Of a stretch of DNA of 64,000 bases, positions 1 to 64,000 are shown one piece after another (the first letter of the stretch is position 1; each line of letters starts with the position of its first letter). The position numbers and the translations under genes were made by a program. Location: NCBI GenBank assembly GCA_030833445.1, contig JAURHD010000003.1, positions 62,001-126,000 on the forward strand. Reading direction: 5' to 3'. This stretch comes from Cephaloticoccus sp. GTDB lineage: Bacteria > Verrucomicrobiota > Verrucomicrobiia > Opitutales > Opitutaceae. The notes below the pieces were generated by a model, which was not told where the DNA came from, ran no database searches, and worked only from the letters and a program-made list of their open reading frames with translations.

Positions 1-93
1 GATCTCGGCGGCCAGTTCTAGCCGACGATTAATGATCTCGACCAACTGGTGGTCGAGTGCGTCTATTTTTTCGCGAATCGGGTTCAGATCCAT
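1..93 (-). CDS. Chorismate mutase (AroQ class), 5' end of gene, cut by window edge; probably the N-terminus of a P-protein (chorismate mutase/prephenate dehydratase)
   Basis: Only the first 31 codons lie in the window. They read MDLNPIREKIDALDHQLVEI and go on as INRRLELAAEI. This is the first helix of AroQ-type chorismate mutases, which convert chorismate to prephenate in phenylalanine/tyrosine synthesis; the Arg and the helix pattern D-x-(LI)-D-x-(QL)-(LV) are typical. The ATG shares one base with the TAA of scpB, so the two genes are almost certainly cotranscribed and translationally coupled. Whether a prephenate dehydratase domain follows cannot be seen; in related bacteria this N-terminus usually begins pheA. 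Confidence 0.82.
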   Translation of the reverse strand, partial: MDLNPIREKIDALDHQLVEIINRRLELAAEI

Positions 94-932
94 TAGGAGA
101 CTTTGTTTTCTTCTTCGACTGACTCCGTGTCGGGTTCCGCCGCGGTGGTGTGCTCCACACTCACTGCTTCCAGATTAGGGGTATCGCCTTCACCTTCCTC
201 CAGTGGCAGGCCCATCTCGGCATCGGCCGATGGCAGGTTTGGACTCATCGCGGTCTGCAGCCATTCATCAATTTGACGGCTGGAAAGCACATCAGATGCC
301 GGCAACTCGTCCAAGGACTTCACTCCGGAAAATTCCAAAAACTGATCGGTGGTGCCGTATTGAATCGGGCGGCCCGGCAGATCGGCCCGACCCACGATGT
401 AAATCAACTCACGTTCCAACAATTTATTGATGCCGGCATCTGCGGAAACACCCCGAATGGTTTCGATCTCTGCACGAGTGACTGGTTGGCGATAAGCCAC
501 AATCGACAAAGTCTCGAGAGCTGAGCGGCTCAATTTCAGGGGCGGCGGATCATTCCGTAGAATCCGGACCCATCGCGCAAAGCGGGGGTGCGTGACCAGC
601 CGGTAACCGTTGGAGCCCTCAATCAGCAACAGGCTGTCATCGGCGGATCTCAGCTCGTTGGAAAGTTTATCCATCGCTTCCCGAATCTGGGCCGCGGTCA
701 CCAAACTGGGCACTTCACCGTAGAGTTCCAAATCCTCGTCGTCTGTGATATCGATCTCGTCCGATTCCTCCAATATCGGCTCGGCCGGAGCATCCGCCGA
801 TTCCAATTCCATTGCCGGTTTGGTCCCGACTTCGTGAAACCGGGTAAAGGCAGTTTGGATGTCTTTGATGGAGAGTGGTTGACTCGAAGAGAAGAGCAAC
901 GCGCGGAGCACCTTTTTCAGATTAAAAGCCAT
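93..932 (-). CDS. scpB: Segregation and condensation protein B (ScpB)
   Basis: This is a 279-residue protein that, in the family, pairs with the kleisin ScpA on SMC to form the bacterial condensin, compacting and segregating the nucleoid. It has the two-winged-helix layout: a first helix-turn (MAFNLKKVLRALLFSSSQPL), and a second domain with LSRSALETLSIVAYRQPVTR and the LLERELIYIVGR / GRPIQYGTTDQFLEFSG block. An acidic insertion of about 35 residues (about 40-75) splits the first winged helix, and an acidic tail of about 50 residues ends the protein. No scpA is visible; it may lie outside the window. The chorismate mutase gene follows with a one-base overlap. Confidence 0.94.
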   Translation of the reverse strand: MAFNLKKVLRALLFSSSQPLSIKDIQTAFTRFHEVGTKPAMELESADAPAEPILEESDEIDITDDEDLELYGEVPSLVTAAQIREAMDKLSNELRSADDSLLLIEGSNGYRLVTHPRFARWVRILRNDPPPLKLSRSALETLSIVAYRQPVTRAEIETIRGVSADAGINKLLERELIYIVGRADLPGRPIQYGTTDQFLEFSGVKSLDELPASDVLSSRQIDEWLQTAMSPNLPSADAEMGLPLEEGEGDTPNLEAVSVEHTTAAEPDTESVEEENKVS

Positions 933-1076
933 GCGATAATAGGGTGCTAGTGAATGCGCCCGCTCGGAGTTGAAGCAATCCCTAAACGAGATTCCTCACT
1001 CGTCAGCGTATGTCATAGGTCCGACATGTGGCTTGCCGCGTCCCAACCGGTCTGGTTCCCTGTCCGGGTTAACCCT

Positions 1077-2783
<1,707 letters not shown>

Positions 2784-2791
2784 GCATTGTC

Positions 2792-4363
2792 ATGAGCTGG
2801 ACCCGTTTCAAAGAATACTACTACGCCAACCCTGATCTGGGCCTCGGCCTGGATATCAGTCGCATTCCATTTCCGGCCGACTTTCTGGCGAAAATGGAGG
2901 ATCCCATCCAGAAGGCGTTTGCCGCCATGGATGCGCTCGAGCAAGGGGCCATCGCCAACCCCGATGAGAACCGCATGGTCGGCCATTATTGGCTGCGCAA
3001 TGCAGACCTCGCTCCGACGCACGAGTTGCGTGACGAAATATGCAATACGCTCGCTGCGATCAAGGCCTTCTCCCGCCAAATTCATTCTGGTGAAATCAAA
3101 TCTGCCAGCGGCCAGGTATTTACCGAACTGCTCGTGATCGGAATCGGCGGCTCTGCCCTCGGACCGCAATTGGTCAATCATGCGCTGGGCCAACCGGGCA
3201 AAGACAAGATGGGGGTCAGTTTCTTCGATAATACCGACCCGGATGGCATGGACTATGTGTTGGCGGGTTTGGCCGGCAAGTTGCCCCAGACTCTCGCGAT
3301 CGTGGTTTCCAAATCAGGCGGGACGGTTGAAACCCGCAACGGTATGTTGGAAGCGGCCGCCGCCTTCAAAGCGGCCGGGATTGACCATACCAAGCAGTTT
3401 GTCGCGGTGACCGGGGCCGGTTCCAAATTGGACCTGATCGCCCAAGGGGAGAACTGGCTCGCCCGCTTTCCGATGTGGGATTGGGTCGGTGGTCGCACCT
3501 CTGAACTGTGTGCCGTCGGCCTCTTACCGGCCGCGCTGCAAGGTCTGGATATCGATGCCATGCTGGAAGGAGCGGCGACCATGGATACGGTGACCCGCGC
3601 CAAGACCACGCGGGAAAATCCCGCTGCGCTCCTCGCCCTGATGTGGCATTTTGCCACCGATGGACGCGGCAACAAGGACATGGTGGTGTTACCCTACAAG
3701 GATCGCCTGCTACTTTTCTCCCGTTATCTCCAGCAACTCGTGATGGAGTCACTCGGCAAGGAACTGGATTTGGACGGCAAGGTGGTCAATCAAGGGATCG
3801 CCGTCTACGGCAACAAGGGATCGACTGACCAACACGCCTACGTGCAGCAATTGCGCGAGGGAGTGAGCAACTTCTTCGTTACGTTCATCGAAGTGCTGAA
3901 GGATCGCCAAGGGGCCTCGATGGCCGTTGAGACCGGAGTGAGTTCGGGCGACTATCTGCAGGGGTTCTACTTGGGCACCCGCGATGCACTGAGCGAAAAA
4001 GACCGCACCTCGATTACCATCACGATCAGTGAAGTTTCTCCCCGTTCTCTCGGTATGTTAATCGCACTTTATGAGCGGGTGGTTGGACTGTATGCCTCGC
4101 TGATCAACATCAATGCCTACCACCAACCGGGGGTGGAAGCCGGTAAAAAGGCCGCGACGGGGGTCATTGAATTGCAACGGAAATTGCTCGCGGCTTTGCA
4201 GGAGTCCAAAGGTAATCCGCAGACTGCCGAGACGTTCGCCACCAAAGTGAATGGTGACGCAGAATTGTCCTTCAAAATATTGGAGCATCTTGCCGCCAAT
4301 GGGACGGTGAAAAAAGAATCCCGCAATCCATGGCATGAGTCGGTTTATTCGAGCCTGTCCTGA
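2792..4363 (+). CDS. pgi: Glucose-6-phosphate isomerase
   Basis: This enzyme interconverts glucose-6-phosphate and fructose-6-phosphate in glycolysis and gluconeogenesis. From ATG 2792 it has 523 residues. The two SIS sugar-binding halves show [10 protein letters not shown] (116-125), SKSGGTVET (173-181) and the family signature [19 protein letters not shown] (231 onward); [12 protein letters not shown] lies in the active-site region of the second half. The signature has Thr after GGR where many isomerases have Phe or Tyr, and the overall form resembles the roughly 525-residue cyanobacterial/chlamydial branch rather than the 550-residue E. coli type. It follows ilvD by 8 bases, so it is probably cotranscribed with it. 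Confidence 0.95.
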
Positions 4364-4422
4364 GACGGATTTGCCGTTGCAAACCTTAGCCTAGGGGTAA
4401 CCTTTTTCGCCAGGGCGGCACT

Positions 4423-5178
4423 ATGGTCATTCGAATATTACTCACCATCGCATTGATCAGCACCGTGTGGTTGGGCGCAGCCTATTATCACCTCGCCGGG
4501 ACCAATAAAATCTTGCGGAAAGATCTGACCACCAATCGTGAATTGGTTTCTGCCCAAGCCCAAACGTTGAAAGAATCCCAAGATGAGAACCAGCAGCTGC
4601 GGGCCGATCTGAAATCGATGGATGTGGATTTAGGCCAGACCAAGACCCGCCTCACAGCCGCTGAATCGGCCAAAATTCAATTGGGACGGGAACTCCGTTC
4701 CACCCGTGAAACCGTGACTGCAAGTGAAGCGAAGATCACGGAATTGACGCAGGCAATCGTCGGACTGCAAACCGAGCTGGATGAGTCGAATTCCCGGCAA
4801 ACCTCACCTGCCAGTGTGGCTGCCTATCAGTCCAAGATTGAGCGCTTGGAGCAGGCATTGGCTGAGGCGAACTCGAAGGTAAGCCCGGCACCGTCAGCAC
4901 AAGATGAGTCACCGCCCCCAGGCTATTTACTGACTACCAGCCGCGCTCGGACCTCTCTCATGATGAGTGTCGGTCCCGCCAGTGCCTTCGTGATCGTAAA
5001 CTATGGCGCTGTTCACGGAGCCCTTCCGGCCCAACTCATTACGATTCGGCGCGGAACAGAAACCGTTGCCACGGCTCTCATCACAGACGTGCGGGAGAAA
5101 TTTTCGATCGCCCAAGTCCAACCCGAATCCTTGCGTGGCGCCTTGCATAAGGGCGATTCTGCTGTAATAGCCAATTAA
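4423..5178 (+). CDS. Membrane-anchored coiled-coil protein of unknown function
   Basis: The 251-residue product begins with one hydrophobic segment (residues 4-26) that probably anchors it in the inner membrane with the rest in the periplasm. Residues about 30-150 form a Glu/Gln/Leu-rich coiled coil. A Pro/Ser linker leads to a small C-terminal domain with FVIVNYGAVHGALPAQLI and a closing GALHKGDSAVIAN, a beta-rich pattern in which a buried Gly precedes a turn, similar in style to peripheral barrel domains of MreC- or HlyD-like proteins. No enzyme motif is seen. The stop is followed after 4 bases by a small lipoprotein gene, so the two are probably one unit. Confidence 0.75.
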   Translation: MVIRILLTIALISTVWLGAAYYHLAGTNKILRKDLTTNRELVSAQAQTLKESQDENQQLRADLKSMDVDLGQTKTRLTAAESAKIQLGRELRSTRETVTASEAKITELTQAIVGLQTELDESNSRQTSPASVAAYQSKIERLEQALAEANSKVSPAPSAQDESPPPGYLLTTSRARTSLMMSVGPASAFVIVNYGAVHGALPAQLITIRRGTETVATALITDVREKFSIAQVQPESLRGALHKGDSAVIAN

Positions 5179-5182
5179 GCAT

Positions 5183-5344
5183 ATGAAACACACCCAGACT
5201 CGCAGCCTTGCCCTCCTGCTCCTTTTTCTAGGCACCCTGCTCGCCGGTTGCACTACGCGCACCAACCGGGATACCTCCATCCCGTGGAGCCGTCCCGCCG
5301 ATTGGGAAGGTCAGATACCCGGCCTCTCGCAATCGGGTCGCTGA
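5183..5344 (+). CDS. Very small lipoprotein (53 residues)
   Basis: ATG 5183 opens a 53-codon frame. The translation has basic residues near the start, a Leu-rich stretch (LALLLLFLGTLLAGC) and a lipobox LLAGC with Cys23, giving a mature peptide of only 31 residues that contains TSIPWSRPADWEGQIPG. Signal peptidase II processing is strongly suggested. The mature part has two Trp and three Pro and no known domain; I recall similar short lipoproteins with an SIPW-RP-WEG core in verrucomicrobial genomes, but this is memory, not a search. It follows the coiled-coil protein by 4 bases and is followed by a strong terminator. Confidence 0.7.
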   Translation: MKHTQTRSLALLLLFLGTLLAGCTTRTNRDTSIPWSRPADWEGQIPGLSQSGR

Positions 5345-5367
5345 TATTTACCCAGATATCAATTTAC

Positions 5368-5397
5368 AATCCGGCACCCCCGCCGGATTTTTTATTT
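5368..5397 (+). terminator. Rho-independent terminator
   Basis: A perfect 8-bp stem (AATCCGGC 5368-5375 with GCCGGATT 5382-5389) closes a six-base loop of A and C and runs into a T-rich tail. It ends the transcript of the coiled-coil and lipoprotein genes. Its tail stops only 4 bases before the rsmI start codon. Confidence 0.85.
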
Positions 5398-5401
5398 CAG
5401 C

Positions 5402-6127
5402 ATGTCAGAATCCACGGGCAATTCATCCCTGACCGCACTTCCCGGTCACCTCTATGTGGTCGCCACCCCGATTGGGAATCTGGCCGACATTTCCGAACGG
5501 GCCAAAGCCATTTTGCAGCAGGTCGATGTGATTGCCTGTGAAGATACCCGGACGACGGGGGCATTACTGAGCAGGTTGGGGCTGACCCACAAGACCCTGA
5601 CCGCCTACCATGATCACAATGAGATCGTTGCGGCGGAATATCTCTGCGGACAAATCGCGGCCGGAAAGTCAGTCGCGGTGGTAAGCGATGCTGGCACGCC
5701 CGGCCTGAGTGACCCGGGCTTTCGGTTGACCCGTGCCTGTCGACTGCAAAATCTCCCTGTCGTGCCCCTGCCGGGCGCATGCGCGGTTACCGCGGTGCTC
5801 AGTGCCAGTGGTCTGCCCACCAATCGATTTTATTTTGTAGGTTTTCTCCCCCCCAAAAGTGCGGCGAGGATCACCTTTTTCGAAAAACACCGGGACTTCG
5901 ATTCGACCATCGTCCTCTACGAAAGCTGTCACCGGATCGACAAGGCTGTGGCTGAAATCGTGCAAACCTTGGGGCCGCAACGGGTCATCTGCGTCGCCAA
6001 GGAAGTCACCAAGTTGCACGAGTCCTTCTGGATCGGAGCAGCGTCAGAAGTGCAGGCCCAATTGGAACGCGCCAGCCGCAAAGGAGAATTTGTCCTCCTT
6101 ATCGCGCCGGTGGATTTTGCGTTATGA
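5402..6127 (+). CDS. rsmI: 16S rRNA (cytidine-1402 2'-O)-methyltransferase RsmI
   Basis: RsmI methylates the ribose of C1402 in the decoding centre of 16S rRNA with S-adenosylmethionine. The 241-residue protein has the tetrapyrrole-methylase fold: LYVVATPIGNLADISERA at the start, EDTRTTGALLSRLG, VSDAGTPGLSDPG, PLPGACAVTAVLSASGLP, FVGFLPPK, and ESCHRI followed by CVAKEVTKLHE. It is a little shorter than E. coli RsmI (286) because the C-terminal helical extension is missing. A terminator ends 4 bases before its ATG, leaving no ribosome-binding site, so it may be expressed by read-through or from a leaderless start. The last four bases overlap ppx (ATGA). Confidence 0.95.
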   Translation: MSESTGNSSLTALPGHLYVVATPIGNLADISERAKAILQQVDVIACEDTRTTGALLSRLGLTHKTLTAYHDHNEIVAAEYLCGQIAAGKSVAVVSDAGTPGLSDPGFRLTRACRLQNLPVVPLPGACAVTAVLSASGLPTNRFYFVGFLPPKSAARITFFEKHRDFDSTIVLYESCHRIDKAVAEIVQTLGPQRVICVAKEVTKLHESFWIGAASEVQAQLERASRKGEFVLLIAPVDFAL

Positions 6128-7068
6128 CGCCGTCGAGACCATGCGTCGCGGTCATTGATATTGGCAGCAATTCCATCAAGGCCTTGGTCGCTCGTCAGTC
6201 GGACGACGGCACCATGGTGACCCTGCTATCCCAAGCGATCGAAGCCAGAATTAGTGCCGGCATCAACCAAACCCCGCCCCGGTTATCCGCCGAAGGCATG
6301 CAAAATGGACTGACCGCCATCACAGAGCTCATGGCACTGATTGCACCCCATCAACCAATCCACGTGCAGGTGGTTGCCACGAGCGCCGTGCGCGATGCGC
6401 TCAACGGTGACGATTTTCAGCGGCAAGTCCAGGCGGCAACCGGGCATCAGCTGCGCATCCTTTCCGGATCCGAGGAAGCCAATCTGATCGGCCGTGGATT
6501 GCGGTGCGATCCAAGTCTCCCCACCGCCCGTAACTTCTACATCTTTGATCTGGGCGGTGGTAGCTTGGAATGCCTCCGGTTTGTTGCCCGCCAGGTCGAG
6601 CAAGCCGTCAGCCTGCAGCTGGGCTGTGTGCGGATGACCGAAAAATTCGTGACAGACCGTAGCCGGGAAATTCCGTCCCACGAAGCTGCCCGCATCGCGG
6701 AGCACACGCTACGCATACTCCAACAGAGCGGTTTCCAATTTTCCCTGCCGGCCGGCTTCGTCGCCATTGGCACAGGCGGCACCATGGCGACAGTCCGAGC
6801 CATGCTGGCCGCCCGCGCCGGACTACCCTTCGAGGAGCAATCCCCTCTCATCACGGCGGAGGTATTGAAACAACTGAGCACTGAACTCGGCCGGCTGAAT
6901 CTGCCAGCTCGTCAAAAGTTGGCCGGTTTACCCCCGGCTCGGGCCGATGTATTTCCAGCCGCCCTGGCTACGCTCGTAGCGATCGCCGGCGCGGGTGGCA
7001 TCAGCGAATTTCATCACTCGCTCTACAATTTGCGTTACGGGGTGGCGGCAGAGTTACTAGAGCGTTGA
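6124..7068 (+). CDS. Ppx/GppA family exopolyphosphatase / pppGpp phosphohydrolase
   Basis: The 314-residue protein is a single ASKHA-fold Ppx/GppA domain without the C-terminal HD-like part of E. coli Ppx. Phosphate-binding motifs are VIDIGSNSIKALV at the start, TSAVRDALN, LSGSEEANLIGRGL, FDLGGGSLE and IGTGGTMATV. Such proteins hydrolyse polyphosphate or the alarmone pppGpp; which one cannot be told from the sequence. It starts inside the rsmI stop (ATGA overlap), so the two are coupled. Its 3' end overlaps the convergent gene on the other strand by 34 bases. Confidence 0.9.
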   Translation: MTPSRPCVAVIDIGSNSIKALVARQSDDGTMVTLLSQAIEARISAGINQTPPRLSAEGMQNGLTAITELMALIAPHQPIHVQVVATSAVRDALNGDDFQRQVQAATGHQLRILSGSEEANLIGRGLRCDPSLPTARNFYIFDLGGGSLECLRFVARQVEQAVSLQLGCVRMTEKFVTDRSREIPSHEAARIAEHTLRILQQSGFQFSLPAGFVAIGTGGTMATVRAMLAARAGLPFEEQSPLITAEVLKQLSTELGRLNLPARQKLAGLPPARADVFPAALATLVAIAGAGGISEFHHSLYNLRYGVAAELLER

Positions 7069-8783
7069 ATGCGGAGTGTGCTTCCGGTCGGCTGCACGTT
7101 AAAGCTGAGGCGCGCGACGTAGTCATCTGGATCGGGCAGACCGTCCTGCGTATAGGAGTTATGCGGCACCAGAGGATACTCGACCCTCGCGCCATTGGGT
7201 GCGATCCAGTGTAGTCCGCGCCACTCAAACTCCCGGCCGAGTTGGATCAGAGTAGCGGGCTCGACCTCATATTGTTTGCGCGCCGCATGAATCAGTTCCG
7301 CCGGCCGGAAAGCCAGCAGCAAACCAAACTCATACGTCGCGCCACTCTCCTGTTTTTCCGACTTCACGGTGATGGTCGTGGCAGCATCATCGATCGTCAG
7401 TGCGACCGTGATGCGATCGGTCCCGAAAGCATAGCACGCCGTGGCCTGCGATTCACTGATCCTTTCCCCTGTTGCGCTATCCGGCACATAGGCCCGACCT
7501 TGGTCGATCCGGCGCAAGGTCGAAAACCGCGGCATAAATTTACTGTTGCCCGTTCCAGCCAGATAACCGGCCTCATCATGCCACAGTTCCAAAAAATTCT
7601 GCCCGTCGAGCACGAAGCGGTTGGCACCCCATTCCGGCACCATTTGCCACGTGAGATAGCCCCGCCACACTCCTTGTCCGACCCGCGCCACCGTAGATGG
7701 GGGCTGCCAATCAGTAGCCATCGATGCCAACTTCGCTGTCGGCCCAAATAGCCACTCGCAGAAGGATCCAAAGAAGGCAAAAGCCTGTGCACTGTTATCG
7801 TGCACACCGTGAGAGCGAAGTTGCATGCGCATCCGCTCAATCACCGTCACGACCAAGTTGCCGCCATGCTCGCCCTTGATGAAACCCGGCGGAAAACACA
7901 CGGATGGCACCCCATGTCGTCGCATCCGCACATCCGCGATCACTGCGTTACTCGCGTCCGGCAGTAAGAAATAGTCATGCAATCCAAGGGCGCGGACCAC
8001 CGCGTTGCGCGCTGCCGCATCGTCGGTCAGCTCGGCATACAGGGATACAGCCAGAGCGGTGACCAGTGAGTAACCGACAACAATCCCGTTCGCTTCCTGC
8101 CAGCAGCCCGCGGCATCCTGATACGGCAGCACATGGCGCCGCATGAAATCCCGGGAAAAATCCGTCCATTCGTTCCGCTGAAAATAAGCTCCCGCTGCGG
8201 CAAACAACAGCCCATGCCACACGGCGTGATTACCGGGGAATTCTTTCGAGTCACTGGTGTAACGCGCTTTGAACTCAGCGTAAACCCTCGCCGTGGCACC
8301 CTGCACTACGGCACGCAAGCGTGTGATCAACGACTCCGGAGCAGTCACGCTGGATTCCAGATGCCGCAATGCCTCCAATTGGTAATAGACCAGCCATTCG
8401 CCAATGTGCCGCCCCCAATCCCGGCCGCGCGAAAAATGCGGCGTCGAAAATGTGGCGTCTGTGATCGATGTGCTGTATTCCAGATTGGCCAGGGCCAGAC
8501 GGCGAAACTGCGTGCGCTCCACTAGTTCCACCCCGGGGACCACTCCGTCAGCCAAGAGCAGCAGTGCCGCCGGAGAAAACTGATTATAAAACGATGGGCC
8601 GGCCGCCCCGGGCCAATCGAGCAAATCCAAGTCCAAGCTGCCCGTGGACCCATAGTGGGGTGCGAGCAACCTGGCCCATTCGAGCAGGAGTCCTCCGGCT
8701 GACTCGCGCAATTCCGTCAAGGTAACCCCCGATTTATTACTCATATAGAAATCACCATATCCTCCAGCACATCTCAAAGACAT
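7035..8783 (-). CDS. Large protein of unknown function, possibly an alpha/alpha-toroid polysaccharide-lyase-like or glycosidase-like enzyme
   Basis: I do not recognise the family with confidence. The 582-residue frame (or 569 residues from ATG 8744) has a helical N-terminal two thirds rich in Trp, Tyr and His, with GRDWGRHIGEWLVYYQLEAL, FPGNHAVWHGLLFAAAGAY and HGVHDNSAQAFAFFGSFCEW, then a beta-rich C-terminal third. That layout resembles alginate-lyase/heparinase-type toroid plus beta-sandwich proteins, an inference from shape only. There is no signal peptide, so it would act in the cytoplasm. It starts 9 bases after the rluD-like gene, at the end of the lpxK-add operon. The start is uncertain: a GGAGG lies about 15 bases before ATG 8744. 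Confidence 0.7.
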   Translation of the reverse strand: MSLRCAGGYGDFYMSNKSGVTLTELRESAGGLLLEWARLLAPHYGSTGSLDLDLLDWPGAAGPSFYNQFSPAALLLLADGVVPGVELVERTQFRRLALANLEYSTSITDATFSTPHFSRGRDWGRHIGEWLVYYQLEALRHLESSVTAPESLITRLRAVVQGATARVYAEFKARYTSDSKEFPGNHAVWHGLLFAAAGAYFQRNEWTDFSRDFMRRHVLPYQDAAGCWQEANGIVVGYSLVTALAVSLYAELTDDAAARNAVVRALGLHDYFLLPDASNAVIADVRMRRHGVPSVCFPPGFIKGEHGGNLVVTVIERMRMQLRSHGVHDNSAQAFAFFGSFCEWLFGPTAKLASMATDWQPPSTVARVGQGVWRGYLTWQMVPEWGANRFVLDGQNFLELWHDEAGYLAGTGNSKFMPRFSTLRRIDQGRAYVPDSATGERISESQATACYAFGTDRITVALTIDDAATTITVKSEKQESGATYEFGLLLAFRPAELIHAARKQYEVEPATLIQLGREFEWRGLHWIAPNGARVEYPLVPHNSYTQDGLPDPDDYVARLSFNVQPTGSTLRIQRSSNSAATP

Positions 8784-8792
8784 GCACTGAGT

Positions 8793-9794
8793 TTATTTAT
8801 TCGGGCGGCTCTTTTGTTTACGCACCGCCACTTTTTTCGGCGGTGGCACGATGGCTCGCAATTCCTTCAACACAGCCTGCATGTCGGCCGGCACCGGAGC
8901 GCGCAGATCGAGAGTCTTGCCAGTGATGGGATGGGTTACGACTAGATGTTCAGCATGCAACATCACACGCTCGGGTTGATGCTTGAGTTCGGGCAGCGGC
9001 TTCCAGCCATAAACCACATCACCCAGAATAATGTTTCCGAGTGATTTCATATGCACGCGGATCTGATGAGTCCGGCCGGTGTGAATAGCGCAACGCACGA
9101 AAGTCGCTACTTCGCCAAAAGCCTCGACCACTTGCCAATCCGTCCGGGCGGCACGTCCACCTTTGGCACTTTCCACTACAGCCATCTTGTGACGTTGAGT
9201 CGGATTACGCCCAATTGGTTTGTCCACTATTCCACTGAGCAGCTCCGTCTTGCCGGTCACAAGCGCCACGTATTCCTTTTGCAATGTGCGCGCGGAAAAT
9301 TGTTCGGACAAACCGCGGTGAGCGGCATCACTCTTGGCCACCAGCATGACCCCGGAGGTCTCCCGATCCAGCCGGTGCACAATGCCTGGACGCTCGACCC
9401 CACCCACTCCGCTCAAACTGCCGGCGCAATGCGACAACAAGGCGTGAACCAAGGTATCACCGCCCGTGGCTGCACCAGGATGGACGACCATCCCCGAGGC
9501 CTTGTTCAATGCGATGATGTGCTTATCCTCCCAAATGATATCCAATGGGATGTCAGCCGGGGTCAGGTCCGCCGCCTTTATCTCCGGCAGGGCAAAAGAA
9601 ATCACGTCTCCACCATAAACTGCATGGTCGCGCTTGATCACAGTATCTCCGACCTTGACCAGTCCGGCGTCGAAGGCCCGTTGCAAGGCTACCCGGCTGT
9701 GCTCCGGAAAACCCAGTGCGAGTGCCTTGTCCGCTCGCAGGCGGGACAGATGGGCCGGCAAAGTGTATTGGGTGTTCGCAATCGGGTTATTCAT
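8793..9794 (-). CDS. RluA/RluD family 23S rRNA pseudouridine synthase
   Basis: Enzymes of this family isomerise uridines to pseudouridine in rRNA. From ATG 9794 the protein has 333 residues: an N-terminal S4 RNA-binding domain (about 14-75, with [16 protein letters not shown]) and a catalytic domain with [15 protein letters not shown], the signature [15 protein letters not shown] (catalytic Asp143) and [15 protein letters not shown] Lys/Arg/Pro-rich tail follows. The order S4 plus catalytic domain fits RluD (U1911/1915/1917) best, but RluA-type paralogues cannot be told apart safely. The start overlaps the 3' end of the deaminase gene by 8 bases, indicating coupling. Confidence 0.93.
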
Positions 9795-10764
9795 TGGTGA
9801 GCGCGGCGATTTCAGCGAAGGCGGCAGCGCGAGTCTCCATTGAAACATCCGCGACCCGCCAGCCATTGGCTGCAATTTGACCGAGCTCGCCAGCAGTGAA
9901 GTCCATTTCCTCAGCCAAAACGAGGTATTCCTCGGTCAGACTATTATTAAATACCAGCGGATCATCCGTGCTGATGGTGCAATTGACGCCGGCGGCAAGA
10001 ATTCGGCGCAACGGGTGGGCCTGATAATTCGGGAAAACCGCCAGCTTGATATTGCTGATGGGGCACACGTCAAAGGTAACTCCACCTTCACGGGCCAGTT
10101 CCAGCACTGCTTCATCCTCCACGACCCGCACCCCGTGTTGCACGCGTTTTACTCCGAGTTGCTCGATCGCCTCCCGCACGCGATCTGCGCCCCCGAATTC
10201 CCCGGCATGACACTTGGTCACCTTGCCCGCGGCCCGTAATTCAGACCAGACCTTGGCGCTCCACGGCTCGTTCGGCATGCTCTCATGCCCGTGCAAATCG
10301 ACCCCGGCCAGCCCGTCCCAATTTTTCAAATCATCGATCACGGGTCGCAGCGGCCCGCCGTAGTCGTTGCGCAGCATGCCGGCAAAGATGCGGACTTCGA
10401 GACCGGCCGGCACCGCCGCCCGGATCGCAGCCACGATTTCCGGTCCCGGCACGTGGATGAACTGCGTGACCGACAGGTGAAAGCTCGTCTCCACATACCG
10501 CACATTCTGCGCGACGTGCGTCGCAAAGATAGCCTTCATCCCCTCGTAATAGCGCTCGGCGGAATTAAACCATGGCAGAGCATGATCCAACAGGCACTGC
10601 TCAAACGTGGTGAAATCCGGGAAGCGGTAACCCGCAGCGTGAAATGGCGGTGCTTCCGGATATTGCTCCGGCCGCCATGCCCGCAATACACTGTAAGGCA
10701 GAGCCCCTTCTACATGGAGATGGGTTTCGGTCTTCGGCAGCGATTGGATAAGATCACGAATCAC
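9787..10764 (-). CDS. add: Adenosine deaminase family protein
   Basis: This is a metal-dependent nucleoside deaminase of the amidohydrolase fold, probably converting adenosine to inosine in purine salvage. The 325 residues carry the expected set: HLHVEG (His15, His17) for zinc, KCHAGE (His186, catalytic Glu189), QHGVR (His210) and STDDP (Asp267/Asp268). Related enzymes include adenine deaminase and aminodeoxyfutalosine deaminase. The last is unlikely because the window encodes the classical menaquinone genes menF, menD and menB. It overlaps the aminopeptidase stop by 4 bases (ATGA) and the rluD-like start by 8 bases. Confidence 0.88.
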
Positions 10765-11885
10765 CGTTTCTTACCGAGCAGGTAGTCGGGATTTAATTTA
10801 TCCAGCGATTTCGGCACAAACATGCCGTCCTTGCGGATCAATTTGCCGTCGAACCAAATTTCACCGCCGCCGTATTCGGGGCGTTGAATGCAAACCATGT
10901 CCCAATGCACTTGGGAGTTATTGCCATTGCTGATATCCGCGTAGGCCTGACCGGGAGTGAAGTGGAAAGAGCCGGCGATCTTCTCGTCGAAAAGGATGTC
11001 CCGCATTGGCTCCTTGATGTGCGGATTAAATCCGATCGCAAATTCTCCGATGTAGCGCGCCCCGGCATCGCTATCGAGAATTTCATTCAACCGTTTGGTG
11101 TTGTTGGAAGTAGCCTCGACAATTTTTCCATTTTTGAAAACCAGTCGGATATGGTCGAAGGAGGAGCCGAGGTAAACGGTGGGTGCGTTGTATTGAATCA
11201 CCCCATTGACCGAGGTCTTCACGGGGCAGGAAAACACTTCGCCGTCAGGAATATTGCGCTCTCCGCCGCATTCCTTGGCGCCGATTCCCTTGATCGAAAA
11301 CTGCAGATCAGTTCCCGGACCTTTGATGTGCACGCGATCGGTCTTTTTCATCAAATCGGCCAGAACCTTCATGCCGGGAATCATCCGTTTGTAATCAAGC
11401 GTGCAGACCCGGAAATAAAAGTCTTCAAACGCTTCCGTGCTCATGGCCGCCTGTTGTGCCATCGCCGATGTCGGCCAACGCAGCACTACCCATTTGGTCT
11501 TGTTAACGCGGTGATTCAGCACCGGTTTCATCAAGCGACTGGCCAGTTTCACCTGCTCGGCTTCGAGGTCGGAGGATTCAAAAATATTGTCGGAACCCCG
11601 CAGGGCAATGTAGGCGTCCATCATTTCCATGCGCTGCTTTTCGACGGCGGCATGGGCCCCATAAGACGACTCCTCCACCCCGGAAATCAGCTCCCGTGAT
11701 ATCCGGGCCCGGTGGATGTTTACAAAGGGATGGGCACCCAGACGGCGGGCCGCGCGCACGAGGGCGACGACCATTTCGTCGGGCACATCAAAGGCATCAA
11801 TCAGCACGCGCTCGTTCTTCTTCAGATCGATGGAAAATCCGGTGAGACCGGCAGCCAATTCATGGAAACGGGGATCAATAAGCAT
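10761..11885 (-). CDS. M29 family aminopeptidase (AmpS/AmpT type)
   Basis: M29 peptidases are cytosolic metallo-aminopeptidases that remove N-terminal residues from peptides. The 374-residue length is close to the family norm of about 370-410. The C-terminal half holds the likely metal ligands: PDGEVF (Glu216), GEFAIGFNP (Glu281), [10 protein letters not shown] (His308, Tyr315) and QVHWDM (His327, Asp329). The assignment of individual ligands follows the known family pattern and was not checked by alignment. The gene sits 49 bases after lpxK and overlaps add by 4 bases, so it belongs to the same minus-strand operon. Confidence 0.9.
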
Positions 11886-11934
11886 GCCCCAACTAACCCG
11901 GTCTGCATGCTGTCGGGCAAGGCAATACGCACGT

Positions 11935-13131
11935 TCAGTTTAAAGGCGGTCGCGAACCGTTTTGCGGAAAACAGATCCGGCCCACGGCTTCATCGAAATC
12001 GGAGGCGCCCCGCAATATCTCAATTTCCAACCGCAAATAATACAGTGGCCGCGACCACTTGAGTTCATCCGGGATACGCACCGCATCCTTTTCCGTCGTG
12101 ACCAGGCATTCGGCGTCGTGATACCGGGCCAGCTCGGCCAATTCATCGAAATCCTCCGGCCCATACCGGTAATGGTCGAGATAACGTTCCCGGCCGACAA
12201 TCTTGGCACCCAAGTCCCGCAGGAATTTTTCAAAACTTTCCGGCGTAGCGATACCACAAAACGCCACCACGCGACGCCCTTTCAGGTAGGACAATGGTTG
12301 GCGTTCATCGGAGCCAAATCGTTGCAAATATTGGGGCCGGTGGGCGCACTCGATCGTATCAACCCCGGGGTTATGCTTTTGAATGAGTGCTTCCAACTCG
12401 GTGTCGCGTTCACCATTCGACTTGGTTAGAAAAACGTAGGAGGCCCGTCGCAAATGTTTGATCGGTTCACGCAAGATCCCGCGCGGCAGCAGGTGGCCAT
12501 TGCCGAAAGGATTGGTCTTGTCGACCAACAGCAGGTTCAGCTGCCCCTTGAGTGGCAGGTATTGAAATCCGTCATCCAGCACCAAGGTGTCGCAGCCGAA
12601 TTTCTTGATGGCGTAGGCACCGGATTTCACCCGATTTTTGTCCACCAATACAATCACGCCCGGTAGATTCCTCGCGAGCATGTAGGGCTCATCCCCCGCC
12701 TGTTCACTGTCGAGCAGCACTTGCTTGCCATCGCTCACGATCCGCGGCGGTGGTTCCGTGGCATGGGTCAACGCCCACCACCATTTCTTCCAAAATGGCG
12801 GCGCTTTGCTTTTATAGCCTCGGCTGAGAATGGCGACTTTGCGTCCCCGCTCCTGCAATGCCCGGGCGAATTTCTCCACCACCGGGGTCTTGCCGGTGCC
12901 GCCCACGGTCAAATTGCCCACGACCACCACCAAGCAGCCCAAGGGTTGGTCATGCAGGATCCGATGCCGGTAGAGCCAGAAGCGTAACTGGGCGATACCG
13001 CTGAACAAATAGGACATCAACTGGAGAAATGCTCCGTAGACCGCCGCGCCCGTATCCGCACGCCGGCCCAAAATCACATCAATGGTGTAAAGTTCTAGAG
13101 CGTTGGACTTTTTATTCAGCCAGGACGACAT
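11935..13131 (-). CDS. lpxK: Tetraacyldisaccharide 4'-kinase (LpxK)
   Basis: LpxK phosphorylates the 4' position of the lipid A disaccharide precursor at the inner membrane. The 398-residue protein has an N-terminal hydrophobic/amphipathic segment (about 28-56) that would bind the membrane, the P-loop [12 protein letters not shown] (72-83), [16 protein letters not shown], the DDGFQ motif after LVL, and LTTEKDAVR near the end. It is longer than E. coli LpxK (328) by an N-terminal extension and an insertion near residues 110-135. Its presence shows that the organism makes lipid A. It is the first gene of the minus-strand operon and is divergent from the aminotransferase at 13211. Confidence 0.95.
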
Positions 13132-13210
13132 GCGACAAATGACAGCAATGGGGGTTGACGAGGTTTTTGGGAAGTCGCTTTCGTGTTATTTGTAACAATA
13201 ATCATTTTCT

Positions 13211-14299
13211 ATGAGCTACAAACTTTTCATTCCCGGCCCCATTGCCGTATCGGAAAAAACCCTGCGGGCCATGACCCAGCCCATGATCGGCCACCGCAGC
13301 CCGGATTTTGTAAAGCTTTACCAGTCCATTCAGCCTGATCTGCAGGCCCTGTTCTACACCAAAGACCCCGTCTATTTATCCACCAGCAGTGCCTGGGGAG
13401 TCATGGAAGGGGCCTTGCGCAATGTAGTCGCCAAGAAAGTGCTCAACTGCATGAACGGCGCCTTTTCCGACAAGTGGTTCGACGTGGCCCAGCGCTGCGG
13501 CAAGGTCGCTGGTGCCTTGAAGTCCGAATGGGGCCAGCCGGTAGATCCCGAAGCCGTGCGACGCGAATTGGCCACCGGCAACTACGACGCCATCACCCTG
13601 ATCCACAACGAAACGTCCACCGGCACCATGAGCGACATCAGCGCCATCATGGCCGTCGTGCGTGAGTTTCCGGATGTCATCTCCATCGTCGACACGGTGA
13701 GTTCCTTCAGCGTGGTGCCGATCAAGAAGGACGAACTCGGCATCGATGTGCTCCTGACCGGTTCGCAGAAGGCGCTCGCGATGCCGCCCGGCCTCTCGAT
13801 CTTCTCCGTTTCCGAGCGCGCCCGGACCCGCGCCGCCCAGCAGGCGGATCGCGGTTACTATTTCGATTTTCTCGAATTCCAGAAGAACCATGAAAACGGC
13901 ATGACCCCGAGCACCCCGGTCATTCCCCTGATCTATGCCCTCCAATCCAAACTGGAAGACATCAAGGCCGAGGGGGTTGAGGCCCGCTACGCGCGCCATG
14001 CGCGGCTAAACGACACCGTCCGCTCTTGGGGTCTGGCCAAGGGTTTCAAACTATTCCCCGCTGAGGCCAACGGCTCCAAATCGCTCAACTGCTTCGCCAA
14101 TACCCTGAACGTGGATCTCTCCGCCCTGAACAAGACCTTGAAGAGCAAGCACGGCCTCGTGATCGACGGCGGTTACGGCAAGCTCAAGGGCAAGACCTTC
14201 CGCATCTCCAACATGGGCGACGAGACCGACGAAACCATCGCAGAACTGCTCGTGGCCCTCGATAGCGCGCTCGAAGAAACGCCGAAATTGGCAGTCTAA
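13211..14299 (+). CDS. Class V PLP-dependent aminotransferase (alanine-/serine-glyoxylate aminotransferase family)
   Basis: The 362-residue protein has the layout of small-molecule class V aminotransferases: an N-terminal FIPGPIAVSEKTL start, GHRSPDF substrate loop, SSAWGVMEGALRN phosphate-binding helix start, HNETSTGTM, IVDTVSS with the pyridine-binding Asp, and the Schiff-base lysine in TGSQKALAMPPG (Lys187). Members transfer amino groups from alanine or serine to glyoxylate, pyruvate or phosphohydroxypyruvate; the preferred substrate cannot be read from the sequence. It stands alone, with an 88-base gap to topB. Confidence 0.9.
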   Translation: MSYKLFIPGPIAVSEKTLRAMTQPMIGHRSPDFVKLYQSIQPDLQALFYTKDPVYLSTSSAWGVMEGALRNVVAKKVLNCMNGAFSDKWFDVAQRCGKVAGALKSEWGQPVDPEAVRRELATGNYDAITLIHNETSTGTMSDISAIMAVVREFPDVISIVDTVSSFSVVPIKKDELGIDVLLTGSQKALAMPPGLSIFSVSERARTRAAQQADRGYYFDFLEFQKNHENGMTPSTPVIPLIYALQSKLEDIKAEGVEARYARHARLNDTVRSWGLAKGFKLFPAEANGSKSLNCFANTLNVDLSALNKTLKSKHGLVIDGGYGKLKGKTFRISNMGDETDETIAELLVALDSALEETPKLAV

Positions 14300-14387
14300 T
14301 TAGAGGGGATTCACCCTCCGCTGGGATCTAGGTGCAAAAAACTAGAGCTTGTCATTCGCCCGTCCGCCGCCTTACGGCTCCCGGCCC

Positions 14388-17180
14388 ATGAAGTCCCTTG
14401 TCATCGCCGAAAAGCCGTCCGTCGCCGCGGATCTGGCCCGTGCCCTCGGCAAAATCCCCAAGAAAGCCGACCACTACGAGAACGACGAATACGTCATTTC
14501 CTCCGCCGTGGGCCACTTGGTGGAGCTCTGCATGCCCGAAGACATCGACAAGAAGAAATACGGTTTCTGGCGCCTGGAAACCCTGCCGATCATCCCGGTG
14601 AAGTTTGATCTCAAACCCATCGAGAGCTCCAAGGACCGCTATGGCAAACTAAAGAAACTCCTCGCTCGTAAGGATATCGACGTGGTCGTCAACGCCTGTG
14701 ACGCCGGCCGCGAAGGGGAACTGATCTTCAACTATCTCTACCAGCTCACCAAGTGCAAATTGCCGGTCAAACGCGCCTGGATGCAGACGATGACCCCCAC
14801 GGGCATTCGCACCGCCTTCGAGAATCTGCGTGATGGCGAATCCATGACCGGACTCGGCGATGCCGCCCGCTGCCGCAGTGAAAGTGACTGGCTGATCGGC
14901 ATCAATGGCACGCGTGCGTTAACCAAGCGCATGTTTGGTTCCCGGGCCGGCAATGTCGCTTCGGTCGGCCGCGTGCAGACCCCTACCCTCACTCTGCTCG
15001 TCAACCGCGAACGCGAGATCCGCAATTTCATCCCCCGCGCCTACTGGCGTGTCACGGCCAACTTTGGCGTGACCCAAGGCCAATACGAAGGCGTCTATCA
15101 GCGGGAGAATTTCAAAAAGGCCGCCAACGATGATCATGACCGGATCGACCGCATCTGGGAACAGGCTCTGGCAGAGCGGGTGGTGGCCGATTGCGCCGGC
15201 CAGCCTGCCGCGACTGTCACCGAGGAAAAAAAGTCCAGCACTCAGATTGCCCCGCGCCTCTACGATCTGACCACCCTGCAGCGCGAAGCCAACAATCGCT
15301 ACGGCCTGCCCGCCCGTCGCACCTTGCAGATCGCCCAAGCGCTCTACGAGAAGCATAAAATGATCACCTACCCGCGAACCGATTCGCGGGCCCTGCCGGA
15401 AGATTACATTCCCACCTGTAAGGAAACCCTCGCGAATCTGTCGGGTGACCTCAAGGGCCATGCAGACAAGGTTCTTGCCTCCAATTGGGTCAAACCCAAC
15501 AAGCGCATCTTTAACAATGCGCAGATTTCCGATCACTTTGCGATCATCCCCACCGCCCTCGAAGCCAAGAACCTCGACGAGATGGAGGCCAAGGTCTATG
15601 ACATGATCGCCCGACGGTTTGTCGCCTTGTTTTATCCCGCCGCCGAATTCGACGTGACAACCCGCACCAGCGAGGTCGCTGGTCATCGCTTCAAGACCGA
15701 GGGCAAGGTGCTGACTGCCCCCGGCTGGCTGGCCGTCTATGGCAAGTCCACGGTAGACGAGGATGCCAAGGACGGAAAGTCGTTGCCCGCGTTGACCAAG
15801 GAAGATGGTTCCCCGGCCAAGGCCAAGACCGTCGAGGCCAAGCTGCACTCCGAGTCTACCAAACCACCGCCGCGCTACACGGAAGCCACATTGCTCTCCG
15901 CCATGGAAGGCGCCGGCAAACTGCTTGACGATGATGAACTCGCCGAGGCCATGAAGGAACGCGGGTTGGGCACCCCCGCCACCCGCGCCGATACCATCGA
16001 TGGCCTGATCAACCAGAAATATCTGGAGCGCGCCCAGCGCGAGCTCGTGCCCACCCCCAAGGCCGAGCAGCTGTTGGAATTTCTGGTCGCGGTAAAAGCC
16101 GAGGCGCTCACCAGCCCGGCCATGACCGGCGAATGGGAATTCAAGCTCCGCCAAATGGAGCAGAACAAGTTTACCCGGGATAACTTCATGGCCGAGGTGG
16201 TCGAGCAGACCAAAGCAATCGTGCACAACGTGAAGACCTTCGAGGAGGATGCTTCCAACGCCCGGGTGACCGAAATCGTTTCCCCGACCGACGGACAGCC
16301 GCTGCTCGAAACCCTGCGCGCTTACAAGTCGCAGGACGGCAATCTGATCATCTACAAAGTCATCGGCGGACGGAAAATGGAAGAGCCGGAAGTGCAGACC
16401 TTGGTGCAGGAACGCGCCATCGGCCCCTTGGATGGTTTTGTCTCTGCCAAGACGCGTTCCCGCTTTGCCGCAGCCCTCAAGCTCGTGCAAGATGCCGAGA
16501 CCGGAAAATGGAAGACCGAGCTCGATTTCGGCGATAAGGTGGACATCAGCACCCTCACCCCAATTTGGACCAACCCGGAAAATGGTGCCGAGCTCTGCGA
16601 ATCCGGCCCCAATTTCCTCCTGCGCGAAAAAGAAGGCGACGAGTGGAAGCAGACCTTCCGGGTCGGCAAGTTGATGTGCCAAAAGGCCATCACCCAGGAA
16701 AACGCCGTTCAACTCGTGTCCGTGGGCAAGACCGATCTCATCACCGGCTTTACGTCCAAAAAAGGCCGGCCCTTTGATGCCTTCCTCAAACGCGAAGGCG
16801 CGCGCATCTCGTGGGAGTTCCCGCCGCGCAAGCCGCGCATCGGCAAGGACGGCAAACCAATCGAACGCAAGGCCAAGGCCCCACCAGATCTTTCCAAGGC
16901 CGAAGTGCTCGGCGAAAGCAAATTGCACAATGGCGAGCTCCTGCAAACCGAGGATACCTATTACGTACGCAAGCCCGATCAGGACAACCGCATCGTCTTC
17001 AAACTCAGCCGTCAGCTTTGCCAAAAAGACATTCCCGTGGAGGAAGTTCAGCGCCTGCTCACCGAGGGCAAAAGCAACCTGATCGAGGGCTTCGTTTCCA
17101 AGCGCGGCTCCAACTTCAGCGCCTACCTGGTGCTTCCGCCGAAAAAGGACAAGGCCGACTTTGAATTTCCTCCCCGTTGA
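14388..17180 (+). CDS. topB: DNA topoisomerase III-type (type IA) with three C-terminal repeats
   Basis: Type IA topoisomerases cut and pass single DNA strands. From ATG 14388 the protein has 930 residues. The Toprim domain shows VIAEKPSVAADLARALG and DAGREGELIF; the catalytic tyrosine is in MITYPRTDSRAL at residue 328, the same number as in E. coli topoisomerase III; GLGTPATRADTI lies in the core. After about residue 640 come three copies of a topoisomerase C-terminal repeat, each ending in a GFVS-K or GFTSKKGRPFDAFL-like block; the two last copies end in WEFPPR and FEFPPR. They replace the zinc fingers of TopA. No Shine-Dalgarno site is seen before the start. Confidence 0.93.
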   Translation: MKSLVIAEKPSVAADLARALGKIPKKADHYENDEYVISSAVGHLVELCMPEDIDKKKYGFWRLETLPIIPVKFDLKPIESSKDRYGKLKKLLARKDIDVVVNACDAGREGELIFNYLYQLTKCKLPVKRAWMQTMTPTGIRTAFENLRDGESMTGLGDAARCRSESDWLIGINGTRALTKRMFGSRAGNVASVGRVQTPTLTLLVNREREIRNFIPRAYWRVTANFGVTQGQYEGVYQRENFKKAANDDHDRIDRIWEQALAERVVADCAGQPAATVTEEKKSSTQIAPRLYDLTTLQREANNRYGLPARRTLQIAQALYEKHKMITYPRTDSRALPEDYIPTCKETLANLSGDLKGHADKVLASNWVKPNKRIFNNAQISDHFAIIPTALEAKNLDEMEAKVYDMIARRFVALFYPAAEFDVTTRTSEVAGHRFKTEGKVLTAPGWLAVYGKSTVDEDAKDGKSLPALTKEDGSPAKAKTVEAKLHSESTKPPPRYTEATLLSAMEGAGKLLDDDELAEAMKERGLGTPATRADTIDGLINQKYLERAQRELVPTPKAEQLLEFLVAVKAEALTSPAMTGEWEFKLRQMEQNKFTRDNFMAEVVEQTKAIVHNVKTFEEDASNARVTEIVSPTDGQPLLETLRAYKSQDGNLIIYKVIGGRKMEEPEVQTLVQERAIGPLDGFVSAKTRSRFAAALKLVQDAETGKWKTELDFGDKVDISTLTPIWTNPENGAELCESGPNFLLREKEGDEWKQTFRVGKLMCQKAITQENAVQLVSVGKTDLITGFTSKKGRPFDAFLKREGARISWEFPPRKPRIGKDGKPIERKAKAPPDLSKAEVLGESKLHNGELLQTEDTYYVRKPDQDNRIVFKLSRQLCQKDIPVEEVQRLLTEGKSNLIEGFVSKRGSNFSAYLVLPPKKDKADFEFPPR

Positions 17181-17240
17181 GGCGGAAATAGGCCCGGGCT
17201 TGCGCTGGTTGATCCCACACAACATCGTGCGGGGTCTATC

Positions 17241-18179
17241 ATGCGCGATATTCGCAATTATCTAATCGGCTTCCTCAGTATCACCACGGTGGCTGCCGGT
17301 TTCTGGGCATGGTCTGAGTCAGCGGAGTTGCGAAAACTAAAATCAGCCACCCCCGCCATTATTTCGATCGCGGAGTCCCGTCGCCAAACCTGGCAAGCCA
17401 CTCGGGACGCAAAGGCTGAAGCAGCCACGAGCGCTGCCATCCCAACAACCGATTCGGAAGATACCCCCGGGACCGTTGGCGGTGAGCTCCAGCAAGTGAA
17501 TGCTCGGCTGCAAAACAGCTTCGCCAAGTTGATGGAGAACCCGGAATTCGTGCGCCTGTTTTATACCCAGCAACGGGCATCGCTCGACGGACGCTATGCA
17601 GGATTATTTAAAAAACTTGGATTGAGCGAAGCCCAATTGGAGCAATTCAAGAATCTGCTCGTCGAGAAACAATCAGCCATGATCGATGTATTTACCGCGG
17701 CGCGCGCTCAGGGTCTCGATCCCCGGACAGATCGCGACACCCTGCGGGAATTGGCTCGCAGTGCCGACTTGGAAGCAGAAGCCAGTATTCGGTCAACCTT
17801 GGGTGAGTCGCTTTATGCGGCCTATGAGCAATATGAACAGACCCTGCCCCAACGCAATCTGGTCGATAAACTGGATACCAGACTCAGCTACAGTCCAAGC
17901 CCGTTAACGCCCGCCCAGGCCGAACAATTGGTGACCATCCTGAAAGAGACTTCCCCACCGGGAACCGGTCGCAATGCACGAGTCGGCAGTTTCGTGGGAG
18001 GCAGCGTGGAAATTACCGATCCAGCCGTGGCTCGTGCCCAAGGGATCCTAACCCCGACGCAGCAAACTGCGTTGGTTCAATTGCAATCAGAACAGACCGC
18101 AGCCAAGGAGCTACGCCAACTCCGTCAGGAATCCCGCAGTCCGAATACGGGCAATACATTGGCCCCATCGGCCAAATAG
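17241..18179 (+). CDS. Membrane-anchored or exported helical protein of unknown function
   Basis: The 312-residue product starts with a single hydrophobic helix (about 7-24, ending in FWAWSE), so it is anchored in or exported across the inner membrane. The remainder is helical, Gln/Ala/Glu-rich, with an LGLSEAQLEQFKNLLVEKQ block and a later LTPAQAEQLV block. Two such LT-x-x-Q-x-x-(QA)-(FL) units recall the helical hairpins of Spy/CpxP-like periplasmic proteins, but this is a loose resemblance. No enzyme motif is visible. It follows topB by 60 bases; the relation to topB is unclear. Confidence 0.72.
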   Translation: MRDIRNYLIGFLSITTVAAGFWAWSESAELRKLKSATPAIISIAESRRQTWQATRDAKAEAATSAAIPTTDSEDTPGTVGGELQQVNARLQNSFAKLMENPEFVRLFYTQQRASLDGRYAGLFKKLGLSEAQLEQFKNLLVEKQSAMIDVFTAARAQGLDPRTDRDTLRELARSADLEAEASIRSTLGESLYAAYEQYEQTLPQRNLVDKLDTRLSYSPSPLTPAQAEQLVTILKETSPPGTGRNARVGSFVGGSVEITDPAVARAQGILTPTQQTALVQLQSEQTAAKELRQLRQESRSPNTGNTLAPSAK

Positions 18180-18285
18180 CAGCGGATTTTGATGGGCACA
18201 GCACCTGCTTAGCAGGGCTGGATTACTGTCTTATCGTTGAATAATCTTGTTGCCTCCAACCGGCCTCTTTTAGCCTCACCAACCC

Positions 18286-19236
18286 ATGATCGTCACCACC
18301 GCGCAACTCTTCAAACACGCTTACGGTAAATACGCCGTCGGTGCCTATAACATCAACAACGCCGAGCAGGCCATGGGCTTGTTCCAAGGCTGTATTGATT
18401 CCAAGGCCCCTTTCATCATCCAAATCTCCACGGGTGCGCGTAAATACACCGACAAGCGCATGCTTGAGGCCATCATCCGCTCAGCCAGTGAGATTTTTCC
18501 TGACGCCATATTCGCGGTGCATCTGGACCATGGGGATGAGCAGACCTGCTACGATTGCATTAACTCCGGCTTTTTCAGCTCAGTGATGATTGATGCCTCG
18601 CACGATCCATTTGAGGAAAACGTCGCCATCACCAAACGCGTCGTCGATGCCGCCCACGCCAAGGGTATCTCCGTCGAGGCCGAGCTCGGTATGCTCGGCG
18701 GCGTCGAAGAGGACATCAAAGTCGAGGAAGGTAACGCCTGCCTCACCGATCCCGAGGAAGCCGAGGATTTCGTTAAACAGACTGGCTGCGATTCCCTCGC
18801 CTGCGCTATCGGCACTTCTCATGGCGCCTTCAAATTCAAGGGCCGCCAGTCCCTCCACTTCGATGTGCTTGAAAAGATCAAGTCCCGCCTGCCTGGCTTC
18901 CCGCTCGTCATGCACGGTTCTTCCTCTGTTCCAAAAGAGGAAGTGGATCGCATCAATGCCGCGGGCGGCACGATCAAGGACTCGATGGGCGTCGACCCGA
19001 AGGAATATCTTCCGGCCGCCAAGCTCGGGGTGACCAAGGTCAATATCGACACCGATGGCCGCTTGGTTTGGACCCGCGTGCACCGCGAATTTTTCAAGGA
19101 GAAGTCCGGCGATTTCGACTTCCGGCCGCCCGGCAAGATTTTCATGGCCGAATACGCCAAGTTCATCGCTTCGCGCAATGAACTGCTCGGCAGCGCCGGT
19201 CAGCTCGAAGACTTGCGCGCCAGCCTCGGCAAGTAA
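18286..19236 (+). CDS. fba: Class II fructose-bisphosphate aldolase
   Basis: This zinc-dependent aldolase cleaves fructose-1,6-bisphosphate into dihydroxyacetone phosphate and glyceraldehyde-3-phosphate. The 316-residue protein has VHLDHGDEQTCYDCINSGF with catalytic Asp81 and zinc ligand His82, VEAELGMLGGVEEDI, GTSHGAFKF with zinc ligand His179, and MHGSSSVPKEEVDRIN with the third ligand. NIDTDGRLVWT binds the second phosphate in related enzymes. The class and lack of the long class IIA insertions point to a IIB-type enzyme. It is followed by a strong terminator and stands as a single transcription unit. Confidence 0.95.
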   Translation: MIVTTAQLFKHAYGKYAVGAYNINNAEQAMGLFQGCIDSKAPFIIQISTGARKYTDKRMLEAIIRSASEIFPDAIFAVHLDHGDEQTCYDCINSGFFSSVMIDASHDPFEENVAITKRVVDAAHAKGISVEAELGMLGGVEEDIKVEEGNACLTDPEEAEDFVKQTGCDSLACAIGTSHGAFKFKGRQSLHFDVLEKIKSRLPGFPLVMHGSSSVPKEEVDRINAAGGTIKDSMGVDPKEYLPAAKLGVTKVNIDTDGRLVWTRVHREFFKEKSGDFDFRPPGKIFMAEYAKFIASRNELLGSAGQLEDLRASLGK

Positions 19237-19259
19237 GTTATTTCAGGTCATTACTTTCG

Positions 19260-19299
19260 CCAGCGCCATTCCTTGACCGGATGGCGCTGGTTTCGTTTC
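19260..19299 (+). terminator. Rho-independent terminator after fba
   Basis: A perfect 10-bp stem, CCAGCGCCAT (19260-19269) with ATGGCGCTGG (19281-19290), closes an 11-base loop and is followed by TTTCGTTT. It starts 23 bases after the fba stop codon and separates fba from the PEP-CTERM gene. Confidence 0.85.
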
Positions 19300-19374
19300 G
19301 GGCCAGATTTCAGAACACTGGATTCACCAACATTTGATCTAGTCCAAAGGCAAGGAAACTGCTATCGCTAATGG

Positions 19375-20256
19375 ATGGAGTCACGATTCCGTCAGTTTAG
19401 TATTTTGGCTGTATTCAGTCTGCTTACCGTCGCGGGCAACAGTCAGTTCTTTACGACCGCCACACCCACCATTTCACTTTCATTGGGCAACGTCGATGGA
19501 TCAACCCCCATGATTGTCGCATGGCATCCTGACTTTGATCAGTATTATGGCGGACGCGGCGGCAGCACAACTTACGGGGGTCGGGTTTGGGATGCGGCCG
19601 GTAATATTGTGCAGACCCTCGCGCCGATAAACAATGACCTGCGCAGCATCTACTATAATTCGAATTCCTCGAATTTGGAGACGATTGCCTATAACTCGCG
19701 TTTCAACAGTAGTGGCTATCGCACGGTGGTCTTGGACAGTAACGGCTTATTCACGGGTAATTATACAAATATCGGGGTAACGTTGAGTGGTATTCCTGAT
19801 AGCCAACCGGCCCCGGTCTATGATGCAGCCCGCAATCTCCTTTATGCCTTCAACACCAGCAGCACGGTGACTGTAATCAGTCCGACTACGGGTCTGAGTG
19901 TCAGCACCATTACTTTAGATGTATCAGCAGCTGGATACCCCTCATTGCCAAATTACGCTATCGGTTATGATGCCTATCATGATGCTTTCATCACCTATAC
20001 GACTACCGGTGGAGCTCGCGCGCTCGCTTTCAGTGCCACCACGGGAGATTTCTTAGCCTCGATAGCACTACCGGGAAGTATTGATGCGCCCTATGACTGG
20101 AGAATGAGCTATACCAACGACCAACTGTTTATCTACAATTCCCTGGCCGATAGTTATCAGGGATTCAGCATCTCAACCGTGCCGGAACCTTCTACAATCA
20201 GCTTGTTGGTTCTCGGCTTGATAACAGTGGTTTGGGTGTGGCGCAAACGCGGTTAA
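19375..20256 (+). CDS. PEP-CTERM sorted exported protein
   Basis: The 293-residue protein carries an N-terminal signal peptide (about 1-23), a Ser/Thr/Asn/Gly-rich body with beta-propeller-like repeats (VYDAARNLLYAFNTSS, YDAYHDAFITYTTT), and a C-terminal PEP-CTERM signal: VPEPST, a hydrophobic helix and the basic end RKRG. Such signals are cut by exosortase, which in related bacteria sends proteins to the cell surface or extracellular matrix. No exosortase or EPS gene is in this window, so the sorting machinery must lie elsewhere. Function is otherwise unknown. Its last four bases overlap the convergent Nramp-like gene. Confidence 0.85.
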   Translation: MESRFRQFSILAVFSLLTVAGNSQFFTTATPTISLSLGNVDGSTPMIVAWHPDFDQYYGGRGGSTTYGGRVWDAAGNIVQTLAPINNDLRSIYYNSNSSNLETIAYNSRFNSSGYRTVVLDSNGLFTGNYTNIGVTLSGIPDSQPAPVYDAARNLLYAFNTSSTVTVISPTTGLSVSTITLDVSAAGYPSLPNYAIGYDAYHDAFITYTTTGGARALAFSATTGDFLASIALPGSIDAPYDWRMSYTNDQLFIYNSLADSYQGFSISTVPEPSTISLLVLGLITVVWVWRKRG

Positions 20257-21518
20257 CCACCCATCCGCTGCCACAGTTCATAGCCGAACAAACCGGCAAA
20301 CAACAACAGCGCGAGTGTGAGTAATAGATTCAGCATGTGGCCATTTTTCAGTGCGCCCACCCAGTCGCGCCGGTTGTTCATTACCAATAAGACCGAGGCC
20401 AGAAATGGCATGAAAAAGGCCCCGGCGATGGCGTAGAGAATCACGATCGCCAGCGGCTTATGCCACCAAAGTAACAAGAGCGGCGGAAAAGCAAGGTAAG
20501 CCAAAAACCACCGATAGGCTCGGGATTGGAGCAAAGAATCCGAGTCCGCGATAATCACGCCTCGTCGTTTGGCCCAGGCGCTCAGACTATCGGCGAACAG
20601 ATAAGGCACGCCCTGCCAGACTCCCAACAGTGAGGTAAACACCGCGCACCAGAATCCCACGAGAAAGCACCATTTACCAATGGGACCCAGCAGTGCTTCC
20701 AACTGGGCGGCCAGAGCCAATACCAAGGCATTGCCGGAGGCATCAACCGGTTTGGCCGCGGCGGCAATCACCACAACCGCGAGGCCGAAGAATCCCGTCA
20801 ACGCATAGGCCGAGGCGAGGTCCAGCCAAGTCCGCCGATGCATCGCGGTGCCCCGCCATTGTTTCTCCCGAATCCAGTAACCGTAGCAGAGTAACGTCAC
20901 ACTCCCGCCCACGCCGCCCATCAAACCCAATAACAGGGCCGCCGAACCGGATGGAATGGTGGGCCACAAAAGACCACGCAGAAGTTTTCCCGGCTCCTGC
21001 AGCATCATGACTGCACAGACCACGACGGTGACAAACATCACGGCCATGAGTCCCTTCATCAGTTTCTCAAATCGGGCATAGCCCCACCAACGCACCAAGG
21101 CGTAGCCCGCGATCGCGTGCAACGCGCTCCACCAGCCAACGGACACGCCTAACCCGGGAACCAAGGCCGTCGCGGCCACTCCGCAGGCTGCGCCCAAAGC
21201 CGCTGCCACCAGATAACTCCACAAACAAAGGTAACCGAGAAAATAGCCGCCAACCCAGCGCGGTAACCGCGTAAACCAACCTTCAATCAACGACGTGCCG
21301 GTCGCCAGCTGCCAACGGGAAACGCCTTCGTTAAGCACACATTTCAGCAGGGCCCCCATCAGCACGGCCCATAGAACTACCAATCCGTATTTTTGTCCTA
21401 CCACGGCGGCAGCGATCAAATCCCCTGCACCGACTCCGGTGGCTGCGACCACGAAACCCGGACCCAGGCTTTGCCACCAAGCCAAGGCAGAACGTTCGGG
21501 GGTGGTCGGGGAGGACAT
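20253..21518 (-). CDS. Nramp-like divalent metal transporter with divergent motifs
   Basis: From ATG 21518 the protein has 421 residues and about 11 hydrophobic segments, the size and pattern of the Nramp (MntH) family of proton-coupled Mn/Fe transporters. The first segment starts like Nramp (SLGPGFVVAATG) but reads GVGAGDL where the metal-binding DPGN motif is expected, and the sixth-helix region has GGVGGSVTLLCYGYW in place of the MPH motif. Substrate is therefore uncertain; it may be a metal other than manganese, or not a metal. The start is divergent from the sigma factor gene by 138 bases; ATG 21533 is an alternative. Confidence 0.82.
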   Translation of the reverse strand: MSSPTTPERSALAWWQSLGPGFVVAATGVGAGDLIAAAVVGQKYGLVVLWAVLMGALLKCVLNEGVSRWQLATGTSLIEGWFTRLPRWVGGYFLGYLCLWSYLVAAALGAACGVAATALVPGLGVSVGWWSALHAIAGYALVRWWGYARFEKLMKGLMAVMFVTVVVCAVMMLQEPGKLLRGLLWPTIPSGSAALLLGLMGGVGGSVTLLCYGYWIREKQWRGTAMHRRTWLDLASAYALTGFFGLAVVVIAAAAKPVDASGNALVLALAAQLEALLGPIGKWCFLVGFWCAVFTSLLGVWQGVPYLFADSLSAWAKRRGVIIADSDSLLQSRAYRWFLAYLAFPPLLLLWWHKPLAIVILYAIAGAFFMPFLASVLLVMNNRRDWVGALKNGHMLNLLLTLALLLFAGLFGYELWQRMGG

Positions 21519-21621
21519 GCTGCAGGCAACCAATCTCCGCGGATGGGTTCAAGCCATCCGCCACAAAATCAGCTTGGAATCTAATAGTTTGCGGATTGGA
21601 CCGTTGGAATTGATGAACGGC

Positions 21622-21650
21622 GGAACTTTCTCCTCGCCGGTTTATCTCCC
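21622..21650 (+). promoter_or_regulatory. Candidate ECF-type promoter of the sigma factor operon
   Basis: GGAACTT (21622-21628) matches the -35 element of many ECF sigma factors. A 16-base spacer leads to TCTCCC (21645-21650), a weaker match to a -10 element. Transcription would start close to the GTG start codon at 21657, giving an almost leaderless message and suggesting autoregulation. This rests on pattern only. Confidence 0.35.
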
Positions 21651-21656
21651 TATTCA

Positions 21657-22232
21657 GTGACTGCTCCGGAAGCATCCCTCCAGCCCGCCGATTCCGACTT
21701 GATCGAACGCGCCCGCAATCGCGAACAGGCGGCGTTCGGCGTATTGATGCAGCGGCACTACGAGCGCACCTTTCGCCTGGTGTATTCCATCGTGAGGCAC
21801 GAAGCGGATGCACGCGATGTGTGTCAGGAGGTCTGGCTGACGGTCTGGCAACAACTCGCGGATTTCCGGGGCGAGGCACGTTTCACCACCTGGCTCCATA
21901 CCATCACGGTGAGACGCGCCCTCGATCATTTGCGCAAACGTCGCCGCTGGTTCGATCGATTTTTATCTTTCAGTTCCACCGGCGAGCAGGAATTCGCCGC
22001 TCCCGATGTAACGGTCACGGATGTGGCCAAGGGCGATGAGCGCATCGCGCTAACCAGAAAGGCCATCGATTCCCTGCCCGCAAAACATCGGGCTGTGCTT
22101 GCTTTACGGGAGCTGGAGGGCCTTTCCTATGAAGAGATCGCCGCCGCCATGAAAATCCCGGCTGGCACCGTCATGTCACGAATTTATCATGCCCGCCGAT
22201 TACTGGCTAAAAAACTAGGAGCCAAATTATGA
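21657..22232 (+). CDS. ECF-family RNA polymerase sigma factor
   Basis: The 191-residue protein directs RNA polymerase to a special promoter set. It has region 2 (about 25-97, with RHEADARDVCQEVWLTVWQ and FTTWLHTITVRRALDHLRK) and region 4 (about 134-187, with LPAKHRAVLALRELEGLSYE, then EIAAAMKIPAGTVMSRIYHA), joined by a linker without region 3. The start is GTG 21657, with no Shine-Dalgarno site. It overlaps the next gene by four bases (ATGA). A zinc-finger anti-sigma gene lies 1 kb downstream, separated by two secreted proteins, and is its likely regulator. Confidence 0.92.
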   Translation: MTAPEASLQPADSDLIERARNREQAAFGVLMQRHYERTFRLVYSIVRHEADARDVCQEVWLTVWQQLADFRGEARFTTWLHTITVRRALDHLRKRRRWFDRFLSFSSTGEQEFAAPDVTVTDVAKGDERIALTRKAIDSLPAKHRAVLALRELEGLSYEEIAAAMKIPAGTVMSRIYHARRLLAKKLGAKL

Positions 22233-22675
22233 AAACCATCCGCATCTTGCTGCCCTTGTTGCTTTGCACATTCGGATTTGCCGCCCACGCCCAGGCGGCC
22301 GAACAAACCTCCGTGCAGGCCATCCTCATCACGGCGTCCAACGAGCCTGGTCGCAGTGATCCACGCTTGGCCAGCTATGAACCCACCCTGCGTCGCATAT
22401 TGCGTTTCACCAGCTACCGTTATGTGGGAGGCGGATCGACCACTTTGGCCATCCCATCCGACGGCTCGATTTCCCTCGGCAACGGCCAGCAATTGCAATT
22501 AAGCGCCGAGGCCTCCCAAGGCCGTGGAGTCCGCATACGCGTGGAATGGAAGCAGGGTCGCCGCACCTTGATGGAAACCGGTCTCTCGTTGAGTCCCGGA
22601 GTGCCGGCCGTGTTGGGCGGGCCCGGCACCGGCAATGGCGACGAGGTTTATGCCGTGATTCTGGTCGGGCGCTGA
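22229..22675 (+). CDS. Exported protein of unknown function in the sigma factor operon
   Basis: The 148-residue protein has a signal peptide (about 1-23, with AHAQA as a good signal peptidase I site). The mature part has two beta-rich blocks: SVQAILITASNEPG and, at the end, the glycine-rich GGPGTGNGDEVYAVILVGR. No known motif is seen. It starts inside the stop codon of the ECF sigma gene (ATGA), so translation is coupled to it. That position suggests it is a target or co-regulator of the same response. Confidence 0.75.
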   Translation: MKTIRILLPLLLCTFGFAAHAQAAEQTSVQAILITASNEPGRSDPRLASYEPTLRRILRFTSYRYVGGGSTTLAIPSDGSISLGNGQQLQLSAEASQGRGVRIRVEWKQGRRTLMETGLSLSPGVPAVLGGPGTGNGDEVYAVILVGR

Positions 22676-22760
22676 CCCTTCTCAAAATTCGTTTAACTTT
22701 TTTGAATAATGGCGAAGTGGGCTACGTCCCAGTGAGTGAACCCTTAACCAGGACGAAAAT

Positions 22761-23225
22761 ATGAAAACACTCGCTACTGTCTCGTTACTCGCAGCTTCGG
22801 CCCTAATCCTAGCCCCGAAGCCCGCCGCCGCCGGCGACCGGGAAATCGCGGCCATCGGTGGTTTTATCGGCGGATTGATCGTCGGCTCCAATCTCAACCA
22901 CAACCAGCCCTATTGCCCCCCGGTGGTCTCGGATCCAACCCGCGGTCCCGTGGTGGTCTATGGTTCCGGCGGCTATTGGCAGACCAGTTGCGTGCAGGTC
23001 TGGATCTCTCCGACTTGGACGGTGGTTTACGATAACTATCGCCGCCCTGTCCGTCGTTTCGTGCCCGGCCACTATGAATCCCGCAACAACCGCGTCTGGG
23101 TCGCCAGCAATCGCAATTTCCACAATAATGACCGGCATGATCGTCACGACGACCATAACCGCCACTCATCCCGCAATGATGACCGGCGGGACCGGCGTCG
23201 GGATGACCGTCGCGACCGTCATTAA
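22761..23225 (+). CDS. Exported protein with a His/Asp/Arg/Asn-rich tail
   Basis: The 154-residue product has a signal peptide (about 1-24, cleavage near PAAAG), a Gly-rich hydrophobic helix (AAIGGFIGGLIVG), a short WxxWxV/Tyr-rich block with Cys52 and Cys77, and a 38-residue tail (117-154) made almost only of N, H, D, R and S, with DRHDRHDDHNRH-type repeats. The middle (VYDNYRRPVRRFVPGHYES) resembles YXWXGXW-type envelope proteins only vaguely. The tail could bind metal or polyanions. It lies between an ECF sigma factor and its anti-sigma factor and near a transporter of the Nramp fold, which makes a metal or envelope-stress role possible. Confidence 0.75.
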   Translation: MKTLATVSLLAASALILAPKPAAAGDREIAAIGGFIGGLIVGSNLNHNQPYCPPVVSDPTRGPVVVYGSGGYWQTSCVQVWISPTWTVVYDNYRRPVRRFVPGHYESRNNRVWVASNRNFHNNDRHDRHDDHNRHSSRNDDRRDRRRDDRRDRH

Positions 23226-23244
23226 TCAGGCATTAAAGTAGCCC

Positions 23245-23748
23245 ATGAACTGCCCGACCTGCGAATCCCTGTTGCTCCGAGATCAGGACGGCGCGTTGAC
23301 CGACCAAGAACGCGCCGCCCTCCCGGCGCACCTTTCGCAGTGCCCGGCTTGCCGCGATTTCGCTCAACAGTTGCCGAAACTCTCGTCGGCGATTCGCGCC
23401 GAGTCGGATGCAATCAGAGTGCCGGATGCAGCCGCCGAGTGGGCGCAACTGCAGACGCGGATAAATGCATCCACCCCACGCGTCGCAATCATACGACGCA
23501 TCCCCTCCCGCGTGTGGTGGTTGGGTGCACCGCTCGCCGCTGCGGCCGCCCTCGCTCTCATCTTTGTCACGCCTAGCCAGACAACGACGGCGACAAACGA
23601 CTTGGAAGCTCGCTCCGACAGCGGGATCACCCACGTCGACTACGTCGAGAGCGGCGACCCGAATGCCTCGACGATGGTCTATGTCGATCAGGAAAGCGGC
23701 TGGCTGGTGGTCTGGACCTCCAATAGCCGGGCAATTACCAACGGCTGA
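23245..23748 (+). CDS. Zinc-finger anti-sigma factor
   Basis: The 167-residue protein starts with an anti-sigma zinc-binding (zf-HC2) domain: Cys3 and Cys6, then His29, Cys33 and Cys36 in AHLSQCPACRDF. A transmembrane helix lies at about 90-109, leaving an outer tail of about 58 residues with DVESGDP-like acidic character and a VYVDQESGWLVVWTSN end. It would hold the ECF sigma factor at the membrane until a signal releases it. It follows the His-tailed protein by 19 bases and ends 6 bases before the convergent rhlE stop. Confidence 0.87.
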   Translation: MNCPTCESLLLRDQDGALTDQERAALPAHLSQCPACRDFAQQLPKLSSAIRAESDAIRVPDAAAEWAQLQTRINASTPRVAIIRRIPSRVWWLGAPLAAAAALALIFVTPSQTTTATNDLEARSDSGITHVDYVESGDPNASTMVYVDQESGWLVVWTSNSRAITNG

Positions 23749-23754
23749 TTCCGC

Positions 23755-25032
23755 TTAAATGCGATGCCAGCGGTAGCTGGATTTGGGTGAACCCAGCGGT
23801 TTGATTTCTTCATTCACCCGTCCTGCCGCTGCATCCCGCAGTTTGTCCTTTTTGCTTTTGCGTTTCCCCTTGATGCCGCCGGTTGCTGGTGAATCCGGGA
23901 CGGTAGTCTCGATAGGTTCAAAGCCCGGAATCTGCTCCCGCGGAATTTCCCGGCTATGACGTTTTTCAATCAATCGAAAATGAGCGTGGGTGGACGCGCT
24001 GATAAAACTGACAGCGACACCTGTCTCACCGGCCCGACCAGTGCGACCGATCCGATGGGTATATTCCGTTGCCGCTCGCGGCAGGTCATAGTTTACCACA
24101 AATGGCAGCTGCACGATGTCCAGTCCACGAGCAGCAAGATCTGTGGCGACCAGCACTTGTAATTTGGATGCCTTAAAATCCGCCAAAACTTGGCTGCGGG
24201 CACCTTGACTGAGCTCGCCGTGCAGAGCGCCGGCGAGAATTCCCGCGCGACGCAATTTCTCCGCCACATGCTCCGTCGCATACTTGGTGGCGACAAACAC
24301 CAACACTCGCGACCACGCGTCGGTCTGAATCAAGTGTCGCAGCAATTGGGTGCGCTGCGGGGCATCCACCTCAATGGCGCGTTCCAAAATATTCGGCGCC
24401 GTTTTCCTGGCTGGAGTAACTTCAACCCGCACCGGAGCGCGCAATAGTTTTCCGGCCAGTGCACTTACGTCTGGTGGAAACGTCGCGGAGAATAGCATGC
24501 TTTGGCGATCATCGGGTAATAAGGCAACTATGCGGCCGAGTTCATCTGAGAAACCCAAATCGAGCAGTCGATCAGCTTCGTCCAGGACCAAGGTGGAAAT
24601 TGCAGACAACTTCAGGGCGTTGTGATCCACCAAATCCAGCAAACGACCAGGGGTCGCGATTACGATATCGGCCCCGCCACGCAGCGCCATCATCTGGGGG
24701 TTGATCGAGACACCGCCTACTGCGGTCACAATCTTGGCATGATTCGGCAAGTAACGACCATAATTGCGCACAGACTCGGCTATTTGGGCCGCCAGTTCCC
24801 GGGTAGGCACCAAGATCAAGGCGGTGCCGCCGGCTGAATTCTGGAGTCGCTGCAATAACGGAAGCACAAATGCCGCCGTCTTGCCCGAGCCGGTTTGCGC
24901 CTGCGCCCAGATATCACGACCCCCTATGGCGGAAGGAATAACCGCGGTCTGGACTTCGGTGGGCTCAGCATAGTCCCGCTCGGCCAAAGCGCGCAGCAAA
25001 TGGGACGAAAGACCCAGTTCAGAAAACGACAT
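23755..25032 (-). CDS. rhlE: DEAD-box RNA helicase (RhlE-like)
   Basis: The 425-residue protein unwinds RNA with ATP, probably in ribosome assembly or RNA decay. All helicase motifs are present: the Q motif around EPTEVQTAVIP, motif I AQTGSGKT, PTRELA, TPGRLLDL, DEAD as VLDEADRLLDLGF, SAT as LFSATFP, and HRIGRTGRAG. The C-terminal 55 residues are Lys/Arg-rich and variable, as in RhlE. It is the last of four minus-strand genes (menB, cvfB, S4 protein, rhlE), 64 bases after the S4 gene. Confidence 0.93.
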   Translation of the reverse strand: MSFSELGLSSHLLRALAERDYAEPTEVQTAVIPSAIGGRDIWAQAQTGSGKTAAFVLPLLQRLQNSAGGTALILVPTRELAAQIAESVRNYGRYLPNHAKIVTAVGGVSINPQMMALRGGADIVIATPGRLLDLVDHNALKLSAISTLVLDEADRLLDLGFSDELGRIVALLPDDRQSMLFSATFPPDVSALAGKLLRAPVRVEVTPARKTAPNILERAIEVDAPQRTQLLRHLIQTDAWSRVLVFVATKYATEHVAEKLRRAGILAGALHGELSQGARSQVLADFKASKLQVLVATDLAARGLDIVQLPFVVNYDLPRAATEYTHRIGRTGRAGETGVAVSFISASTHAHFRLIEKRHSREIPREQIPGFEPIETTVPDSPATGGIKGKRKSKKDKLRDAAAGRVNEEIKPLGSPKSSYRWHRI

Positions 25033-25096
25033 GGTCAGTCGATGACGGGGAATCGCATCAAAGGAAACTCAATTCACCTGATCTAAAAACGGAAAC

Positions 25097-25336
25097 TCAC
25101 TCCGCCAATTTCACCACCAGCGTTTCTCCGTTATAACTTACACGATCACCTGCCATCACCTTTTTGCGCTTTTGAGTTTCCGTTACACCGTTTAGTTCAA
25201 CCAAACCGCCGGTGATTAATTGCTTGGCGATTCCGCCACTTTCCGTGAGTCCTCCGAACTTCAGCAATTGGCAGAGCTCGATTGGATCAGCTTTGATCAT
25301 AACTACCCGGTCCGGTTTGGGTGCAGAATCAGTCAC
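25097..25336 (-). CDS. Small S4-domain RNA-binding protein (YbcJ-like)
   Basis: The 79-residue protein is a single S4 domain: IELCQLLKFGGLTESGGIAK, then QLITGGLVELNGVTETQKRKKV and AGDRVSYNGETLVV. Small free-standing S4 proteins of the YbcJ/YlmH-like group bind structured RNA and are linked to ribosome assembly or stalled-ribosome rescue. The gene starts 5 bases after the cvfB-like stop, consistent with an RNA-related operon together with rhlE. Confidence 0.85.
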   Translation of the reverse strand: MTDSAPKPDRVVMIKADPIELCQLLKFGGLTESGGIAKQLITGGLVELNGVTETQKRKKVMAGDRVSYNGETLVVKLAE

Positions 25337-25341
25337 ATGCT

Positions 25342-26190
25342 TTATTTTTTGGCTGCGGCGACCAGTCGAATCTCGTGCGGCGAAATCATGATGCGCCGGG
25401 ACTTGAACAAGCTACCGATCGCCTGCTTGAAGGCCTTTTTGCTCATGCCGAAGGTCTCGCGAATTTCCTCCGGTGAACTGCCATCGTGAAACGGCAGCCG
25501 ACCTCCGGCATTATCCAATACTTTCAATACGGTTTCTTGATTGGCGGGGATGCGCTGATGACCTGCGGGATCCAGTCCGAGATCGATCTTACCATCAGGG
25601 CGAACCGCTCGAATGTAGCCGGTCAAACGCTGACCCATTTTGAGTGGCGCAGCCAATTCGCTGCCGTAAAGCAAACCATTGTGGGCGTTGTCCACGATCG
25701 CATTGTAACCAAGCGGAGTCGGGCCCGTGACCAAAAGCTTGACGGCTTGACCCTCGGCGTAGGTCGGCGGGGTCAGATTTAGGTGCCGGCTGATTCGCGC
25801 TGAGGCGATGATCCGGTCGGTCTTGGTATCAAGCAGCACGCAAACAATCACCCAGTAACCGGGCAACAGGCCGTCTTTTTGCTCCCGGATGGGCAGCAAC
25901 AAATCCTTGCTCAAGCCCCAGTCGAGAAAGATACCGACGCGTGGATTGACACTGACCACGCGGAGTGAGGCGAACTCCCCCACCATCGCAAACGGACGTT
26001 CGGTCGTGGCGACGAGTCGATCCTCCGAATCGCGATGGACGAACACGTCGAGGATTTCACCCGGCCGGGAGCCGCGCTGGATATAGCGGCCCGGCAGCAG
26101 GATTTCACCGTGCTCCCCGCCATCGAGGTAATAGCCCGAATCGTTCTCAAATAAAATAGTGAGGCGATTGCGTTGGCCGATCAGCGCCAT
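25342..26190 (-). CDS. cvfB: CvfB-family S1 RNA-binding protein
   Basis: The 282-residue protein has the CvfB layout: several S1/OB-like domains (with GEFASLRVVSVNPRVGIFLD, then WGLSKDLLLP as an S1 core and MGQRLTGYIRAVRPDGKIDL as another) and a C-terminal winged helix (SSPEEIRETFGMSKKAFKQA). CvfB-type proteins bind RNA and affect virulence or metabolism in Firmicutes; a role here is unknown. The start codon has a clear ribosome-binding site (GGAGG, 7-base spacer), rare in this window. It lies 46 bases after menB and 5 bases before the S4 gene. Confidence 0.88.
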   Translation of the reverse strand: MALIGQRNRLTILFENDSGYYLDGGEHGEILLPGRYIQRGSRPGEILDVFVHRDSEDRLVATTERPFAMVGEFASLRVVSVNPRVGIFLDWGLSKDLLLPIREQKDGLLPGYWVIVCVLLDTKTDRIIASARISRHLNLTPPTYAEGQAVKLLVTGPTPLGYNAIVDNAHNGLLYGSELAAPLKMGQRLTGYIRAVRPDGKIDLGLDPAGHQRIPANQETVLKVLDNAGGRLPFHDGSSPEEIRETFGMSKKAFKQAIGSLFKSRRIMISPHEIRLVAAAKK

Positions 26191-26197
26191 GAGGAAA

Positions 26198-26202
26198 CCT
26201 CC
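26198..26202 (-). promoter_or_regulatory. Shine-Dalgarno site of cvfB
   Basis: On the minus strand GGAGG is followed by seven bases and then ATG (26190). It fixes the cvfB start and stands out, because most genes here have no such site. Confidence 0.7.
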
Positions 26203-26236
26203 ACGAGATGCGAGGTCTCAATCGCGGGTAATGGGC

Positions 26237-27070
26237 TCATGGCAACCAAGGGAATTTGCCGGCGTCGGGTTTGCGCTTTTCGCGTTGGGCCGAATGAAAC
26301 TCCTTCGCCTCGTCGCTCATGTAATAGAGCATGGTGGCATTGCCCGCCAGTTCCTGAATGCCGGCTTGGCCATCCACATCCGCGTTGAACGCACTCTTGA
26401 GGCAACGGATCGCGAGCGGGCTGTTTTGCATGATCTCACGGGCCCATTTGACGCCTTCGTCCTCTAAATCAGCCACCGGAACCACTGTGTTAACCAAGCC
26501 CATGTCCAGTGCCTGCTGGGCGCTATACTGCCGGCAGAGATACCAAATTTCCCGGGCCTTTTTCTGGCCAACGATCCGCGCGAGATAACTGGAGCCAAAC
26601 CCACCATCAAAGCTGCCCATCTTGGGGCCGACCTGGCCGAAAATACCATTATCCGCCGCGATCGTCAGATCACACACCAGATGCAGCACATGACCGCCGC
26701 CGATCGCATAACCGGCCACCAAGGCAATCACGACCTTCGGCATGGAACGGATGAGCTTCTGCAAATCCAACACGTTCAACCTCGGCACCCCGTCACCGCC
26801 GATGTAGCCGGCATGGCCGCGCACGCTCTGGTCGCCGCCGGCGCAAAAGGCATATTTGCCGTCGGTATGTGGCCCCGCACCGGTCAGGAGCACCACGCCG
26901 ATTGATGGATCCTCGCGGGAGTCGGTAAAGGCCTCGAACATCTGCGAAATCGTCTCCGGACGAAATGCATTACGCTTCTCGGGACGGTTGATAGTGATCT
27001 TCGCGACCCCGTCAGCCTTGTGATAAAGGATGTCGGAGTAGTCTTTGACTTGGGTCCACGCGGTCGGCAT
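26237..27070 (-). CDS. menB: 1,4-dihydroxy-2-naphthoyl-CoA synthase (MenB)
   Basis: MenB closes the naphthoate ring of o-succinylbenzoyl-CoA in menaquinone synthesis. The open frame reaches 27280, but ATG 27070 gives 277 residues and an N-terminus ([20 protein letters not shown]) that matches the family; the longer start would add 70 unrelated residues. Crotonase-fold features are [22 protein letters not shown] (oxyanion hole), [19 protein letters not shown], and [19 protein letters not shown], which distinguishes MenB from ordinary enoyl-CoA hydratases. The menF and menD genes are nearby. It is divergent from kup. Confidence 0.95.
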
Positions 27071-27165
27071 GGCCGCAGCGCAGCGCGAATTCCGACGCTT
27101 CGCAACCATTTTGCTGCAAAGGTGTTTCGCATTAATTTGGAAAACTGCTTGGAGCCGGTAGTTCC

Positions 27166-29073
27166 ATGCACAAGCTAGCGGCCATGGATTCTCACGGAAC
27201 CAATACGGGAAAATTAGCCAAGGCCGGTCTGGCGCTGGGAGCACTCGGCGTGGTTTTTGGTGATATCGGCACCAGTCCACTCTATGCGCTGCGTGAATCC
27301 ATCGCCTATTTGTCGATCGAGGACCGCATGACGGGTGTGCTGGGCATCCTGTCCCTTATTTTCTGGTCTCTGCTCTTGGTTGTAAGTTGGAAATACCTAA
27401 CCTTTGTGACCCGGGCTGATAACAATGGTGAAGGCGGCATCTTTGCCTTGTTCGCCAAGGCCAAACTGGACCGGATCTTCACCGGAAAAAGCGGGATCGG
27501 AGTCACCACCGTGTTGTTTCTCTTTGGTGCCTGTATGTTGATCGGCGAAGGGGTGATCACTCCGGCCATCTCCGTGCTTTCCGCCGCGGAAGGACTCACC
27601 TTGATCGCGCCCGGCACCGAACATTGGATCATCCCTTCAACCTGCGTGGTATTGGCGGGCATCTTCTGGTTTCAGAGCCAAGGCAGTCAGACCATCGGGC
27701 GTATCTATGGTCCGATCATGCTGGTCTGGTTCGTCTCCTTGGGTCTGCTCGGGCTGTGGCAAGTATTGCAGACGCCCATCGTGTTGCAGGCTCTGAATCC
27801 TTGGTATGGCTGGGTGCTGCTGCGTGACCATCCGTTGCAAATCACCGCGCTGTTGGGCTCCATTGTCCTTGCCATCACGGGTGTCGAAGCGATCTACGCC
27901 GACATGGGCCACTTCGGTCGCAAGGGTATCATGCTGGCTTGGTATGGGGTCGCCCTGCCTGGCCTGGCCCTGAATTACTTTGGTCAGGGGGCCTACGTGC
28001 TGGCCCATGGCGGGAAGGTGGAAAATCCGTTTCTGGCGATTGCTCCCGGCGACACGATCCGGCTGGGCTTGATGATACTTTCGGTCTTGGCGACCATCAT
28101 TGCGAGTCAGGCATTGATATCGGGCACCTTCTCCCTGATTCGCTCGTCCATCCAACTTGGATTCTTCCCGCGTTTGAAGATCCTGCACACCAATGCCGAT
28201 CAGCAGGGACAAATCTACATCCCGTTGGTCAACGTCGGACTCGCCATCGGTTCGATCACCATCGTGCTGCTCTTCAAAAGCAGTTCCGCCCTCGCCTCCG
28301 CCTACGGTATTGCGGTCACGAGCGCGATGACGGTCACCACCTTTGCCTTCTATCTGGTGGCCCGACGGGCATGGAAATGGCCAATCTGGAAAGCAGGTGC
28401 ACTCTGCGGCATGTTTGCCTTCGTTGATCTGGGATACCTTTACGGCAACCTGCACAAGCTCGTCGATGGCGGCTGGCTGCCCTTGGCCATTGGCGCGGTG
28501 TTGCTCGCGACCATGCACACCTGGAAGTCGGGCAAGAACCAAATCTACAAGCGGGTTTATGCCAACGAAATCACCGAGGACGAGCTCTGTAATATCGCCT
28601 CGAGCAAACATATCATGCGCGTGCGTGGCACCGCGGTTTTCATGGCCGGCAACCCGGGTGGCACTCCCCTTGTCCTGCTGCATCACGTCAAGGCCAACAA
28701 GGTGCTGCACGAGACGATTGTGCTGCTGAGTGTGATTACCGACGAGGTTCCTTACGTCTACGCCAAGGAACGCCTGGAGGTCCGGGAGATTGGCGAGGGC
28801 ATCTGGCGAGCCGTGGCCCGCTACGGTTACATGGAATCGCCTGATGTATCCGCCCTGATTGAGCAAATCCGTGAACAGGGCGTGCCGCTGAAGGCATCGG
28901 AAGCCACGTATTACTTTAATCGCGAAATGATCATCACCGGCGGCGAAGCCAAGATGTGGGACTGGCAAAAACACTATTACGGCTTCCTCAGTCGCAACGC
29001 GCGCCAAGCTCGTGATTACTACCAGTTGCCCCCGATGCAGATCATCGAAGTCGGACTCCCCATCCAACTTTAA
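27166..29073 (+). CDS. kup: Low-affinity potassium uptake protein Kup
   Basis: Kup imports K+ together with protons. The 635-residue length is typical. The first transmembrane segment holds the strongly conserved [18 protein letters not shown] block; about 12 hydrophobic helices follow, with [15 protein letters not shown] after the second. The last 170 residues form the cytoplasmic domain. ATG 27166 and ATG 27184 are both possible starts and neither has a ribosome-binding site. The stop lies 4 bases from the convergent menD stop. Confidence 0.95.
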
Positions 29074-29077
29074 ACAT

Positions 29078-30811
29078 TCAGGCCAGACTGGCGGCCACTT
29101 GCGTGAACAACCGTTTGCGAGTCGCCGCATCGAGTTCGCGATTGGTGGCTACTTCCAGCACCCGAATTCCCTTGGCCGGAAGCTTAGCCGTCAATTTGCG
29201 AAGCTGGCTCAAGCTGCGCACTTGATGATGGGACACCCCATGGGCGCCGCACAGCAGGGCAAAATCCACTGATTGGGGCGTGGCAAAATACTCCTCAAAC
29301 GGTGGATCGATTTGCGCGATCGGTAGGTGCTCAAAAATCCCTCCTCCGGCATTATTAATCAGCACCACGGTAAGCGAACCGGTGAATTTGGGTCTGATGA
29401 GCAAACCGTTCGCATCATGCAGGAAAGCGAGATCTCCCGTCAGCAGCACCGAGGACTGATTGCCGTGGGCAATCCCGAGTGCAGTCGAGAGGGTTCCATC
29501 TATGCCGTTGGCGCCCCGATTGAAATAGAAACGGCAGCCCTGCCGACCTGCTGGCCAAAAATATTCCACATCGCGAATTGGCATACTGCTGGCGACATAT
29601 ACCGGGGTGGCTTTGGGCAATGCATCCGCGAGTGCCGCGATGACCTCACCCTCAAAAATGCCGGGAGTTGCCCAGGCCCGTTGGGTCAGACCAGACCGCG
29701 CCATGGTTTCCAATCGTTGCCAACCTTGAGCATAACCGTCCAAAGGCTTGCCTTTGATTTTTGCCACCAGTGATTCCACCGGGGCGCAGATCTGCCGGGT
29801 CCGGCCATGCAGCGCATCACGGTTATCATGCCGTTGGGTTACCAAAACCACTTCGGCCCCACTCTGCTCAAGCCAGCGGCGCAGCACTTTACTCGTCGGC
29901 CAATCTCCGAGACAGAGCACATAACGTGGCACCAAATCCCGGGCTACCTTCTCGTTCCGTAAAATCGTATCATAGGTCGTTACGACCACCGCCTTACCCG
30001 CCGGATGGTGACGCAATGGGGAAACGCCATCGGCAAGAATCGGCCACCCCAACTGACTCGCAAGCTTGCCCACGGCCTTGGCATACCCGGCATGATCGGC
30101 GGGGATTTCCGGCCCGGCGACAATCAGACCCCGGGCTGAAATGGCGCGTTGCCACAGTTTGGTGGTGGAGATTCCGCCTGATCCCACGCCTTCCAAATGC
30201 GAAAAGAATTCGTCCGTTATCGAGTGATCCAGCCCAACGGTCGCGTTATCCTCAATCGGGGCCAGTGGGTCGCGAAATGGCACATTCAGATGGACCGGGC
30301 CTTGTTGCGGTTGAACCGTCCGGGCACACGCATGAGCGACCGTTTGCCGTAAATAGGCCAATCTTTCCAACTTAGATTCAGGCAAAGCCAGTTCGTGATA
30401 ATGCCCGACCTGGGAACCAAAAAGTTTTTGCTGATCGATTGTCTGTCCAGAAGCACATGCTCGCATCTCAGGCGGTCGGTCGGCTGTCAGCACCAGCAAC
30501 GGCACGCCGCTTTCCCGGGCTTCAATCACGGCCGGAAAATAATTGGCGCCGGCCGTGCCCGAGGTGCAGACCAAGACGACCGTCTTGCCGTGTTGCCGCG
30601 CCAGACCCAACGCAAAGAATGCCGCGCTTCGTTCATCCAAGACCGGAATCGCCTCAATTTGCTCATGACGCACCAACGCCATGGTCAATGGCGTGGACCG
30701 CGAACCCGGCGAGATTACGGCCTGTTTCACCCCGCAGCGAACCAAGGTCTCAACCAGCACACTGGCCCAGAGGGTGTTCGTATTTCGGAAATCGAGCGCA
30801 ACCTTGCTCAT
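29078..30811 (-). CDS. menD: SEPHCHC synthase (MenD)
   Basis: MenD (2-succinyl-5-enolpyruvyl-6-hydroxy-3-cyclohexene-1-carboxylate synthase) joins isochorismate and 2-oxoglutarate with thiamine diphosphate. The 577-residue protein has the start NTLWASVLVETLVRCGVKQA, then VISPGSRSTPLTMAL, DERSAAFFALGLARQ with the catalytic Glu, CTSGTAGANYFPAVIEA, and LTADRPPEMRACASGQTIDQ. The C-terminal cofactor region has GDLAFLHDANGLL and INNAGGGIFEHLP. The start overlaps the menF stop by four bases (ATGA), as expected for coupled menaquinone genes. Confidence 0.96.
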   Translation of the reverse strand: MSKVALDFRNTNTLWASVLVETLVRCGVKQAVISPGSRSTPLTMALVRHEQIEAIPVLDERSAAFFALGLARQHGKTVVLVCTSGTAGANYFPAVIEARESGVPLLVLTADRPPEMRACASGQTIDQQKLFGSQVGHYHELALPESKLERLAYLRQTVAHACARTVQPQQGPVHLNVPFRDPLAPIEDNATVGLDHSITDEFFSHLEGVGSGGISTTKLWQRAISARGLIVAGPEIPADHAGYAKAVGKLASQLGWPILADGVSPLRHHPAGKAVVVTTYDTILRNEKVARDLVPRYVLCLGDWPTSKVLRRWLEQSGAEVVLVTQRHDNRDALHGRTRQICAPVESLVAKIKGKPLDGYAQGWQRLETMARSGLTQRAWATPGIFEGEVIAALADALPKATPVYVASSMPIRDVEYFWPAGRQGCRFYFNRGANGIDGTLSTALGIAHGNQSSVLLTGDLAFLHDANGLLIRPKFTGSLTVVLINNAGGGIFEHLPIAQIDPPFEEYFATPQSVDFALLCGAHGVSHHQVRSLSQLRKLTAKLPAKGIRVLEVATNRELDAATRKRLFTQVAASLA

Positions 30812-32235
30812 GGTGAAAACAGGCCGGCTTCCATCGCCTGAAATTTCAATTCAGTTTCGGCCAATTCCTGTTCGGGTTTGGAACCAGCCACAATTCCAGC
30901 CCCGGCATAAAGCCGCGCATTCGGTCCATCGATCAGAGCCGAGCGCAGGCCGACAAAAAATTCTCCGTTACCCCGGCTATCCACCCAGCCAATCGCACCG
31001 GCATAAAGTCCTCGCGGAAAATCCTCGATCATCCTGATGCCATCCAAGGCAGCTTCGCGGGGCACCCCGCCCACCGCGGGCGTCGGATGCAATCGCGCAA
31101 TCACATCCAACAAACGGACCCCCACCGGCAGGGCGGTTTTAATCGCCGTATGCAGATGTTGCACGTTGGCCAGTTTGCGCAGCTTGGGTTGATCCGCGAA
31201 ATCCAGTTGCAAGGCCAAGGGAGTCAGACGGCGGATGATTGAATCCAGCACGAGGCGGTGTTCGCGCAGGTCCTTGTCACTGCGTAACAGCGCTTCACCC
31301 AATTCACTATCCTCGGCTTCCGTCTCCCCACGACGGGTCGAACCCGCCAACGCTTCTGTGGTCAACATCCCGCCGTAGCCGCGCACAAGTCGCTCGGGAC
31401 TCGCCCCGATGAAACTCTGGCCGCGATCGTTTGCCACGGAGAATGCAAAACAATCGGGAAAGCGCTGCCGCAGGCCATGCAAGGCCCGCAGGGGACTCAT
31501 GGTTTCGTCGGCCACGAGGTCCTTGGCGCGGGCCAGCACAATCTTGTCAAATTCACGAGCGGCTATCCGGGCCGTCGCTTGTTGAACCGCATCCCGGTAG
31601 TGTTGGCCGGTATTGAGCTCCCGCATGGTGATACGCGGGGCGGAAGTCTTCGGCGCAAAGACCTTTTCCGCATAGGAAAAACCGCTGAACTTGCTGTGCG
31701 CACGCCAAACTTTCTCACCAACCACGGCAATTTCGGTATCTTCCGCGATCATGAAATTGGCCACCGCGACGGTGCGATCCGCCTTGGTTGCGACCTGCCA
31801 GCGCGGCACGAATACCGTGGCCGGGGCAAACAACTCGGCCGAGGAGACCGCATCGAAAAAAGTAAAGGCCGTGAAAAAATGTGGTCCGGCGAACGGCACG
31901 CCTTGATCACCCACAATGATCGCATTGGCCAACACATTATCGATGAAGGCCTGGCACTCATCGAAACGTTCCGGACCTTCGGCCGTAAATTCCAAGACCG
32001 TCTCCGCCCCGGCGATCGCCAGATTCTCGGCGGGCCGCTCAACGTAAAAATGTCTTTGATCGGATTCAAATATCGACGCGAGCACGGCCAGTGGATCCAA
32101 CGAATCCACCTCCAATGAAATACTGACCAACTGAGCCCGATGCGCCCGATGCGCCTCTACCTGGCATTGTTCCAGGAAAGCATGCAGGGCGGCAGGTGTC
32201 TGGTTCGACACCGGATCGAGTGACAGGATGGTCAC
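30808..32235 (-). CDS. menF: Isochorismate synthase (MenF)
   Basis: MenF converts chorismate to isochorismate, the first dedicated menaquinone step. The GTG at 32235 overlaps the metG stop (GTGA) and gives 475 residues; the frame is open to 32322, but the extra part is not family-like. The chorismate-binding core shows FDKIVLARAKDLV, FIGASPERLV, EALAGSTRRGETEAEDSELG, ALLRSDKDLREHRLV, LHPTPAVGGVPREAAL and DFPRGLYAGAIGWVD. Salicylate-type isochorismate synthases such as EntC look similar; the neighbouring menD decides for menaquinone. Confidence 0.94.
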   Translation of the reverse strand: MTILSLDPVSNQTPAALHAFLEQCQVEAHRAHRAQLVSISLEVDSLDPLAVLASIFESDQRHFYVERPAENLAIAGAETVLEFTAEGPERFDECQAFIDNVLANAIIVGDQGVPFAGPHFFTAFTFFDAVSSAELFAPATVFVPRWQVATKADRTVAVANFMIAEDTEIAVVGEKVWRAHSKFSGFSYAEKVFAPKTSAPRITMRELNTGQHYRDAVQQATARIAAREFDKIVLARAKDLVADETMSPLRALHGLRQRFPDCFAFSVANDRGQSFIGASPERLVRGYGGMLTTEALAGSTRRGETEAEDSELGEALLRSDKDLREHRLVLDSIIRRLTPLALQLDFADQPKLRKLANVQHLHTAIKTALPVGVRLLDVIARLHPTPAVGGVPREAALDGIRMIEDFPRGLYAGAIGWVDSRGNGEFFVGLRSALIDGPNARLYAGAGIVAGSKPEQELAETELKFQAMEAGLFSP

Positions 32236-33773
32236 GACTTGACGGGAGTGGCCTCGGCTTGAATACGGGGGAACAGCACCAAACTGGCCGCCACCTTGGA
32301 GCCGGCCAAGCGGCCACCCCACCCCAGTTCCTCAGCAAGGATACCGGTAGGTTTGTAACCCAGCACAGTTTGAATCTGCGCCACGGCTCCCGGCATGAAT
32401 GGCTGTAATAACACGGCTGCGAGTCGCAATGACTCGGCCATCGTCGCCAATGAGGTGGCCAAGAGTGCACGGTCGGCTGCATCGGTCGACTTGCCCAATT
32501 TCCACGGGGCCCGCTTCTCAATGTAGGCATTGGTCGCTGTCACAAAACCCATGGTTTTTTCCAATGCCGTATGGAATTGAAAGTCAGACCAGAGCCCCGC
32601 TACTTCGACCTGCGTTTTGCCCCAGTGAGCCTGCAGTTCCTTTTCTGGCTCCCCGGCCTCGCCTGCGATCGGAATGACCCCTTCGGCAAAGCGGTTGGTC
32701 ATATTGAGGGTGCGGTTCAACAGATTACCCAGATTGTTCGCGAGTTCCGCATTATAGCGGGCCAGGAACTGGGTATCGGAAAAGTCACTGTCCTGCCCCA
32801 CGCTCATTTCGCGGAGCATGAAATACCGTAAAGCGTCGACGCCGTATTTTTCGACAAAGGCAACCGGCTCGACAAAATTGCCGGTGCTCTTGGACATTTT
32901 ATCGCCGTTGATCGACCACCAGCCATGCGCAATGATGCCCTTGGGCAGAGCCAGTCCAGCCGCATGCAGCATAATGGGCCAGTAAACGGCATGAGGCGGC
33001 ACAAGAATATCTTTACCGATAACGTGATAGGCGGCGGGCCAAACTCCCGGTTTGTCAGCCACAGCAGAGTAATAATTCACCAGAGCGTCAAACCATACGT
33101 AGGTCACGTAGTCTTCATCGAACGGCAGCGAGATACCCCACTCGAGACGTTCCTTAGGGCGTGAGATACACAGGTCGTTCAAGGGCTCCTTGAGAAATTC
33201 GAGCACTTGCTTCTGACGAAACTTGGGGAAGATGAAATCTTCATTCTTGGTCAGAAACTCCACCAGCCACTCCTGATAGCTGCGCAGCTTGAAGAAATAG
33301 TTCGATTCGGTGATCTCCGTCACCTCGCCGAATAACTCCGGCCAGGATCCATCCGGATTGCGGTCCTTGTTCTGCAGAAACTGCTCCTGTCGGGTTGAAT
33401 AGTAGCCTTGGTATTCGGCCTTGTAAATTTCACCCTTATCAAAGAGCTGCTGCAATATGCGACGCACCACCACTTTGTGCCGTTCTTCGGTGGTGCGGAT
33501 GAAATCATTGTTTTCAACACTCAGCTTGGGTAGCAAGGCACGGAACTCAGCACTGATCTCGTCACAGAATTGCTGGGGATCAATCCCTCGGGCGCGGGCC
33601 GTTTGCTGCACTTTCTGACCGTGCTCATCTACTCCAGTCAGAAAATAGACCTCATCCCCCATCATCTTCCGGATCCGGGCAATAACGTCCGTCAGCACTT
33701 TTTCATAGGCATGGCCTAAGTGCGGCGAACCGTTCACGTAGTCGATCGCGGTTGTAATGTAGAAGGTATTCAT
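32232..33773 (-). CDS. metG: Methionyl-tRNA synthetase (zinc-free type)
   Basis: This class I synthetase charges tRNA-Met. From ATG 33773 it has 513 residues; the 69 bases of open frame upstream do not match the family. HIGH appears as HLGHAYE, the KMSKS loop as GDKMSKSTGN, and the start MNTFYITTAIDYVNG is typical. The connective insertion lacks the zinc cysteines of the E. coli form (YYSTRQEQFL stands where YCTxC usually sits), so it belongs to the zinc-free group seen in Bacillus. There is no C-terminal tRNA-binding EMAP domain. It leads menF and menD by overlap. Confidence 0.95.
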   Translation of the reverse strand: MNTFYITTAIDYVNGSPHLGHAYEKVLTDVIARIRKMMGDEVYFLTGVDEHGQKVQQTARARGIDPQQFCDEISAEFRALLPKLSVENNDFIRTTEERHKVVVRRILQQLFDKGEIYKAEYQGYYSTRQEQFLQNKDRNPDGSWPELFGEVTEITESNYFFKLRSYQEWLVEFLTKNEDFIFPKFRQKQVLEFLKEPLNDLCISRPKERLEWGISLPFDEDYVTYVWFDALVNYYSAVADKPGVWPAAYHVIGKDILVPPHAVYWPIMLHAAGLALPKGIIAHGWWSINGDKMSKSTGNFVEPVAFVEKYGVDALRYFMLREMSVGQDSDFSDTQFLARYNAELANNLGNLLNRTLNMTNRFAEGVIPIAGEAGEPEKELQAHWGKTQVEVAGLWSDFQFHTALEKTMGFVTATNAYIEKRAPWKLGKSTDAADRALLATSLATMAESLRLAAVLLQPFMPGAVAQIQTVLGYKPTGILAEELGWGGRLAGSKVAASLVLFPRIQAEATPVKS

Positions 33774-33899
33774 AACTGAGCGGTTCAAACAAAACGGCCC
33801 CGGCCCAAATGTCGAAAGTTTTGCTAATCTCTGGTTTACCATGGGAAACGGTTTGCTTGCCCCCCCCTGGGAGCGCAGGTTGAACGACGGTTTTGTTCG

Positions 33900-35147
33900 A
33901 TGCCCAACCTAGTCCGCATAATTACGCTGTCGCTGGTGCTCCTGCTGCTATTTCTGGCTGCGGCCTTGGGGGCACAGTCCTGGCTGCAACAACAGCACGC
34001 CCGGCTTCAGACCCAGGCTATTGCCGCGAAGCAGCGTCAGCTCGCCGCCGCCCTGGAATTAACGCGAACCCAAGCGGATCTATTTTCTCCAGATCAACTG
34101 CATTTGATTGGTCGTATGATCGACGCTGAAATTGTGAGGGTTGGCGATGCAGCACCGGTTTCAACCCCCGCCGGTTATATCGGTTTTATCCACACCGTGC
34201 CCGGCACGCCATCCGCCCAAAATTTCAGGGTCCAATTCGAAACTCCGCATCTCGCCCGACTCAGTTTATTGCACGGGCGAACTTGGGTTTTCCTCCTGAT
34301 CATGGCCCTGGCCTTAATGTTGGTGTTTGTCAGCGCAGATTTGTTTCTAACCCGCCGCTTGGGCCATGCGGACACCCGCACTCCTTGGTCCGCGGCCAAG
34401 GCCGATATGACCAGCTTGGAGCAACTCGCCCGAACCTCCATCGCCCAAGATAGCGCCTTGGCCGATGAACGCAGCAACCGCCTGCGGATCGAAAAAGATC
34501 TCAGCATGCATCAACAGCTGCAAAATCAGGCCCTGGAAGAAAAAATCCGTTTGGGCCGTGATCTTCACGACGGGGTAATTCAATCCCTCTATGCCGTCGG
34601 CCTGACCATCGAGGCCGTCCGCCCATTGCTTACCCGTGATGTCGCCAAGGCGGAACAACGTCTTAAAGACTGTCTCGTAAGTCTCAATCGAACCATCCGC
34701 AAAGTGCGCGACTACATCACCGGCCTCAGTCCCGAGACGTTACGCCGCATGAGTTTTGCGGACGCCGTCCGATTGTTTCTCGACGAGCTCCGCGCAACCC
34801 GTGAAGTCATACTGGACATGGTGGTGGATGAGGATGCCGCCGTAGCCCTCACGACTGAACAAACCACCGAAGCCCTGCAAGTTACGCACGAGGCCATCAG
34901 CAATGCACTGCGACATGGTCAGGCCCGCACGATTACCGTGCGACTGCACAAAGGGGAGAATGAAATTGGACTGCTGGTGCGCGACGATGGCGCTGGATTC
35001 GACAGCGAAAAACTCGCCTCCGATGGACACGGGTTGACGAACATGCAAGCGCGAGCCGCCGGGGCTGGCGCAACTTTGCGCATCGACAGCCAACCCGGCT
35101 CCGGCACACGTATTGTCATGACCTTTCCGGTCACCTCGATCGCATGA
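33900..35147 (+). CDS. NarL-type sensor histidine kinase (HisKA_3 family)
   Basis: The 415-residue kinase has two transmembrane helices (about 7-25 and 129-150) with an exported sensor region of about 100 residues (30-128) that matches no domain I recognise. The phospho-acceptor motif is LGRDLHDGVIQSLYAVGL with His223. The ATPase part has HEAISNALRHGQA (N box), RDDGAGFDS and GHGLTNMQARA. The next gene starts inside its stop codon (ATGA), and the product is the partner response regulator. Downstream lie three pilin-like genes, so the pair may control them. Confidence 0.92.
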   Translation: MPNLVRIITLSLVLLLLFLAAALGAQSWLQQQHARLQTQAIAAKQRQLAAALELTRTQADLFSPDQLHLIGRMIDAEIVRVGDAAPVSTPAGYIGFIHTVPGTPSAQNFRVQFETPHLARLSLLHGRTWVFLLIMALALMLVFVSADLFLTRRLGHADTRTPWSAAKADMTSLEQLARTSIAQDSALADERSNRLRIEKDLSMHQQLQNQALEEKIRLGRDLHDGVIQSLYAVGLTIEAVRPLLTRDVAKAEQRLKDCLVSLNRTIRKVRDYITGLSPETLRRMSFADAVRLFLDELRATREVILDMVVDEDAAVALTTEQTTEALQVTHEAISNALRHGQARTITVRLHKGENEIGLLVRDDGAGFDSEKLASDGHGLTNMQARAAGAGATLRIDSQPGSGTRIVMTFPVTSIA

Positions 35148-35806
35148 ATCCAAAAAATACCATTTCGATTCGTGTGCTGCTGGTCGACGATAGCGAAGTC
35201 GTGCGGATGGGACTCTGTGCGCTGCTCGATGGGGCTGATGGCATCGAGGTCGTCGGTGAAGCGGCAGGAATGGGCTCGGCGGTGAAACTTGCCGTGGAAA
35301 CGCGGCCCGATGTCGTGCTGTTGGATATTCGTTTACCTGATGGCATGGGGTTTGATGCCTGCCGGCAGATCTTGGCGAAACTTCCCGACACGCGCATTCT
35401 GGTTTTGACTTCGGTGGCGGAGGAGAAACTCGTCGACGAATCTATTCGCGCTGGGGCTCACGGCTATTTGCTCAAGGAGATCAATGCCCAAGGACTGATT
35501 ACGGCGATTCACGATGTTGCAGAGGGCAAATCAGTGTTGGACCCTTCCATTACCGCCCGGGTCCTGCAGATGGTAAAGGCTACTCCAAATTCCAAAAATG
35601 AGTCGGTCATGGCCGTGCTGTCCCCGCAGGAGCGCCGGGTTTTGGCGCTGATCGCCGATGGTCGCACCAACAAGGAAGTCGCGGCTGAAATGAATCTGGC
35701 CGAAAAGACCGTGAAAAATTATCTGAGCACCGTTTTCGAAAAACTACATGTCACCCGGCGATCACAAGCCGCCGTCCTCTATGCGCAGCTGCATGATAGA
35801 CCTTGA
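35144..35806 (+). CDS. NarL/FixJ-family response regulator
   Basis: The 220-residue regulator has a receiver domain (about 10-125; acidic pocket VDDSE, phospho-site Asp61 in VVLLDIRLPDGMG, LTS, and conserved Lys in GYLLKEI) and a LuxR-type helix-turn-helix (about 155-215; LSPQERRVLALIADGRTNKE and LAEKTVKNYLSTVFEKL). It overlaps the kinase gene by four bases. A perfect 18-bp palindrome lies 30 bases after its stop, in front of the pilin genes, and is a candidate binding site. Confidence 0.94.
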   Translation: MNPKNTISIRVLLVDDSEVVRMGLCALLDGADGIEVVGEAAGMGSAVKLAVETRPDVVLLDIRLPDGMGFDACRQILAKLPDTRILVLTSVAEEKLVDESIRAGAHGYLLKEINAQGLITAIHDVAEGKSVLDPSITARVLQMVKATPNSKNESVMAVLSPQERRVLALIADGRTNKEVAAEMNLAEKTVKNYLSTVFEKLHVTRRSQAAVLYAQLHDRP

Positions 35807-35835
35807 GACACGACGCGGACAGTATGTATCGGCAA

Positions 35836-35853
35836 TAGAGGCTTAAGCCTCTA
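35836..35853. promoter_or_regulatory. Perfect 18-bp palindrome, candidate operator
   Basis: TAGAGGCTTAAGCCTCTA is its own reverse complement without mismatch. It lies between the response regulator stop and the first pilin-like gene. No T-tract follows, so it is more probably a protein-binding site than a terminator; a hairpin role in the message is also possible. Confidence 0.45.
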
Positions 35854-35923
35854 ACCCAGCAGGGTCTTTTGTTGGCCCTACAGGCCCTTATAGACAGGCA
35901 TGATTGTGGGGTAGACTGCGTTC

Positions 35924-36576
35924 ATGATATCGCCTCGAGGCTTTCTACCAAACGTCGCACAGTCCAAGCATTGCTTATCAGGCATGACCTTTTGGTGGAG
36001 GTCATCGTGGCGATGACCATCTTGGCAACGGTCATGGCCGGCTTTCTCGGCACCTTCGTCCAATCCCGACGTATTTCCGAAAGCAGTGTGATGCATGCCG
36101 CTGCTTCAAGTTTGATTTACGGCATGGTGGAGCAAATCAAGGGACTTGATTACAATACGTTGCTCCCCAGCACGGCAGCGGATGCGAACGCCCCGGTTTC
36201 ATCCAGTCCGCCCTACATTCGGGTCCGGATTAATCAAGATCAGGTGTTCTGGCTCCAAACGGTCTACACCACAGCCGCTTCCGGTCTAGCCGCCAAGGGA
36301 CCGACCACAACCCCGAGCATTACGGCAACCGCCGCGAGTCTGGGTGCAGTCGACAATATTATTGGTCCTCTCCCTCTATCCAGCGTCGCGGGCACCGCTT
36401 CACAGCAGCTCACCATGCACATTTGGGTCTGGGTGGATGAAATTCCCGACAGCACTCAGGACGTGGCCGAGGTTAAAAAAATTACCCTAGTCTATTCCTA
36501 CAACTACCTTGATGGGCGCACCACCCGCACGGCCATGGATCGCGAGGTCTTCATTCGAACCCGTTACGACCAATGA
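35924..36576 (+). pseudogene. Type IV pilin-like protein (PilV-like), frame broken near 35990
   Basis: Two frames carry one gene. From ATG 35924 the first frame gives a 20-residue leader with basic residues and Gly-Met-Thr-Phe (LSGMTF at about 19-24). After the T run 35990-35993 the reading must move to the other frame, which gives LVEVIVAMTILATVMAGFLG, the class III signal core, and runs to the stop at 36576. One added base or two removed bases restores a normal prepilin; removing two T gives GMTLVEV with Glu at position 5. The rest (about 200 residues) is beta-rich. Without the repair the frame is open from 35869 but has no proper prepilin start. It overlaps the next gene by four bases. Confidence 0.75.
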
Positions 36577-37310
36577 GAAATCAATCCAAACAATCCTCTC
36601 GGTTAAGTGGATTCACCCTGGTGGAAGCCATGGTGGCCGCAACGGTCACCTCGCTGGTTCTGGGTGGCACCATGGCCACCTTCATGCTCGGTTTCAAAAC
36701 CATGTATAAGGACAACCAGCGTTTGGCTACCAATGCCACGCTGCGTTACTTCATCGCCCAAGTTTCCAAGGAGACACTCGATGCGACGGAATTTTATGTC
36801 TTTCCAGATTACAAGTCACTGGACGGTAGTGTGGATCTGACCAACGACGTATCGGTGCTACAGGCGGACACCTACGGAACATACCTCGCATACGGTGACT
36901 GTTTGGTGCTCGTCACCCGCGTCTCGACCAGCACTACGGCCAATGTGCAACAGATCCGTATTTACTATCGGGTCACAACCGATCCGGCGACCATTGCCCC
37001 GGTGCGATATTACGAAGGCACTGACTACGGTAGTAGTGGTTCATCAACTGCCCTCGGCACACTGTTAAATGCCATCAATCTGAAAACCACGCCCACCATC
37101 AGTGGCTCGCGCGTGATCGTATCCAATGCCCGAGGCCGGACCCAGTCCTCACCCAGCACCGGCGTCTATCCCATATTTTCAACCGAATCATCCACCACGA
37201 CTCCGACCAACGACAGTGTATCGATCAACGTCGAAGTGATCAACGGCAACTCCGTCAACAACCTGCTATCGAGCAGCAGCTTCAACTACACCATTTCACC
37301 GCGTAAATAA
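36573..37310 (+). CDS. Type IV pilin-like / pseudopilin protein (PilW-like)
   Basis: The 245-residue product has a short basic leader (MRNQSKQSSRLSG) followed by the prepilin cleavage site and Glu5 (G | FTLVEAMVAATVTSLVLGG), then a long hydrophobic helix. Prepilin peptidase should cut after Gly13. The remainder is Ser/Thr-rich and beta-rich, with a single Cys. Position two in a three-gene cassette, long globular part and sequence style resemble PilW-like minor pilins. ATGA overlap couples it to the first pilin gene. Confidence 0.85.
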   Translation: MRNQSKQSSRLSGFTLVEAMVAATVTSLVLGGTMATFMLGFKTMYKDNQRLATNATLRYFIAQVSKETLDATEFYVFPDYKSLDGSVDLTNDVSVLQADTYGTYLAYGDCLVLVTRVSTSTTANVQQIRIYYRVTTDPATIAPVRYYEGTDYGSSGSSTALGTLLNAINLKTTPTISGSRVIVSNARGRTQSSPSTGVYPIFSTESSTTTPTNDSVSINVEVINGNSVNNLLSSSSFNYTISPRK

Positions 37311-37316
37311 CCCCGC

Positions 37317-40094
37317 ATGAAAACCACGCCTAATTTCTCTTCCACCCGGGGCTCCGCCCTGATTGCCGTGTTGTTTCTGGTCACCATCATGAGTTTGCTC
37401 AGTGCGAGTATCATCAGTTACTCCATTAGCGAACGCCGTTCCAACGAACGGCAACGGCTGCAATTGCGTGCCCGTAATATGGCGGAGAATGTCGCGCTCT
37501 ACGCCTCGGAACAGGTCACCACCAAACTCTATCGCCTGCGGAGCACGAGTCCCATCCAGTTTCTCAGCGGCAGCAATAAAATCTACCTGCCCCCAAGCAA
37601 TGTGCTCACGACTAAATTTTCCTCCAGTTCGGATGTGGATCTTTACGCCGGTCTGACCAGCACGACTGGGCTGGCCTTCATCGATCCTTCCGATCCGGCC
37701 AATGCTTCCAACCCCAACGTCGGCCTGCAAGCCAGCACCAGTATTGTGCCTATTATCACCAAGTCCACGATGTCGCATCCGACCGTCGGTGCCGTGACGG
37801 CTTACGCCGAACAGGATCTCCAAGTCGCCCTGATACCGCTGTTCCAATTCGCAATTTTCTACAATCAAGACCTCGAGTTCGCCCCGGGCGCAGACATGGT
37901 CATCGCCGGTCCGGTTCACGCCAATGGCAACTTCATTGCCCGTAGTCAGACCGGGTTTTCCAATACGGTCCAATTTATCGACCGGGTAACTGCATCGGGT
38001 AGCTTTTATGCTGATACGGCCTATCTGGGTAATACCTATAATGAATATGGCGGGGCGGACTCGGGTCCGGGCGGCACCGGCCCGCTTTACTTCCAGAATC
38101 CGGCAGGTTCAGTGACCAATATCAAAAGCAGTTCCGGAACCTGGCGGGACCATAAATACGGCAACAGCAACGAATCTTCGACCACCCTCAGCCAATTCAA
38201 AACTTTCGCAACCGCGACCTACGGTGGTAATCTGCGCACCAGTGTGCACGGCGTCACCGAACTGGTCCTGCCGGGGGTCGACAATAGCGGCGCCACCAAT
38301 TCAGGGCGCACCGTGATTGAACCCGCCGCCGCCACGGACTCGGCGGGTGAAATTCAGACCAAGTTCGCCCGTAATGCCGGTCTCTATATTATCGTGAATC
38401 CAGATGACGATACCCGCACTGGCATTCTGCCTGACGCTTCAACCGTCAGTATGCCGGCCTATTCGTATCGATGCTGGCTCAACACGGTGAACGCCGACGG
38501 AAGCTACTCCCTCAGCGAAGTCGTGCTGCCCGGTCAGCCGAGCTATGGCACTGGCAATGCCACCAAAAACAATCTGCCCAACCGTTTTACAGATCGAACT
38601 GATGTGGGCCGAAATCAGATTCTGCGCATACCAGCCAGTGGACGATCCGCCGACGATACCGTCGCTTCATTCACCAGCGGGGCGGTCTCCATCGCCAATA
38701 TAATCGATGCAACCTCTACAACCGGATATGCAAACGGAACCCCAGCATGGGGCAATTTTCCGGATGCCTTTTTCTACGACCTGCGTCGTGCCGATAACAG
38801 CAAGGGCTATCCCTTCAATCGCACCTCATCAAATCCGTTCAATCCGCGTCCCATTGCCAAAATCGACTTCGACATGACGCGTTTTAAACTGGCGGTGGAG
38901 CGCATCGTCAATTCAGCGACTGCGAGTAGTGCCATTTACAATCCAGATGTGCCGAACAACTCTAATTGGAATAACAATATTCTGAAATCATCCGCGACGA
39001 CGGCCTCGGTCAGTTTATATCCCACGGGCTATGACAGTGCCACCGGATTCCCCAAAACCCTCACTGGCACGGTCACCTGCGATCCTTTTAAAATCTATTA
39101 TGCCTCTGGAACTGCCGCCACGGCGGCCAATCTGGTAAATATCAGCTCCGCGTCGCCTTGGTTCGATGGCATCACCATCTATGTCCATTCCATCGATGCC
39201 GAGGTCAAGGACGGCACAAGGACTGACTCAGGGGTTCGCCTCTGGAATGGACGCGGTTCGGTCGTCTCCCTCTCCTCCTCGTCTTATCCCGGGCGCACCG
39301 GTTTGAGCTTCGGCACCAATGACGCCGCCTACATTGTGGGGCATTTCAATGCCCAAGGGACTCCCAACACTACCACCAGTTCTACCAGCAACCCGGGCGG
39401 CTATGCTGCCCGCTATCCGGATAGCAGCGGCGAAATGTTGGTCTCGGTGATGTCGGATGCCATTACCATCCTGTCCCAACCGGAGTTTACCAAATCCAGC
39501 TCCAACTATTACCAAAGCAGTGGATGGTGCGATGCGTTGAGCAGCAATACCCGTGATTCCAATAGCAGTTATTGGAGCAGCACTTGGTATCGTTCCAATC
39601 CGAGCACCAGCAACCGCACCGATGGGGTAAACACCAGTATCAAGCCGCCGATCATGCCCAACCTCGGGGTCCACAGCAGCGGCAGTGATCCCTTCAAAGG
39701 GACTGGTTCGAGCTCCTACGATGAAAAGTTTGCGCCGAATGTAACCGAGGTTTCGGCCTGCTTATTGACCGGGATAGTTCCCACCGACAGCCACCAAACG
39801 AGCGGCGGCGTGCACAATTTCCCACGACTGCTCGAAGCATGGTCGGGCACGGGACTTTACATCCGGGGATCGATGGTAGCCATGTTCAGCAGTGAGGTCC
39901 TTACGGAACCATGGAGTATCCGAATCTACACGGGAGCCGGTCGTTACTGGGGTCTGCATCAAAGTCTGCGCACTGCCGGCCACGACATTCCATTGGAACC
40001 CGTCGTATTGAATGCCCAAAGGCAGCATTACACCGAAATCACAAAATCAGAATTCACGACGCTCAAGGCGACCATCCAAGCTCTGCCCAACTAA
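37317..40094 (+). CDS. Very large PilX-like exported protein
   Basis: The 925-residue protein begins with a basic leader and a hydrophobic helix (RGSALIAVLFLVTIMSLLSA, about 12-31) of the PilX_N type, lacking a classical cleavage Glu. PilX-like proteins are usually under 250 residues; this one is several times longer and Ser/Thr/Asn/Tyr-rich. Near the end it has LLTGIVPTDSHQTSGGVHNF and LLEAWSGTGLYIRGSMVAMF, a pattern I know from other large verrucomicrobial/planctomycetal PilX-like proteins. It is 6 bases after the PilW-like gene. It might form the tip of a pilus or a secretion pseudopilus. Confidence 0.78.
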   Translation: MKTTPNFSSTRGSALIAVLFLVTIMSLLSASIISYSISERRSNERQRLQLRARNMAENVALYASEQVTTKLYRLRSTSPIQFLSGSNKIYLPPSNVLTTKFSSSSDVDLYAGLTSTTGLAFIDPSDPANASNPNVGLQASTSIVPIITKSTMSHPTVGAVTAYAEQDLQVALIPLFQFAIFYNQDLEFAPGADMVIAGPVHANGNFIARSQTGFSNTVQFIDRVTASGSFYADTAYLGNTYNEYGGADSGPGGTGPLYFQNPAGSVTNIKSSSGTWRDHKYGNSNESSTTLSQFKTFATATYGGNLRTSVHGVTELVLPGVDNSGATNSGRTVIEPAAATDSAGEIQTKFARNAGLYIIVNPDDDTRTGILPDASTVSMPAYSYRCWLNTVNADGSYSLSEVVLPGQPSYGTGNATKNNLPNRFTDRTDVGRNQILRIPASGRSADDTVASFTSGAVSIANIIDATSTTGYANGTPAWGNFPDAFFYDLRRADNSKGYPFNRTSSNPFNPRPIAKIDFDMTRFKLAVERIVNSATASSAIYNPDVPNNSNWNNNILKSSATTASVSLYPTGYDSATGFPKTLTGTVTCDPFKIYYASGTAATAANLVNISSASPWFDGITIYVHSIDAEVKDGTRTDSGVRLWNGRGSVVSLSSSSYPGRTGLSFGTNDAAYIVGHFNAQGTPNTTTSSTSNPGGYAARYPDSSGEMLVSVMSDAITILSQPEFTKSSSNYYQSSGWCDALSSNTRDSNSSYWSSTWYRSNPSTSNRTDGVNTSIKPPIMPNLGVHSSGSDPFKGTGSSSYDEKFAPNVTEVSACLLTGIVPTDSHQTSGGVHNFPRLLEAWSGTGLYIRGSMVAMFSSEVLTEPWSIRIYTGAGRYWGLHQSLRTAGHDIPLEPVVLNAQRQHYTEITKSEFTTLKATIQALPN

Positions 40095-40097
40095 ACC

Positions 40098-40706
40098 TTA
40101 CTCCAACTTAGACTGCCGCACCCAATCAGCCAACTGGTGCCAGGCATTCGCCCGGTGACTGGATGCTTGTTTGGTAAGTTCCGACAGTTGACCATAGGTG
40201 CAGTCAAAGCCACGCGGCACAAATAACGGATCGTAACCAAAACCGCCGGCGCCCATTGGCTCATCCAACAACACGCCATGACACCTGCCTTCGAAAATAT
40301 GCTCCTCATTCGTGGGTGAAATCAAAAGCAGGACGCATACGTAGTGGGCTCCGCGCTTAGGCTTCGGCACCGCACGCATCACTTCGACCAACTTGCGCAA
40401 GTTGGCCGCGTCATCCCCGGCCGGACCGGCAAAGTATGCCGATTCGACCCCCGGTCCGCCTTCCAAGGCATCCACGCAGATTCCGCTGTCATCCGCCAAA
40501 GCCCAACCGTCCGCCGGCAACAATCCTTTCAGCGCTAAGGCCTTTTTGCGGGCATTGCCTACAAACGTGCCCGTATCTTCAACCACCGGCGGCATCCCTC
40601 CCACCTGTCGCGCTGATTGAATCGTGATAGGCAACCCGCTCGCATCAGCCAAGGCCTGCAGTTCCTGCACCTTGTGGACGTTACCTGAGGCTAAAAACAG
40701 TTTCAT
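40098..40706 (-). CDS. rdgB: Non-canonical purine NTP pyrophosphatase (RdgB/HAM1)
   Basis: RdgB hydrolyses ITP, dITP and XTP to keep them out of nucleic acids. From ATG 40706 the protein has 202 residues and typical motifs: LFLASGNVHKVQEL at the start, VVEDTGTFVGNARKKAL, WALADDSGICVDAL with GPGVESAYFAG, and GGFGYDPLFVP followed by SHRANA. The start codon lies inside the 3' end of ribD (26-base overlap), so it is coupled. The stop is 3 bases from the convergent PilX-like gene. Confidence 0.95.
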   Translation of the reverse strand: MKLFLASGNVHKVQELQALADASGLPITIQSARQVGGMPPVVEDTGTFVGNARKKALALKGLLPADGWALADDSGICVDALEGGPGVESAYFAGPAGDDAANLRKLVEVMRAVPKPKRGAHYVCVLLLISPTNEEHIFEGRCHGVLLDEPMGAGGFGYDPLFVPRGFDCTYGQLSELTKQASSHRANAWHQLADWVRQSKLE

Positions 40707-41841
40707 CGATGAACATTTTTTCCGGATAGACCAGCCGGCCGCGAGCGAGCATGTCATCTCCTAAAACGGTGTGTTTAACCTCCTTGAGCCTGACGGCATT
40801 AATCAACTTCTCGGTGCGCAGGCCATTCATCATGGGCTTGGCCCGGTCATCGCCCAGAATCATGGGGGCCCGGTAAGAAAAAAGGTAATCGATCTGAGCA
40901 TCCCGCAACAATTGGCTCAGTAACTGGGAGCCGCCCTCAAAATAGACCCCCGAAATTCTAGCCTCAGCACATTTTCGCCGAAAATCGACCCAGCCAACTC
41001 GCTGGGTGGTCGAAGGCAATACCCAGACTCCAACCCCCAGTGCTTCAAGTTTCCTCACATATCCCATGCCACCATGGGGAGTGGTCACTACGATGGTCCG
41101 TTCATGAAATTCATCCGTATAAACCGACGGTAGATTTTTGTCGGTCACTGTGCGCAGGAGACCATCAAAAACAAAGCGCACTGGACACCATTCCTCCGCA
41201 CCTTCGATGCGCGAAGTCAGCCGGGGATTGTCATGTATGAGGGTCCCGGCCCCCACGGCAATTGCGGGAAACAGGCGACGCCAACGCATGACATCGGCAC
41301 GGGCCGTTTCTCCAGTAATCCACCGGGAATCTCCAGTTCGACAAGCGATTCGGCCGTCCAGGGTGGTCGCGGTCTTGGCCGCCAGCAATGGGGTTCCAGT
41401 GCTGATCCAATGATTAAAGATCAGATTCAGATCTTGGCACTCCTGCTCCAACACGCCCTTGGTCACCGTGATACCCGCTTCACGTAATACGTCAAAGCCA
41501 TGCCCAGCGTGGTCAGGATTCGGGTCGGTTGCCCCAACCACAACCGCCTTGATACCGGAGGCTATAATCGCATCCGTGCATGCCCCGGTGCGTCCTTCAG
41601 TTGAACAGGGCTCAAGGGTAACGTAAAGTATCGCCCCGGCCCGCGGTTTTTTCCCTCTCGACAACAAGGCCAGTCTTTCCGCGTGCGGTCCGCCATCAGG
41701 GGCGGTCGCCCCTTCACCCACAATTTTTCCATCCTCCACGATAACCGCCCCGACCATCGGGTTGGGATGAGTTGTGCCCCAGACGCTATGCGCCAATTCC
41801 AAGGCGCGACGCATGAATTGTTCGTGCTCAGCCATGAACAT
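40681..41841 (-). CDS. ribD: Bifunctional riboflavin biosynthesis protein RibD
   Basis: RibD deaminates and then reduces the pyrimidine intermediate of riboflavin synthesis. The 386-residue protein has an N-terminal deaminase (about 1-150; zinc site PHAERLAL plus TLEPCSTEGRTGACTDAI, with the catalytic Glu in HAE) and a C-terminal reductase (from TPLLAAKTATTLDGRIACRT, with GAGTLIHDNPRLTSR and VYFEGGSQLLSQLL). ATG 41841 and ATG 41835 are both possible; both overlap the hydrolase gene. No other rib gene is seen in the window. Confidence 0.95.
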   Translation of the reverse strand: MFMAEHEQFMRRALELAHSVWGTTHPNPMVGAVIVEDGKIVGEGATAPDGGPHAERLALLSRGKKPRAGAILYVTLEPCSTEGRTGACTDAIIASGIKAVVVGATDPNPDHAGHGFDVLREAGITVTKGVLEQECQDLNLIFNHWISTGTPLLAAKTATTLDGRIACRTGDSRWITGETARADVMRWRRLFPAIAVGAGTLIHDNPRLTSRIEGAEEWCPVRFVFDGLLRTVTDKNLPSVYTDEFHERTIVVTTPHGGMGYVRKLEALGVGVWVLPSTTQRVGWVDFRRKCAEARISGVYFEGGSQLLSQLLRDAQIDYLFSYRAPMILGDDRAKPMMNGLRTEKLINAVRLKEVKHTVLGDDMLARGRLVYPEKMFIDETVFSLR

Positions 41842-42463
41842 GGGGATTGGACTTCATCTCACGGCCGACCGTCGTGGCGGGACCATGTCCGGGATAAACC
41901 GTGCTAGCGGCGGGCAGCGTATAGATCTGTTCTCGAATAGACCGTTCAAGGAGATCGAAATCGCCGCCAGGTAGATCGGTGCGCCCGATGCTCCCTTTGA
42001 AAAGAGCATCGCCGACAAAAGCCGCCGACATTGATTCGAAATAGAACAACACGTTGCCCGGACAATGACCCGGCACGTGCCGCACCGCAATGGAAAGTCC
42101 CAAGGCTTTCAATTGAGTGCCCTGTTCGACCCATTGATCCACCTTCACCGGCTCCAAGTTGAGCTCCATGTTCATGAACCGTTTCATGACTTCGGGGCTT
42201 TCGATGAGCACCTTGTCAGCGACGTGGGCCCGCACCGTCGCCCCCGTCGCCCGCACGACCTCTGCACCGCCTTGAGTGTGATCCCAGTGGCCGTGGGTCA
42301 GCCATAATTCCGTCAATTTGCAGCCATCCTTGGCCAATAGCGGCTGCACTTGGCTCCAGACCTCCCCCGGGGCATCAATCAAAACTGCATCTCCCCGTTT
42401 CGAATCGGTCAGCAGATACGCATTGGTTTGGATCATCCCGGCCGGCAGCACATACAAATTCAT
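41828..42463 (-). CDS. Metallo-beta-lactamase-fold hydrolase (glyoxalase II-like)
   Basis: From ATG 42463 the protein has 211 residues. The zinc signature is [15 protein letters not shown], followed by [31 protein letters not shown] and [13 protein letters not shown], the pattern of single-domain glyoxalase-II-like hydrolases (YcbL type). Likely substrate is a thioester such as S-lactoylglutathione, but this cannot be fixed. Open frame reaches 42568, but the longer start adds residues not seen in the family. It is divergent from leuB and overlaps ribD. Confidence 0.9.
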
Positions 42464-42554
42464 TGCTAACAGTCCATGCGTGATGCCCCGGCCCGCGCAA
42501 TCGCGAAAATTCCCCTTTCCCTTTCCCTCGGCCCTTGTTACGTCCCTGACTTCT

Positions 42555-43658
42555 ATGCAGTCGCTCAAGTTTGCTGTTCTGGCCGGAGACTATATCGGAC
42601 CCGAGGTCATGTCCGCCGCATTGCGCGTGCTGAAGCATGTGGCCGGGCAGGAAGCCCTCCGGCTCGACTTTACCGAGGCCGCGGTGGGCGGTGCGGCCAT
42701 CGACCAGTTTGGTGAGGCCCTTCCGGCCGCAACCGTGAAGATTTGTGAATCGGCCGATGCCATTCTCTTCGGTTCGGTGGGCGGCCCAAAATGGGAAAAA
42801 CTACCGACCAAGCAGCAGCCGGAACGCGCCGCCCTCCTGCCCCTGCGCAAGCACTTTACCCTCTTTGCCAACATCCGTCCAGGCTTGCTCTATCCCGAGT
42901 TGACGGATGCCTCTCCACTCAAGACTAACCGCATCGCCGACGGCATCGACATCGTTTGTATCCGCGAGCTGACCGGCGGGGTCTATTTCGGTCAGCCCAA
43001 GAGCACGACCACCCTGGCCGACGGTGACATCGAGGCCATCGACACCATGGTCTACCGCAAGAGCGAGATTGAGCGAATCACCGCCGTTGCCATCACCGCC
43101 GCCCGGGCCCGCGGCAAGAAGCTCTGCTCGGTCGACAAGGCCAATGTGTTGGAAACCTCTGTCCTCTGGCGCAAGACCGTCACCGACTATCTCGCCAAGC
43201 ATGCACCAGACATCGCTCTCAGCCACATGTATGTGGACAACGCCGCCATGCAGTTGGCCCGCGACCCGAACCAATTCGATGTATTCCTTACCGAAAATAT
43301 GTTCGGCGACATTCTCTCCGACGAGATGGCCGTGATCTGTGGTTCACTCGGCATGCTGTCATCCGCCTCGCTCGGTGCCGGCAGCAACTCCCTCGGCAAA
43401 CCCTTCGGACTCTATGAACCAGGCGGTGGCACCGCGCCGGATATTGCCGGCAAAAATCTCGCCAATCCCTGCGCCCAGATTCTGTCCGCCGCGCTCATGT
43501 TGCGCTATAGCTTTGGCTTGGACGCCATCGCCAACCGGATCGAAATCGCCGTGCGCCAGACGGTCACTTCCGGCACCCGCACGGGCGATATCGCATTTGG
43601 CAAGACCTCGGTCGGCACGATTGAAATGGCCGACGCCATCATCGCGAATCTGAACTAA
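42555..43658 (+). CDS. leuB: 3-isopropylmalate dehydrogenase (LeuB)
   Basis: LeuB oxidises 3-isopropylmalate with NAD+ in leucine synthesis. ATG 42555 gives 367 residues and the expected start ([20 protein letters not shown]); the frame is open from 42318 but the extra part is unlike the family. Motifs are [39 protein letters not shown] and the family signature [20 protein letters not shown] with [20 protein letters not shown] near the end. leuA, leuC and leuD are not in the window. Confidence 0.96.
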
Positions 43659-43713
43659 TGCCATTACTTCTGTTCGTCTTTTGGACCTTACTGGTGCTAA
43701 CCTAATCCCTTTC

Positions 43714-46464
43714 ATGACTTCCGCCCAGATCCGCCAGTCCTACCTCGATTACTTTGCCCAACAGGGCCACACCGTGGTCCCGTCCGCGTCGCTGCTGCCC
43801 GATTCTCCCGGATTGCTGTTCACCAATGCGGGTATGAACCAGTTTGTGCCCATCTTTCTGGGAGACAAGCAGCCCGACGTATCCACTTGGGCCGGGGCCA
43901 TTCCAAGCCAGGACACCCGTGCGGCCGACACCCAGAAATGCATTCGTGCGGGCGGCAAACACAACGACCTCGAGGATGTCGGCTTCGACACCTATCACCA
44001 CACGTTCTTCGAGATGCTCGGCAACTGGTCCTTCGGCGATTACTTCAAAAAGGAGTCGATCAACTGGGGCTGGGAATTGATCACCAAGGTCTGGGGCGTG
44101 CCGGCCAAACGGCTTTTCGCCACGGTCTATAAACCCGACAAGAGCAAGGGCGATCCGGCCGACTTCGACCAAGAAGCCTACGACATCTGGGCCACCATCT
44201 TCAAAAAGGAGGGACTCGATCCCGCCGTGCACATCGTCAACGGCAACAAGAAGGACAATTTCTGGATGATGGGCGACACGGGCCCCTGCGGTCCGTGTTC
44301 GGAGATCCATTTCAATCTCCTTCCCTCGGACGACGAAACCGCGGGCCGCAAGCTCGTCAACGATTCCAGCCCACGCTGCATCGAAATCTGGAATCACGTT
44401 TTCATCCAATTCAACGCCAATGCGGATGGCACCTTCTCGCAGCTCGCCGCCAAACACGTCGACACGGGCATGGGCTTCGAACGCGTCGCGGGCATTCATG
44501 CCACGACGAACGGTTTCAAGGACTTCACCAAAGATCCGTCGAATTACGCGGCGGATGTCTTCGCGCCGCTCTTTGCCAAAGTTTCCGCCCTTTCCGGCAA
44601 AACCTACACCGCCACCGTCCCAACCAAACGCGAAGGCCTGAGTGAACAGGAAAACACCGATGTCGCCTTCCGTGTCCTCGCCGACCACGCCCGTTGCGTA
44701 TCGTGCGCCATCGCCGACGGCATCATGCCCGGGAACGAGGGTCGCAACTACGTCATCCGCCGCATCCTCCGCCGGGGCATTCTCTACGGCACCAAGATCG
44801 GCCTGAAACCCGGATTCTTTGAGCAACTCGTCGCCCCGGTCGTCGAGTCCCTCGGTGCGGTCTTTCCCGAACTCCAACAGCAGCAGGAAATCATTCGGCG
44901 TGTCATCCGCAGTGAGGAGGAGAGCTTTGGACGCACGTTGGACAAGGGACTTCAGGTATTTGAGCAGAAGATGCAGTCTCTAAATACGAAAACTGCTAAA
45001 GATGGGACTTTGGAAACGGACAAAGTAGAAGTGAGATTTCTGTTTCCAGGTGATGCAGCTTTTCGACTCTACGATACATTCGGCTTTCCGCTAGATATGA
45101 CCGGCGTCCTTACCGCTGAGAGAGGACTCTCGGTAGACGAGGTAAAGTTCGAAGAATTGATGGAGGCTCAGCGCGAGCGCGGCCGGGCTTCCCAAAAGAA
45201 GGAAATTCTCGTCGCTGCGACGGAAGGAGAAACTTCCGATCTCAAAGCCAGCAAGTTTCTCGGCTACACCGAGACTGTCGCCAAGGCCGAATTGGTGGAT
45301 GTCGTTTCGGCGGACAAGGACACCTTTCTCGTTTTCGATCAGTCGCCATTTTACGCCGAGATGGGTGGTCAGGCCGGCGATACCGGCACGGCCCTCATCG
45401 GCGATAAACTGGTCCACATCGTGGACACGGTGAAGGACAAGGCTGGACGCCACCTTCACAAAGTCGCCGCCAAATCACCCGCAGTCGAAGTGGGCAGCCA
45501 TGCGGAACTCTCCGTCGATCTGACGCGCCGTCGTGCCATCTCCCGTCACCACTCTGCCGCGCACTTGATTCACTGGGCCTTGCGCAAAGTGCTCGGCACC
45601 CACGTCCGCCAGGCCGGCACATCCAAGACTCCCGAGCGCATGCGTTTCGACTTCTCGCATTTCGAGGCCGTCACCCACGCGCAACTGCAAGAGATTGAGC
45701 AGCTCATCAACGACAAGGTCATCGACAACGCAAAGGTCGAGTCCTACGAAACCGAATTCGACAAGAAACCGGCCGACACCCTCGCGTTCTTCGGCGACAA
45801 ATACGGCAAGATCGTCCGGGTGGTCGACATCGGTGGCTACAGCCGCGAGCTCTGCGGCGGCACCCACGTCACGACCACCGGTGAAATCGGCCTGATTCGG
45901 ATCGTAGCTGAGATGGCGATTGCCGCCGGCACCCGACGCATTGAAGCGGTCGCTGGTCAGGCCGCCTATACCTTTACCGCCGAACATGAAATCGCGCTCA
46001 AGACCGCCGGCGCGAAACTGAATGCCGGCCCCCATGACCTGGTGCAGAAACTTGATGCCCTGTTGGCGCACCAAAAAGAAATCGAGACCAAGCTAAAAGG
46101 CTTTGAACAAAAGGCCGCGGCCGGCCTCTCCGATTCCCTGATCGCCAACGCCGTCGAGAAAGACGGTTTGAAATTCATTTCAGCCGTCGTCGAAATCGAG
46201 TCACCGGAAGCGCTGCGCAATCTCGGATCCCAAACTCTGCCGAAGCTCGGCGAAGGGGTCGTGAAACTCGGCGCAATCTTTGGCGACAAGGCGACCGTCG
46301 TTGCGTTCTGTTCGCCGGCGGCAATCAAAGCCGGTCATCAGGCCGGCAAGATCATCGCGTCAATTTCCACCGCGATCGGCGGTAAAGGTGGCGGCAAGCC
46401 CGACTTCGCCATGGGTGGCGGCAAGGAAACGAGCAAACTGGCTGCAGCCTTAGACGAGGTCTGA
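43714..46464 (+). CDS. alaS: Alanyl-tRNA synthetase
   Basis: AlaS charges tRNA-Ala and edits mischarged tRNA. From ATG 43714 it has 916 residues; the frame is open to 43681 (TTG). Class II core motifs are seen in [35 protein letters not shown], then [20 protein letters not shown], and [14 protein letters not shown]. The editing site has [17 protein letters not shown] and [13 protein letters not shown], and the C-terminal part ends with [15 protein letters not shown]. Residues about 424-489 (bases 44985-45180) have clearly different codon use, with AGA, CTA and AAA, and lower GC than the rest. The stop overlaps the convergent sensor kinase gene. Confidence 0.96.
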
Positions 46465-49125
46465 GTCCGAGCGGCGATCACCAAGCCATTTAATAAGCAC
46501 CCTCAGGAGTTCGGGTTTTCGCACGGGCTTGCTGATGAAATCCACCATCCCCGCCGCAGTGCAACGCTCGCGATCCTCCAGCGTGGTATTGGCGGTGATA
46601 GCCACGATTGGTGGCGCGTCGCGCAAAGCCCGTTTGATCTCCCGGGTGGCCATGTGTCCGTCCATGACCGGCATGCGACAATCCATGAAAATGATTCGAT
46701 AGCCATGCAGCCGGGCCATGGCGACTGACTCAGCCCCATCAGACGCGAGATCGACCTGACAGCCCAATTGTTCCAGTTGTTTGGATATCACGAGTCGATT
46801 GATAGAATCGTCGTCGACCACCAAAACCCGCCCCCAAGTGGAATCGACCGGCAATACCGTGGGTGCAGCCGGAGTCAGATCTACCGTGACCGGTTTGGGT
46901 TTATTATTGGCTAATGCGGCCAACAACAAATCGGGATCCAAAATGGGCTTACGTAAAACAGCATGCACCACGAAATCGTCCGACGAAATATCCCGGTTGG
47001 ATCTTAAGGCAGCCAGAATCACCCGAAGTTTACCGGCGCGCACGGCCGCCCCAATCACGTGCCTCTGATCGGAAGACAACGCCACCGACTCATCCAACAG
47101 CAGGAAGCAAGTGTCATGGGAATACACACTCACTTCATGCAACCAACGAATAACCTTGCTAGGCACGTCGGTAAATTGCGCCAGATAGCCGCAGCGGGTA
47201 AACATCGCCACGGCGGACTCTGCCGCAGCAGCCGTATCATCCAGCACCATGACTTGTTCCGGGCGAAGGGGTCCGCCATAGGGCGGCAATGCTTCCATTT
47301 CCATTTCGAGTTCAAAGGAAAATACCGATCCTTTGCCCGGAACACTCCGCACGGAGATCGTGCCGTTCATTAGTTCCACCAGGCGCTTGCAAATCGCTAG
47401 TCCCAGCCCGGTGCCACCGTATTTCCGGGTGGTCGAGGTATCCGCCTGAGTGAAACGTTCAAAGAGTCGCGCCTGCACTTCCGGTCCGATACCTACTCCA
47501 GTATCCGTAACACTAAAACGCAGTTTGACGGAATTCTCTGCTTGATTGGTGGCGTTCGGAATGACCGTCACGCCAAGGACCACCTGCCCGGATTCAGTAA
47601 ACTTGACCGCATTGCCCACCAAGTTGAGTAAAATTTGCCTGAGGCGATCAGGATCTCCCCGCACCAACAAAGGAACTTCCAATGGAACCAACAGCACCAG
47701 CTCAATTCCCTTCGCAGTCGCACGCGGCACCAGCACTTCCAACACGTCCCGCAACGGTTGCGTCAGATCAAACTCAAGGCTCTCGATATGAATATGCCCG
47801 GCTTCAATTTTTGAAAAATCGAGAATGTCATTTAGCACGGCCAGCAAGGATTCGGCCGAGGCCCGCAAAGTCGTCAGGTGTTCCCGCTGTTCGCTGTTCA
47901 GGGCCATATCCAACAGCATGTCCGCCGAGCCGATCACCCCATTCAACGGAGTTCGGATCTCATGGCTCATCGTGGCCAAAAATTCACTCTTGGCCCGGTT
48001 AGATGAGGCAGCGGCTTCCATTTCATCTCTCACCCGCGCTGAATGAGCGCGTTCTTCAGACAGCATCTTGGCCTGGTGGAGTCTTTCGCGTTCACGATTA
48101 TCATGCCACCGGACCGCAAACCCCACCAATCCACCGGCACCGATGATTAGAATCGCCAAAACCAATGCCTTGAACCACCACGCTTGCCAGTAGAACGGCG
48201 TCACATCGATGACGACTGACGTTTCCGGCGTCGGCACCCCTTCTCGATTCACCGCCCTGACGTGGAACTTATACACCCCGGGTCGCAAATCCGGTAATCG
48301 TGCCACAGGTTCCACTCCGGCGTGCACCCAGCCAGTATCCACACCGTCCAGGCGATATTCATAGTTAATATCCTCCCCGTAGCCAAGACTGATACCGGAA
48401 TAGCGTATATTAACCCGCTGGGTGCCGGCTGGAACCATGACCGCTTGATTCCGATCATCCGGCCATGGCAAATGTTCATCACCCGCCCGAACATGCTCGA
48501 TGTGAACCTGGGGCACTACCGTCGAAACCTGCACCTGCTGCGGGTCGATTCTCACCAATCCTTTCAGGGTAGCGAACCAGAGCACCCCTGCACTATCGCA
48601 TAGTGCCATATTTTGAAAACCACCCCGACAAGTCGCGCTCTTCATGCCCTCACGACGATCAAAGACTTGCACCGACAATCTAGCTTGGGTGCCGGACGCC
48701 ACCGCATCTAGTGATTGTCGGGTAATTTTGATGATCCCCCGGGCAGACGAAGCCCAGATATCATGGTCCCTTGCCTCCACGAGTCCGACCAAATTTTCCC
48801 GAACCAAGCCGGCTTCGCGGCCGTAAACCACCCAACCCTTGTCGCTTTGACGCAGGATATTGCCTTCGAGCGTGGTAATCCAAAGTGCTCCCGCATGGTC
48901 CACGAAAAGATTACTCACCGTTCCGGGCAAATGACCGTCCAGAGCATCAACTAAAATGAATCCCGCCGAATCGTGGCGCCACAGTTTACCACTGCGACTG
49001 GCCACCCATAATTGACCCCGACCATCCTCAGCAAAGACATGATACGGTTCGTCCTGATCCCCACAGGGCACTTCGCGGAAGCGACCGTTTCCCGGCAAAC
49101 GATTCCACGTTCGGTGCCTATCCAC
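46450..49125 (-). pseudogene. Hybrid sensor histidine kinase, C-terminal segment of a frame-broken gene
   Basis: The open frame is 891 residues, but meaningful coding starts near base 49103. In order it contains the end of a Reg_prop beta-propeller ([36 protein letters not shown]), a Y_Y_Y domain ([18 protein letters not shown]), a transmembrane helix, a HisKA/HATPase kinase ([48 protein letters not shown]), a degenerate receiver-like domain ([13 protein letters not shown]) and a full receiver with [11 protein letters not shown]. It would sense an extracytoplasmic signal, often a polysaccharide fragment in this family. A single missing base near 49103 separates it from the next segment. Confidence 0.85.
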
Positions 49126-49748
49126 AAGCGCTGGGCGCGATCAAGATACAGCGAGAAAATAGTGTCTGATCCCAAAGTGGCAGCATCCCAGTTTTGCACT
49201 CCTGATTCGGATCGCAGGAATAATCCATCGCCATAAGTAGCCACCCACAGACCCACGCCGGATTGTTGCAATACCCCATGAACCCATGAGTGTTTGTTGA
49301 GTTGTTTTGTGGTTTTGAACTCTATGGCAGATCCGAAGTGGTGCTCATCAAAGGGCAATAACCCGCCGCCGTGGGTGGCAACCAGCAACTCGCCGGGTGA
49401 AGTTTCGATCACCGCATTGACCACCGGTTGTTCCAAACCCACCGCTTCATCAAAGGTCTTGGCTGATCGCGGACGAATCCGGGCCAGACCTCCCCCATTG
49501 GATCCAACCCATATATTCCCCTCACGGTCCCCACTGATACACAGTAACGCATTGTTCAACAACCCGTCCGCCATGGTGCACTCCAACCAGGTGCCATCAT
49601 TACGGTAGACGACCACCCCATTATGATATCCCGCCATCCATAAATTACCCCACTGGTCCTCGTGAAGTTTCACTGCTTCCTGGTTATGGTCAGCCGGCCG
49701 CTCGATGGTTTGCACCCATTCACCGTCGTGCCATCTACGGATGCGCAA
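48951..49748 (-). pseudogene. Hybrid sensor kinase, middle Reg_prop propeller segment
   Basis: This 265-residue open frame is the middle of the same sensor: repeats of the Reg_prop type, for example HEDQWGNLWMAGYHNGVVVY, ISGDREGNIWVGSNGGGLAR and [15 protein letters not shown]. After ERG the frame goes wrong; with one A added at about 49103 it continues as [13 protein letters not shown] into the C-terminal segment. Its start is not a true start: coding runs in from the N-terminal segment, with one G missing near 49759. Confidence 0.85.
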
Positions 49749-50428
49749 AGGACCGCCACCCAGATCCCTCCAGTTTTGGCCGCGGCAAACCCTTGCACTA
49801 CGAGTTCGCCCTTACCCCATTCCTCAGGGCTAAATGAATGCCAACTCTCATCGGTGAAATAGGCCAAATTACGGTCGGCCATCAGCCATATCTGATCGTC
49901 GGCATCAACCAACAAGCTCCATGGTTTTTGATTATTTGCATCAGGTGGTTGGGGCAGCCAGATTTCGAACCGGTCTCCATTGAGCCGCAGTAGTTTTTGC
50001 CCGACCATTGCAAACAAGCGGCCATGGGAGTCACGCGCCAATCCCGCTACCAGACCTTTGGGCACCCCCTCATCATCGCCATAATGACGCCACTTCTCTC
50101 CTTGGCGCCGAAAGATCCCATTGTTCGTGCCAACCCATAATACCCCGTCTGGATCAGCCAATAATTCCAACACCATAACATCTCTAAATTCCGGCGTCAC
50201 CACTTCATGGTCCGGTGAAAATCGGATGCCATTGAATCGGGTCAGTCCGGAAAACGATCCCACCCATAGATAACCATCCGGCGTTTGTGCCATGCACGTT
50301 ACCGCTACAAAAGGGAACGCATTATCTATATCCCAAGTGCGCAGCATATACTGTTGCGCAAACTGCCGGGAGTCGATACCGACCTCGTGGGCAAACCCGC
50401 TTACCACCACAAGCACGGTGAATAGCAT
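49670..50428 (-). pseudogene. Hybrid sensor kinase, N-terminal segment with signal peptide
   Basis: ATG 50428 gives a hydrophobic signal sequence (MLFTVLVVVSGFAHE) and the first propeller blades: QTPDGYLWVGSFSGLTRFNG, LADPDGVLWVGTNNGIFRRQ, LVDADDQIWLMADRNLAYFT. The frame is open up to 50788, but the extra part is unlike a sensor. The real coding frame ends at GGIW near 49762; adding one G gives GGGPLRIRRWHDGEW in the next segment. Repaired, the three pieces make one protein of 1326 residues (46450-50428). It is divergent from ispH. Confidence 0.85.
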
Positions 50429-50566
50429 GCCCCGGCTGTAACTGTATAATCGGGCCGCATGGGATTGCACAGATTCGTTTCTAAATAGAGAGCATGACGA
50501 ATCAAGCCCCTCATTCGGTAAATAGTGGATTGCGACTGAGGGCGTTCTGTCCACCTTGCATGAATA

Positions 50567-52303
50567 ATGTCTGATGCGTTTCCATCTCTTGTGTGCCTGC
50601 TGGCCTTTGACGGTTCCAACCGTATGGCGGTCCGTAAACTGGGTTCGAAAACGGGATTGGCCTTCACTGGTATCGATCTCGCCATGGCACTCGAGCGGCT
50701 GGAATCGGCGTTTCCCTCCCACACCAAACCGGTCGAATATTTCAAAGTGACCGCAGGCGGCCGCGCTTACTCGGTCTATTTCGCCCAAGCCATCGGCACT
50801 CCGCTCGATTCGGAAATCGAGCCATGGTCCATCGAAAATTTGACCCTCAATTCCGAACGTCTGGCCCCTTCACTCAAGGCCATCGTCGAGCAATTGGATC
50901 CCTATTTGATCGAAATCCCCTATCTCCATATAGGCGAAAACGATTTCATCTATAAATTCCGCCCGGAAAAGGAGCGCAACGCCGCCATCTATGCCGAGGA
51001 CCCCGTTTCAAGCACGCTGTATCAATCGCAATTGTGCACCCTCATCAAAGCCCAGGCACGCACGCATGAACGGACGGCCAGCCAGCCCGTCGCCATCAAT
51101 TTCGGACCGATCAGTTATCTCATTCCCAGTCACTTTGGATTCTGCCTCGGCGTAAAGAATGCCATTGAAAGGGCCTATGAAACCCTGTCGGCCAACCCAT
51201 CCCGCCGGGTCTTCATGTTATCGGAGTTGATTCATAATCCTTTCGTCAATGCCGACCTCTTGCGCCGGGGCCTGCGGTATCTGCAAACCGACAAAGGGGT
51301 TCCATATACGGTGGAGGGACCGGCCAGTGATACGAGCCAACCCAACCCACTGCTTTGGGATACGCTGACCCCCGATGATATTGTGATTATCCCCGCGTTT
51401 GGCGCCACGGATGAAGACAAACGCAAATTAGTCCGTAAGGGCATCGCGGTCTGCCAATATGATGCGACCTGCATGTTGGTGGAAAAAGTATGGAAAGCCG
51501 CCCGTAACTATGGCCAAGCCGGCTATACGGTAATCATTCACGGTAAAGCGGAGCATGAGGAAACCAAAGCCACGTTTTCGAATACCCGGCGATACGCACC
51601 GGCCATCATTGTCCGCGACCTGGAGGAGACCAAGCTCCTGTCCGGTTACATCACGTCCAAGGATTCGGCCGCACATGCTGATTTTTATCGAACATTTGCC
51701 GGCAAACATACCCCCGGCTTCGATGTTGAGCGTGATCTCAAGCGGGTGGCCGTGGTCAATCAGACCACGTTGCTGGTAAACGAAACCCGGGAAATCATCT
51801 CCTATTTGCGCGAGACCTACACCCAACTGCACGGTCCGGCCGGAGCCGAGCACGTCGGGGGCAGCGGCCGCACTGACACCCTGTGCTATGCCACTCAGGT
51901 AAACCAGGATGCGCTCGCCAAGGCTCTGGCCACACCGATTGACGCCGCATTTGTCATCGGGGGTAAAAATTCTTCCAACACCTACCAATTGTATCGTTTG
52001 TGCGAGCAGTCCTTGGGAACCCGCGCCTATTTCATTCAATCGGAGGCCAATATTCTTTCCTCCCGGGAAGTGGAGCATTACGTTTTCCCTCCTCATCATG
52101 ATGGCCGGCCGCACGGCATGATGATAAAGCGGGATTTGTGGTCTGATCTGACCAGTCCCAAGCGGGTGCTCATTACCGGCGGCGCCTCCTGTCCCGACGG
52201 TATTATCCAGCAGGTAATCGCCCGACTAAACGCCCTTTTCCCCGCCGCCGACCTGCGCAGTATGGCGACTATCCTTGAGGAATTTTCCAACACCACGGAC
52301 TAG
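50567..52303 (+). CDS. ispH: 4-hydroxy-3-methylbut-2-enyl diphosphate reductase (IspH), long cyanobacterial/plant-like form with N-terminal extension
   Basis: IspH makes IPP and DMAPP in the last step of the MEP pathway with a 4Fe-4S cluster. In this 578-residue protein the cluster cysteines are Cys193 (HFGFCLGVKNAIERAY), Cys302 (YDATCMLVEKVWK) and Cys542 (GGASCPDGIIQQVIARL); HNP at 223 and GKAEHEET near 329 are active-site histidines, and NQTT and GGKNSSNT bind phosphate. The DTLCYATQVNQDAL segment is the long-form hallmark seen in cyanobacteria and plants. The first 180 residues match no domain I recognise. Start 50567 is uncertain; ATG 50624 also fits. It is divergent from the sensor kinase. 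Confidence 0.93.
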   Translation: MSDAFPSLVCLLAFDGSNRMAVRKLGSKTGLAFTGIDLAMALERLESAFPSHTKPVEYFKVTAGGRAYSVYFAQAIGTPLDSEIEPWSIENLTLNSERLAPSLKAIVEQLDPYLIEIPYLHIGENDFIYKFRPEKERNAAIYAEDPVSSTLYQSQLCTLIKAQARTHERTASQPVAINFGPISYLIPSHFGFCLGVKNAIERAYETLSANPSRRVFMLSELIHNPFVNADLLRRGLRYLQTDKGVPYTVEGPASDTSQPNPLLWDTLTPDDIVIIPAFGATDEDKRKLVRKGIAVCQYDATCMLVEKVWKAARNYGQAGYTVIIHGKAEHEETKATFSNTRRYAPAIIVRDLEETKLLSGYITSKDSAAHADFYRTFAGKHTPGFDVERDLKRVAVVNQTTLLVNETREIISYLRETYTQLHGPAGAEHVGGSGRTDTLCYATQVNQDALAKALATPIDAAFVIGGKNSSNTYQLYRLCEQSLGTRAYFIQSEANILSSREVEHYVFPPHHDGRPHGMMIKRDLWSDLTSPKRVLITGGASCPDGIIQQVIARLNALFPAADLRSMATILEEFSNTTD

Positions 52304-52310
52304 GTCCGTG
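52294..52310 (+). other. Hairpin with the ispH stop codon in its loop
   Basis: CACGGAC, then TAG (the ispH stop, 52301-52303), then GTCCGTG forms a perfect 7-bp stem with a 3-base loop. No T-tract follows, so it is not a standard terminator. It may end or protect the ispH message. Confidence 0.45.
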
Positions 52311-52364
52311 ATCCATGCGCAGCCAAGGTGCCTTCGCACGATATCCGACCGCCTCCCCAGGCCC

Positions 52365-53477
52365 TTAGAATTTGAAATTCAAGCCGGCCCGGAAGCCCTG
52401 CAATTTCGACAAGTCGACGTCGGTGGTGTAACTGGAACCATTTTCCGTGATAGTCTGCACGTAGGTCCCGGTGCTTTGATAAAATGCTCCCATATACAAA
52501 CCGGCCCGTTCTGTAATCAGATACTCCATCGTGGCATCCACATAGTAACCGGATAGATTGTTTCCCTCGGTCTCCGATACGGTTGTGACCAACGTATCAC
52601 TGGTGTCAGGCACCAAGGTCTGTTCCACGGAATAAGTAGTGCCTGAATAAACCAAGGCGGGACCACCACTGACCGTAAACCGGAGATTATCGGTGATCGA
52701 ATAGATCAAGGTCGGGCCCAAACGCATGGTCAGGTAGGTGCCCTTGAGATGCCAAAAATTAGTCACTTGGGTGTTGTTTGACGCGGTCGTGGTGGTGCGG
52801 CTGTCAGGTTTCCGGTCGAGGTAAACCGTCGTCTCGATGACATTGCCGTCCGCGTCGACCCCACTGGAAGGCGCCCCATAGGGCAATCCGGGCGGCAAAG
52901 TCTGGCCATCCAAGCTGTATTTATCGGTAACCGTAGTAATCGTCGCCAGCACACTGTCGCGAACGCTGGATTCGATTCCGTTGATGCCAACGCCAGCAAA
53001 TAGACGCCACTGCAGACGTTTGCTGATGTTTCCCATGTCACGGGACACCACCAATTCGGTGCCAAGACTCATACCAGGATCTTTGCTGCGCATGGCACTG
53101 TCAGTGATATCGGCCTTGTAAGTGTGAAAGGACATCGTGGCTCCATCATCCAATACTTGGCGCGCATCCGTATAACCCCAGGTATTGGTTTTACCATCAG
53201 TAGCTCCGTCACGTTGGTCACGCACCACCACGCCATCGTGGTAAGACCTCACCACATCGGTGGAAACCTCATCACTGATCGACTGGGAAGATTGGACCAA
53301 ACCCTGACCGGCGAAGGATGACTTGGTCCCATTGAGAGTGCGTGTCCCTACACTCAGCGAGAACTTTGGCTCTACGAAATAATCGTCGAAATTGAAGTTG
53401 GGAATGTCATCCTCGGGGTTCTGCGCGCGACTTAGGGACGCCAGAGTGAGGAAGGCCAAGAGGTAAAATTTCTTCAT
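52365..53477 (-). CDS. Outer-membrane beta-barrel-like protein of unknown function
   Basis: The 370-residue protein has a signal peptide (MKKFYLLAFLTLASLSRAQ) and a body of alternating amphipathic beta strands, rich in Thr, Ser, Tyr and Asp, with an aromatic C-terminus FRAGLNFKF typical of the last strand of outer-membrane barrels. Features such as LQWRLFAGVGINGIESS and TYLTMRLGPTLIYSITDNLR fit strands in a small barrel. No conserved functional motif was recognised. It is the last gene of the ParA-like cluster, 122 bases after the coiled-coil gene, so it may have its own promoter. Confidence 0.7.
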   Translation of the reverse strand: MKKFYLLAFLTLASLSRAQNPEDDIPNFNFDDYFVEPKFSLSVGTRTLNGTKSSFAGQGLVQSSQSISDEVSTDVVRSYHDGVVVRDQRDGATDGKTNTWGYTDARQVLDDGATMSFHTYKADITDSAMRSKDPGMSLGTELVVSRDMGNISKRLQWRLFAGVGINGIESSVRDSVLATITTVTDKYSLDGQTLPPGLPYGAPSSGVDADGNVIETTVYLDRKPDSRTTTTASNNTQVTNFWHLKGTYLTMRLGPTLIYSITDNLRFTVSGGPALVYSGTTYSVEQTLVPDTSDTLVTTVSETEGNNLSGYYVDATMEYLITERAGLYMGAFYQSTGTYVQTITENGSSYTTDVDLSKLQGFRAGLNFKF

Positions 53478-53491
53478 GTAGAGGTTACAGT

Positions 53492-53505
53492 GTCACAGGT
53501 GTGAC
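53492..53505. repeat. Inverted repeat upstream of the barrel protein gene
   Basis: GTCACA-GG-TGTGAC has perfect 6-bp arms and lies 14 bases before the start codon at 53477. It could be an operator. The arm orientation is the reverse of a CRP site, so CRP binding is not implied. Confidence 0.35.
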
Positions 53506-53599
53506 GGTATTAGCGGAAAAATGTTGCATAAAGATTTGTGTCGAAAGCCTCCGAGTCAATGGGAGATTCGGCCCGGCCGAGCGACCCTCCACCGGGTCA

Positions 53600-54286
53600 T
53601 TATTCGTTAAATTCGTCCCGCTGGGCGGCGGCATCATTTTCCGCCTTTAGGGCTGCCGCCGCAACCGGATCGATGGCTGCTTCCTGCTCCTTCAGACGTT
53701 TTTCCAGGGCCTTCAGTCCTTCGGCCTTATGTTCCAGCTCCGATTCCTTTTCCTGCTGGGCCTGAACTTTCTCAAAAAGGGTATTTTCACTGTCATCCAG
53801 GAATTGTTCCCGGTCCTTGATCTGTTGCTTGGCCTCCTTCAATGCGGCTTCCTGTTTCTCCAGTTCTGCCTTCAATTGCTCCAAGGCGGCCCGCTCTTCA
53901 TCGCTCATGCTGGTCTTGGCGGGGGCCTCCTGCTTCGTCGCGGCCAGCAGGCGTTCCCGAGCCATCAACAAGGCTTCCCCTTCCGCAACTTCACGTTCCT
54001 TTTCCTGCAGTCGGGCCTCGGCGTCTGCCACCGCCCGTTCCCGATCCGCCAGCATGACCTCCAATTGTCGCAGATTTTTCTCCAGTTCAGAGATCCGTTC
54101 CGCATCCAAAGTGGCCGGCTCACCCCAAGGAGTTCTGGTAGCCGACACAATTGCATTGATCGATTCCCGGGCCGCAGTGGTGGCTTCGGACACCTCCTGC
54201 AGGGAACGCACCGGAGTCCGTCGGCGTAAAGTTAAAGCGGGACCTTGAGCGGTCTTGGTCGGAAATTTAATGGGACTGTCCGGCAT
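53600..54286 (-). CDS. Long coiled-coil protein of unknown function
   Basis: The 228-residue protein has a short Pro/Arg/Thr-rich head (MPDSPIKFPTKTAQGPALTL) and then an almost unbroken Glu/Lys/Ala/Leu/Gln coiled coil from about residue 65 to the end, with heptad patterns such as ISELEKNLRQLEVMLADRER. There is no signal peptide or membrane helix. Cytoplasmic coiled-coil scaffolds next to ParA/MinD ATPases can serve as positioning adaptors; that role here is an inference from the position. It follows the 281-residue gene by 12 bases. Confidence 0.75.
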   Translation of the reverse strand: MPDSPIKFPTKTAQGPALTLRRRTPVRSLQEVSEATTAARESINAIVSATRTPWGEPATLDAERISELEKNLRQLEVMLADRERAVADAEARLQEKEREVAEGEALLMARERLLAATKQEAPAKTSMSDEERAALEQLKAELEKQEAALKEAKQQIKDREQFLDDSENTLFEKVQAQQEKESELEHKAEGLKALEKRLKEQEAAIDPVAAAALKAENDAAAQRDEFNE

Positions 54287-54298
54287 CTTGCCCTATCA

Positions 54299-55144
54299 TT
54301 ACTTGCCAAACAGTCGGCCGAACAACCCCTTTTTCTTGGGCTCCTCTTTGGGGGCCAGCCCTTTGACCAAAGGTTCAAGGATAGCCGCAACCCGCGTTTC
54401 TGCCTCGGGATTTTTCAATACCATCAAGGTGCGCCGCAATTCTCCACCTGAGGTCAGCTCCGATTTCAAGGTCTGCCATTCCTCCTTAAAACAGGTAAAG
54501 GCAGCCTGACGTCGTTCGAGCGTGTCCCCAGCGCGTTCGGCTTGCGCCAGACATTCGATCAGGTGCAGGCCTTTTGCCCCGGGACGATATGGGAGCACCT
54601 CGGTGAGCGAATTCTCATCCACATGAGAGAGCGCATTGAGCAATTTTCTAAAATCCCCGCCCACGATCACGTTTTGGGACATATTCTGAGCAAAACGGGC
54701 GAACTCACCCAAGGTGGACAAATGCTCCAAACCGCAAAATTCGCGGGTATCCTTGTTCAAGGCGGTCAATTCGATGGGGAAATCCTCAGGGATGCCCAAT
54801 TTCGCCATATTCTTGAGCAGCTGGTTATCGCGTTCAGCGCTAGCCTCGGTGTGCGTTACCATGTCACCGAATGGATCATCAAATGAAAGGGTATCCTTCA
54901 GGATTGATATGAGCAGATCTGCGTGATTCGGGTATCCCTTCAAAGTGAGCAATTCCCGCATTTCATCGTAGCCCAGGTCAATATAGGCGGCTGCATTTTC
55001 ATCCGCTCCCTTAATGGGCCAATCCGGGCCTTCCAAGTTCTGAGCCAAACTGCTCAGGGATGTATCGACCATGATGGATGTCGCGAAGGCCAAGCGCACA
55101 TCGTCCCAATCTTTGGCGGTATATTTAGAGGTGGATTCAGACAT
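54299..55144 (-). CDS. Conserved-looking cytoplasmic protein of unknown function, between ParA-like ATPase and coiled-coil genes
   Basis: From ATG 55144 the protein has 281 residues; the open frame to 55249 adds an unlikely head. It is mostly helical and acidic, with DWDDVRLAFATSIMVDTSLS at the start, GYDEMRELLTLKGYPNHADL in the middle, and a basic C-terminal end EPKKKGLFGRLFGK. That last amphipathic, Lys/Arg/Phe-rich stretch may bind membrane or the ATPase. No known motif is visible. It starts 19 bases after the ParA-like stop. Confidence 0.72.
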   Translation of the reverse strand: MSESTSKYTAKDWDDVRLAFATSIMVDTSLSSLAQNLEGPDWPIKGADENAAAYIDLGYDEMRELLTLKGYPNHADLLISILKDTLSFDDPFGDMVTHTEASAERDNQLLKNMAKLGIPEDFPIELTALNKDTREFCGLEHLSTLGEFARFAQNMSQNVIVGGDFRKLLNALSHVDENSLTEVLPYRPGAKGLHLIECLAQAERAGDTLERRQAAFTCFKEEWQTLKSELTSGGELRRTLMVLKNPEAETRVAAILEPLVKGLAPKEEPKKKGLFGRLFGK

Positions 55145-55163
55145 GAAAATTAAGTGGTTAGGG

Positions 55164-55808
55164 TTACGATGTAATGCCACCCATACGGATGATTTCGTCG
55201 GCAAGTTTACGGTAATCGGTGATGACGCTTTCCTGCTCATCACCGTCATTGTCCTGCGAAAGCATGGTCACCGGCAATCCCAGGGTAACGGCCCGACGCA
55301 CAACCATCGCGTCGCGAATCTGCGTTTGGAATATCTTCGCATCTGGGGAGACGCGCTTGGCGGCCTTGAATTGATTCATGCGCAATTGCATGCGCATTTT
55401 AGGCACTTCGATATCCACCCCGGTCTTGATCGAGTTGAAAACGACGCCCCGGACTTGGGCCGGCGGCCCCATCGCCGCGGTGCGAAAACTGGCAGACAAT
55501 TGATGGAACTTACCGAGTTTATCGACCAACAGGGTAAATCCGATCAAGCTGAGCGCATCCGGATTGGATGGCACGACAATCTCATGGCTGCTGAAGATCC
55601 CACATTGGGACGCCCGTAAAATATTGGGTGGGCAGTCAAAGAGGATGAAATCATATTCATTCTCAATCGCGGCGAGTTGCTGTTGGAAAATGAGATAATG
55701 CGGAAATTTGGGATCACCGGTATATTCGGCTTCAAGGTCCACCAGATTGAAATTGGTGGGCACAATATCCAAACCGGGCAGCACCTTCGCCCCCGACTTG
55801 TCCTCCAC
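55164..55808 (-). pseudogene. ParA/MinD-like ATPase, C-terminal segment of a frame-broken gene
   Basis: This open frame gives 214 residues with the typical later ParA motifs: LVDLEAEYTGDP, DFILFDCPPNILRAS (Walker B, switch II), VVPSNPDALSLIGFTLLVDK and VVFNSIKTGVDIE. The frame can be read further upstream as [18 protein letters not shown], ending beside the N-terminal segment at about 55860. The pieces overlap the ATPase P-loop segment by frame only after one or two bases are changed near the A/T runs at 55854-55865. Confidence 0.82.
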
Positions 55809-55851
55809 GACATCCCGGAAAACAATGTCTTCAATCCGGGCACTTCCCGGG

Positions 55852-56061
55852 TCAAATAGAGAAAATGGCGCCTTCGTTGGTCGAGTTGATCTTATTCCAA
55901 CGCTCCAGGCGCAAAAGCCAGATACTGGCGTTGGATTGTGTATCCAAATCGAACAGCAGGACCTTTTTGCCTAGTTTTGCGAGACTGGCCGCGGTGTTGA
56001 CGATTAGGGACGTCTTGCCGACGCCGCCCTTGTAGTTGATGAAGCTGATTTTACGCGCCAT
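55852..56061 (-). pseudogene. ParA/MinD-like ATPase, N-terminal P-loop segment
   Basis: ATG 56061 starts [18 protein letters not shown] with the deviant Walker A (KGGVGKT, Lys11 and Lys16), then [13 protein letters not shown]. After NEGAIFSI the frame meets a stop; one deleted or two added bases near 55854-55865 lets it continue as [13 protein letters not shown]. Repaired length is about 298-299 residues, normal for ParA/Soj proteins. No parB-like gene or parS-like site is seen nearby, so this is an orphan ParA-type ATPase. It is divergent from the GreA-like gene. Confidence 0.85.
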
Positions 56062-56204
56062 GCTTAGGGTGGTTTCTGAAGCGATATTACTCAAGAAAGG
56101 TGCTTGGAAAAATACATGTCGCGAGCCCAAAAGGTCACAAGTCACTTTTAACGCTTTATTTGCAGCCCTCTTGGCGGACTAAATGAGAACATTCCCTCCT
56201 CCAA

Positions 56205-56684
56205 ATGACCAAAGAAGACCTCCGTCACCAAATTTTACGCCATCTGCAGGCCGAGCTCGATAACTTGATCAGAGGCGCCCAACTCGCGCACGATGAGGCC
56301 ACCAGCGAGGAAAGTCGGGCGGAGAATAAATACGACACCCACAGCCAGGAGGCGGCTTATTTGGCTGAAGGACAGGCTCGGCTTGCCACCGAAGCCAGTG
56401 AGGCAATCAGTTTATTCCAAACCCTAACGCTGCCCGCATACCATCAGCAGGACCCCATCGCGATCGGTGCGTTGGTTGAATTAGTCAGTGCAAAGGAATC
56501 GACTTGGTATTTCTTGGGTCCACGGGCTGGCGGTCTGGAACTTAAACTGGAAGATGGCCGCACCGCCCTATTAATCAGGCCGACATCCCCGATGGGACGG
56601 CAACTACTGGGAAAAATTACCGGCGATCAGGTGCAGGGAACGGGTCGGGACCGATCCCTGCACACCATCAGCCGGGTCGTTTGA
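56205..56684 (+). CDS. GreA/GreB-like C-terminal domain protein
   Basis: The 159-residue protein has an N-terminal helical hairpin-like part (about 1-80, rich in Glu, Ala and Gln) and a C-terminal FKBP-like GreAB domain: ALVELVSAKESTWYFLGPRA and LIRPTSPMGRQLLGKITGDQ. In GreA/GreB that domain docks on RNA polymerase and the hairpin enters the secondary channel. The hairpin tip lacks an obvious acidic pair, so it may be a regulator rather than a true transcript-cleavage factor. It is 143 bases from the ParA-like start and divergent. Confidence 0.8.
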   Translation: MTKEDLRHQILRHLQAELDNLIRGAQLAHDEATSEESRAENKYDTHSQEAAYLAEGQARLATEASEAISLFQTLTLPAYHQQDPIAIGALVELVSAKESTWYFLGPRAGGLELKLEDGRTALLIRPTSPMGRQLLGKITGDQVQGTGRDRSLHTISRVV

Positions 56685-56697
56685 TCGCCGGAGATCG

Positions 56698-57369
56698 TCA
56701 ATTCATGCGAAACACAATCGGCACCGTCATTCTAAAACTGACCGCCCGTCCCAGATGCCGGCCCGGCTCAAAGCGCCATTTTTCCACCGCGCGGAGTGCA
56801 GCATCATTTAACAACGGATCCGTTGTGCTCACCACATAGGAGGACGATACGCGCCCACTTTCATTGACAACGAAACCCACGACAACCTCTCCGCCGTAGC
56901 CCCGCATCCGGGCCTCCGCCGGATAGATCGGGGCTACTTGGGCGGTGGATCGCGGAGTGTTATCCAACTTGGTGGCATCGAAAATATTGGGGGTGAGTGA
57001 CAGACCTTCCGGTGAACCATTCGGCACCCCAAACACCCCCACCGGTATTTTCTCCAACGAAATCTTGCTGTTTATCGTCACCGGCACCTTCTCCATCGAA
57101 ACTGCATCGGCTATCGGCTTACTGAAAGGCTCCGGGGTGACGGGGGCTGACTCATCAGTGTCCCCCAGCTTCGACTTTATATCACTATCATCGGCCACAA
57201 GTTCAATCACCGGTGGGTCCGATACAACCGGGATCGGAGCCAGTTGCGGTCCTGATTTGGACTCATCCGGTCGGTTGGTCGTAGCCTCAGATTCTTTACG
57301 TGATCCCAACAGCAATGCCGCGTGGAACAGCACAGCGCACATAACCGGTATCGTGAATTGTCTTTTCAT
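56698..57369 (-). CDS. TonB-like protein with C-terminal TonB domain
   Basis: The 223-residue protein has an N-terminal hydrophobic anchor (about 7-22), a Pro/Ser/Asp-rich linker of about 110 residues and a C-terminal TonB domain: VAPIYPAEARMRGYGGEVVVGF, SYVVSTTDPLLNDAALRAVEKW and RFEPGRHLG. It would transfer proton-motive force to an outer-membrane receptor, or act as an energising adaptor; ExbB/ExbD are not in the window. The C-terminal pattern fits the TonB/TolA family rather than a receptor. Confidence 0.85.
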   Translation of the reverse strand: MKRQFTIPVMCAVLFHAALLLGSRKESEATTNRPDESKSGPQLAPIPVVSDPPVIELVADDSDIKSKLGDTDESAPVTPEPFSKPIADAVSMEKVPVTINSKISLEKIPVGVFGVPNGSPEGLSLTPNIFDATKLDNTPRSTAQVAPIYPAEARMRGYGGEVVVGFVVNESGRVSSSYVVSTTDPLLNDAALRAVEKWRFEPGRHLGRAVSFRMTVPIVFRMN

Positions 57370-57443
57370 GTTGGCCTCCAGTTTAAGGGTTCAACATGAC
57401 CACGATCGGCTCACCCAACTATTAGGGTGAATTTGGCTAAAAT

Positions 57444-59657
57444 TTAACCTGATTCAGACCACTTGAAAACCAAGGTGGCATACGGTGGCAACGTGAGCGC
57501 GATGGATTGACCATGACCGTCCGCCGCCACGGGCTCGGTGTGGCAACCGCCACCGTTCCCCAGCCCACTGCCCCCGTAAAATTCACTGTTGGTGTTCAGC
57601 ACTTCACGCCACATCCCACCCCGGGGAACGCTTAGCCGATAGTTCTTGCGCACCACGGGAGTGAAATGTCCGACCACCGCCAGCATCTCACAATGTTCGG
57701 CATTCAAACGCAGATAGGCGATTACACTCGCCTCGTTGTCATAGCAGGCCAGCCATTGAAAGCCCGTCGAGTTCAAATCGTTGCGGCCCAAAACGGACTC
57801 CTGAGTATAGAGTCGGTTCAAATCACCCACCAGACGACGCACCCCGGCGTGGTCGGGATACTGGCACAAATGCCAGTCCAGGCTTCGCTGATAATCCCAC
57901 TCATGCGACTGCGCAAACTCTCCACCCATGAAGAGCAGTTTCTTCCCGGGCCACATCCACATATGCGCATAGAGGGCCCGCAGGTTGGCCGCCTTTTCCG
58001 GGATGTGCCATGCCCCCATCTTGAACAGCATCGAAGCCTTGCCGTGCACGACTTCATCATGTGAAAGCACGGTGACAAAATTCTCCGCATACTGATAGAG
58101 CATGCCGAAGGTCAGGTCATTCTGGTGCCACTTGCGATGCGCGGACTCCTTGCTGAAATAGCTCAGGGTGTCGTGCATCCAGCCCATGTTCCATTTGTAA
58201 TCGAAGCCCAGCCCGCCGGTTTCTACCGGACGACTGACCCCAGGAAATGAGGTGGATTCCTCGGCAATCATCATTACGCCGGGATAATACTCATGCACGA
58301 GTTGGTTGGTGCGTTTGAGGAAGTCGATGGCCTCCAGATTCTCGCGACCACCGTATTGGTTGGGCACCCACTCCCCCGCTTTGCGCGAATAATCCAAATA
58401 CAGCATCGAGGCAACCGCATCGACGCGCAACCCATCGATGTGGTAGCGATCGAGCCAAGCCAGCGCATTGGCGATCAGAAAACAACGCACCTCATTGCGG
58501 CCGTAATTGAAAATCAGCGTGCCCCAGTCCATGTGCGCCCCTTTGCGCGGATCGGCATGCTCATAGAGATGGGTGCCGTCAAACTGGGCCAAGGCAAAAC
58601 TGTCACGCGGGAAGTGTGCCGGCACCCAGTCCAAGATGATGCCGATACCGCGCTGGTGCAGATGATCCACAAACCAGGCAAAATCCTCCGGAGTGCCAAA
58701 GCGATGCGTCGGAGCAAAAAAGCCCGTGACTTGATAGCCCCACGAGCCTTCGAAGGGATGCTCGGCCACCGGCATGATCTCAATGTGGGTAAAGCCTAGT
58801 TCGACCGCATAATCTGCCAGCTGGGGTGCCAGTTCCCGATAGGTCAGCTGCCGGTTGCCCTCGTCAGGATTGCGCCGCCACGAACCCAGATGAACTTCAT
58901 AGATCGACATGGGGCGATCCAGTTGCGACGCCTGCTCGCGCCGTCGATCCATCCAAGCTTGGTCAGCCCATTTATGTTTGCGGGTGTCGCAGACAATCGA
59001 GGCGTTGTTGGTCGGAGCTTCAAAATGAGTCCCGTATGGGTCGGTCTTGATCTGGGTATTCCCAGCCTGATCACGAATCTGATATTTGTAATACTCGCCC
59101 TCTACGAGTCCCGGCACAAACAGCTCCCATACCCCGGAAGCTCCCATCGAACGCATGGGATGATAACGTCCATCCCACTGGTTAAAATTTCCCAACAAAG
59201 AAACCTGGGATGCGTTCGGTGCCCAGACGGCAAACCCTACGCCAGCGACACCATCCATGGTGCGCAAATGAGCTCCCAGCTTTTCGTATATCCTATGTTC
59301 ATTACCTTCGTTGAACAGATAAAGGTCCTGTTCACTGAGGGTCGGCAGAAAGCGGTAGGGATCATGGATTGTGCGCAGGTCCCCCCGGTGGGATTTGACC
59401 TCCAATTGATAGTGAAATGCTTTTCGCCGCCGGGGTAAGAACACTTCAAAGGCTCCCGCCTCATCAAGCCGCTCCATGGGCCACCGTTCCTGTTTAGCAG
59501 GATCAACCACTGCGCATTCAGCGGCATCCTGCAGGACCACCCTGACGACCAAGCCCCGTTTTTTCTGATAGCTGCAATTATGCATCCCCAACAGATCATG
59601 CGGTGAGGCATGACGTGCGCCCATTAATGAGGTCAGGTCGCTAACAGATAAAATCAT
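57444..59657 (-). CDS. glgB: 1,4-alpha-glucan branching enzyme (GlgB)
   Basis: GlgB makes alpha-1,6 branches in glycogen. From ATG 59657 it has 737 residues, and ATG 59714 only adds unlikely residues. There is an N-terminal carbohydrate-binding part (GFAVWAPNASQVSLLGNFNQ at about 141), a GH13 core with GYQVTGFFAPTHRFGTPED, IDGLRVDAVASMLYLDYSR (nucleophile Asp413), MIAEESTS (acid/base Glu466) and LSHDEVVHGKASML, and a C-terminal beta domain. Numbering is eight above E. coli (405/458). No glgA or glgC is in the window. Confidence 0.96.
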   Translation of the reverse strand: MILSVSDLTSLMGARHASPHDLLGMHNCSYQKKRGLVVRVVLQDAAECAVVDPAKQERWPMERLDEAGAFEVFLPRRRKAFHYQLEVKSHRGDLRTIHDPYRFLPTLSEQDLYLFNEGNEHRIYEKLGAHLRTMDGVAGVGFAVWAPNASQVSLLGNFNQWDGRYHPMRSMGASGVWELFVPGLVEGEYYKYQIRDQAGNTQIKTDPYGTHFEAPTNNASIVCDTRKHKWADQAWMDRRREQASQLDRPMSIYEVHLGSWRRNPDEGNRQLTYRELAPQLADYAVELGFTHIEIMPVAEHPFEGSWGYQVTGFFAPTHRFGTPEDFAWFVDHLHQRGIGIILDWVPAHFPRDSFALAQFDGTHLYEHADPRKGAHMDWGTLIFNYGRNEVRCFLIANALAWLDRYHIDGLRVDAVASMLYLDYSRKAGEWVPNQYGGRENLEAIDFLKRTNQLVHEYYPGVMMIAEESTSFPGVSRPVETGGLGFDYKWNMGWMHDTLSYFSKESAHRKWHQNDLTFGMLYQYAENFVTVLSHDEVVHGKASMLFKMGAWHIPEKAANLRALYAHMWMWPGKKLLFMGGEFAQSHEWDYQRSLDWHLCQYPDHAGVRRLVGDLNRLYTQESVLGRNDLNSTGFQWLACYDNEASVIAYLRLNAEHCEMLAVVGHFTPVVRKNYRLSVPRGGMWREVLNTNSEFYGGSGLGNGGGCHTEPVAADGHGQSIALTLPPYATLVFKWSESG

Positions 59658-59835
59658 GGTGTAGGTTGCATGGCCTTTGTAGAGAACGTTCGAACTGCAC
59701 CCCATACCCCGCAATTTATTCCACCGAGGTCAATAGGACTATATCCAGGGCCCACCTGCAACCTGCGAGCCGGCCCGACAACACGTATGCAAGTGAGCTT
59801 GCTTGCCCGCTGTTGGCGGCCTTTGCTCCGGCTTC

Positions 59836-61917
59836 GTGATTCGCCGTTTCTCCTTGCTGTATCTTTTGATTCTCGTGGTGCCACTTGGGGCGCAAGACAC
59901 GGTGAACCCAGCCGACTTGTCTGCCGAAACCTCCGATTTCAATTCGACTAATAACACGTTTACCTTCCGTGGGAATGCCCGGCTGAGTGATGGGCAAACT
60001 TTACTGGAAGCAGATACTATTCACTACAATTATGCGACAGGCATAGCGACTGCAGAAGGGCATGTCAGTTTGACCCGCGGGGCGGAACGTATCCTGACGG
60101 ACAAGGCATCCTATGACCGCAAAAACCAGTCATTTACCCTGGCTGAAATGCGGGCGGGAAGATTCCCCTATTTCATTTCAGGTGAGAGCGCCCAAGGGAA
60201 TATGAGCACGTTTATCGTTTCCCGGGCAGAATTGAGCTACCGTGAACCCGGACCATATCAGCCTACCCTGAATGCCGGAACGCTGACCTACATGGACGGC
60301 AAGACCCTCAATGCCGAGGCGGCCCATATCGGCATCGGCAGCATCCAACCTTTCTCCCTGCCGCACTTTACCCACCACCTGAATTTGCCCCTGGTTTCAT
60401 ACCTTTCCTTCAATGGTGGGTATCGTTCATCCCTGGGGGTAATCGCCGAAGCCGGCCTGCATTTGCCCTTGGGTGCCGATACTAGATTGGGTTGCACCCT
60501 CGGCATTTACACGGCCCGCGGGATAATGTTCGGACCCACCGGTAGCTATGACATTATCCGGGATAACCGCGAAATGGTCGGGGATATCCAATCCGGTTTC
60601 ATTAATGATCATGGCGATCGGCTCACCGATTTGTTGGGCCGGCCGGTGCAGCCCAATCGCGGCTACGTCCAGTGGTGGCACGCCCAAGATCTGACCGACA
60701 GTTTGCGGGTCACCGCACAGGTGAATTATTGGGCGGACTCCGAGGTGCTGCGTGATTTCCGTCCCCGGGATTTTTTCCGTATTCAGGAACCGGATAATTA
60801 CGTCCAGGCGCTCCATACCGGGGCCAATTATTTTGTCAGCGCCTTCACTCGCTTTGCCCCGAATGACTTTCAACGTGTTCAGGAGCGGTTGCCGGAAGTA
60901 ACCTTCGATGTAATGCCCCTGGCTCTGGGCGGCGGTTTCTATCAGCGATTTCATGGCGGTTTTGCTGCCTTGAGAGAAGCGTCTCCGGGCAAGGCCGGCC
61001 CGGTGCGGCGCAGTGATCGGTTGGACGCATATTATGCCATCAACCGGCCGATCACCCACGAAGACTGGTTCAGTTTCACCCCCATCGTCGGGGCCCGGGT
61101 CACCCATTATAAACGTGCCGTGGGGGCCAAGGACAACTATACCCGCACGCTCGGGGAGATCGGATTTGATGCTGCCCTACGTTATTCAGCCGTGAACGAC
61201 TACCGTAACGATGTGTGGCAGATCAACGGTATCCGGCATTTGCTGACCCCACGTCTGGGCTACCGCTACATTCCGGATGCCCAAAAAGGACGGGCTTACA
61301 TTCCTACGATCGACGATCGCACCTTTACGACCTATCTCCCGCCAATGGGTCTGGGTGACACCCGCAACATCGACGATCTCGGACCGACCAATGTTCTGCG
61401 AATCGGACTGGATAACACCTGGCAGACGCGGGATACGGAATACGGCTCACGCGATCTGCTCGTATTCAATCTGGCGAACGATTTCCGCTTTGAGCGGTCC
61501 CCTACTCAACGCACGGCATCAGATCTGCACAGCTTTCTCGCCTTCATGCCTGCCGCTTGGCTGCAATTTGACTACTACCAGCGGCTATCCACCCACGATT
61601 TCACGCTCCAGGAATTCAATACAAGTGTGAGCATTCATGATGGTGATGCGTGGAGACTGCAGTTCTCGAGTCATTTTCTGCGGCAGGATATCGAGGAATA
61701 CGTGCTGCAGTATGAACATCGCCTCAACGAAGCCTACGAGATCCTGACGAAATTTCACTACGACAACCGACGCCGGCGCTTCAACGAGCAAGCCTTCGGA
61801 CTGCGCCAGAATCTCGGCAACACTTGGAGCGTCGAATACTTGATCACGGTCTATGACGGCCCCCGGCGTGAAAGTAACTTCGGATTCAATATCGCCGTGG
61901 AAACCTTCGGCTTTTGA
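59836..61917 (+). CDS. lptD: LPS-assembly protein LptD-like (OstA/LptA-N plus barrel)
   Basis: LptD inserts LPS into the outer leaflet of the outer membrane with LptE. From GTG 59836 the protein has 693 residues with a signal peptide (VIRRFSLLYLLILVVPLGAQ). The N-terminal OstA domain has repeated beta strands: FRGNARLSDGQTLLEADTIH, GIATAEGHVSLTRGAERILT and LTDKASYDRKNQSFTLAEMR. The rest is an outer-membrane barrel (LNLPLVSYLSFNGGYRS, RLGYRYIPDAQKGRAYIP). A TTG at 59803 gives a longer option. lptE and lptA are not seen. It is convergent with the RND gene. Confidence 0.85.
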   Translation: MIRRFSLLYLLILVVPLGAQDTVNPADLSAETSDFNSTNNTFTFRGNARLSDGQTLLEADTIHYNYATGIATAEGHVSLTRGAERILTDKASYDRKNQSFTLAEMRAGRFPYFISGESAQGNMSTFIVSRAELSYREPGPYQPTLNAGTLTYMDGKTLNAEAAHIGIGSIQPFSLPHFTHHLNLPLVSYLSFNGGYRSSLGVIAEAGLHLPLGADTRLGCTLGIYTARGIMFGPTGSYDIIRDNREMVGDIQSGFINDHGDRLTDLLGRPVQPNRGYVQWWHAQDLTDSLRVTAQVNYWADSEVLRDFRPRDFFRIQEPDNYVQALHTGANYFVSAFTRFAPNDFQRVQERLPEVTFDVMPLALGGGFYQRFHGGFAALREASPGKAGPVRRSDRLDAYYAINRPITHEDWFSFTPIVGARVTHYKRAVGAKDNYTRTLGEIGFDAALRYSAVNDYRNDVWQINGIRHLLTPRLGYRYIPDAQKGRAYIPTIDDRTFTTYLPPMGLGDTRNIDDLGPTNVLRIGLDNTWQTRDTEYGSRDLLVFNLANDFRFERSPTQRTASDLHSFLAFMPAAWLQFDYYQRLSTHDFTLQEFNTSVSIHDGDAWRLQFSSHFLRQDIEEYVLQYEHRLNEAYEILTKFHYDNRRRRFNEQAFGLRQNLGNTWSVEYLITVYDGPRRESNFGFNIAVETFGF

Positions 61918-61926
61918 GCCACGTTT

Positions 61927-64000
61927 CTAAACGGAAGATTCCATCTGCCGCGTTTCGCGCTCTATTTCATCCGCCCGGATGAGTCCTTGGGCACTTGAAT
62001 GTCCGGTGACCTTCACCACCAGCCGGTCCATGAGCACGTAGAATATGGGAATGACGAATAACGTCAGGAACGTGGATATGGTCAGTCCGCCAACAATCAC
62101 CAGTCCCATGGGGTTACGGGTCTCCGCCCCGGGTCCGGTGGCCAGCATCAAGGGCACGGCACCAAAAATGGTGGAAATTGCCGTCATCAAAATGGGACGA
62201 AACCGCATCGTGGCCGCTTCGAATGCGGCGGTGGCGGCATCACGTCCTTGGATTCGCAGCTGATTCGCAAACTCCACAATCAGAATGCCGTTCTTGGCCA
62301 CCAAACCGATGAGCATGATCAGTCCGAAGCGGGAAAACAGATTATCGGTCAAACCCGGTCCCCAAAAGCGCGAGCAATACAGCACGGTAACGCCGCCGGA
62401 AAGCGCAAGCACCACCCCGGTGAATATGGTCACGGGGTGAATCCATGATTCAAATTGCGCCGCCAAAATCAAAAAGGTGAACAGCAAGGCCAGTCCAAAA
62501 AGAATCATGGCATCCGATGAACTATCCACAAATTCCCGGGTTTCCCCACCCCAGGTATAACCATAATTGTCCGGCAAAATATCTGCGGCCAGTCGCTGCA
62601 ATTCCGCGACGCCATCACCCTGCGTGCGGCCATCGGCCAATTGGGCCGAAAGGGTAATCGAGCGTTGCCGATCCACATGCGAGTAGGACTCGGGCACCGT
62701 TTCCTCGGTGTAATCCACCAGGTTGCTCAATTGCACCAAGGCTCCGGTCGTGGAACGCACATATACCCGGCCCAGATCAGATGGCGTGGCGCGATTGGCA
62801 TCCTCGACCTGCACCGTTACATCATATTCATCAGCTCCCCGGCGGAACTTGGTCACGCGACGGCCACCAAAAAGAGATTCCAAAGTCGTGGCCACATCCA
62901 CCAGGGGCACTTTCAGATCCGCCGCCCGGGCCCGGTCAACCGTCACCCGCAGTTGCGGATTGTTCGGCTGGGGTTCGATTCGAATTTGACCAAGAATCGG
63001 ATTGCCCTCCAAAGCTTGATTGAAGCTGGCGGCGATCTTTTGCAGTTCAGTAAATTCCGGTCCCTGCAAAATCATCTGCACGCCGCCGGAACTGCTGCGG
63101 CGCCCGCCCAATGGCCGGATCGGAGCCGCTATGATCATCCCGCCAGGATTATCCCTAAAGGGTTTACGCAACGCGGTGAGGACTTCTTGGGTGCTGCGGG
63201 TTCGATCCTCCCACGACTTAAGCGTAACAAACATAAAGCCGGTGTTGGCGCTGCTGCCAAAGCCGGTGATGCGAAACATCCGGTCGATCTCCGGCGTGGC
63301 CAGGAGCGTGGTCTCCACATCGCTCGCATACGATTCGGCGTAATCGGGGGTCGAGCCCAGCGGAAAATTCATGAGAACCCGGAATATCCCGCGATCCTCC
63401 TGCGGGGTGAGTTCACGCTGCAATTTGGTGTAGAGCCAGGGACCCAAAAACGCAAACAAACCACAGGCCAGCAGGACGATGGCGCGATGCGCAAAGGACC
63501 AACGCAGGGCACCGGCAAAAAATGCGTTGATCCGCACAAACAACGGCTCGGTCACGCGGTAAAACCAGCCGTGATGCAAATGCCCGTCCGGGTCACGTTT
63601 CGTCGCCAAAATGCGCGAGCAAAGCATTGGCGTCAGCGTCAGCGCAATCAGACTGGATACGACCACGGCAATCGCCAACGTGAGACCGAACTCATAGAAC
63701 AACCGGCCCGTCCGACCGGATTGAAATGCCACCGGCAAAAACACGGCCACCAAGGTCAGTGTGGTTGAGATCACCGCAAACGCCATCTGCCGGGCGCCAA
63801 ATATCGCCGCATGAATGGGGTTCTCCCCTTCTTCAATCCGCCGGTAGACGTTCTCCAACATCACGATGGCATCATCCACGACCAATCCCACGGCCAGCAC
63901 CAATCCGAGCAAGGTCAGCAGGTTGATGCTAAAGCCCATCCACTGCATGACTGCGAATGAGCCGATGATTGAGACCGGGATCGCGATCAGGGGAATCACC
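61927..64000 (-). CDS. RND-family efflux transporter (AcrB-like), N-terminus beyond window
   Basis: About 690 residues of the C-terminal part are visible; the gene starts beyond the right edge. It shows the RND signature VVDDAIVMLENVYRRIEEG with the proton-relay Asp pair, the HAE1-type helices, the periplasmic loops (QEDRGIFRVLMNFPLGSTPD, TVQVEDANRATPSDLGRVYV) and the second signature region GLVAKNGILIVEFANQLR. HAE1 pumps export hydrophobic and amphiphilic compounds together with a membrane-fusion protein and an outer-membrane channel. The C-terminal tail ends ETRQMESSV. Confidence 0.93.
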   Translation of the reverse strand, partial: VIPLIAIPVSIIGSFAVMQWMGFSINLLTLLGLVLAVGLVVDDAIVMLENVYRRIEEGENPIHAAIFGARQMAFAVISTTLTLVAVFLPVAFQSGRTGRLFYEFGLTLAIAVVVSSLIALTLTPMLCSRILATKRDPDGHLHHGWFYRVTEPLFVRINAFFAGALRWSFAHRAIVLLACGLFAFLGPWLYTKLQRELTPQEDRGIFRVLMNFPLGSTPDYAESYASDVETTLLATPEIDRMFRITGFGSSANTGFMFVTLKSWEDRTRSTQEVLTALRKPFRDNPGGMIIAAPIRPLGGRRSSSGGVQMILQGPEFTELQKIAASFNQALEGNPILGQIRIEPQPNNPQLRVTVDRARAADLKVPLVDVATTLESLFGGRRVTKFRRGADEYDVTVQVEDANRATPSDLGRVYVRSTTGALVQLSNLVDYTEETVPESYSHVDRQRSITLSAQLADGRTQGDGVAELQRLAADILPDNYGYTWGGETREFVDSSSDAMILFGLALLFTFLILAAQFESWIHPVTIFTGVVLALSGGVTVLYCSRFWGPGLTDNLFSRFGLIMLIGLVAKNGILIVEFANQLRIQGRDAATAAFEAATMRFRPILMTAISTIFGAVPLMLATGPGAETRNPMGLVIVGGLTISTFLTLFVIPIFYVLMDRLVVKVTGHSSAQGLIRADEIERETRQMESSV

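Follow-up and report, generated by a model that had tools for sequence, protein, structure and literature searches.

McdAB, ParC/PpfA and FlhG are protein-cargo systems in which a ParA/MinD ATPase works without a ParB and is paired with lineage-specific partners. The PomX/PomY/PomZ system of Myxococcus xanthus combines an ATPase with two partners, one of which is a coiled-coil protein with a basic N-terminus. The protein-cargo features of ParC/PpfA and FlhG are also described in passages of PMC10241942, which explain why many ParA/MinD ATPases pass as orphans: their partners vary too much to be recognised. According to passages of PMC13170346, sequence conservation is low among the known activators of these ATPases, and what they have in common is a short peptide at the N-terminus in which basic residues are essential.

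The locus analysed here lies in a window of 64,000 nucleotides (the whole stretch of DNA under study) from Cephaloticoccus sp. and comprises the following genes.

55164..56061, minus strand: ParA-type ATPase gene (ParA) of a subfamily seen in Opitutales, frame-broken near 55857; Walker A motif, and AAA_31 matches in both pieces
54299..55144, minus strand: B, a 281-residue partner protein modelled as all-helical, with a basic C-terminal tail; open reading frame and AlphaFold2 model (mean pLDDT 90.1)
53600..54286, minus strand: CC, a charged, helical protein of 228 residues that is probably a coiled coil and has a conserved basic motif at its N-terminus; open reading frame and alignment
52365..53477, minus strand: OMP, a 370-residue outer-membrane-barrel-like protein with a signal-peptide-like N-terminus and a C-terminal Phe; the barrel is judged from sequence only

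With PomXYZ the locus shares a ParA-type ATPase and two partners, one of them coiled-coil-like with a basic N-terminal segment (compare passages of PMC13170346), a likeness drawn from descriptions of the Pom proteins. It differs in belonging to another phylum, in being dispensable across relatives and in that a structure search gave no convincing HEAT match for B. The absence of a ParB and the lineage-specific partners are as in McdAB, ParC/PpfA and FlhG, but no carboxysome, chemotaxis or flagellar gene stands among the identified neighbours in the window. We found no description of a ParA-B-CC module in the open-access literature.

The ATPase and its relation to ParB

The initial annotation had read the four genes as a row on the minus strand with gaps of 12–19 bases among the first three and a broken frame in the ATPase gene, and all of this holds: the gaps are 19 bases (ParA-B), 12 bases (B-CC) and 122 bases (CC-OMP), and ParA, running from 56061 to 55164, falls into two frames, one (56061-55852) with residues 1–69 and the Walker A motif KGGVGKT and the other with the remainder; each half has an AAA_31 match of about 1e-15. 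With both the deviant Walker A motif (KGGxGKT) and the AAA_31 domain, the protein is by its motifs a member of the ParA/MinD (A/D) family. KGGVGKT is invariant in 18 homologues, the ATPase motif is intact in most relatives and intact orthologues are mostly about 295–300 residues long. PADLOC matched the ATPase to PDC-M28B (1e-7), which we read as P-loop similarity, and its NCBIfam matches all fell under the cut-off.

The nearest relatives of the ATPase in the PDB by sequence are Soj proteins, the chromosomal ParA, which have KGGVGKT in common with it. Compared with 12 Soj-like proteins from the same genomes, however, the subfamily has IRDAxVVRRAVTLG where Soj has IPRxVRLSEAPSFG, together with an extra basic stretch. 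The kinship with Soj, and the fact that the ParB gene of the window's genome has no ParA beside it, would suit a second chromosome or replicon segregation ATPase acting with a distant ParB. Against this, 53 of 57 relatives already have a separate Soj-like ATPase (AAA_31 E below 1e-48; for example G000:C33:196662), ParB is present in 50 of the 57 genomes with little regard to B (22/24 with B and 28/33 without), and neither B nor CC contains a ParB domain, so that we consider a segregation role very unlikely. Since the Soj-like ATPase is so widespread and genomes without B mostly retain ParB, the window ATPase probably does not work with the chromosomal ParB. The locus thus departs from ParABS in that parB neither adjoins nor tracks this parA. 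The earlier view of an orphan ATPase with no ParB-like gene close by agrees with these results (a scan of eight neighbouring proteins or pieces around ParA in the window gave no ParB domain), and adjacency and distribution in the 57 relatives, the two lines compared, disfavour a pairing with a distant parB.

Conservation of gene order

Neighbourhoods were scored in 80 loci that were fetched with B and kept out of 153 found, taking ParA on the same strand at ≤1.2 kb upstream of B, CC at ≤0.9 kb downstream and OMP at ≤4.5 kb; this set overlaps with the loci of the 57 genomes (L067 and G025:C42, for example), and the two are not independent. Leaving out loci cut by contig ends, ParA lies directly upstream of B in 77/77 loci and CC directly downstream in 77/79, and the median spacing is 23 bp between ParA and B (67 loci) and 6 bp between B and CC (74 loci). 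Such agreement in order and strand over dozens of loci is beyond chance. ParA, B and CC are a conserved set of three genes, and we put at about an even chance that they work as one operon-like functional unit, an estimate made jointly for the unit and for the positioning-system reading as a whole. The two exceptions, L114 and L120, have ParA-B without CC; like these, extra copies of B without an adjoining ParA in L199 (G303) and L204 (G216) count against a strict unit.

B and CC diverge faster than the ATPase (mean distances of 0.44, 0.47 and 0.24 for B, CC and ParA, respectively). The distances of the three proteins covary beyond IspH (LytB), the one control gene used, with partial r of 0.53–0.72 over 35 loci and a permutation p of 0.001, which is the least attainable value.

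The fourth gene behaves differently. The initial annotation had proposed a four-gene group, possibly organising the envelope, and an OMP homologue does lie near the triad in 46/76 loci. It is, however, kept in eight of 16 family members without B (G004, G005, G007, G010, G018, G021, G026 and G030, from a search of 21 genomes), it mostly tracks the neighbour LytB, and in G004 (L221) OMP comes right after what is left of ParA, B and CC not being recognised there. An envelope module of four genes including OMP is therefore highly improbable. As OMP is near in only 46/76 loci and persists in half of the B-less family members, it is a syntenic neighbour outside the module, and the proposed co-occurrence in verrucomicrobial genomes stands for the first three genes and falls for the fourth. 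Apart from a possible membrane tail on B, nothing was found that ties the unit to the envelope. PADLOC and NCBIfam gave no match to OMP.

The partner proteins

The AlphaFold2 model of B (78 sequences; pTM 0.67) is all-helical with a low-confidence tail. Comparison with PDB folds gave no convincing match for the whole model (best Foldseek E of 1.6, best VIA-align Z of 3.2) or for residues 1–117 alone, modelled with a mean pLDDT of 73.7 (E of 2.7 and Z of 3.7). Neither B nor CC matches a curated family above the cut-off; for B there was no match at all in NCBIfam or PADLOC, and no internal duplication was found. Residues 21–114 of B match the Pfam family T2SSF (the GspF/PilC cytoplasmic domain) with 20.3 bits against a cut-off of 25.2, at E ≤ 0.1 in 21 of 78 homologues, and profile matches to armadillo repeats in the PDB are weak (E of 0.005–0.03 for the best six); both are candidate kinships, to which the fold searches lend no support. 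A helix-hairpin-helix like that of the RNA-polymerase alpha-CTD was considered and rejected (hhalign probability 0.9–1.6% over 14 columns, with a shallow alpha-CTD alignment). The tail had been called basic and amphipathic: it is basic (net charge of +2 to +6 over the last 18 residues in 78 homologues), but the hydrophobic moment of the window protein's tail is ordinary, since a fraction of 0.37 of shuffled sequences reach it.

CC begins with a conserved PxLxLPRRR motif and a second segment, SPFExSEASAxARESI. Beyond these lie a long charged helix and the conserved stretch LFEKVQAQQEKE. An N-terminal hydrophobic-x-hydrophobic pattern followed by two basic residues is present in 65 of 75 proteins and, as so defined, missing from ten; the first 45 residues carry a median net charge of +3 (range −3 to +6). 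The basic motif could serve another role than the one proposed below. The long charged helix of CC agrees with its earlier description as a coiled-coil protein, but the heptad signal is modest: a periodicity of ∼3.5 residues gives p = 0.03 for the window protein when compared with shuffled sequences, and nine of 20 proteins, the window's among them, stay under p = 0.1. CC is probably a coiled coil on this evidence. Its matches to the LmuB and DruC models in PADLOC were read as coiled-coil similarity, and all of its NCBIfam matches were under the cut-off.

Disruption of the ATPase gene

Compared with intact relatives, the window ParA is two bases short near 55857 and runs into a TGA at 55854-55852; the matched pieces are separated by 46 nt in the window and by 48 nt in L027, L028 and most others. 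Two further large genes near the locus are also split over frames, so the break may be decay or an assembly error. ParA is disrupted in 6/74 loci (8/76 before two loci broken by N runs were dropped), compared with 1/194 for the controls B, GlgB, LytB and a GreA-like gene after two with N were dropped (Fisher p = 0.002) or 3/196 before (p = 0.015 against 6/74), in a test that ignores relatedness, favours B since the loci were found through B, and leaves the intact genes unscreened for N. These disruptions, with B usually intact, are awkward for a strictly ParA-driven machine. A programmed frameshift was rejected because the break sites differ between loci. Three of the breaks (the window, G002 and G025) fall within a few codons of residue 65.

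Distribution and associated genes

A profile search found B in 30 of 288 genomes of the phylum, its own included, all in what we take to be the order Opitutales (the database entries read Opitutaceae, Opitutae or Opitutia). No match to B was found on plasmids. Among the 57 relatives B is present in 24, own genome included, and absent from 33; it is likewise absent from 25 of the 45 with completeness ≥90% and contamination ≤5%. Among the nine genomes of the window's genus, three (G000, G006 and G008) have an intact B, in G001 a contig end cuts it off, and in G002 it is broken, as is ParA, and OMP is full length; B was not found in G003, G004, G005 and G007 (G003, G004 and G008 are <90% complete). 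Families f1, f20 and f21 carry the triad, with CC weaker in f21 (E of about 1e-13), while families f11, f22 and f3 have the ParA-B pair with CC not recognised. G303 has three matches to B: L197 is ParA-B without CC, L198 combines ParA with a B and a CC that are both divided between two open reading frames, and L199 is a weak match with no ParA adjoining. The copy in G216 (L204) has no recognised ParA inside the 17 kb taken.

The unit is accessory and has been lost from several relatives. None of three candidate cargo markers tracks B: FliG is found in 12/24 genomes with B and 15/33 without, PilM in 16/24 and 26/33, and BMC shell proteins in 14/24 and 13/33. Flagella, PilM-type pili and microcompartments were accordingly set aside as general cargo, and the distribution of B differs from what McdAB or FlhG would suggest in not following shell proteins or FliG.

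The same distribution bears on division-site positioning. MinC (MinC_C) was found in none of the 57 relatives (six of 14 control genomes were positive) and the ATPase alignment shows on inspection no MinD-type C-terminal membrane helix, that is, no conserved basic amphipathic end; both features set the locus apart from MinCDE. A PomXYZ-like system replacing the missing Min system would account for the lack of MinC, for the two partners of the ATPase and, if the weak armadillo matches are taken at face value, for B. As B is missing from 33/57 relatives (25/45 of good quality), however, the unit is dispensable for division, and neither Foldseek nor VIA-align matched the model of B convincingly to a HEAT or armadillo fold, which in itself excludes nothing. 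We judge this explanation unlikely.

A Hanks-type kinase lies upstream of ParA-B in four loci of f11 and f22 (L196, L201, L203 and L205), with a protein of ∼240 residues between kinase and ParA in all four. Homologues of the latter (47–48% identity) adjoin the f20 triads L047, L208 and L209 on the opposite strand, and one f1 triad, L212, has a weak match to the kinase (28% identity) about 3 kb upstream. The kinase neighbours would fit a signalling or regulatory switch in which ParA acts on B through its nucleotide state, with a Ser/Thr kinase in control in some lineages. Apart from the weak match at L212, no further match to the kinase or to the ∼240-residue protein was found in the 137 loci or stretches searched, including the window in the case of the kinase, and positioning systems are where a coiled-coil-like partner would more typically be expected; a switch is unlikely on this balance.

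Discussion

From the conservation of the three genes we infer that ParA-B-CC is most likely a lineage-specific ParA/MinD-type spatial positioning system, seen here only in Opitutales; this is our leading explanation, at about even odds. The initial suggestion of a positioning module with undescribed partners survives in this form, with two conserved partners, one of them long, charged and helical, and without its fourth gene and envelope role. An ATP-bound ParA dimer would bind the nucleoid; binding to the nucleoid and not to the membrane is suggested, by inspection of the alignment, by the missing C-terminal membrane helix and by conserved Lys/Arg residues in the C-terminal third of the subfamily. 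The basic N-terminal segment of CC (PxLxLPRRR) is a candidate activator that would stimulate the ATPase, and CC would build an elongated scaffold. B may link the other two proteins to a non-essential, accessory cargo; alternatively, its basic aromatic tail may attach them to the membrane. More tentatively, and with somewhat less than an even chance, the A/D-ATPase system would have two partner families of unassigned fold, possibly two ATPase activators as in PomXYZ, and would be modular, with the ∼240-residue protein (f11, f20 and f22) and the Hanks-type kinase (f11 and f22) added to a ParA-B core.

The spatial cell biology of this phylum has, to our knowledge, been little studied. Likely partners of a ParA can be named here from conservation alone. 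Since several relatives have lost this accessory module, its cargo could be sought by comparing genomes that have it with genomes that do not.

Neighbours of the module

Genes near the module of ParA, B (the 281-residue partner) and CC (the 228-residue helical partner) in the window include the following.

42277–46452, plus strand: large gene split over several frames, matching an intact protein of relatives
46483–50485, minus strand: large gene split over several frames, a hybrid histidine kinase judging by its sequence
50567–52303, plus strand: IspH/LytB protein of 578 residues with a LYTB domain
56205–56684, plus strand: 159-residue protein with a sub-threshold match to the GreA/GreB C-terminal domain

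The GreA/GreB-like gene is oriented divergently from ParA. At 57 of the 74 scored loci, a homologue of its product is encoded upstream of B and in the opposite orientation. The two frame-split genes have intact counterparts in relatives, of 1378 residues for the minus-strand gene and 1393 residues for the plus-strand gene. The IspH/LytB protein carries ∼187 additional N-terminal residues ahead of its LYTB domain; many relatives also have long homologues of it.

An uncharacterized protein of ∼240 residues adjoins ParA–B in families f11, f20 and f22 of the Opitutales (L196, L201, L203, L205; L047, L208, L209), and is itself adjoined by a Hanks-type kinase in f11 and f22.

Other ParA-type proteins

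In the genome of the window (G000), chromosomal ParB (L189, G000:C3) and the Soj-like ATPase (L236, G000:C33), a ParA-type protein distinct from that of the module, are encoded on separate contigs; the two genes are widely separated in single-contig relatives, for example G011, G021 and G040. Proteins related to the module ParA were found at L190, L191, L192 and L193 (genomes G020, G027, G016 and G038; E ≃ 1e-92 to 1e-106), with no B recognized beside any of the four. These ParA proteins are perhaps a sister group with different partners.
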